Shown: positions 1 through 27,492 of the stretch, piece by piece
Layout: each line of letters begins with the position of its first letter
Position numbering within the stretch: position 1 is the first letter of the stretch
From: a virus
DNA: 27,492 nucleotides
IMG/VR virus record: IMGVR_UViG_3300021962_000520
Coordinates: 1-27,492 of that record
Strand: one strand, 5' to 3'
Position numbers and translations under genes: made by a program
Notes under the pieces: generated by a model
What the model was told of the DNA's origin: nothing
What the model saw: only the letters and a program-made list of their open reading frames with translations
Database searches by the model: none

Positions 1-70
1 CTGTTTTATCAGTAGCGTAGTTTATTTCATGTAATTTAACTTTATCTACTGGGTTTTTAAATTTAGCCAT
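1..70 (-). CDS. Unknown protein, N-terminal fragment (runs off the window)
   Basis: Only the first 23 codons are inside the window (MAKFKNPVDKVKLHEINYAT...); the rest lies before base 1. The ATG overlaps the stop codon of the upstream gene in a TAATG arrangement (shared base 70), a common translational-coupling layout in this phage. The fragment is too short to assign a family. It is called a gene because of the coupled start and because the frame stays open to the window edge. Confidence 0.6.
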   Translation of the reverse strand, partial: MAKFKNPVDKVKLHEINYATDKT

Positions 71-327
71 TATTTTTTTCCTTTGAGCATTTGGATTGTT
101 TTTTCCAAATATAAAGCTAAATCCATTGCTTCTTCTTTAGCATGTTGTAAATAATCAATTACTGATAGATCTGTTCTGTCTAAAGTATTGTTATATTTTT
201 CTTTACCCATTTCTGCTCTTTTGATATGTTCATCAATAACTGAATCTACAATTGAGTCGGTTTTTGGAATTGTCCTAGTTGGTGGTTGATTAAATGTCAC
301 CCCATAAACATCACTATTTTTTGTCAT
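70..327 (-). CDS. MazG-like / dATP-dGTP diphosphohydrolase N-terminal-type small protein
   Basis: About 85 residues from the ATG at 327. The region with HIKRAEMGKEKY, then DRTDLSVIDYLQHAKEEAMD and a final helix LALYLEKTIQ, matches small phage proteins of the MazG-like or dATP/dGTP diphosphohydrolase N-terminal kind: helical, with Glu/Asp pairs able to bind Mg2+. The proposed role is dNTP pool sanitation; this is family inference and not proven. An ATG at 360 gives an 11-residue longer form, but the class 1 promoter at 362-392 would start RNA at or after that codon, so 327, preceded by an A-rich leader, is preferred. The 5' end overlaps the last codons of the gp62-like gene. The stop overlaps the next start (TAATG). 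Confidence 0.6.
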   Translation of the reverse strand: MTKNSDVYGVTFNQPPTRTIPKTDSIVDSVIDEHIKRAEMGKEKYNNTLDRTDLSVIDYLQHAKEEAMDLALYLEKTIQMLKGKK

Positions 328-718
328 TTTTCTTTTTTTTATTATAGCCGTAAATTTCATTTAATATAATATCAATTTCTTGTTTTTCCAAAATATTCAA
401 ATAATCTTTAATTTCACGAGTTGAACACTGAAAGTATTTAGCTAATGTTTCAATTTGTTCAGCATCATACTTAAGATTTGATTTTATATATTTACTCCAA
501 GTTTTCTTTTTAGGTATAACATCTCTATAAAAATCATAAAGTTTGTCATTAGGCATAGGATAAGTTTGTGCCATTCCAACAATTGGAATATATTCTTTAG
601 TCATACTTAAAACCCTATTAACTATAAAAGGATTAAAAGCAGATTGTTCAGTTTCAGTAAAACTGTTCCATTCACGCTTTTCAAACGTGATCATATTAAC
701 CCAGTCAAATACTGTCAT
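314..718 (-). CDS. 62: Probable clamp-loader small subunit (T4 gp62-like)
   Basis: 134 residues. The opening MTVFDWVNMITFEKREWNSF, the FNPFIVNRVLSM segment near residues 29-40 and the later IPKKKTWSKYIKS and LAKYFQCSTREIKDYL segments match my recollection of the divergent gp62-like clamp-loader subunits of T4-type phages. In T4, gp62 joins four gp44 AAA+ subunits to load the gp45 clamp. The gp44-like gene lies about 0.4 kb upstream in the same run, as in T4 where 44 and 62 are neighbours. No catalytic motif is expected. The start overlaps the stop of the zinc-ribbon gene by one base. The C-terminus is Lys-rich and overlaps the start region of the next gene. The alternative is an unrelated phage protein. 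Confidence 0.6.
   Translation of the reverse strand: MTVFDWVNMITFEKREWNSFTETEQSAFNPFIVNRVLSMTKEYIPIVGMAQTYPMPNDKLYDFYRDVIPKKKTWSKYIKSNLKYDAEQIETLAKYFQCSTREIKDYLNILEKQEIDIILNEIYGYNKKKKNDKK
362..392 (-). promoter_or_regulatory. Class 1 promoter for the MazG-like gene
   Basis: Minus strand: TTTGG at 388-392 and TTATATTA at 362-369, the same 31-nt geometry as seven other sites in the window. It lies entirely inside the 3' end of the gp62-like coding region, so it would give extra transcription of the downstream gene. It resembles the Bacteroidota -33 TTTG / -7 TAnnTTTG consensus. Confidence 0.6.
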
Positions 719-948
719 TAATCCTGTTTCTTTAATTCAGATGGAATAAATTCCTCATTTACATGTTGACATTTACTACAAGAAAATACTGGAATAGGTA
801 TAATTCCATCTTGTGGTTGTCCAGTTAAAAACCTAGATACTTTACGTAACAACAATCCTTCTACAAAAACTGTGTTACCACACTCATCACATGCTACAGG
901 AACTGTTTTATCCAATGTAACATTTACATTTACTTGATTATTTTTCAT
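718..948 (-). CDS. Small zinc-ribbon protein
   Basis: 76 residues with two Cys pairs, CDEC (about 20-23) and CSKC (about 57-60), which form a typical four-Cys zinc ribbon. The loop between carries hydrophobic strands (VFVEGLLLRKVSRFL). Such short Zn-ribbon proteins sit beside the clamp-loader genes in many T4-type phages; their role is not established. The gene starts inside the 3' end of the membrane-protein gene (11-nt overlap) and ends on the gp62-like start (TAATG), so it is part of the 44-62 transcription run. Confidence 0.6.
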   Translation of the reverse strand: MKNNQVNVNVTLDKTVPVACDECGNTVFVEGLLLRKVSRFLTGQPQDGIIPIPVFSCSKCQHVNEEFIPSELKKQD

Positions 949-1138
949 TTTTTGTTTGTTTATGTTCTTTCCAATCTAAATAAAAACCAATTGCAACTAA
1001 TAAATTCATTCCAACTGATGCCCATAATTCCATTATATCTTCATAAATATTCATTGTTAGATGAACATGACCTACCATCCAAAATGGAACTGATAAATTA
1101 CTTGATACCCATCTAATAAAATACATTATAAAGGTCAT
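938..1138 (-). CDS. Small membrane protein, unknown
   Basis: 66 residues. A hydrophobic N-terminal stretch (residues 1-30, many Phe/Trp/Val) and a second one (about 38-53, ELWASVGMNLLVAIGFYL) suggest two membrane-associated helices, ending in a charged tail KEHKQTKNEK. The ATG overlaps the gp44-like stop as ATGA. An antisense reading frame covers the same bases, but the coupled overlap and run of co-directional genes favour this one. No function is recognised. Confidence 0.5.
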   Translation of the reverse strand: MTFIMYFIRWVSSNLSVPFWMVGHVHLTMNIYEDIMELWASVGMNLLVAIGFYLDWKEHKQTKNEK

Positions 1139-2016
1139 GATAATAATTTAGCAACAGTTGACATAAAATTAATTTCTTTATCTACAGCTGATATAGCCTG
1201 ATATTGACCTTCAGCAATTATAATTATATCAGAAGCTGCTTTTGTATTATCATAAAGTGCTCTATATAACTCAGTAAAATCTCTTAAATTAGAATCAGCT
1301 ATAATTTGTCTAATTTTAGTAAATGAGTCTTTAGAGCGTTTATTTAATTCATCAATAATTTCTTTTGATGGGTTTGCTTTTTGTAAATTACCATCTGTAA
1401 TAGAGTTATTCTTAACTGATGACTGAAGTGAATTAATAATTCTCCTAATATCAGGGTAAAAATTACTTATATATTTAGCAACATCTTCTTTAATATAAGA
1501 TATATTTTCTTGATCAAGAATGTTAATTACATGTTTATATATTTGTGGTTTAGATGGTGTTTCTAAACGGTATAAAGCGAGTCTAGATTGAAGTGGCTCA
1601 ATTATACGTTCAATATAATTACATGTGAATATAAACCTTGTATTGAGTGAAAATGTCTCAATTACATTACGTAATGCGGCTTGAGCATTAATAGTTAAGA
1701 AATCAGCTTCATCTAATACTACAATCTTAATAGGTTGAAATGAAGCAGCTGAGGCATATGTTTTTATTTTTTCTCTAATTGTATCAATACCATTTTCATC
1801 TGAACAATTAATATAAATAAAATCACATTTTAAATTAACAGTTAATAACTTAGCAGCTGTTGTTTTACCAACCCCAGCTGTTCCATATAGTAATAAGTTA
1901 GGAAAGTCATTTTTTTCTATCCATTCTTTAACTCCAGCTATAAAATCATCATTGCCTAAATAAGTATCTAAAACAGTTGGTCTATATTTTTCAACCCAAA
2001 GTGAATGTTTTTTCAT
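1135..2016 (-). CDS. 44: Clamp-loader large subunit, AAA+ ATPase (T4 gp44-like)
   Basis: 293 residues. It opens with the RFC-type signature WVEKYRPTVLDTYLG. Walker A is GTAGVGKT (residues 45-52), Walker B is VVLDEAD (99-105), sensor 1 is TCN (131-133), and the SRC-like QSRLALYRL follows at 143-151. This is the ATPase that opens and loads the sliding clamp, acting with the gp62-like protein encoded downstream. In T4 gp44 is 319 residues; this one is slightly shorter with a helical C-terminal collar. It has a 2-nt gap to the upstream gene and an ATGA overlap with the next one. I infer it is transcribed from the class 1 promoter at 3230-3260. Confidence 0.92.
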   Translation of the reverse strand: MKKHSLWVEKYRPTVLDTYLGNDDFIAGVKEWIEKNDFPNLLLYGTAGVGKTTAAKLLTVNLKCDFIYINCSDENGIDTIREKIKTYASAASFQPIKIVVLDEADFLTINAQAALRNVIETFSLNTRFIFTCNYIERIIEPLQSRLALYRLETPSKPQIYKHVINILDQENISYIKEDVAKYISNFYPDIRRIINSLQSSVKNNSITDGNLQKANPSKEIIDELNKRSKDSFTKIRQIIADSNLRDFTELYRALYDNTKAASDIIIIAEGQYQAISAVDKEINFMSTVAKLLS

Positions 2017-2018
2017 AA

Positions 2019-2477
2019 TTAAAATATAATAAATAAAATAGCAATAGCAAAACCTATTATTGATGAAATTAAAACAATATTTTTAATATTATTTGAGGTA
2101 TTTAAACTATCATATGATGGATATTTACTAGGTGAATAACCTAGTTCTATTAATTGTTTATCAAGCTTATCAATTTCAGTAGCCCAATATTCATAATTTC
2201 TTTTACTTTGTTTTTTGTTTAATTCTCTATCAAAAGTATTAACAATAACTTGTTCTTTCATTAATTTAATACAAATATCTCTTTCACGATTTAAATCTTC
2301 AATTTGTTCTTTTCTTTTATAAATAAGATCAAATTTCTTATAAATTTCATTTTTAGATACATTTTTCCACTCTGGATAAGTGGTACGAACTAATGTTTCA
2401 AATTTCTCAAAGTAATAAGAACGATTTTGGTGATGAGTAGCTAACTCAATCATTTCCTTTGTTAATTTTAACTTCAT
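2019..2477 (-). CDS. Tail-anchored coiled-coil protein, unknown
   Basis: 152 residues. The body is highly charged and helical (heptad-like stretch around residues 45-110, rich in Lys/Glu) and ends in one hydrophobic segment (about 131-151, NIVLISSIIGFAIAILFIIF) at the very C-terminus. That arrangement is a tail-anchor: the bulk should face the cytoplasm. It lies between the CAU tRNA and the gp44-like gene. I recognise no family and give no function. Confidence 0.55.
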   Translation of the reverse strand: MKLKLTKEMIELATHHQNRSYYFEKFETLVRTTYPEWKNVSKNEIYKKFDLIYKRKEQIEDLNRERDICIKLMKEQVIVNTFDRELNKKQSKRNYEYWATEIDKLDKQLIELGYSPSKYPSYDSLNTSNNIKNIVLISSIIGFAIAILFIIF

Positions 2478-2494
2478 ATAAACCTTTATTTTAG

Positions 2495-2568
2495 TGGACC
2501 CTGTAGGGTTTGAACCTACGACCCCCAGATTATGAGTCTGACGCTCTGACCAACTGAGCTAAGGGTCC
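2495..2568 (-). tRNA. tRNA with CAU anticodon (Ile2 or elongator Met)
   Basis: 74 nt without an encoded CCA. Acceptor GGACCCT pairs with AGGGTCC, discriminator A; the D-arm is GCTC/GAGC; the anticodon stem TCAGA/TCTGG holds loop CTCATAA; the T-loop is TTCAAAC. C4-G69 and C5-G68 together with the CTCATAA loop resemble the determinants by which TilS recognises tRNA-Ile2, in which C34 becomes lysidine. It could instead be elongator Met. It lies away from the main tRNA cluster, between two protein genes. Confidence 0.9.
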
Positions 2569-2778
2569 ATAAATCAAATAAGGAAAAATTAAATTTTCAC
2601 TGAAAAGGTTTAAGATTTAAGTTTTCCAATTTTAAGCTTTCACGTTTAAATTTTAAGGCGAGCTATCAAAATCAAAATCTTAGTATCATGTTCATGAAGT
2701 AAAGCGATATGTGGTCGCCATTGTCCTAAATTAAAAATTTAATCTAGGTGCTACTAGCTTAATCTTCCCTTTATTTGA
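2569..2778 (-). other. 210-nt intergenic stretch with hairpins, no gene seen
   Basis: No convincing ORF is present. On the minus strand there is a near-perfect 11-bp hairpin at 2725-2748 (CCTAGATTAAA / TTTAATTTAGG), a GGCGA / TCGCC pair about 60 nt apart, a small GCGA-TCGC hairpin, and a TCATGAACATGA palindrome near 2690. The GC-rich patches stand out from the AT-rich surroundings. It may be a processing spacer before the CAU tRNA or a small RNA; I cannot choose. Confidence 0.3.
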
Positions 2779-3207
2779 TTATATCTTTGTTAAAGCATTA
2801 AATGCTTCAATTTCTTCTTGAAGGGCGTCAATTTTTTCTTCCCAATTACTTATTACTTGATCTTTTTGAATTTGATCCATCCAACATGAATATTCACTTT
2901 TTTCTTCACTATAGCCTCTTCTAAATAATCCTTTTTTAGTATCAACTTTTTTCATACGTGAAACTAAATTTTTAAGTTCTCCTAGTTCAAAAATTTTATG
3001 AGCAATTGGTTGGTTAGCAATTTGAATTTTAGTTTTCAAATTAACTAATTCTTGAGTAGTTGATAACCAACTATTATACATTATTTGTGGATCATATGTT
3101 TGTTCTTGATCTGTTTCAAATGAGTTACTATTAGAAAAACGAGAGTAAAACTCATCAGCTTTTTTAATTAACTTTTTCTTTTGTTTGAGTGCTTTTGTCA
3201 AATTCAT
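2779..3207 (-). CDS. Coiled-coil-like hypothetical protein
   Basis: 142 residues, Lys/Glu-rich and predicted helical, with a Lys-rich opening (KALKQKKKLIKKADEFYSRF), a central segment FELGELKNLVSRMKKVDTKK and a C-terminal helix EEKIDALQEEIEAFNALTKI. No signal peptide and no recognised domain. It is the first gene after the class 1 promoter at 3230-3260 and should be co-transcribed with the CAU tRNA and clamp-loader genes. Confidence 0.55.
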   Translation of the reverse strand: MNLTKALKQKKKLIKKADEFYSRFSNSNSFETDQEQTYDPQIMYNSWLSTTQELVNLKTKIQIANQPIAHKIFELGELKNLVSRMKKVDTKKGLFRRGYSEEKSEYSCWMDQIQKDQVISNWEEKIDALQEEIEAFNALTKI

Positions 3208-3229
3208 ATTTTTTCTTTTATAACAATAT

Positions 3230-3260
3230 TAATATAATAAATCTTTTTTAGAGAGCCAAA
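3230..3260 (-). promoter_or_regulatory. Class 1 promoter for the 142-aa gene and clamp-loader run
   Basis: Minus strand TTTGGCT at 3254-3260 and TTATATTA at 3230-3237, with TAA at positions 11-13 of the element. It sits in the 90-nt intergenic gap and so is one of the cleanest copies. The leader to the ATG at 3207 is about 20 nt. Confidence 0.7.
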
Positions 3261-3297
3261 TTTTTTAAAAAAATAGTAGATATTCTTTAACAGTTAA

Positions 3298-3615
3298 TTA
3301 TCCTTTTATAACCTCCTTAGTTTTGTTAGATTGAAGTTTATCAATACGAGAGTCTATATATGATGTAATATCTCGTTTTTCTTCTTCAATTGATCTAAAT
3401 ATTTGTTCTTCAACACTACTCACTCGTTGATGAATTTCATTTGAGTTTTCTGATATAGATCGATGAATATGATCAAATTCTCTATACATAGAGTTTTCTA
3501 AATTCTCGACTTTTTTAGTCTGTTTGTAAATCTTAACTAAACCTAAAACTACTACTACAGCTACAGCCATACCAATAATTGTAAGCATACCTAAAATAAA
3601 TGATGTAATTTCCAT
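3298..3615 (-). CDS. Membrane-anchored coiled-coil protein
   Basis: 105 residues. One N-terminal transmembrane segment (residues 4-27, TSFILGMLTIIGMAVAVVVV) is followed by a long amphipathic coiled coil (about 35-100, NSNEIHQRVSSVEEQIFRSI and on), so a cytoplasmic-tail or periplasmic-rod layout. It has one of the few strong Shine-Dalgarno sequences in the window (AAGGAG, 8 nt before ATG). A weak TTTG at 3657-3660 upstream could be part of a promoter but does not have the class 1 spacing. Function is unknown. Confidence 0.55.
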   Translation of the reverse strand: MEITSFILGMLTIIGMAVAVVVVLGLVKIYKQTKKVENLENSMYREFDHIHRSISENSNEIHQRVSSVEEQIFRSIEEEKRDITSYIDSRIDKLQSNKTKEVIKG

Positions 3616-3678
3616 AATTTTTTCTCCTTTTTAATTTTTAAATTGTTTTAAATAAGTCAAAGAACATCTACTATTTTG

Positions 3679-3752
3679 TGATTCCGACAGGATTCGAACC
3701 TGTGACCTACAGCTTAGAAGGCTGTTGCTCTATCCAGCTGAGCTACAAAATC
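3679..3752 (-). tRNA. tRNA-Arg (UCU)
   Basis: 74 nt. Acceptor GATTTTG/CGGAATC (two G-U pairs), D-arm GCTC/GAGC, anticodon arm ACAGC-CTTCTAA-GCTGT with anticodon TCT, T-loop TTCGAAT, discriminator A, no encoded CCA. It reads AGA/AGG-type Arg codons, which suits an AT-rich genome. It is the last tRNA of the cluster in transcription order. Confidence 0.95.
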
Positions 3753-3758
3753 AATTTG

Positions 3759-3830
3759 TACTCGGTAGGGGAGTTGAACCCCTCTTACCAGGATGAAAAC
3801 CTGGTGTCCTAACCGATAGACGAACCGAGC
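3759..3830 (-). tRNA. tRNA-Glu (UUC)
   Basis: 72 nt. Acceptor GCTCGGT/ACCGAGT closes with a G1-U72 wobble; D-arm GTC..GAC; anticodon arm CCAGG-TTTTCAT-CCTGG with TTC; T-loop TTCAACT; discriminator A. No encoded CCA. Only 6 nt separate it from tRNA-Arg. Confidence 0.95.
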
Positions 3831-3903
3831 AAGTTGTAGGATATCGCTTAACCTACGATGATTGTACCTTTCATCTTTTACCCCATAAGGGATGATTTTT
3901 TTG
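3831..3903 (-). other. Structured 73-nt spacer between tRNA-Gln and tRNA-Glu
   Basis: No ORF is supported. Two hairpins are visible on the minus strand: CATC/GATG enclosing CCC-TTAT-GGG (about 3872-3894), and GTAGG/CCTAC (3836-3840 with 3852-3856). It may guide processing of the tRNA precursor. Confidence 0.35.
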
Positions 3904-3974
3904 TTACCCCTGATAGATTCGAACTACCATTAACTGGACCAAAACCAGTTGTCCTGCCGTTAGACGAAAGGGTA
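3904..3974 (-). tRNA. tRNA-Gln (UUG)
   Basis: 71 nt. Acceptor TACCCTT/AGGGGTA, a U1-A72 end as in bacterial tRNA-Gln; anticodon arm ACTGG-TTTTGGT-CCAGT with TTG; T-arm GGTAG-TTCGAAT-CTATC; discriminator A. No encoded CCA. It ends 5 nt before tRNA-Ser. Confidence 0.93.
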
Positions 3975-3979
3975 ATGTG

Positions 3980-4064
3980 CGGAAGATGTAGGATTCGAAC
4001 CTACGGAACCTCTCGGTTCAACAGTTTTCAAGACTGCCGCGATCGACCACTCTGCCAATCTTCC
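3980..4064 (-). tRNA. tRNA-Ser (UGA)
   Basis: 85 nt with the long variable arm of a class II tRNA (GAACC..GGTTC). Acceptor GGAAGAT/ATCTTCC, anticodon arm GCAGT-CTTGAAA-ACTGT with TGA, T-loop TTCGAAT, discriminator G as expected for Ser. No encoded CCA. Confidence 0.95.
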
Positions 4065-4068
4065 GTAT

Positions 4069-4136
4069 AGTGGAGCGTCACTTATTTCTAAGTTATCCAC
4101 TTCGGTTACGTTATCTTTCGATAAGAGGCTTTACCG
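4069..4136 (-). ncRNA. Two tandem GAAA-tetraloop hairpins in the tRNA cluster
   Basis: Two adjacent stem-loops of 34 and 33 nt fill the spacer upstream of tRNA-Ser. The first has outer stem CGGT/ACCG (4133-4136 with 4103-4106) and inner stem TTATC-GAAA-GATAA (4111-4124). The second has outer stem AGTGG/CCACT (4097-4101 with 4069-4073) and inner stem ACTTA-GAAA-TAAGT (4080-4093). The repeated design, an outer stem, internal loop, then 5-bp stem with a GNRA tetraloop, suggests a selected RNA structure. Function is unknown. Confidence 0.4.
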
Positions 4137-4145
4137 AGCCCAAGG

Positions 4146-4271
4146 TAGTCAGGACAGGATTCAAACCTGTATACATGGATATGGTATCTACGGTGGATTA
4201 CCCGCCTCACCTCACCACTTATCCTTGCGTCTACCACGTCAGGGAAACCCCTAACCTTCCGCCACCTGACT
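4146..4271 (-). ncRNA. 126-nt tRNA-like element, non-canonical
   Basis: It has a perfect 7-bp acceptor-like stem (AGTCAGG at 4265-4271 with CCTGACT at 4147-4153), a canonical T-arm directly next to it (ACAGG-TTTGAAT-CCTGT, 4154-4170) and a Leu-like D region (GGCGGAA ... TGGTAGACGC). However, it is about 40 nt longer than a class II tRNA: extra sequence sits in the D-loop, and no 7-nt anticodon loop with T33 can be placed. The D-loop insert contains a second CCTGAC (4238-4243) able to compete for the 5' acceptor strand. It could be a decayed tRNA-Leu, or a stable RNA like the T4 cluster RNAs of unknown role. Confidence 0.45.
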
Positions 4272-4272
4272 A

Positions 4273-4317
4273 TAAAAAACCCTAGCAGTTTCTGTTGATC
4301 AGACAGTCTTACTAGGG
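4273..4317 (-). terminator. Intrinsic terminator inside the tRNA cluster
   Basis: Minus strand: CCCTAG (4312-4317) pairs with CTAGGG (4280-4285), with a nested CTGT/ACAG stem, followed directly by TTTTTT (4274-4279). It would stop or attenuate transcription after tRNA-Thr and the initiator-like tRNA, before the 126-nt element and the four distal tRNAs. Confidence 0.6.
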
Positions 4318-4411
4318 ATGTCAATTTAGCTTATGCCTTGGGCTATTCACTTATTTGACAACAAGACCACAGCTAGTGAGCAGTTCTGATGGTATGCTTC
4401 GTGGTACTTTG
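4273..4411 (-). ncRNA. Candidate small RNA of three hairpins ending in a terminator
   Basis: Between the initiator-like tRNA and the 126-nt element, three consecutive hairpins occur in transcription order: ACCAC/GTGGT (4401-4405 with 4366-4370, inner AGCA/TGCT), TGTCAA/TTGACA (4355-4360 with 4319-4324), then the terminator stem at 4280-4317 followed by six T. No ORF with support is present. It could be a discrete small RNA released by processing after the tRNA, or simply the terminal leader of the first half of the cluster. Confidence 0.35.
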
Positions 4412-4482
4412 TTGCGGACGACAGACTCGAACTATCAACCCTGGGTTATGAGCCCAATGTGTTACCATTACACCAATCCGCT
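4412..4482 (-). tRNA. tRNA-Met (CAU), initiator-like
   Basis: 71 nt. Anticodon arm TTGGG-CTCATAA-CCCAG gives CAT with three consecutive G-C pairs (29-31 with 39-41), the hallmark of initiator tRNA. The acceptor is AGCGGAT/GTCCGCA, leaving an A1-A72 mismatch at the end, analogous to the unpaired 1-72 position of bacterial tRNA-fMet. The T-arm is GATAG-TTCGAGT-CTGTC, discriminator A. The D-stem second pair is T11-A24, more elongator-like than the usual A11-U24. I favour an initiator tRNA; a divergent elongator is the alternative. Confidence 0.88.
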
Positions 4483-4486
4483 ATAT

Positions 4487-4583
4487 AGGTGGTGAATAAT
4501 TTGCGATTATTCATTTCTACTTCTGAATATGCTGATTAAGTTAACATCACAGCAGGAATTTCATTTTCGTCTAACTACCACCT
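4487..4583 (-). ncRNA. 97-nt tRNA-like structured element
   Basis: It fills the gap between the encoded CCA of tRNA-Thr (4584) and the initiator-like tRNA. A perfect 7-bp closing stem (AGGTGGT at 4577-4583 with ACCACCT at 4487-4493) directly abuts a perfect 7-bp hairpin GAATAAT-CGCAA-ATTATTC (4494-4512), which copies the acceptor/T-arm topology of a tRNA. The central part contains a GCTG/CAGC stem but no canonical D or anticodon arm. It may be a degenerate tRNA or a dedicated stable RNA. Confidence 0.4.
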
Positions 4584-4659
4584 TGGAGCCACCTGCCGGA
4601 CTCGAACCAGCGACCATCTGATTACAAATCAGAAGCTCTACCAACTGAGCTAAGGGGGC
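4584..4659 (-). tRNA. tRNA-Thr (UGU), CCA encoded
   Basis: 76 nt including an encoded CCA, the only one in the cluster. Acceptor GCCCCCT/AGGTGGC has one C4-U69 mismatch; D-arm GCTC/GAGC; anticodon arm TCTGA-TTTGTAA-TCAGA with TGT; T-arm GCTGG-TTCGAGT-CCGGC; discriminator T. It is the first tRNA after the lipoprotein gene (11-nt gap), so both are probably on one transcript. Confidence 0.93.
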
Positions 4660-4670
4660 TTGTAAAAGAA

Positions 4671-4862
4671 TTATTTATTTAATTCTTTAATACCTGTAAG
4701 AACTGAATCAGAACGAAGTTCTACTTGATGAGCCAATGAATCAACACTCATTGAATCAGTACAAGTTGAATCAGTACAAACTGAATCTTTAGATGAAGTT
4801 GAGGTTTCGTTTGAGCAAGAAGCCAAAGTAACCAATGTAGCGATAAATAATACTTTTTTCAT
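4671..4862 (-). CDS. Small lipoprotein
   Basis: 63 residues. The N-terminus MKKVLFIATLVTLASC is a signal peptide with a lipobox LASC (Cys16). The mature part is Ser/Thr/Asp-rich with a duplicated VCTDSTCTDSMSVDS stretch, two further Cys and a short helix ending LTGIKELNK. An envelope lipoprotein this small could be a superinfection-exclusion factor or spanin-like partner, but nothing in the sequence decides this. It is driven by the class 1 promoter at 4886-4916 and is followed by the tRNA cluster. Confidence 0.65.
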   Translation of the reverse strand: MKKVLFIATLVTLASCSNETSTSSKDSVCTDSTCTDSMSVDSLAHQVELRSDSVLTGIKELNK

Positions 4863-4885
4863 TTTTAATTTTCTCTTATTTATAA

Positions 4886-4916
4886 TAATATAATAAAAGA
4901 AATTTAAAAAACCAAA
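4886..4916 (-). promoter_or_regulatory. Class 1 promoter for the lipoprotein and tRNA cluster
   Basis: Minus strand TTTGGTT at 4910-4916 and TTATATTA at 4886-4893, with TAA at positions 11-13. It lies in the gap after the 396-aa gene. A TATAAATA octamer follows at 4877-4884, matching the T4 late consensus, but it is the only intergenic-type copy and may be chance. Confidence 0.65.
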
Positions 4917-4920
4917 TTTT

Positions 4921-6111
4921 TTAAAGATTTTTTAACATTTTCTTTTTTCTATATGATGATAGATAATTATTTTCAATTATAGTTTGTCTTTGAGAATTTA
5001 TTCTATCTATTTCTTCTTGAGATAAACCTGTATCTTTAGCTTCTTCAGTGTCTATAAAACCATCATTGTTATCATCATATTTATCTAATATTTCTTCATC
5101 AGTTAAATTAGCTCTAATCATATCATTTATAACTTGGTTAGATATTTCTAATCTAGCATCATGATCATCTTTAATTATTTCTTCAATAGCTTCTTTTTGT
5201 TCTTCTTCTGTTAAATCACTATTAATTATTTCTTGATACTTTTCAGATGTTTGTTTTATCTCATTTTCTAAATCATCATAAGCATCAACTACTTTTCTCA
5301 TACCTTCTACTTTTTCTTCAATAGGTGTTTCATCACGTTTAGTAAGTTGAGTAAAGGCAAAGTTAGCAGCTATTACAAGAGCAATAGCTAATGGATCAAA
5401 TACAAATATAATAACTAATATGTACCAGTTAATGATTCTGTCCATGGCAACTCCAGTAAGTTGACTTAAATATTTTAAAGGACCTAATTCACTTTCAACT
5501 ATAGATTTAGTTTTAACTTCTAATATTTTAGATTCTAAACTGAAAATAGAATCATTAACTACATCTATTTTGGCTGATAATTTTTCATTTGATTTTGATG
5601 CTGATTCAATATTACGAATAGCAGCATTATTTGATCTAACTACTAAATTACCTTTTTTATCTGTGTATTGAGTTGTTGAAGCTTGAGATAAAGTACCTTG
5701 TAATGTTGCTATTGATTGTTTTTCTTTTAAAATATTGTCTCTAGTTTCTTCAAATAATTTCTTTTTAGATTCTAAAGCTGTTATTTTAGATTCAACAATA
5801 CTAGTTTGGTCTGCTGTTTTCTGATAGGCAGCTGATAAATAACCATATATACCTGCTGATGTTATTAGAATTAAAACACCTGCTGCTATTGTTAAATAAA
5901 TTTTAAGTAATTTAGGTAATGTTTTTCTATATTGGTAAAGTAAAGAAGCTATCACTAATTTAGCTACTTCTAAAGAAGCAGCCATAATCATTACAGCTAA
6001 ACCAGCTCCAGCAAATAACATACTTAAACCAGTAACACTATAAAATGCAGCTGATGCACTAACAGATAATGCTGATAATGCTATAATATATGGAAACAAT
6101 TTTTTATTCAT
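4921..6111 (-). CDS. Multi-span membrane protein with coiled coil and EF-hand
   Basis: 396 residues. Three hydrophobic segments occur in the first 90 residues, then a long coiled coil (about 100-205, Lys/Glu/Ser-rich), a fourth hydrophobic span near 225-255 (YILVIIFVFDPLAIALVIAA), an acidic helical region and a Ca2+-binding EF-hand loop DDNNDGFIDTEE near 347-358, ending KKKMLKNL. The layout suggests an inner-membrane protein with a large domain between spans. Similar proteins occur in T4-type phages without known function. It lies next to holin-like and endolysin genes, so a lysis or envelope role is possible but unproven. A class 2 box precedes it. Confidence 0.65.
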   Translation of the reverse strand: MNKKLFPYIIALSALSVSASAAFYSVTGLSMLFAGAGLAVMIMAASLEVAKLVIASLLYQYRKTLPKLLKIYLTIAAGVLILITSAGIYGYLSAAYQKTADQTSIVESKITALESKKKLFEETRDNILKEKQSIATLQGTLSQASTTQYTDKKGNLVVRSNNAAIRNIESASKSNEKLSAKIDVVNDSIFSLESKILEVKTKSIVESELGPLKYLSQLTGVAMDRIINWYILVIIFVFDPLAIALVIAANFAFTQLTKRDETPIEEKVEGMRKVVDAYDDLENEIKQTSEKYQEIINSDLTEEEQKEAIEEIIKDDHDARLEISNQVINDMIRANLTDEEILDKYDDNNDGFIDTEEAKDTGLSQEEIDRINSQRQTIIENNYLSSYRKKKMLKNL

Positions 6112-6123
6112 ACTTTAATGTAT

Positions 6124-6134
6124 GTAATAAATAA
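6124..6134 (-). promoter_or_regulatory. Class 2 box (variant) before the 396-aa gene
   Basis: Minus strand TTATTTATTAC in the 24-nt gap before the ATG at 6111, matching the variant form ATATTTATTAC in 10 of 11 positions. It is weaker than the exact copies. Confidence 0.35.
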
Positions 6135-6135
6135 G

Positions 6136-6537
6136 TTATTTTTCTTTATGTTTATCAATCTTATCTAAGATTGTTGTTAAGGCTTCATTTTTAATAAATC
6201 CAGCCTGTTCCGCATTTTTTAAAGCGCTAATAACTTGGAATACAATTAATGGAATTAATATTGTTTCTGATAACCATGATGTTCCTTTAAAACCTGCTTC
6301 AACTATTATTAATGCAGTTAATGTAACAATCCAAGCAACTAATGTTTTAAGAATTCTAACAGCTTTATATGTTTTAAATCCTTCTCTTTTAGTTCCAGCT
6401 ATTACACCAAAAAAACCATCCATGAATATTACAGCTACAACAGCAAGATACTGATCTGAATTTTCCATTGCTAAGTTAAAGAAATAACTACATACAAAGG
6501 CAAATGCTGTTGATGTTACTAGTAATGTTGTCTTCAT
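6136..6537 (-). CDS. Holin-like membrane protein
   Basis: 133 residues with about four hydrophobic segments (4-22, 32-48, 64-84, 90-108) and a charged C-terminal helix (EALTTILDKIDKHKEK). The motif MDGFFGVIAGTKREGFKTYK, a short cytoplasmic basic loop after the second span, resembles the phage holin family related to toxin-secretion/lysis holins. A holin forms inner-membrane lesions that release the endolysin, which is encoded two genes upstream in the same run. It has a 1-nt gap to the upstream gene. Another membrane protein (7749-8009) could share or take the role. Confidence 0.6.
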   Translation of the reverse strand: MKTTLLVTSTAFAFVCSYFFNLAMENSDQYLAVVAVIFMDGFFGVIAGTKREGFKTYKAVRILKTLVAWIVTLTALIIVEAGFKGTSWLSETILIPLIVFQVISALKNAEQAGFIKNEALTTILDKIDKHKEK

Positions 6538-6538
6538 G

Positions 6539-6916
6539 TTATCCTATTTCATCATCTAAATGATCTGGAATACCGTCACCATCTACATCAGTAATCTCAC
6601 TATATCCTAAAGCTTTCATAAACTGGGCAACTCTTTCTTTTAAATCATTATCACTGTCAGCAAACCAATCTTCTTTAATATTATCATGGCTTAATACAGT
6701 AGTTAAAGCTGTATAAAGACTATCAATATGTTCTACTAAATAGATATCAGCTGCTGTAAAATCTAAACTGAAAGCATAATCATCGATTTGAGGGATTTTT
6801 AATAAACTATCTGTTTTACCTATTTTCTTTTCAGTTGGAATACTTCCTCCAAACTTATGAAAATATTCTCCAATGTAGATATATCCTTGTCCTTCTTTTA
6901 ATTGAAACTCACTCAT
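6539..6916 (-). CDS. Acidic protein with Ca2+-loop-like C-terminus, unknown
   Basis: 125 residues, acidic. It ends in DVDGDGIPDHLDDEIG, which has the spacing of a thrombospondin type 3 / EF-hand-like Ca2+ loop. The rest (EGQGYIYIGEYFHKFGG; FTAADIYLVEHIDSLYTALT) has no family I recognise. Its start overlaps the endolysin stop (TAATG), which places it in the lysis block. No signal peptide is seen. Confidence 0.5.
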   Translation of the reverse strand: MSEFQLKEGQGYIYIGEYFHKFGGSIPTEKKIGKTDSLLKIPQIDDYAFSLDFTAADIYLVEHIDSLYTALTTVLSHDNIKEDWFADSDNDLKERVAQFMKALGYSEITDVDGDGIPDHLDDEIG

Positions 6917-7746
6917 TATTTTAATAAATTATAATACTCGTTAAAATGTTTAATACGATCAGGTAAACCAATTGTTCCACCATTTACTCTTTTAGTAACA
7001 GCAGTTACAGTTCCTTGATCAGCTCCCTTATCACAAATAGCCCACAAACCATTCTTATTAAAGAACCAAGCAGCAGACATTAAAGGATATTTAGTAGCAA
7101 CCAAATCAGGATTAGATAAAATTTCCTCAGGAACAAATTTATCAAAAGCAGAATAATTATCTTTACCTGTTAATTGAATATAACCACGGCCTCTAAATTT
7201 ATATCCTTCTTTTGTAGCCTCAACTCCATTACCCATTCTACCTCCATAAACACGAGAAGCAATAGCTTCAGGTTTACGAGCGTATTGTTCTGCTAAAGCG
7301 GGTGTAAAATATCTTGGGAAGATACCTAATAAACCTTTAGAAGAATAATTTAAGTTTTCTGAAGTTGCTTTCCAACCTCCTGATTCATGACCACATTGTG
7401 CTAAAAAATGAGCTAATCTTAAAGGATTAGTAATATTAAATTTAACAGCTGTATCAGGAATTTGAGCTAATACTGTATCAGGAATATGTCCTTTTAATTT
7501 ATCTAATTTAAATGGACCCGATAAGATTGGAGTTGCAGTTAATGTGGGAGCAGTATCTGGAGTTGTCCCGAACATTTTATTCCATGTTCCGTCTCCTACT
7601 ATACCGTCAGCTGTTAGCCCATTAGCTCTTTGCCATGCCTTAACTGCTTCTTCAGTCTTAGGTCCAAAAGTTCCTATTGCTTCAACGCCTAATTTGGCTT
7701 GAAGTTTTTTAACATTGTCGTTGTTATCACCTCTTTTTAATAACAT
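6916..7746 (-). CDS. Endolysin: peptidoglycan-binding domain + GH19 (chitinase-type) lysozyme
   Basis: 276 residues. Residues 1-60 form a PG_binding_1 domain (LKRGDNNDNVKKLQAKLG; GTFGPKTEEAVKAWQ; DGIVGDGTW). After a Thr/Pro linker, residues 85-275 are a glycoside hydrolase family 19 domain: AHFLAQCGHESGGW with candidate general acid Glu121, second Glu130, and the signature FRGRGYIQLTGKDNY. GH19 endolysins cut the glycan strand of peptidoglycan. There is no signal peptide, consistent with holin-dependent release; holin-like genes lie on both sides. The start lies 2 nt after the upstream stop. Confidence 0.92.
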   Translation of the reverse strand: MLLKRGDNNDNVKKLQAKLGVEAIGTFGPKTEEAVKAWQRANGLTADGIVGDGTWNKMFGTTPDTAPTLTATPILSGPFKLDKLKGHIPDTVLAQIPDTAVKFNITNPLRLAHFLAQCGHESGGWKATSENLNYSSKGLLGIFPRYFTPALAEQYARKPEAIASRVYGGRMGNGVEATKEGYKFRGRGYIQLTGKDNYSAFDKFVPEEILSNPDLVATKYPLMSAAWFFNKNGLWAICDKGADQGTVTAVTKRVNGGTIGLPDRIKHFNEYYNLLK

Positions 7747-7748
7747 AA

Positions 7749-8009
7749 TTAACCTTCTTCTTCTGGGCTTTGATTATCTTTTTTCTTATTAATCCATTTG
7801 TCTACAGATGCAATACCAAATGAACCTAATACCATCACCATAAATCCGTCAAAGATAATCTTGTTAACAACAAATTCTTTACCAGCATAACCAGTAATAA
7901 TATCTACTAAAAAGGCTATACATAACATTAAAAATGCTATAAAGCCTACAACACTCTTTTCATTTATTGAGTTGTTGTCATCAAATAATTGTGAGAAAAA
8001 TTTTTTCAT
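7749..8009 (-). CDS. Small two-span membrane protein (holin/anti-holin candidate)
   Basis: 86 residues with two hydrophobic segments (about 20-40, VVGFIAFLMLCIAFLVDIIT, and 50-68, IIFDGFMVMVLGSFGIASV), a short loop between and a charged C-terminus KKKDNQSPEEEG. Size, two spans and position directly before the endolysin fit a holin-type protein, and Bacteroidota phages often carry such genes here; this is inferred from context. It is preceded by an exact class 2 box. Confidence 0.55.
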   Translation of the reverse strand: MKKFFSQLFDDNNSINEKSVVGFIAFLMLCIAFLVDIITGYAGKEFVVNKIIFDGFMVMVLGSFGIASVDKWINKKKDNQSPEEEG

Positions 8010-8022
8010 TGTTTTTAGGTTT

Positions 8023-8033
8023 ATTATAAATAT
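8023..8033 (-). promoter_or_regulatory. Class 2 box before the lysis block
   Basis: Minus strand ATATTTATAAT in the 28-nt gap before the ATG at 8009. Five other exact copies of this 11-mer lie next to start codons in the window. Confidence 0.5.
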
Positions 8034-8037
8034 GAGT

Positions 8038-8475
8038 TTAAAGTGAATTTATTGAATTTTTTAATGAGGATTCTAATGCTTTAGAAAATGATTTTCGATT
8101 TAATGGAACCTCATTATTTTCAACATCTAAAAACATAGCAAAAATAAAAGTACGTCTTTCACTTTTACCTTTAAAACAACCTGAACCTATACAAGTAGTT
8201 GTTTCTACAATATAGTCTTTACGTAACCATTTTATTCCCATTATATTAACAATCTGTTGTGGAGAATAAATACTATCTATACTAACCCACACATCCATTC
8301 CTTCAGTTGTATCATTTACTGGGTTGTATCCTTTGTTAGATAATAATTCTTCAACTGTTTCTTTAACTCCAAAAGTAACATCTCTAGATTCAACTTTTTG
8401 AATTGTTTGATTATTAGTTACATGAATTTTAATTGGGTTGAGAGATAATAAAGCAGGGATTAGTATATTTAACAT
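8038..8475 (-). CDS. Probable exported protein, unknown
   Basis: 145 residues. A short hydrophobic N-terminus (MLNILIPALLSLNPIKI) may be a signal sequence. The body has mixed strands and helices with one C-x4-C pair in TTTCIGSGCFKGKSE and a C-terminal helix with KALESSLKNSINSL. No domain is recognised. It follows the GEVED/dockerin gene by 11 nt and looks like the last member of the envelope cassette. It has its own class 2 box just upstream. Confidence 0.5.
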   Translation of the reverse strand: MLNILIPALLSLNPIKIHVTNNQTIQKVESRDVTFGVKETVEELLSNKGYNPVNDTTEGMDVWVSIDSIYSPQQIVNIMGIKWLRKDYIVETTTCIGSGCFKGKSERRTFIFAMFLDVENNEVPLNRKSFSKALESSLKNSINSL

Positions 8476-8476
8476 A

Positions 8477-8487
8477 ATTATAAATAT
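8477..8487 (-). promoter_or_regulatory. Class 2 box before the 145-aa gene
   Basis: Minus strand ATATTTATAAT in the 11-nt gap between the GEVED/dockerin gene and the ATG at 8475. RNA starting here would have almost no leader. Confidence 0.45.
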
Positions 8488-9560
8488 TAATTTCTATAAC
8501 CTGTTCGAATTAAATAATAATTTGAATTTCCTTTATTTGTAATTCCACTTAAAGTAATAGTTTGTACCCCTGAATAGGTAGCTTTTAAATTTGAGTTTGA
8601 GTTATTTATTGAATTCCATTCTGTTGAAGAAAAAATTCTATAATTCGGAAGTGGATATCTCCATGTTCTTCCTATTATTCTAGCATAAACTAAATAAACA
8701 TCTGTCACACTTAGATAATCATCATTATTAACATCCATTCTATAGTAATCTTTAGAATTAAAAGTTTGAGATAATATTTTTTGATTAAATGATTGAGCAT
8801 CACTTATCATAGGAGATGAAATAGTTAAACTACTGATTTCAATTTGGAAATCATAAACTGTAGCATCTTTAGTAGATGAGATAGCATATTTACCATTTAT
8901 ATCTGTATTAATAGTACTTTCAAAAGTATAAGTAGAAGATGATTTTAATTTAGAATAAAATTTAACAGGTATATTTTGTATTCCTACTCCTTCAGAATTG
9001 TAAATATAACCTGAATATGAGAAAGGATCTGTAGCACCAACAATTCTGGTTTTAAAATCAAATGTATTTCCATAAGGGTATGTTCCACAAATTACAGGTG
9101 AACCTGAATATTGCATAATAAATCTCATATAAACTTCACCATTATAAACTGAGGTAGGAACTGTAAAGGAAGCAGTAACTGTTTTAGTTCCTGTCCATTG
9201 GTAATTAGCACTATGGACTAACTCACCAGCATCTGTTAATACTCCATTACCATTAAAGTCAATCCAAAGTTTAAAATATTCCATGTAATTACCATTTGTA
9301 ACTCCTGTATATGAAATAGATATACTTTGTCCTGCTTTAATTCTAGGAACAGTATCTTTAGTATAAGCATAATCATAATAACCAGCAGGACTACCACCTG
9401 AAGAAGAAGTAAAACCTGTACTTCCAGCAAATGTTCTACCATTAATAGTTACACTAGAAACATACTCACAACAAAAAGTTGTAGGTCTACTAGCACATAA
9501 AGGTGACTGACTATAAAGATTTGTACTGAATAAAAATACTAATATAATTAACCATCTCAT
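8487..9560 (-). CDS. Secreted GEVED-domain protein with dockerin-like module
   Basis: 357 residues. A signal peptide (MRWLIILVFLFSTNLYS, followed by Q) is followed by a GEVED-type beta domain (about 30-173; signature FKLWIDFNGNGVLTDAGELV) common in Bacteroidota surface proteins. Next come a carboxypeptidase-regulatory-like beta fold (about 180-245) and a dockerin-like module (about 250-300): first helix ISDAQSFNQKIL, then Ca2+ loop DVNNDDYLSVTD and VYLVYARIIGR. The module is closely matched in the type IX-targeted protein at 11973-13862. Unlike that protein, this one lacks a sorting domain. The start overlaps the upstream stop as ATGA. A role in cell-surface assembly is inferred. Confidence 0.75.
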   Translation of the reverse strand: MRWLIILVFLFSTNLYSQSPLCASRPTTFCCEYVSSVTINGRTFAGSTGFTSSSGGSPAGYYDYAYTKDTVPRIKAGQSISISYTGVTNGNYMEYFKLWIDFNGNGVLTDAGELVHSANYQWTGTKTVTASFTVPTSVYNGEVYMRFIMQYSGSPVICGTYPYGNTFDFKTRIVGATDPFSYSGYIYNSEGVGIQNIPVKFYSKLKSSSTYTFESTINTDINGKYAISSTKDATVYDFQIEISSLTISSPMISDAQSFNQKILSQTFNSKDYYRMDVNNDDYLSVTDVYLVYARIIGRTWRYPLPNYRIFSSTEWNSINNSNSNLKATYSGVQTITLSGITNKGNSNYYLIRTGYRN

Positions 9561-10981
9561 ATTTTTAATTTTGCTCCCATTAATATTTGAAAATTAAGAA
9601 TGTCTTGACCAGCTATGTAAGTACCACCTCCTGTTAATCCAATTCCAAATGTTTTAGTTAATTTATAATTTAAATTTAAAAAAGGTATAATAATTGGTTT
9701 AGCATCAAAAATAGATTCTGTATAAAATTTAGAATAAGGAGAATAAATTCCAGCCATAATAATTGTAGCATCTACTGCTTTACCAATTTTTCCTTTATAC
9801 ATAAAACCACCTATAGCTATAGTTGATATTAACTCTTCACCAAATAACTGTCCATAGGTTGCTGATACACCATATAAAGCTGTAAATGATTTGATTGAAT
9901 TAACTCGTATTAATAAAGCATTTGCTGTAGTAGATTTAGGTAATATTCCTAATCCTACTGAAGCAACATTAATATGTTTATGACCATTTTTATTAGTCCC
10001 AATCCAAGAACGTATTGCTGATAAATTACCAATTTTAGCATTAACCATATAATCAGCCGAAAAACCTATTGAGGCTGTACCATCACCTTTTACACGAGTA
10101 AAAGACATAGTACCTCTAGCATCTTGAGAACCATCAGCTCTAGTTTGGACTCCAACAATATCTCCAGTAACTAAGATTGCTGGTTTTTGGGTTTCAGCTT
10201 TAGCTTTACTAGCGGCTTTAGTAGTACTAGCAGACTGTGTTTTTTGTTGTTCAGTCTTAGTATCTTCTATTTGTTGGTCATTTGGTTTTTCTTCTTTGGG
10301 AGTCTCTCCACTATTGTTATTCCCACTCCCGTTACCAGAACTACTACCAGAAGAATTACTGTTATTATTTGAACTATTGCTTCCATTACCTACTGTTCCT
10401 CCTCCAGATCCATTAGACCCGCCTTGATTTTCTGGTGGATTTCCTCCCTCTTGGCCTGTTCCTGTACTTGGATTCGATCCATCATTAGAATTGGAACTAT
10501 TATTATTAGAATTATTGTTAGGATTATTGTTATCATTTTTCTTTTTATTTGTTGTTATACTTCCTGAACCTGAGTTGGTGGTTCCTCCTATATTATTTCC
10601 TATACCTCCTGATACTCCACTTGTTATAGAAGAGAGATCTAAACTTAATAAGTTAGTAACATTACCTATAATATTAGAAACTTGGTTTGTTGAAGTTATA
10701 GTTGTAGTAGTAGTAAGAACACCTTGACAAGGTGATGTTGATTGGTATTTAATATAAATATTATTAATCCAAGTATCAAATGTACCGTCATTTAATTCTC
10801 CATATGTAAATGTTTTTATTTGTCCATAGTATGAAATAACTATAGGAGAACTCATGTCAGCATTAATAAATTTATTTTGTTTAGTGCATGGATCTATATA
10901 ACTATAGATAAAGGATTGCCCACAAAGGGGCAATCCAATTGTTATTAATATTAATAATATTTTAGTTTTTAAAGATACCAT
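9557..10981 (-). CDS. Exported protein with Asn/Ser/Gly-rich linker and probable outer-membrane barrel
   Basis: 474 residues. A signal peptide (about 1-22, LLILITIGLPLCGQ) is followed by a small beta domain with Cys pairs, a Thr/Ser/Gly stretch, then a very Asn/Ser/Gly/Thr-rich low-complexity region (about 130-230) and a Lys/Gln/Thr-rich coil. The last ~210 residues alternate polar and hydrophobic positions in short strands, ending ILMGAKLKI, as in outer-membrane barrels. It overlaps the CsgG-like gene by 20 nt and the GEVED/dockerin gene by 4 nt. It could be a surface-exposed outer-membrane protein or a partner/substrate of the CsgG-like pore. No family is recognised. Confidence 0.6.
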   Translation of the reverse strand: MVSLKTKILLILITIGLPLCGQSFIYSYIDPCTKQNKFINADMSSPIVISYYGQIKTFTYGELNDGTFDTWINNIYIKYQSTSPCQGVLTTTTTITSTNQVSNIIGNVTNLLSLDLSSITSGVSGGIGNNIGGTTNSGSGSITTNKKKNDNNNPNNNSNNNSSNSNDGSNPSTGTGQEGGNPPENQGGSNGSGGGTVGNGSNSSNNNSNSSGSSSGNGSGNNNSGETPKEEKPNDQQIEDTKTEQQKTQSASTTKAASKAKAETQKPAILVTGDIVGVQTRADGSQDARGTMSFTRVKGDGTASIGFSADYMVNAKIGNLSAIRSWIGTNKNGHKHINVASVGLGILPKSTTANALLIRVNSIKSFTALYGVSATYGQLFGEELISTIAIGGFMYKGKIGKAVDATIIMAGIYSPYSKFYTESIFDAKPIIIPFLNLNYKLTKTFGIGLTGGGTYIAGQDILNFQILMGAKLKI

Positions 10982-11657
10982 TCTTGATTAGGTTTTCAAT
11001 TACTTTAGTTGTAGCAGTCTCTAAAGACTTTCTAGTTGCTTTACCTACAGTACTCTGAGAAAACTTCATATCAAGATTTTTAAGAAATGATTCACCTACT
11101 TTTTGTGACTCACCTTCACCTGAACCGATATATATTTGGCCTGTCATGGCATCAACGAAACGAACTTGGAGACGTATGAAAGTAGTGACAACAACTTTAC
11201 TTTTACCTTTTTCCACAGTCTCATCTTCATCAACAGCAAAATCGGCCACAGTAACATAAACAAAGTAACGAGCAGCTTTAATCTTACCCTTTCCATCAAT
11301 GGGCTCTTCAAAGACTCCTTTTTTAGAGGCTTTAAATTGAGTAACCATTCTTTCTTTAATTTCAGATTTTTCTTCTGTAAATATAAATCTTCCTGTTTCA
11401 TCTAAATAATCTAATACTGATTCAGCAAAACCTAAACCAATATTCTTTTCTTGAAGGTCTGGATATAAAGCAAGTACCTTAGTCATATCAACATTGATTA
11501 CCTGGACAGTATATTTTAAACTGTCTGTGTAGTTTGATACTGTTGAGATATCTTTAGTTTCAACAACATCTTGCTCAGTAGTAGTCTTCATAGAACCACA
11601 ACCAGCTAATGTCATAACCACCAAGGTCATAAACTTATTGAACCATTTTTTTACCAT
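10962..11657 (-). CDS. csgG: CsgG-like curli-secretion lipoprotein
   Basis: 231 residues. A lipoprotein signal (KFMTLVVMTLAGC, Cys20) is followed by a CsgG/HfaB-type domain: VQVINVDMTKVLALYPD, the YVYVTVADF-like strand in ARYFVYVTVADFAVDEDE, the membrane-strand region FIRLQVRFVDAMTGQIY, then GSGEGESQKVGESFL and a C-terminal helix of the SLETATTKVIENLI kind. CsgG forms a nonameric outer-membrane channel for unfolded curli subunits. CsgG-type genes are, from memory, also annotated in some marine T4-type phages. It overlaps the upstream 106-aa gene by 7 nt and the barrel gene by 20 nt. No CsgE/CsgF partner or curlin gene is evident. Confidence 0.72.
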   Translation of the reverse strand: MVKKWFNKFMTLVVMTLAGCGSMKTTTEQDVVETKDISTVSNYTDSLKYTVQVINVDMTKVLALYPDLQEKNIGLGFAESVLDYLDETGRFIFTEEKSEIKERMVTQFKASKKGVFEEPIDGKGKIKAARYFVYVTVADFAVDEDETVEKGKSKVVVTTFIRLQVRFVDAMTGQIYIGSGEGESQKVGESFLKNLDMKFSQSTVGKATRKSLETATTKVIENLIKNGIFKN

Positions 11658-11971
11658 GGCTCTTCTTCTTTAGCAGGTTCAGCCTTAGCAGGAGCAGGAG
11701 CAATAGCTGGTTTTTCAATTACACGTTCTTTAATAACAGTGTTAGTACCACCATTTGATTGCTTCTGTTGGTTAGTGTTGTTGTTTTGTAAATTAATAAC
11801 AACAGGAGCACCAGGTGCTGTCTGTTCAGTCTTAACTTCATTTTTAGGCTCTTCACCACCGCCTAAGTGGGTTGCAAACCAGGCACCGCCGGCTGTAACC
11901 GCTGTAGTGATAGCTCCAATAATTGCTTTTTTGGTAGCTGACATTACGCTTTCTTCTTTTTCTTCTGACAT
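11651..11971 (-). CDS. Small membrane protein with Asn/Gln stretch and Pro/Ala/Lys tail
   Basis: 106 residues. A membrane segment near 15-34 (IIGAITTAVTAGGAWFATHL) is followed by a Gly/Glu hinge, an Asn/Gln-rich stretch (NLQNNNTNQQKQSNGG) and a tail rich in Ala, Pro, Lys and Glu ending EEEPW. The tail resembles a periplasm-spanning linker. It lies directly before and overlaps the CsgG-like gene, so it may act with that lipoprotein, for example as an anchor; I do not recognise a family. Confidence 0.55.
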   Translation of the reverse strand: MSEEKEESVMSATKKAIIGAITTAVTAGGAWFATHLGGGEEPKNEVKTEQTAPGAPVVINLQNNNTNQQKQSNGGTNTVIKERVIEKPAIAPAPAKAEPAKEEEPW

Positions 11972-11972
11972 A

Positions 11973-13862
11973 TTATTTATTTATAATTATTTTTGAAGTT
12001 GAAAGTTGTGTATCAGTTTTAATAGACATTAAGTAAAATCCGTTATCTAAGTGAGTTAAATTAACATTGTATTTATATTCACCTACTGGAATTTTAGTAT
12101 TTAAAATTTCAATCATTTTTCTTCCTACCATATCTGTAACTGAAATTTCAGTTTGGGATTCTTGTTCAATTTTAAATTGAACTACTACTTCACCTTGGGT
12201 TGGATTAGGAAATACAATAATTTTTTCTAAATCATTTAATTTAACTGCTTTGTTAATTCTACGAACTTCAACTACACCCATAGCAGGAGTAATATTCATA
12301 TCACGAGCATCATTATCTCCTACATACTTAGGACCAGTCCATAAAGCCGCTGTACCCCATTCAGATTGAGGTTTTTTAGCTATAAATTGTAAAATAAATA
12401 CTTGTTCACCATCATTAACTAAATTTTTATTAGTCAAATCAGCAGCTCCAAAAGCAACTACTCCATTAGAAGGATTAGTATAAGAAGTCCAATTCATCAT
12501 CTTTTCAGATAAATCAATTTTCTTAAATTCTAATAAAGCAGTATCATACTTTAATTCTAACTGTAAAGCACCTAATTGTTTTCCGTTAGTAAGCATTTTA
12601 ACAGGAACATTAACTAAATTACCTTCATCAACTTTAATTTTAGGCATATTAATTTCAATAGTTTCAATCACATTATCATATTGAACTGTATTATCAATAA
12701 TATAATTTTTAGCATTTACTGGATTAGTAATTTTAATAGGTGTTAAACGAGCCATTTTAAAACCAGTTCCATTAGCATCACCCTTAACATTTATATAATA
12801 AGTAATACTATCTTTACCATCAATTGTATAATAAAAATTAGTTACACCTGAAATTGTAGGAGCATAGTTAGTAGAAGAAGCATTAATAGTATTATATTCT
12901 GCTACTGTAAAGAATAATATATCTTTTTGTGAATTAGGCCAAGCTGAAAATCTACCAGCTAAACGAGCATAAACAGAATAAACATCAGCAATTGTAATTG
13001 AACCATCAGCTCCATTTACATCCATAGAATAAAAATCAAATCCTGTTGGAGTATAAGATGAAAGCATTACTTGATTAATTTTTTGAGCATCAGCTGTTGA
13101 AAAAATAGAACCAGCAGTCATTGTATCACCTTTAACAGCCATTCTAACATCCCAATAAGTTGTATCAATGTTTTTAAAGAACACTACATGACCATTAGTA
13201 TTAGTAGCTTTAGCTTCAACCTGTGTCCAAGATCCACCTGGTGCTTTCTTTTCTAAAGCAACCCATAAGTTTTTAGCATTTGTACCAGTAGTATTAATAA
13301 ACTTACCAGCGAAACGTAACATTCTTTGGTTAAAACGACCACCATAAGAGTAAACTACCAATGTAGTATCATTACCATAGTTTGTAGCAGCTTTATTACT
13401 AAATGATTGAACACCTGTAATTTTTAATGTTTTAATTGAATCTAAGGTATTCCAATTAGCTGCTGAAGTATGAGTAAATGTTAAATCAAAAGTAGCACCA
13501 TTTGAATAATTAAATGTAGAGTTAGTTCCTGTGTAAACTACAGTTACAGTTAAATGTCCTTGAGTGTTGTTGTCTGTGTAAGAAAGTACCTGATCTGTAG
13601 TAGAAATTTTTAATGAAGGAACAGCTGCTGTAAATGCAGTGTTATCATAAAATACTCTATACTGCATACCTGTAATCTTTTCAGATGTAGAAGTATTGTA
13701 GAAGTATAGAGGAGCTATAGTTTGTCCACTAGTGTGAACACCTACTTGATAACCAGAGTCAATTACCACCCAGTGACCTGTTCCTGGTGAAGTTGATGCA
13801 TTTTGAGCATAAGCTCCTAAAGCTAATAGGAGCGAGGAGAGAAATAATGTTATTTTTTTCAT
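11973..13862 (-). CDS. Type IX-secreted cohesin-dockerin-cohesin surface protein
   Basis: 629 residues. Signal peptide 1-20 (LLLALGAYAQ). Residues about 25-170 form a cohesin-like beta sandwich; 175-245 a second beta region; 252-305 a dockerin-like module (STADAQKINQVML, then loop DVNGADGSITIAD and VYSVYARLAGR). Residues about 380-535 are a clearer cohesin domain (GNLVNVPVKM; LGALQLELKYDTALLEF; GEQVFILQFIAK). Residues 545-629 are a type IX secretion C-terminal sorting domain (FPNPTQGEVVVQF; SVTDMVGRKM; GFYLMSIKTD). Host type IX machinery would export it and attach it to the cell surface. The HExxH gene lies 1 nt upstream. The dockerin loop has one extra residue compared with the 12-residue standard. 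Confidence 0.8.
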   Translation of the reverse strand: MKKITLFLSSLLLALGAYAQNASTSPGTGHWVVIDSGYQVGVHTSGQTIAPLYFYNTSTSEKITGMQYRVFYDNTAFTAAVPSLKISTTDQVLSYTDNNTQGHLTVTVVYTGTNSTFNYSNGATFDLTFTHTSAANWNTLDSIKTLKITGVQSFSNKAATNYGNDTTLVVYSYGGRFNQRMLRFAGKFINTTGTNAKNLWVALEKKAPGGSWTQVEAKATNTNGHVVFFKNIDTTYWDVRMAVKGDTMTAGSIFSTADAQKINQVMLSSYTPTGFDFYSMDVNGADGSITIADVYSVYARLAGRFSAWPNSQKDILFFTVAEYNTINASSTNYAPTISGVTNFYYTIDGKDSITYYINVKGDANGTGFKMARLTPIKITNPVNAKNYIIDNTVQYDNVIETIEINMPKIKVDEGNLVNVPVKMLTNGKQLGALQLELKYDTALLEFKKIDLSEKMMNWTSYTNPSNGVVAFGAADLTNKNLVNDGEQVFILQFIAKKPQSEWGTAALWTGPKYVGDNDARDMNITPAMGVVEVRRINKAVKLNDLEKIIVFPNPTQGEVVVQFKIEQESQTEISVTDMVGRKMIEILNTKIPVGEYKYNVNLTHLDNGFYLMSIKTDTQLSTSKIIINK

Positions 13863-13863
13863 T

Positions 13864-14301
13864 TTATTCAGTTATTATAATTTGTTTTAAAGTATGATTC
13901 CATAACCATTCTTCAATATTAGGTAACTTTTTTATAAAACTTAATTCATATCTATAACACATATTTTCTTCTTTTTTTGTATCTAAAGATTTTTCAGATA
14001 AATAAAGATGAAAACTTTCATGTATAACTACAGATGCTAAATTATTTAGTGAATTTAATTTAACATCATTAACAGAAACAACAATGGTTTTTTTACCATC
14101 ATTAGTTGAATAATTTCCATTCCAAAACTCAATTTTATTACAAACGTTTAGAAGTAAATTATATTTTGTTGAATCGTATTGTTTAATAAGATTTATAGCT
14201 GAATCTATTTTAAGGTCCCACCCATCTCCTGCTTTATCAACAATAATTTGTCCTTTGCAGAAAATAGGCACTAATAAAAATAATAGAGCTGCTAGTCTCA
14301 T
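13864..14301 (-). CDS. Secreted HExxH putative metallopeptidase
   Basis: 145 residues. A signal peptide (RLAALLFLLVPIFCKG) is followed by a small domain with HESFH at residues 94-98, inside the helix ASVVIHESFHLYL, and a candidate third zinc ligand Glu119 in the next helix (YRYELSFI). This matches a gluzincin-like core, although the protein is short. It heads the envelope cassette and is 1 nt from the type IX-targeted protein, so it might process or release surface proteins. It could also be a non-catalytic relative. A class 2 box precedes it. Confidence 0.6.
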   Translation of the reverse strand: MRLAALLFLLVPIFCKGQIIVDKAGDGWDLKIDSAINLIKQYDSTKYNLLLNVCNKIEFWNGNYSTNDGKKTIVVSVNDVKLNSLNNLASVVIHESFHLYLSEKSLDTKKEENMCYRYELSFIKKLPNIEEWLWNHTLKQIIITE

Positions 14302-14306
14302 TAACA

Positions 14307-14317
14307 GTAATAAATAT
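14307..14317 (-). promoter_or_regulatory. Class 2 box (variant) heading the envelope cassette
   Basis: Minus strand ATATTTATTAC just before the ATG at 14301, identical to the copy before the fibre gene at 25205. It lies downstream of the groEL terminator, where a new promoter is needed. Confidence 0.45.
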
Positions 14318-14418
14318 TACTTTTTTCTTTTTGATTTAGGAGAGACCAAAATAACTGTTGTTACTATTGGCAGAGTCACCAAGACTAATATCAATATTGA
14401 ATCTATTATGATCGCCAC
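14317..14418 (-). CDS. Possible 33-residue single-span membrane peptide (GTG start)
   Basis: The frame from GTG at 14418 encodes MAIIIDSILILVLVTLPIVT, five more hydrophobic residues and a basic tail SPKSKRKK: one strong transmembrane helix with positive C-terminus, like many phage accessory peptides. It lies between the groEL terminator and the HExxH gene, 15 nt from the latter. No convincing ribosome binding site is seen, and an overlapping ATG frame gives a 29-residue polar peptide, so the call is weak. Confidence 0.25.
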   Translation of the reverse strand: MAIIIDSILILVLVTLPIVTTVILVSPKSKRKK

Positions 14419-14424
14419 TAGACA

Positions 14425-14464
14425 TAAAATAAAAAAAAATGGTCCCCTATAAATATAGAGGACC
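14425..14464 (-). terminator. Intrinsic terminator after groEL
   Basis: Minus strand: GGTCC-T-CTATA loop TATAG-G-GGACC (14441-14464), a 10-bp stem with one mismatch, followed by ATTTTTTTTTATTTT. It lies 24 nt after the groEL stop and closes the chaperone unit. Confidence 0.85.
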
Positions 14465-14487
14465 AATCTAACAATGAATAAAAAAAC

Positions 14488-16083
14488 TTAGAAACCTATT
14501 TCAGGATCATTTTTCTTGTCTTCTTTTTTTTCAAACACAACACTTTCAGTAGTTAAAATAGTTCCAGCTACTGATACAGCATTTTCAATAGCTGTTCTAG
14601 TTACTTTAACTGGATCAATAATACCGGTTTCAAAAGCATCAACAACATCCATTGTTTTAGCATTAAATGTTTTCTTTTCTGAAGTTAGTTTAGACAAGGG
14701 ACGATAATAATCTTCAATACCAGCATTAGACAAAATAGTTTTAAATGGAGCTAAACATGCTTTTGCTACAATTTTATGTCCAATATTAACAATAGACAAT
14801 TCTTTTTGAGCGTTATAAAGAGCAACACCACCACCAGCTACAATACCTTCAGCTAAAGCAGCTTTAGTAGCATATAAAGCATCTTCTACTCGATCTTTTT
14901 TTTCTTTCATTTCAATTTCAGAGTTACCTCCAACTGAAATAACAGCTACACCACCTACTAATTTGCCTAAACGTTCTTGAAGTTTTTCACGTTCAAACAT
15001 TGATTGAGCATTGTCAATCTGATATTTAACTTCATCAGCGCGTTGTTCAATAGCTTCAATTTCACCTTTTCCATCAATAATTGTTGTTTTTTCTTTACCA
15101 ACATTAACTGTACGGCAACGACCTAACATAGGAGCAATTTGTTGAGATGTCATTTTATCTAATTTAAAACCCTTGTCTTTAGAGATAACAGTACCACCAG
15201 TTAACACAGCCATATCCTCAAGCGCCAAAGTACGTCGTTCACTAAAGTCAGGCGCTTTAACTGCGCATACTTTAACGATACCACGCATCTTATTAACAAT
15301 AAGTGTAGCTAAAGCTTCATCTCCAAAATCATGAGCTACAATCAATAAAGATGAATTTTCAGCGTTAGCTTTAGTTAATACAGGTACTAATTCAGCAGCT
15401 GTAGATACAACACCATCAAATAACATAACCATAGGTTCAGTTAAAATTGATTGCATAGAGTTATTATCAGTAACAAAATAAGGTGATTTGTAACCTCTGT
15501 CAAATTGCATACCTTCAACTACTTCTAGTTGTGTTTCACCTGTTTTACTTTCTTCAATTGTAACAATACCATCACGACCTACTTTTTCAAGTGCTGTTGA
15601 AATTAAATTACCAATTTCTTCATCATTGTTACCTGAAATAGTAGCTACATGTTTTAATTGTTCATCATCAGTAACAGGTACAGATTGACGTTTTAGTTCT
15701 GCTACAACAATAGCTACAGCTTCTTCCATAGCCCTTTTAACTTCAACTGGATTAACACCAGAATCAATTAGTTTGATTCCTTCTTCAACCATAATTGTAG
15801 TTAATAGAGTTGATGTAGTTGTACCGTCTCCAGCTTCATTAGCTGATTTAATAGACACTTGTTTAACAAGTTGCGCTCCTAAATCTTCTACTTGATCAGA
15901 TAATTCACTGAATGATTTAGCTACTGTAACACCATCTTTAGTTACTTTAATACTACCATCTTGATCCTTAATTAAAACATTTCTACCACCAGGACCAAGT
16001 GTTGATGATACACTCTTATTGAGTTTTTGAATTCCACTCAATAATTTGTTTTTTAATTCATTTCCAAATACTGTTTCTACCAT
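14488..16083 (-). CDS. groEL: Chaperonin GroEL (60 kDa)
   Basis: 531 residues, nearly full length against 548 in E. coli. The ATP site is intact: TLGPGGRNV (28-36), TKDGVTVAK with Asp50 (E. coli Asp52), GDGTTT with Asp86 (Asp87), and VEDALYATKAALAEGIVAGGG holds the expected catalytic Asp and hinge. Apical-domain helices (GYKSPYFVTD; SLLIVAHDF) are present. The C-terminus ends KKNDPEIGF and lacks the Gly-Gly-Met tail. The protein should form a double-ring folding chamber with GroES encoded 5 nt upstream. A phage-borne complete pair is uncommon. It is probably transcribed from the class 1 promoter at 16673-16703. Confidence 0.96.
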   Translation of the reverse strand: MVETVFGNELKNKLLSGIQKLNKSVSSTLGPGGRNVLIKDQDGSIKVTKDGVTVAKSFSELSDQVEDLGAQLVKQVSIKSANEAGDGTTTSTLLTTIMVEEGIKLIDSGVNPVEVKRAMEEAVAIVVAELKRQSVPVTDDEQLKHVATISGNNDEEIGNLISTALEKVGRDGIVTIEESKTGETQLEVVEGMQFDRGYKSPYFVTDNNSMQSILTEPMVMLFDGVVSTAAELVPVLTKANAENSSLLIVAHDFGDEALATLIVNKMRGIVKVCAVKAPDFSERRTLALEDMAVLTGGTVISKDKGFKLDKMTSQQIAPMLGRCRTVNVGKEKTTIIDGKGEIEAIEQRADEVKYQIDNAQSMFEREKLQERLGKLVGGVAVISVGGNSEIEMKEKKDRVEDALYATKAALAEGIVAGGGVALYNAQKELSIVNIGHKIVAKACLAPFKTILSNAGIEDYYRPLSKLTSEKKTFNAKTMDVVDAFETGIIDPVKVTRTAIENAVSVAGTILTTESVVFEKKEDKKNDPEIGF

Positions 16084-16088
16084 AATTT

Positions 16089-16376
16089 TTATTTTTCAAT
16101 AACTGCGATAATATCTTGCCATTTACAAGCAATATATTCTTCATAATCTAAACTAATTTTTTGTCCTCCCATAGCTGGAATGAAAACAACATCTCCTACT
16201 TCAACATCTGGTGCCACCCATTTATCACTATGGAAGTTGTAAGTTCCACTAATTGCTATTACTTCACCTACCTGAGCTTTTTCTTTACCTAAATCAGGTA
16301 AAATAATGTTACCTACTGTTTTTTCTGTTTCATCAATAGGTTTAATAATAATTGTTCCGTTAACTGGTTTAATCAT
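16089..16376 (-). CDS. groES: Co-chaperonin GroES (10 kDa)
   Basis: 95 residues, the normal GroES length. The N-terminal strand MIKPVNGTIIIKPIDETEK, mobile loop TVGNIILPDLGKEKAQ with the IIL hydrophobic contact to GroEL, strand VGEVIAISG, and C-terminal GDVVFIPAMGGQKISLD and YIACKWQDIIAVIE are all present. It caps GroEL rings. T4 encodes only the GroES replacement gp31 and uses host GroEL; here a canonical GroES is paired with a phage GroEL. The gap to groEL is 5 nt and to the upstream gene 5 nt, a tight operon. Confidence 0.96.
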   Translation of the reverse strand: MIKPVNGTIIIKPIDETEKTVGNIILPDLGKEKAQVGEVIAISGTYNFHSDKWVAPDVEVGDVVFIPAMGGQKISLDYEEYIACKWQDIIAVIEK

Positions 16377-16381
16377 AATTT

Positions 16382-16666
16382 TTATTTAATAAATTTGTCA
16401 AAAATGTCTGTAAAATCATCTAATTTTTCTTGATAGGAATCAACGAATTCATCCAATGTGTATTCTCTAGTACCTAACATTTTTTGTTTAACAACACTAT
16501 GAATAGCACCACTCATCCTTGAGTAATAACCTACTACTTTGTCATTATTATTAGTTTCTTCCATAACACTAAAACACATTCCATCATAATAAATTACAAA
16601 TGGTTCTAGTTTAGAATCTCTAATAACTAAAGAACTGTCTTCTTTTCTTGGTTTACCTTTTTTCAT
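16382..16666 (-). CDS. Hypothetical protein heading the groESL operon
   Basis: 94 residues. A basic start (MKKGKPRKEDSSLVIRDSKL) leads into a small alpha/beta domain (PFVIYYDGMCFSVMEE; GYYSRMSGAIHSVVKQKML) and a helical acidic tail (LDEFVDSYQEKLDDFTDIFD). No family is recognised. It is the first gene after the class 1 promoter at 16673-16703 and is 5 nt from groES. Confidence 0.55.
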   Translation of the reverse strand: MKKGKPRKEDSSLVIRDSKLEPFVIYYDGMCFSVMEETNNNDKVVGYYSRMSGAIHSVVKQKMLGTREYTLDEFVDSYQEKLDDFTDIFDKFIK

Positions 16667-16672
16667 ATAATA

Positions 16673-16703
16673 TAATATAACTAACTTTATTTAATTTTCC
16701 AAA
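16673..16703 (-). promoter_or_regulatory. Class 1 promoter for the groES-groEL operon
   Basis: Minus strand TTTGGAA at 16697-16703 and TTATATTA at 16673-16680, with TAA at positions 11-13. It overlaps the end of the 65-aa gene. Only about 6 nt separate the -7-like box from the ATG at 16666, so the leader must be very short. Confidence 0.65.
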
Positions 16704-16888
16704 CTTTCTTCAATAATTGTAGCTTCTTCTACTAATCTAACAAACCATAGTTTTCCATCCTTTCTAAAAACATCAGTACATTGATATTTAAATTTCATTC
16801 TATCAATATCCATAGTTTTAGTTTCAGGCTCAGTATGAATTACTTCATACAACATATCATTGTTAGTCTTAATTAGATGAAATTTCAT
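16691..16888 (-). CDS. Hypothetical small protein
   Basis: 65 residues, beta-rich (KFHLIKTNNDMLYEVIHTEP; KLWFVRLVEEATIIEE), no signal peptide and no recognised family. It follows hsp20 after 29 nt that contain one copy of the 13-bp inverted repeat and a T7 run. Its last codons contain the class 1 promoter for the groESL operon. Confidence 0.5.
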   Translation of the reverse strand: MKFHLIKTNNDMLYEVIHTEPETKTMDIDRMKFKYQCTDVFRKDGKLWFVRLVEEATIIEESLEN

Positions 16889-16899
16889 AACTTAAAAAA

Positions 16900-16912
16900 A
16901 CCTCAGGGCAAA
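16900..16912. repeat. 13-bp inverted repeat flanking hsp20, left copy
   Basis: Plus strand ACCTCAGGGCAAA, the exact reverse complement of the copy at 17369-17381. On the minus strand it reads TTTGCCCTGAGGT and is followed by more T (seven in a row), so it would lie at the 3' end of an hsp20 transcript. Confidence 0.6.
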
Positions 16913-16917
16913 GATTT

Positions 16918-17343
16918 TTATTTAATTTTTAATGTTTTTAATTGTGATTCTTTAGCGAATGGAACATAAACTTTTAGCAATCCATTTTCCATCTCAGCTT
17001 CTGCTTGAGATAGATCATACCTAGAAGCTACTTTGTAGCCTAAACTAAATGATCGACGAGCAATACCTTTATGTATATACTCACAATCATTTACTTCACA
17101 GCACTTATTGTCCTGTTCTTTAGCATAACTAACTTTTAAAATGTCTCCTTCAATAGAAAGATTAACTTGTTCTTTAGTTAGACCAGTACAAGCAATCTCA
17201 AAATAGAGACCTTCTTTATTTTCGTAAATGTCTACGGGGTGAGAAATTTTGGCTTCAATAGCCGGAGTGAATGGTGAACTTGATTCAAAAAAGTTCTTGA
17301 CTAGAATGTCAAACGGTGTGTTTAATAATAATTTGTGTGTCAT
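16918..17343 (-). CDS. Small heat-shock protein, Hsp20 / alpha-crystallin
   Basis: 141 residues. The alpha-crystallin domain spans about 38-130: PVDIYENKEGLYFEIACTGL, KEQVNLSIEGDILKVSYAKE, then RRSFSLGYKV and the ENGLLKVYVPF strand with the family Gly-Leu-Leu. The tail LKTLKIK carries an I/L-x-I/L-type anchor. It would bind unfolded proteins without ATP. T4-type phages of cyanobacteria also carry Hsp20 genes. It has a clear Shine-Dalgarno (AGGAG), part of which sits in a small ATCT-TAGG-AGAT hairpin. A 13-bp inverted repeat flanks the gene, and a class 2 box lies upstream. Confidence 0.9.
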   Translation of the reverse strand: MTHKLLLNTPFDILVKNFFESSSPFTPAIEAKISHPVDIYENKEGLYFEIACTGLTKEQVNLSIEGDILKVSYAKEQDNKCCEVNDCEYIHKGIARRSFSLGYKVASRYDLSQAEAEMENGLLKVYVPFAKESQLKTLKIK

Positions 17344-17368
17344 AATTTTAATCTCCTAAGATAATTAA

Positions 17369-17381
17369 TTTGCCCTGAGGT
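17369..17381. repeat. 13-bp inverted repeat flanking hsp20, right copy
   Basis: Plus strand TTTGCCCTGAGGT, the exact reverse complement of 16900-16912. It sits between the class 2 box and the hsp20 ribosome binding site, so RNA from that box would start at or near it. Confidence 0.6.
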
Positions 17382-17383
17382 CT

Positions 17384-17394
17384 ATTATAAATAT
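17384..17394 (-). promoter_or_regulatory. Class 2 box before hsp20
   Basis: Minus strand ATATTTATAAT, an exact copy of the 11-mer, about 41 nt before the hsp20 ATG. This is the longest leader among the class 2 sites. Confidence 0.5.
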
Positions 17395-17397
17395 ATA

Positions 17398-18126
17398 TTA
17401 ATCTGAAAGTCTTAACAAATAGTAAAGTGAAGTTGTATTAGAATCTTTAAATTCTATTTTCATTAATCCTTGTTCACTAATACTAATTTTTCCTTCTGTA
17501 GCATCTTTATTAGCAGTTAATATTTCTTTAAATACAGGTGCTGAGAATGGTAAGCTTTTAGAACCTAAGAAAAATGATGATTCATGTTGAAATTTAATTT
17601 TATTAGCATAACTAATACTTTCACCAACAACAAATTCAGCTAATTGTATTTCATCAAATTTAGATTCAACTGTAAATCTAGTTGGTTTATCTAAAGCTGA
17701 ATATGCTTTGTTAAATTTTTGAATAAATTCCTCATCAACAATAATATCCATATCATATTCTTCAGGTTCATTAATGTTTGGAGTAACAGGTATTAATTCT
17801 TTAGTTGCTAAATGATAAGTTAAATCAAAATCTTTATCTGAAATATTTATTTTAATGGGTATATCTTGTTCTTCTATGACTTCCATTTCAACATGATTAT
17901 GCATCACTTTAAGTAAATTATCTAATTGTGATGTACTGTAAAATGCTAACTCATATTCACCTAAATTAACAGTAGCATTCTCTAATTTAACCTCACCAGC
18001 ACAATCTTTTGTCTGATTAATAAATTTAATAGTTATTTCACCAGGTTTAGTATCCCAAATAACTGATTCTACCATACCTTTTAAGTGGTAGCTTTGAATT
18101 AATTTATCTAAAATTCTTTTATCCAT
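17398..18126 (-). CDS. 45: DNA polymerase sliding clamp (T4 gp45-like)
   Basis: 242 residues, against 228 in T4 gp45. It has the expected acidic, beta-rich two-domain layout without catalytic motifs: LENATVNLGEYELAFYSTSQ, LKVMHNHVEMEVIEEQDI, RFTVESKFDEIQLAEFV and a final ISEQGLMKIEFKDSNTTSLY strand pair typical of clamps. It should form a trimeric ring that tethers the polymerase. The polymerase gene lies 28 nt upstream, and the clamp-loader genes lie at the other end of the window. It has its own class 1 promoter at 18133-18163. Confidence 0.8.
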   Translation of the reverse strand: MDKRILDKLIQSYHLKGMVESVIWDTKPGEITIKFINQTKDCAGEVKLENATVNLGEYELAFYSTSQLDNLLKVMHNHVEMEVIEEQDIPIKINISDKDFDLTYHLATKELIPVTPNINEPEEYDMDIIVDEEFIQKFNKAYSALDKPTRFTVESKFDEIQLAEFVVGESISYANKIKFQHESSFFLGSKSLPFSAPVFKEILTANKDATEGKISISEQGLMKIEFKDSNTTSLYYLLRLSD

Positions 18127-18132
18127 TTAATT

Positions 18133-18163
18133 TAATATAATTAAAATTTTTAGTTTAGCCAAA
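18133..18163 (-). promoter_or_regulatory. Class 1 promoter for the sliding clamp
   Basis: Minus strand TTTGGCT at 18157-18163 and TTATATTA at 18133-18140. The TTTGG lies in the last codons of the polymerase gene (encoding Phe-Gly). About 6 nt separate the -7-like box from the ATG at 18126. Confidence 0.7.
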
Positions 18164-20746
18164 TGAAAAGAATTTATCTACATATTCATTTAAAGCTGGA
18201 AAATCCCATTTTAAATCATCATATATTCCTTGTAATTTATTTAATAATACATTTTCAAATCCTTGATCTGTATCAGCAAATTTAGTTAATATATTAACAA
18301 TAAATTCAGGATCATTACCTGTAAATCCTAATACTGGGATCATATATGGATTATTTTTTAAAGGAATAAAATACATTTTGTCACCAGCAACCAAACATGG
18401 ATATTTTGTATCTAGTTTATTAAAACGAAGTAAATCATTATGATATATAGCTGCTTTAGTATTAATAGGACATTTTTTAACTAATTTAGAAAATATAGTA
18501 CCAGCTGTTGGAGGCGATTCAATATAATTTTTAATTTGTTTTACTCCAGTAGGTTTAGATACTTCTTTATAAGATAATGTTTTTAAATGTTTTCTAAAAT
18601 TAATAATTTTTTTATCAATTTCTTTTTTAGGTTTACCATACATTATATCCATTAATAATTCTTCACCAAACTTAGCATAAATTGGAGTCATGTTTGATTT
18701 CATAACATCCATACCTTTAATATCTAATTCTTCTGTTGGAACACCTTCTTTATTTACAATAAATTGAGCATATCTTCTTTTACCAGCAAAATAACCTCGC
18801 TCAAGTATAACTTCCTGTTTTAATTCAAAATATTCATTATCAACATTAAATTGATTAATACATAAATTTTGTAAGAATGGTTTTGTTTTATCCTGATATT
18901 CTTTAGTAATTTCAAGAGCTACAGGTACTACTTGTTCTCTAGATTTAATATCAATTTCAGGTTTTCGTTTTTTGATTAAGTCTTTCATTTCAAAAAACAA
19001 ACTATCAGTATCAGCGGTTACAACATAATCTTTATTAGTACCTAATTCAGTATTAATTTCTTTATTAACAAACTTAATTGATTCTTGGTCTAATCTTTGA
19101 CCAGTTAAAGTAATAGCTTTACTTATAAATAAATTACCATCACTATATCTCCATCCATTTTGAGCAAATACACCATATACATCATTTAATTTAATTTTAA
19201 ATGTATGTTGTAACCTATTATAATGTTCACCCATAGCTATATCACCAATTTTATATGCTTTTTTCATTAAATCTTTATATTGTTTTCTTTTATTAAACCA
19301 ATCATTTAATATTTCTACAATAACAGATGGCATATCTTTTTTAAACATTGTTCCATTAGCTGCTATAGCCCAGTCATTATTTTCAATCATTTGAACCAAT
19401 TTACCTGCTGAAATAGAGGCTGTTTGGATTTTTCTTTTATTATCAACTTTTTCTATAGTTAATTCATAATCAGGATCTAGTTTTTTTATATCTTCTAAAC
19501 CCCATTGATTATCATATTTATCTCTATTTTTAATTCTACCAACTAATGTTTCAATTCCTATATTTAAATTTCTAATAATTGAAGGATATAGTGAAGTAAA
19601 GTCTAAGTCACTAACCCATTCATATAAACCAGGAACTGGATCTTTTAAATAACCACCAGCATATTCTTCATTACCTTCTTTTAATGCTGGATTGTATGTA
19701 GTTGGTTTATTTGGTGAGACTATATCTTTACGTCTTAAATATGTTAAAATAGCACCTTCATTTAATGCTGTTGAATAATAAATATTTTCATATGGTACAT
19801 GACATAAATGACATATATTAATAGTTAAATCAATAAATTGTAATTTTTTGTCTAACTCAACTAATATCTCAACGTCTCGAATATTATACTCAATAAATTT
19901 ATTTACATCTTCTCTAAATAATCTATCAAGTGATCCTTCATATTCAATTTTACCTAATTTAACATATCTAGTTCCTATATCACCTAATTTATAGGAACGT
20001 TCTTGTTTCATAATATATTTTTTATGAAGCAACATATAGTCAAGATGGTTAACACCTTCAATATTAATTGTTGATTCGTTTTGTTGAGTCTTTTTATTAA
20101 AGAAATCTACTACTCTAGTACGACCAAGTGGTGATAATTTTTTAGAGTATTTATCACCCATAACTTTATTAATACGATGATATAAATAAGGTATATCAAA
20201 AAATTCACTATTCCAACCTGATATAATTGTTGGATCTAGTTCTTCATATAATTCTAAAAATTTACCTAATAATATTTTTTCATTAGAATAAGGTATAACT
20301 TCTCTATCAGGTTCATTAACTCTTTCTAATTGATTTTTTTCATCTAAAATTAAACAATAATATTTTTTAGTATTAACATCATATAAAGCTACAGATGTTA
20401 TTTTCATAGGTGCATTTTTAATATACTCTGTAGTTAAAGCACCACCAATTTCACACTCTATGTCTAAAAATACTACATTATGAAATTTAGGACCATCATC
20501 TTGATCTTTATATATATCAACTAAAATATTAGTCTCAATTGGAATATCTACTTCATAATAAGAAAATGGATCTTCTTTATTCCATTCTTTAACAGGTTTA
20601 ACTTTTTTATTATCTAATGTAAAAAACTCACCATCAGGATCAAGTTTGTAATATACTGGTGTATAAGGAAAATTAACCCAGCCTTTTTCATCATCTCTAA
20701 TGGTGCATGTTTTATCATAATAATTGTAAGATATAGCTTGATACAT
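18155..20746 (-). CDS. 43: Replicative DNA polymerase, family B (T4 gp43-like)
   Basis: 863 residues, against 898 in T4. Exonuclease motifs: Exo I VVFLDIECEI with Asp95/Glu97, Exo II SGWNSEFFDIPY with Asp184, Exo III YNIRD (287-291). Polymerase motifs: A LDFTSLYPSI (381-390), B KIKLNDVYG with Asn521 and Tyr524, C ADTDSLFFE with Asp579/Asp581. Both proofreading and synthesis sites are therefore intact. The C-terminus ends EYVDKFFSFG, which could act as the clamp-binding peptide (Phe-Phe near the end). A ribosome binding site AGAGG precedes the ATG. It is driven by the class 1 promoter at 20761-20791, which overlaps a terminator. Confidence 0.96.
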   Translation of the reverse strand: MYQAISYNYYDKTCTIRDDEKGWVNFPYTPVYYKLDPDGEFFTLDNKKVKPVKEWNKEDPFSYYEVDIPIETNILVDIYKDQDDGPKFHNVVFLDIECEIGGALTTEYIKNAPMKITSVALYDVNTKKYYCLILDEKNQLERVNEPDREVIPYSNEKILLGKFLELYEELDPTIISGWNSEFFDIPYLYHRINKVMGDKYSKKLSPLGRTRVVDFFNKKTQQNESTINIEGVNHLDYMLLHKKYIMKQERSYKLGDIGTRYVKLGKIEYEGSLDRLFREDVNKFIEYNIRDVEILVELDKKLQFIDLTINICHLCHVPYENIYYSTALNEGAILTYLRRKDIVSPNKPTTYNPALKEGNEEYAGGYLKDPVPGLYEWVSDLDFTSLYPSIIRNLNIGIETLVGRIKNRDKYDNQWGLEDIKKLDPDYELTIEKVDNKRKIQTASISAGKLVQMIENNDWAIAANGTMFKKDMPSVIVEILNDWFNKRKQYKDLMKKAYKIGDIAMGEHYNRLQHTFKIKLNDVYGVFAQNGWRYSDGNLFISKAITLTGQRLDQESIKFVNKEINTELGTNKDYVVTADTDSLFFEMKDLIKKRKPEIDIKSREQVVPVALEITKEYQDKTKPFLQNLCINQFNVDNEYFELKQEVILERGYFAGKRRYAQFIVNKEGVPTEELDIKGMDVMKSNMTPIYAKFGEELLMDIMYGKPKKEIDKKIINFRKHLKTLSYKEVSKPTGVKQIKNYIESPPTAGTIFSKLVKKCPINTKAAIYHNDLLRFNKLDTKYPCLVAGDKMYFIPLKNNPYMIPVLGFTGNDPEFIVNILTKFADTDQGFENVLLNKLQGIYDDLKWDFPALNEYVDKFFSFG

Positions 20747-20760
20747 AACCTCTTTTTATA

Positions 20761-20791
20761 TAATATAGCAAAAAAGGCTTGGATTACCAAG
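20761..20791 (-). promoter_or_regulatory. Class 1 promoter for DNA polymerase, overlapping a terminator
   Basis: Minus strand CTTGG at 20787-20791 and CTATATTA at 20761-20768, with the same 31-nt geometry as the other copies and one mismatch in each box. The -33-like CTTGG is also the 5' stem of the terminator hairpin. Confidence 0.6.
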
Positions 20792-20797
20792 CCTCTT
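20770..20797 (-). terminator. Intrinsic terminator after the 155-aa structural gene
   Basis: Minus strand GGCTTGG-TAAT-CCAAGCC (20776-20793), a perfect 7-bp GC-rich stem with a 4-nt loop, followed by TTTTTT. It insulates the polymerase gene from the fibre genes upstream. Confidence 0.9.
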
Positions 20798-20819
20798 TAA
20801 AAATATAAAATAATATAAA

Positions 20820-21287
20820 TTAACTATGTAATATATGGAATGTAAATGGTACAACTTGTCCACCTTCTGAGGCAAATGTAACAACACCACCTACTAAACT
20901 AACAACATGGATAGCTTGAGAACCAACTCCAGGTATAGAACCTGTAGCTGTAGCTGTTATAAAGCAATTTGTCCCTAAAGTATTACTTGATAATTGAGCA
21001 ATATTTACTACAGCTAATGATGGTGTCCCACCATTAGTAGTAGATGATCCTCCAATTAAATTTAAATTTAAAGGTGTAGGTCCAACTCCATTTGGATATG
21101 CAACTGATGTAACTCGAATTGATGTTGTGGCTGATGATACAGACATTGAACTAGTTACATCACTAGCTATATATGATGATGAGATGAAAGCTAAATTACC
21201 ATCAAGCTGAGCATGTGTTAAGGAAGAACCCTTGATAGATGTAGCAGCAGCGTTTGGAGTTGTTGTTGTACGATAAATAATACCCAT
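20820..21287 (-). CDS. Probable phage structural / tail-fibre protein
   Basis: 155 residues, Ser/Thr/Ala/Gly-rich beta protein. Near the N-terminus SIKGSSLTHAQLDGNLAFIS matches the short 'GSxLTHAQxDxNF' segment seen in many phage tail-fibre and appendage proteins. The remainder is repetitive beta (ATTSIRVTSVAYPNG; GSQAIHVVSLVGGVVTFASE). No enzymatic motif is present. It is preceded by an exact class 2 box and followed by a strong terminator, so it is likely a short late unit. Confidence 0.6.
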   Translation of the reverse strand: MGIIYRTTTTPNAAATSIKGSSLTHAQLDGNLAFISSSYIASDVTSSMSVSSATTSIRVTSVAYPNGVGPTPLNLNLIGGSSTTNGGTPSLAVVNIAQLSSNTLGTNCFITATATGSIPGVGSQAIHVVSLVGGVVTFASEGGQVVPFTFHILHS

Positions 21288-21289
21288 AT

Positions 21290-21300
21290 ATTATAAATAT
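21290..21300 (-). promoter_or_regulatory. Class 2 box before the 155-aa structural gene
   Basis: Minus strand ATATTTATAAT, an exact copy, only a few bases before the ATG at 21287, within a 19-nt intergenic gap. Confidence 0.5.
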
Positions 21301-21306
21301 ATGTTT

Positions 21307-21822
21307 TTATTGTCTTTGTTTATCTTTTTGCCATTGACCATTATAAAGTTGATCATCTGATACTGGGGTGCATTCATGGAAATACATTTGAGCTACTCTA
21401 GCATCTTCTTCAATAAAGATTGTTTCAAATACAATCATATATGTACCAACATTATCAGTTTCAAAACCAGGATCAAAAACACTTGAAGTTATAATAGCAC
21501 CATTTCTCATCAATGAAGAACGTTGGCGAATTAATCCTACACGATTAGGAGTAATTTTACAACCTTCATTCATTATAACATCATATACTCCTTCATATAA
21601 AAGAAAACCACGTTTTCCTTCTAAACTAATTTTTTCAACAGGAGTATGAGTATTTAAAATAGTTTGATCTTTTAATACTCTACCTATCATACCATTTGGT
21701 ACTGGGTTTCCTACTTTATTAACTTGTTTAACTGATAAGTCATAACCTACTTGAGCAGGTTTACCTTTAGCATTGTCTAATTTAATTAGACTTTCTTCTA
21801 AAATTTGATTTGTGTTTAACAT
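21307..21822 (-). CDS. dCTP deaminase / dUTPase-family protein
   Basis: 171 residues. The trimeric dUTPase/Dcd fold is recognised from QVGYDLSV (24-31), the loop RQRSSLMRNG (99-108; RSS binds phosphate) and SVFDPGFETD (114-123), then YMIVFETIFIEEDARVAQM. These enzymes make dUMP from dUTP or dUTP from dCTP, serving dTMP supply and lowering dUTP. Which reaction is performed cannot be decided here. Its start lies inside the 3' end of the upstream 62-aa gene (41-nt overlap), an unusually long overlap for the window. Confidence 0.75.
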   Translation of the reverse strand: MLNTNQILEESLIKLDNAKGKPAQVGYDLSVKQVNKVGNPVPNGMIGRVLKDQTILNTHTPVEKISLEGKRGFLLYEGVYDVIMNEGCKITPNRVGLIRQRSSLMRNGAIITSSVFDPGFETDNVGTYMIVFETIFIEEDARVAQMYFHECTPVSDDQLYNGQWQKDKQRQ

Positions 21823-21970
21823 TTTTAAATAACTTGTTTAATTTATTTTTTCTTCTTGTACAACCACAGTCATCATATCCGAAAAGCTTAGTGATAAAAG
21901 TAGCAAAACGTTTACCTTGACCAAAAGTAATCACATGTATAATTTTTTCTACTATATCACCTAAACCCAT
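21782..21970 (-). CDS. Small conserved-looking phage protein, unknown
   Basis: 62 residues: MGLGDIVEKIIHVITFGQGK, then FATFITKLFGYDDCGC and a basic tail RRKNKLNKLFKNVKHKSNF. A CGC pair and Lys-rich C-terminus suggest nucleic-acid or metal contact. I recall similar short proteins in Bacteroidota phages but no function. It follows folE immediately and overlaps the dCTP deaminase/dUTPase start by 41 nt; both frames look coding, so the overlap is probably real. Confidence 0.5.
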   Translation of the reverse strand: MGLGDIVEKIIHVITFGQGKRFATFITKLFGYDDCGCTRRKNKLNKLFKNVKHKSNFRRKSN

Positions 21971-21971
21971 T

Positions 21972-22706
21972 TTAACGATAACCCTCCATACCTAATTTTA
22001 ACATGTCCATAACTTCTTGTTTAGCTGTTTTATTATGATCAGCAAATACACCACTTACTTCACTAGTAACCATACTAGCTCCAAAATGTTTAATACCACG
22101 ACAACTAACACAATTATGATAACTATGAATAACAACCATTGCTCCAACATTATCTTCACATACTTCATTAATAGCATTATGAATAGCTACTGTTAATTGT
22201 TCTTGAATAGCACCTCTACGTGAATAATGTTCAACAATACGATTTAATTTACTTAAACCAATTACTTTACCATTTTCTCCAGGTACATAAGCTACATGAG
22301 CTTTACCTAAAATAGCCTGATGGTGATGAGAACACATACTTACAATTGGAATATCTCTTTCTAAAATAATTCCATTATAACCATCTGATGGGAAAGCTGT
22401 AATTTCTGTTGGTAATTCATATCTACCTTTCCAAAGATCTAAAACATAAGCTTTAGCTACACGACGAGGTGTTTCCATTGAATTTGGATCATTTTTCCAA
22501 TCAACTCCTAAAGCATCTAAAAACTCACCATATGCTTTTTCAGCTTTATCAATGATTTTATATTTTTCTTTATCAGTTAATGAACGATGTTCACCATCCT
22601 TAATTAATCTGTCTAACTGAAGTGAAATACCATTAGCAAAACCAGGTTGAGCAAGTTCAAGTTTTTCTACATCAATAATTTTTCTACGTTTATTTTCAAT
22701 TGTCAT
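21972..22706 (-). CDS. folE: GTP cyclohydrolase I (FolE)
   Basis: 244 residues. Zinc site from Cys125, His128 and Cys199 (CSHHHQAILGKAHVAYVP and HNCVSCRGIKHFGAS); substrate residues in GLSKLNRIVEHYSRR and QEQLTVAIHNAI. It converts GTP to dihydroneopterin triphosphate, the first step toward both folate and 7-deazaguanines. Because a QueE gene lies at the end of the window, 7-deazaguanine (preQ0-type) synthesis for DNA or tRNA modification is the likelier use. It is about 20 residues longer than E. coli FolE at the N-terminus. It has a class 1 promoter at 22712-22742. Confidence 0.93.
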   Translation of the reverse strand: MTIENKRRKIIDVEKLELAQPGFANGISLQLDRLIKDGEHRSLTDKEKYKIIDKAEKAYGEFLDALGVDWKNDPNSMETPRRVAKAYVLDLWKGRYELPTEITAFPSDGYNGIILERDIPIVSMCSHHHQAILGKAHVAYVPGENGKVIGLSKLNRIVEHYSRRGAIQEQLTVAIHNAINEVCEDNVGAMVVIHSYHNCVSCRGIKHFGASMVTSEVSGVFADHNKTAKQEVMDMLKLGMEGYR

Positions 22707-22711
22707 AACTA

Positions 22712-22742
22712 TAATATAATAATTTATTTTTAAAAAGCCAAA
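22712..22742 (-). promoter_or_regulatory. Class 1 promoter for folE
   Basis: Minus strand TTTGGCT at 22736-22742 and TTATATTA at 22712-22719, TAA at positions 11-13. It lies in the intergenic gap. Only 5 nt separate the -7-like box from the ATG at 22706, so the mRNA should be leaderless or nearly so. Confidence 0.72.
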
Positions 22743-22910
22743 TTAAGGTAAACAAGTAACACAACCTTTATAAGTTAAAGGTAAGTTGTTATTTTTAATA
22801 AAAAGATGCAAAGACTCAGCTGTATTAAAGGTTTGTTTTATAATTTGTCCATTTTGGCTGTATTCAATCCAACCACCATTATCCGTAAAATAAAAATTTA
22901 TTACTATCAT
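22743..22910 (-). CDS. Small protein following the fibre gene, unknown
   Basis: 55 residues from the ATG at 22910, which overlaps the fibre stop as ATGA; a longer form from 22940 would overlap the fibre gene by 34 nt and is less likely. The sequence is beta-like (INFYFTDNGGWIEYSQNGQI), ending CVTCLP with a CxxC pair. It could be a fibre chaperone or assembly factor by position only. Confidence 0.5.
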   Translation of the reverse strand: MIVINFYFTDNGGWIEYSQNGQIIKQTFNTAESLHLFIKNNNLPLTYKGCVTCLP

Positions 22911-23941
22911 AATCCAAATCTTGATCTTTGAGCGTTCCAATTTGTAGCAATTTCTGAAGAAGTTAATGCTTTATTGTAAATTCTTATAATGGCTAAATCT
23001 CCATCCATAGAAACACAACAAGGACCATTTATAATACCAGGAGGACCATTTTGCATGTCGGGGTTTGGTGAAATAGAAATATTACCTGTGACTGAACCAT
23101 TCACATATGAATAAAATTTACTTCCAGCACCTAATTCATTTTGTTTATCAAAAACACCAACAAGTTGTAACCAAACACCTGTAGAGATTCCACTACCTAC
23201 ACCACCTTCACTATAACCATTACAACTATCAGCAGGACCAATTAAATAATACATAGAACTACCATTTATACCCCATCTATAACCAGGACAACTACCAGCA
23301 TTATTAATAATTGATGTTTGACCTGCAAGTGAATTTAATCGTACCCATGCCTCAAAACTAAAACTTTTAGTACCTGAAATGGGAACATATCCATTTAAAT
23401 TAAATCCATTTGATGAATTTGTATTTAAAGCAGCAGGATTATTCATAACCCAATAACCACTATTAGTCCAAGAAGCAGCAATTGATGTTCCTCCTCCTTT
23501 TGAAGTGGTTACATTAATTCCATTACCACTTATGTCATACCAAACGTTACTCGTTCCTGGATAACTATCGCTGATACCAGCATCTAAATAACAAGTAAGA
23601 GCATCAGTTGTAATGTAAGGAAAAGTTGTACTAAAATTTTTATTCAACATAAATTTATCAGTTTGGATTGAATAATATTGAATACATTGACTAACAGTTG
23701 TATAACTAGTTCCTGCTATTTGGTTTGTGATACTAATTAATTGAGCATCGTTAGCAGGACAATAGATACTAGGACCACCAGATGCTTTATTTAGATAAAT
23801 TGTATAACCGCCTGATGGTGGGTTGATACCTGTATAAAAACTAGTTCCAGTATCAGCAGTATTGTTACTAATAAGCATGTTACCTTTTCTAAGACAACCT
23901 GCTGGTGTAGCTCCTGTTGAATATTGGATTCCGTTAGGCAT
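22907..23941 (-). CDS. LamG/concanavalin-type tail-fibre protein, paralog 1
   Basis: 344 residues. An N-terminal module (about 1-110; ATPAGCLRKGNMLISNNTAD, YLNKASGGPSIYCPAND) is shared with the protein at 24231-25205. The C-terminal part (about 115-344) is a LamG/concanavalin-like jelly roll: WYDISGNGINVTTSKGG, FSFEAWVRLNSLAG, DLAIIRIYNKALTSSEIATN, ending SRFGL. Such domains bind carbohydrate, so this is a good receptor-binding candidate. The shared N-terminus probably attaches to the virion while the lectin part diverges. It has no signal peptide. Confidence 0.75.
   Translation of the reverse strand: MPNGIQYSTGATPAGCLRKGNMLISNNTADTGTSFYTGINPPSGGYTIYLNKASGGPSIYCPANDAQLISITNQIAGTSYTTVSQCIQYYSIQTDKFMLNKNFSTTFPYITTDALTCYLDAGISDSYPGTSNVWYDISGNGINVTTSKGGGTSIAASWTNSGYWVMNNPAALNTNSSNGFNLNGYVPISGTKSFSFEAWVRLNSLAGQTSIINNAGSCPGYRWGINGSSMYYLIGPADSCNGYSEGGVGSGISTGVWLQLVGVFDKQNELGAGSKFYSYVNGSVTGNISISPNPDMQNGPPGIINGPCCVSMDGDLAIIRIYNKALTSSEIATNWNAQRSRFGL
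23751..23793. repeat. 43-bp direct repeat shared by the two fibre genes, copy 1
   Basis: Plus-strand bases 23751-23793 are identical to 25015-25057. The block encodes the conserved YLNKASGGPSIYCPAN segment of the N-terminal module and continues as imperfect identity on both sides. Confidence 0.8.
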
Positions 23942-23945
23942 TTTA

Positions 23946-24218
23946 TTAAATTAAAGAACTTGTCATTGGGGATGTCCACTCGGGTGTAGCTAAAATAGTT
24001 AAAATCTCATCGTAAGTATATTCTTGAGATTTACTTATTAAACTAGCTACTGATGAGGGTTGAGGCATATCATATTTAACAAATGTTTTTGTTTCATCAA
24101 CTGATTTTCTAACTGTATCAGCATCTGTTTCAAATACTTGATTAAAATTAATTGATGGTAATTCTGTTACGTTAAAAATAACAAAACGTCTGTCTGGGTA
24201 TTCTTGTTCTAGTGACAT
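23946..24218 (-). CDS. Hypothetical structural-region protein
   Basis: 90 residues between the two fibre paralogs: YPDRRFVIFNVTELPSINFN, then VFETDADTVRKSVDETKTFV and a helix DEILTILATPEW. It is mostly acidic and has no recognised domain. Position and the class 2 box just before its ATG suggest a late virion or fibre-assembly protein. Confidence 0.5.
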   Translation of the reverse strand: MSLEQEYPDRRFVIFNVTELPSINFNQVFETDADTVRKSVDETKTFVKYDMPQPSSVASLISKSQEYTYDEILTILATPEWTSPMTSSLI

Positions 24219-24220
24219 AT

Positions 24221-24231
24221 ATTATAAATAT
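24221..24231 (-). promoter_or_regulatory. Class 2 box before the 90-aa gene
   Basis: Minus strand ATATTTATAAT, an exact copy, in the 12-nt gap between fibre paralog 2 and the ATG at 24218. Confidence 0.5.
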
Positions 24232-25205
24232 TAGAGGCCGAAGCGACCTTTTTGAGCGTTATAATTTTGTGATATTTCAGATGATGATAAAATCCTATTA
24301 TAAATTCTATAAATACCTCCATTACCGGAAAAATAACCTTGTTCTGCCCATCTTGCTATTACAACGTTAGTAGTACCAATAAAAGAGGCTATAGTACCTG
24401 TTCCTTGAGATACATTATTTTTAAATATTTGACAAACACCATTTGAAGCATTAAAAGTATATACAATTTGATACCAGTTATTTACAGTAACAGTTCCAGC
24501 ATTAAAATCTGAAGCATAATGACCTTGGTATATATTTCCATTTCTAAATACTAAGTGTAAACCTTGTCTAAAACCTTGTTGATCAGTACCAAACATTGTT
24601 CTATCACCTGATAAATTTGTAGGATAAACCCATGCTTCCATAGTATAATTAGCATCATAAAAACCTAATTGTGTTGCTGTTTTACCTGTATTAACATAAT
24701 CATCTGCTCCATCCCACACAATCGAACCACTATTAGCAGAAGTAAACGCAGGATTATTTATTAATGTTCCATTATTAGCATTCCCACTCAAATCATACCA
24801 AGTAGTTCCTGTTGTTGGGTATGAAGGATCAAAACCCGCATCATAATTTAACACTAAACCATTAGTTATAATTCCCTCATAGTTAAAATTAACACATAGT
24901 TTATCTGTTTGAGTAGCAAAATAGTTTAAACATTGAGCTACTGTTGTATAACCGGCCGGGGAACCTACAGTTCCTGCAATATTTTTATTTGTAATATCAA
25001 TTAATTGAGTATCATTAGCAGGACAATAGATACTAGGACCACCAGATGCTTTATTTAAATAAACAGTATAACCACCTGCTGGTGAATCAATACCATTAAA
25101 AAATGTTAACCCATAATCAGCAGTATTGTTACCAATCAACATATTGCCTTTTCTAAGGCAACCTGTTGGAGTAGCTCCTGTTGAGTATTTTATTACGTTT
25201 GGCAT
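24231..25205 (-). CDS. LamG/concanavalin-type tail-fibre protein, paralog 2
   Basis: 324 residues. The N-terminal module (TPTGCLRKGNMLIGNNTADY; YLNKASGGPSIYCPAND) matches paralog 1 almost residue for residue. The LamG region runs from about 125: WYDLSGNANNGTLINNP, WDGADDYVNTG, YTMEAWVYPTNLSGDRTMFG, GIYRIYNRILSSSEISQNYN, ending GRFGL. A carbohydrate-binding receptor role is inferred. The two fibres differ most in the central lectin face, as expected of diversified receptor binders. A variant class 2 box precedes it. Confidence 0.78.
   Translation of the reverse strand: MPNVIKYSTGATPTGCLRKGNMLIGNNTADYGLTFFNGIDSPAGGYTVYLNKASGGPSIYCPANDTQLIDITNKNIAGTVGSPAGYTTVAQCLNYFATQTDKLCVNFNYEGIITNGLVLNYDAGFDPSYPTTGTTWYDLSGNANNGTLINNPAFTSANSGSIVWDGADDYVNTGKTATQLGFYDANYTMEAWVYPTNLSGDRTMFGTDQQGFRQGLHLVFRNGNIYQGHYASDFNAGTVTVNNWYQIVYTFNASNGVCQIFKNNVSQGTGTIASFIGTTNVVIARWAEQGYFSGNGGIYRIYNRILSSSEISQNYNAQKGRFGL
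25015..25057. repeat. 43-bp direct repeat shared by the two fibre genes, copy 2
   Basis: Identical to 23751-23793 and in the same orientation, about 1.26 kb apart. It could support recombination between the fibre genes. Confidence 0.8.
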
Positions 25206-25207
25206 TT

Positions 25208-25218
25208 GTAATAAATAT
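25208..25218 (-). promoter_or_regulatory. Class 2 box (variant) before fibre paralog 2
   Basis: Minus strand ATATTTATTAC just before the ATG at 25205, identical to the copy at 14307-14317. Confidence 0.45.
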
Positions 25219-25227
25219 GATTAATTT

Positions 25228-25431
25228 TTAAGTATTTTTATTGTTACTATTTTTAATTTTATTTTGTTCTTGTTGTATTTCATTCATTTTACTAGCTGTA
25301 CTAAGAACTAATATAGCTAACTGAGACCAAATTTGGTCAATTTCTTTCATTTGTTTATTTACTAAATAATGTAAATATCCAACTAACACTATTAGTATAA
25401 ATACAAATGATATTAATATATTGATTGTCAT
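25228..25431 (-). CDS. Small single-span membrane protein
   Basis: 67 residues. An N-terminal transmembrane helix (about 3-24, INILISFVFILIVLVGYLHY) is followed by a helical region (KQMKEIDQIWSQLAILVLS) and an Asn/Lys-rich tail. No family is recognised. It is the first gene after the class 1 promoter at 25441-25471. Confidence 0.5.
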   Translation of the reverse strand: MTINILISFVFILIVLVGYLHYLVNKQMKEIDQIWSQLAILVLSTASKMNEIQQEQNKIKNSNNKNT

Positions 25432-25440
25432 AACTTTTAT

Positions 25441-25471
25441 TAATATAATGTTTTTTAATTATAAAGCCAAA
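25441..25471 (-). promoter_or_regulatory. Class 1 promoter for the 67-aa membrane protein
   Basis: Minus strand TTTGGCT at 25465-25471 and TTATATTA at 25441-25448. It lies in the 41-nt gap after the nuclease gene. The leader is about 7 nt to the ATG at 25431. Confidence 0.7.
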
Positions 25472-25472
25472 C

Positions 25473-26048
25473 CTATTTAATTAAATAAGTTTTAAAATCA
25501 CTTGATGTTGGACTTTGATTTGGAAAGTAATATTTTTCTACTCTATTATTATACTTTATAATTTTATAAAAACCACTAGGTACTGTTGCTCCTGTGGATA
25601 ACTTAATTGAAGTTGTATTATAAACCATTCTAATTTCTACATTAACTGTTGTAGTAGCTGCTAAATCACGCTCATATGCTTCTAATAAACGCCATACACC
25701 ACGATTTAAACGTTCATGCTGTAGTACACAATTTGCATAAGTAAATGTTTTATATAACATTTCTTTTGTACAATTAAAGTCAGCTGCTGGGGCGCAATGC
25801 CCTTTGTCATAAATGTTATTGGTGTAATCGTTATTGTCTGAAGTAATTAATCCTGTTTGAGCATAAAAATCCATTCCAGTACGAGATGCTTTACCATTTG
25901 GACATTGTACAGTATAAGTAACCCATTTAGGTTGCTGTAACACTTCAGAATAAACTGCTGTAAAAATATCTGTTTTAAGATAAACCGAATCCCTTTGAGC
26001 AAATATAACTAAAGGTAACAAAAATAATATTAATAATAGCTTTTTCAT
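25473..26048 (-). CDS. Exported DNA/RNA non-specific endonuclease (NucA/Serratia type)
   Basis: 191 residues. A signal peptide (KKLLLILFLLPLVIFAQ) is followed by the beta-beta-alpha-Me nuclease core: IYDKGHCAPAADF corresponds to the family DRGH motif with Lys for Arg and His as general base, then TYANCVLQHERLNRGVWRLL supplies the downstream metal-binding Asn. These enzymes cut DNA and RNA without sequence preference. Export to the periplasm suggests degradation of host or competing phage DNA outside the cytoplasm, or nucleotide scavenging; which is unknown. It overlaps the DUF1643 gene by 4 nt. Confidence 0.85.
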   Translation of the reverse strand: MKKLLLILFLLPLVIFAQRDSVYLKTDIFTAVYSEVLQQPKWVTYTVQCPNGKASRTGMDFYAQTGLITSDNNDYTNNIYDKGHCAPAADFNCTKEMLYKTFTYANCVLQHERLNRGVWRLLEAYERDLAATTTVNVEIRMVYNTTSIKLSTGATVPSGFYKIIKYNNRVEKYYFPNQSPTSSDFKTYLIK

Positions 26049-26518
26049 ATATTATAAATATATTGTAATAAAGAATGTTTTGAACTACAGTAAAGTGGGT
26101 GTTTTGGTGATCCATCTTTATTTATTTTCAATGCTTTAGCTTTAGGAAACATATGCATTAACTGTTTATCTCTATTAGTTTCTTTCATAATTTTAAATGC
26201 ACCCCAAGCAAATACAACATCTTTACATTTATTACTAACTTCTAATAATGATATGTCATTTATATCATTGTTAGTTAAGTCAGTAAGTTGTTTAGGATCA
26301 GTTGATATAAATGGAAAACTATTCATCATATAAAATCCACCATATCCATTTGATTTAGCTATTTTACCTACATTACTCACTGTATGATCATCATTTATTT
26401 CATTAGCTGTAGATGGATTTAAACCAATAAACATTACTAATGGTAGAGTATCATCCCAAATTCTCCATAACTTATACCTATATTTTTGGCAAGGTGAAAA
26501 CTCTGCTCCTTTATTCAT
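26045..26518 (-). CDS. DUF1643-family protein
   Basis: 157 residues. It has the family pattern: CQKYRYKLWRIW, FIGLNPSTANEINDDHTVSN (DUF1643 signature), then YGGFYMMNSFPFISTDP and a C-terminal VVFAWGAFK and HPLYCSS. Phage and bacterial members are common; the biochemical function is not established. It lies between the thioesterase and nuclease genes with 4-nt overlaps on both sides, so it is co-translated in this run. Confidence 0.88.
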   Translation of the reverse strand: MNKGAEFSPCQKYRYKLWRIWDDTLPLVMFIGLNPSTANEINDDHTVSNVGKIAKSNGYGGFYMMNSFPFISTDPKQLTDLTNNDINDISLLEVSNKCKDVVFAWGAFKIMKETNRDKQLMHMFPKAKALKINKDGSPKHPLYCSSKHSLLQYIYNI

Positions 26519-26916
26519 AATTTAGATTCTGGGATTTTAAATGCGCGTTTTACTTGTTCTGAAATAGGAATTGGTACTCCTTCTTCATCTACTCTTACAA
26601 AAGTCATATTAGTTTCTAATAAAACAACTTCATCACCTCTAAATACATTATATGATCTTGCTTCTACTTTAAAGGTTGCTGATGTATTTCCTATTTTAAT
26701 TAATTCAGCATATATTTTTACTAGATTTCTTTCTTTAGCAGGTTTTTTAAATATACATTTATCTATTGCTATAGTAATCATATTTTGGGTTCGGCATTTT
26801 TCCATTGCATAAGCAACAACAATGGAATCTATCCAACTAAGTAATTTACCGCCAAATAGATTACCATTGAATCCTAAATCTGATTTTTTAATAGGATGTG
26901 TTGATAGTAATTCCAT
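26515..26916 (-). CDS. Acyl-CoA thioesterase, hot-dog fold (YciA/BACH-like)
   Basis: 133 residues, the usual length for a single hot-dog domain. The signature GFNGNLFGGKLLSWIDSIVV carries the N-x-x-G-x-x-F-G-G core and the catalytic-side Asp in WID; later strands are VKIYAELIKIGNTSATFKVE and VLLETNMTFVRVDE. It would hydrolyse acyl-CoA to free acid and CoA. A phage copy could alter host membrane lipid or acyl-CoA pools during infection. Its start shares one base with the queE stop (TAATG). Confidence 0.87.
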   Translation of the reverse strand: MELLSTHPIKKSDLGFNGNLFGGKLLSWIDSIVVAYAMEKCRTQNMITIAIDKCIFKKPAKERNLVKIYAELIKIGNTSATFKVEARSYNVFRGDEVVLLETNMTFVRVDEEGVPIPISEQVKRAFKIPESKL

Positions 26917-27492
26917 TACACCGCTCTCTTAGTATCATATGAAATAATGTGGTCACGTCCTGTCCAATTATATCCCATCTCAAATGCTTTTTCTAAGCTA
27001 ATAGGATATTGTTTAATCAATTCCTCTCTATTATCACCAGCAGGCATTAACCATGTTTTATTCTTAGGAATATTCATTTCAACTCTAAATGCTTCAATTT
27101 CTTGGATATTTTCTTCAGTACCATCATAAACTGGTTTGTAATGATAATCTGTATGGTAATCTAAAGTTTTACGAATTGCCTCTTTATTCAAACGAAGTTT
27201 ATTATGTTGATCAATCATTTTCTGATCCACGAGCTTACCCATTGGAGTGGTAACGTCAAGAGCAGGAACAGAATTACTAAACTTTGGAGATAAAGATACC
27301 AACCCAAATGGGTAATCGGTTTCAATAAAGTGGCTACCTTCTGTTTCAATGGTTATACATATACCACGTTCATGAGCAAAGTGAGTTAATTCATTACAAA
27401 GATCAGGTTGCATAGTAGGTGAACCTCCAGTTAACATCATTTCTTTAATTTCTGGATTTTCATCATAAATTTTAATAATGTCATTAAATGTA
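26916..27492 (-). CDS. queE: 7-carboxy-7-deazaguanine synthase QueE, C-terminal part (5' end outside window)
   Basis: 192 codons are visible and the frame remains open through the last base, so the N-terminus with the radical-SAM Cys cluster lies beyond 27492. Visible QueE features: MMLTGGSPTMQPDLC (SAM-binding GG-x-P motif), ICITIETEGSHF, and VSLSPKFSNS (family 'LSPK'). The Met at 27440 is internal and is not the start. QueE makes CDG from CPH4, the third step from GTP toward preQ0. With folE in the same window this indicates 7-deazaguanine synthesis. Confidence 0.9.
   Translation of the reverse strand, partial: TFNDIIKIYDENPEIKEMMLTGGSPTMQPDLCNELTHFAHERGICITIETEGSHFIETDYPFGLVSLSPKFSNSVPALDVTTPMGKLVDQKMIDQHNKLRLNKEAIRKTLDYHTDYHYKPVYDGTEENIQEIEAFRVEMNIPKNKTWLMPAGDNREELIKQYPISLEKAFEMGYNWTGRDHIISYDTKRAV

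Follow-up and report, generated by a model that had tools for sequence, protein, structure and literature searches.

A Predicted T9SS-Targeted Cohesin Scaffold within a Conserved Gene Cassette of Aquatic Phages

The Scaffold Gene and Its Operon

The window (the whole stretch of DNA analysed, 27,492 nucleotides, IMG/VR record IMGVR_UViG_3300021962_000520) is a viral record that encodes a family B polymerase, an endolysin, seven tRNAs, and GroEL, together with a clamp-loader-like ATPase that was read from the sequence. An earlier note on this DNA had placed the open reading frame of interest at 11973-13862; these coordinates hold, but the strand was missed, the gene (629 codons) running from 13862 down to 11973 on the minus strand, with the plus strand of the region rich in stop codons. 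This gene, termed here the scaffold gene, belongs to a tightly packed operon in the order HExxH protein, scaffold, 106 aa membrane protein, lipoprotein, 474 aa exported protein (the linker protein), 357 aa GEVED tip, and 145 aa protein, and the cassette is followed by holin-like and endolysin genes (Table 1). The same-strand endolysin and lysis-gene context suggests that the cassette is expressed late in infection. A scan for the flavobacterial -33/-7 promoter, covering the 19-base spacer only, gave no match.

Elsewhere on the minus strand of the window, phage genes for GroEL, GroES, and an Hsp20-like protein lie upstream of the cassette (14488-17343). FolE and QueE genes (21972-22706 and 26916-27491) suggest queuosine-type 7-deazaguanine synthesis, for which the cultured phage immuto (see below) additionally has QueC, QueD, QueF, and DpdA. 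Two LamG-like lectin genes (22907-25205) match a PHROG virion structural family and probably encode tail or head adhesins. A DNA/RNA non-specific endonuclease with a signal-peptide-like start is encoded at 25473-26048 (PF01223, 3e-24), and its orthologue adjoins the cassette in immuto (gp012) and in several relatives.

Table 1. Positions of the cassette genes, the scaffold domains, and neighbouring features in the window
Feature	Position	Strand	Evidence or remarks
Endolysin	6916..7746	minus	Downstream of cassette, same strand; phrog_181 7e-65
Conserved last cassette gene, 145 aa	8038..8475	minus	
Tip protein, 357 aa	8487..9560	minus	Signal-peptide-like start, GEVED head (other heads in relatives), dockerin-like module in common with scaffold
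474 aa exported protein	9557..10981	minus	Cys-containing N-domain, Asn/Ser/Gly-rich linker, beta-rich C-domain
Lipoprotein, 231 aa	10962..11657	minus	Lipobox LAGC, CsgG-like fold (model, Foldseek)
106 aa protein, second conserved cassette gene	11651..11971	minus	One predicted transmembrane stretch; Pro/Asn-rich tail, final Trp
Scaffold gene, 629 aa	11973..13862	minus	Signal-peptide-like start; dockerin-like module flanked by cohesins 1 and 2; C-terminal T9SS type A sorting domain
T9SS type A sorting domain, residues 547-629	11976..12224	minus	Profiles, landmark residues, fold
Cohesin domain 2, residues ~397-536	12255..12674	minus	PF00963 and fold
Beta-sandwich and dockerin-like module, residues ~179-396	12675..13328	minus	Common to tip protein; hhalign; weak PF00404 matches here in relatives
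N-terminal cohesin-like domain, residues ~20-178	13329..13805	minus	Second PF00963 stretch; N-terminal cohesin matches in orthologues
Signal-peptide-like N-terminus, residues 1-19	13806..13862	minus	Hydropathy and sequence
Small exported putative zinc peptidase (HExxH)	13864..14301	minus	Directly upstream of scaffold; weak DUF5700/SprT-like match
Intrinsic-terminator-like hairpin and T run	14431..14464	minus	Between GroEL and cassette; read from sequence

The scaffold N-terminus (MKKITLFLSSLLLALGAYAQ) resembles a Sec signal peptide in hydropathy and sequence, with basic residues, a hydrophobic core, and an AYAQ end. At the extreme C-terminus (residues 547-629 of 629) lies a sorting domain with an Ig-like fold. 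The earlier note had assigned a type IX secretion (T9SS) sorting signal to residues 545-629 and had named two profiles by which it could be checked, and both match above their curated cut-offs: PF18962 (Pfam) over residues 550-627 (E 1e-12, 48.6 bits, cut-off 27) and TIGR04183 (NCBIfam) over residues 550-628 (E 3.6e-11, 42.9 bits, cut-off 23). The assignment agrees, in addition, with landmark residues that are invariant in a 60-row alignment (PNP 552-554, G580, G594, Y596, Y598, G608, Y610, and K624) and with a PorU-like fold. In an AlphaFold2 model of the scaffold built with 60 relatives (mean pLDDT 76.7), residues 546-629 superimpose on the PorU sorting domain (6za2) with a Z score of 9.9 and an rmsd of 2.3 over 83 residues.

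A count of PF18962 matches in 39 phage records, then in 45 more, and in 14 control genomes gave exactly one match per record in 84/84 phage records, 83 of which lie above the curated cut-off; among the controls only a Bacteroides matched, below the cut-off. The matching open frames in the phage records are 245-253 or 629-673 aa long, which fits a split or a fused scaffold (see below). The sorting-domain assignment far exceeds chance, and the proposal that the scaffold is a T9SS cargo of a phage with a Bacteroidota-type host is, as a prediction from sequence, well supported. A single sorting domain of this kind could flag phages of T9SS-bearing hosts in metagenomes. A tblastn search of 50,697 phage records with the sorting domain, made for further T9SS cargo, returned one insignificant match (E 0.3); this search is a weak one that also missed immuto. 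The PorP/SprF barrel was considered as a cassette partner; PF11751 had no match in nine records, with an uninformative control in that the control genomes had no match either.

The earlier note, right about the sorting domain, had missed the cohesin and dockerin-like domains that precede it, as well as the operon and the CsgG-like partner. The PF00963 cohesin profile matches scaffold residues 403-524 (6e-11, 43.1 bits, cut-off 24.1) and a second stretch too. Superimposition of modelled residues 397-536 with type I cohesins gives a Z score of 15.9 (6kgf, a cohesin-dockerin complex; rmsd 2.5, 136 residues). Homology between cohesin 1 and cohesin 2 was unsupported by hhalign, yet Pfam detects both in several relatives. 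Cohesin matches are confined to cassette scaffold genes in 20/20 phage records, often with two per scaffold. Scaffold residues 225-395 are homologous to the C-terminal module of the tip protein (hhalign probability 99.8, E 4e-29), and the module common to the two proteins contains a dockerin-type calcium loop. Matches to PF00404 (dockerin type I) are weak in the tips (0.007 and 0.016) and in the scaffolds also; they lie above the Pfam cut-off in two of 20 records, with most dockerin-like matches below it, and none is listed among the Pfam matches of the window proteins. Purifying selection acts on all four scaffold domains, with median dN/dS values over 208-211 pairs as follows: cohesin 1, 0.08; module, 0.15; cohesin 2, 0.11; sorting domain, 0.21.

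Phage Origin and Distribution of the Cassette

The cassette occurs in a large group of aquatic phages. Scans of IMG/VR identified 87 relatives of the scaffold (identity 58-100%; contigs as long as 176 kb) and at least 531 relatives of the lipoprotein, and phage genes flank the scaffold gene in viral contigs that number in the hundreds. Among 207 loci, some of which share contigs with one another, 202 have the genes for the scaffold, the membrane protein, the lipoprotein, and the 474 aa protein in this order, and the cassette order reaches far relatives on contigs up to 308 kb. The HExxH gene adjoins the scaffold gene in most close relatives, not always, and its orientation is reversed in some far ones. 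Many far relatives have an extra holin-like protein with two membrane stretches within the cassette (e.g. L137:4427-4762 and L144:8619-9017).

The domain types of the scaffold are typical of Bacteroidota, and one relative comes from a contig assigned to a bacterial bin, both of which would be compatible with bacterial contamination or misassembly, the possibility on which the earlier note had made its claim of a phage-borne gene depend. That relative, from a "Sphingomonadaceae" MAG (L083, RFPL01000028.1; contig of 16.5 kb), is the only one found among 84,980 bacterial and archaeal genomes, and its contig is probably a misbinned phage contig. In contrast, synteny with polB, GroEL, and endolysin extends over independent viral contigs and a cultured isolate, the Flavobacterium phage immuto (vB_FspM_immuto, NC_055915), which encodes a scaffold relative of ~30% identity. 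Contamination is refuted by this isolate and is scarcely credible; the phage-borne status of the gene, which lies between phage genes, withstood the test.

In immuto, a phage of Flavobacterium and the nearest relative in culture, gp013-gp019 constitute the same cassette, in the same order except for the tip gene. The gp015 protein has a cohesin and the sorting domain, gp017 is the orthologue of the CsgG-like lipoprotein (42% identity), and gp013 is a lectin-headed tip; the annotation of the immuto cassette genes goes no further than hypothetical, cohesin, or lectin protein. In contrast to the window, immuto has its scaffold divided into two genes and its tip gene upstream. In immuto and its group, gp014 comprises a cohesin-like domain and a dockerin-like module without a sorting domain, gp015 comprises the cohesin and the sorting domain, and the starts of both are signal-peptide-like. 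The fusion of the scaffold in one clade and its division in another imply that the halves act together. The simplest reading is that a dockerin-cohesin contact would tether gp014 to exported gp015, and the split arrangement is as such a tether predicts. One locus inside the fused clade (L064:1057-2724) has the scaffold as two open frames (345 and 199 aa), reflecting either a frameshift or an independent split.

Partner Proteins and a Proposed Surface Display

The lipoprotein model is of moderate confidence (pLDDT 69). A Foldseek search with this model gave CsgG proteins as all of the top 17 matches (E 3e-7 to 1e-5), and comparison with the CsgG fold gave Z scores up to 12.6. The CsgG profile PF03783 was above its cut-off in 0/11 records (best 14.2 bits vs 20.8), and a search of solved structures with the CsgG-like profile alone returned nothing. 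Membership of the curli system by sequence was rejected, with the CsgG profile below cut-off and CsgF, for which a search was made, absent. The lipoprotein is, as modelled, CsgG-like in fold and outside the CsgG family. Residues 25-109 of the lipoprotein have weak tblastn matches (E 3e-3, 30%) in two Enterococcus phages (PQ520415.1 and OR846598.1), the records of which are unannotated. The C-domain of the 474 aa protein had no match in a PDB sequence search.

The gene for the inner-membrane 106 aa protein overlaps that of the lipoprotein, with the commonest overlap occurring in 94 loci, and the pair could be spanin-like, acting in lysis or outer-membrane disruption, with the exported proteins serving to weaken the surface or to label it. 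The holin-like and endolysin genes that adjoin the cassette in most relatives are consistent with such a role, as is the similarity, very weak at E 0.3, of the 106 aa protein to an Rz-like family. However, a lipoprotein with a CsgG-like fold is not a short o-spanin, and some of its relatives are without the obvious lipobox that the window protein has. A lysis role would, moreover, leave the sorting domain, the cohesins, and the lectin-type heads unexplained, and we regard it as improbable.

The tip protein has a signal-peptide-like N-terminus and is without a sorting domain. Its head in the window is a GEVED domain (PF20009, 2e-13), and across relatives the head differs, being a C-type lectin (1e-15), PA14 (1e-5), GEVED, or unnamed "GIPSDRG" domain, with LamG plus lectin in far relatives. 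On a 55-row scaffold tree, built with the sorting domain left out, the head type changes at least 18 times. Scaffolds that are 97-98% identical bear different heads, with tips that are 26-30% identical in the middle and 64-79% identical at the ends. From these comparisons of sequence, the differences between tips are attributable to module swapping, and with lectin, PA14, and GEVED domains as the exchanged heads, a role in ligand binding is favoured.

Lectin-like domains of a similar kind are present in virion proteins of phages, and the two LamG-like genes of the window match a virion structural family, as might be expected if scaffold and tip were virion parts that are exported and attach to progeny after lysis, serving as adhesins or host-range factors. 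Against this, signal-peptide-like starts and a sorting domain are expected to take proteins out of the cytoplasm, the site of virion assembly, and no cohesin domain was found outside the cassette in 20 phage records. A place in the virion therefore seems very improbable.

We propose instead that the phage builds a display system on the cell surface, anchored by the scaffold, and that adhesion of the infected cell is its likeliest benefit, a proposal that we consider about evenly poised between right and wrong. Late in infection, the scaffold would enter the periplasm via Sec, and the host T9SS would export it and fix it to the outer surface. The dockerin-like module of the tip would dock on a cohesin of the scaffold, and chains of scaffolds may form as well, via their own dockerin-like modules. 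The tip head would then face outward, where its ligands would be glycans or proteins of neighbouring cells, of particles, or of surfaces. Help in exporting or holding the tip or the linker protein probably comes from the lipoprotein with the CsgG fold and from the 106 aa membrane protein; to cross the outer membrane, the tip may travel together with the scaffold or pass by way of the CsgG-like protein. We infer an adhesion or aggregation role for this display, in which the infected cell would stick to others and release its progeny beside new hosts. Several observations weigh against the proposal, i.e. most dockerin-like matches fall below the Pfam cut-off, the tip is without a sorting domain, the holin and endolysin neighbours leave room for a role in lysis, and the swapped heads would be compatible with receptor masking as well.

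Superinfection exclusion, which the earlier note had named as a possible role beside aggregation and adhesion, is the main rival to the adhesion reading. Here the T9SS-anchored scaffold and its variable head, at the same inferred surface location, would cover or bind receptors or titrate competing virions. The swapping of heads between near-identical scaffolds is in keeping with an arms race, be it against receptors that vary or against phages that compete, and Bellas et al. (2020; PMC7468147) have suggested exclusion as a role for T9SS cargo of another phage. However, the large cassette beside lysis genes suggests late expression, whereas exclusion is usually early, and the heads are general ligand-binding domains with no known receptor; we judge exclusion to be unlikely, if still a serious contender.

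Were the display proposal correct, phages would remodel the host surface before lysis with a fast-changing binding head, which would bear on the aggregation, spread, and superinfection of aquatic Bacteroidota. A broader version, which we put forward tentatively as possible if doubtful, is that many large Bacteroidota phages build an adhesive organelle of T9SS-exported scaffolds chained by cohesin-dockerin contacts, with an exchangeable lectin-like tip that would make binding specificity modular and a CsgG-like pore that would serve the export of the tip or of the linker protein. With both immuto and its host available in culture, the display idea is directly testable.

Comparison with Known Systems

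The lipoprotein is like the CsgG channel of the curli system in predicted fold and differs in its sub-threshold PF03783 score and in the lack of a detectable CsgF partner. Curli-type csg genes have been described in the genome of a T4-like Bacteroidetes phage (Tara), where aggregation of infected cells was proposed, with secretion systems and cohesins going unmentioned (Tominaga et al., 2020; PMC7198788). Those csg genes may belong to the same kind of cassette. The description of Far-T4 phages makes no mention of curli, secretion, or cohesins (Roux, 2015).

The likeness to cellulosomes lies in the clear cohesin fold, with its high similarity score to type I cohesins, and in the dockerin-type calcium loop of the partner. 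In contrast to cellulosomes, one or two cohesins are predicted here on a T9SS-targeted phage protein, catalytic domains are absent, and the candidate dockerin matches are mostly below cut-off.

In the open-access literature, we found nothing on phage cohesin scaffolds, on a swapped dockerin-bearing tip, or on a near-fixed cassette in this phage group, and only one report of phage T9SS cargo, which described such cargo in a cryophage as a unique case (Bellas et al., 2020; PMC7468147). Phage T9SS cargo is thus already known, and the conserved cohesin-scaffold cassette is without a description that we could find in that literature. The cryophage cargo resembles the present system in having T9SS type A sorting domains and in varying among phage variants, one of them with a PA14 domain. 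In that one phage, however, each cargo is a lone variable gene (endoglucanase, GH39, PA14). Unlike in the cryophage, the scaffold described here is constant and belongs to an operon that is conserved, with the variable head on a separate protein without a sorting domain. The predicted T9SS cargo is here a fixed member of a conserved multi-gene cassette that recurs across hundreds of viral contigs and is also present in a Flavobacterium phage in culture.
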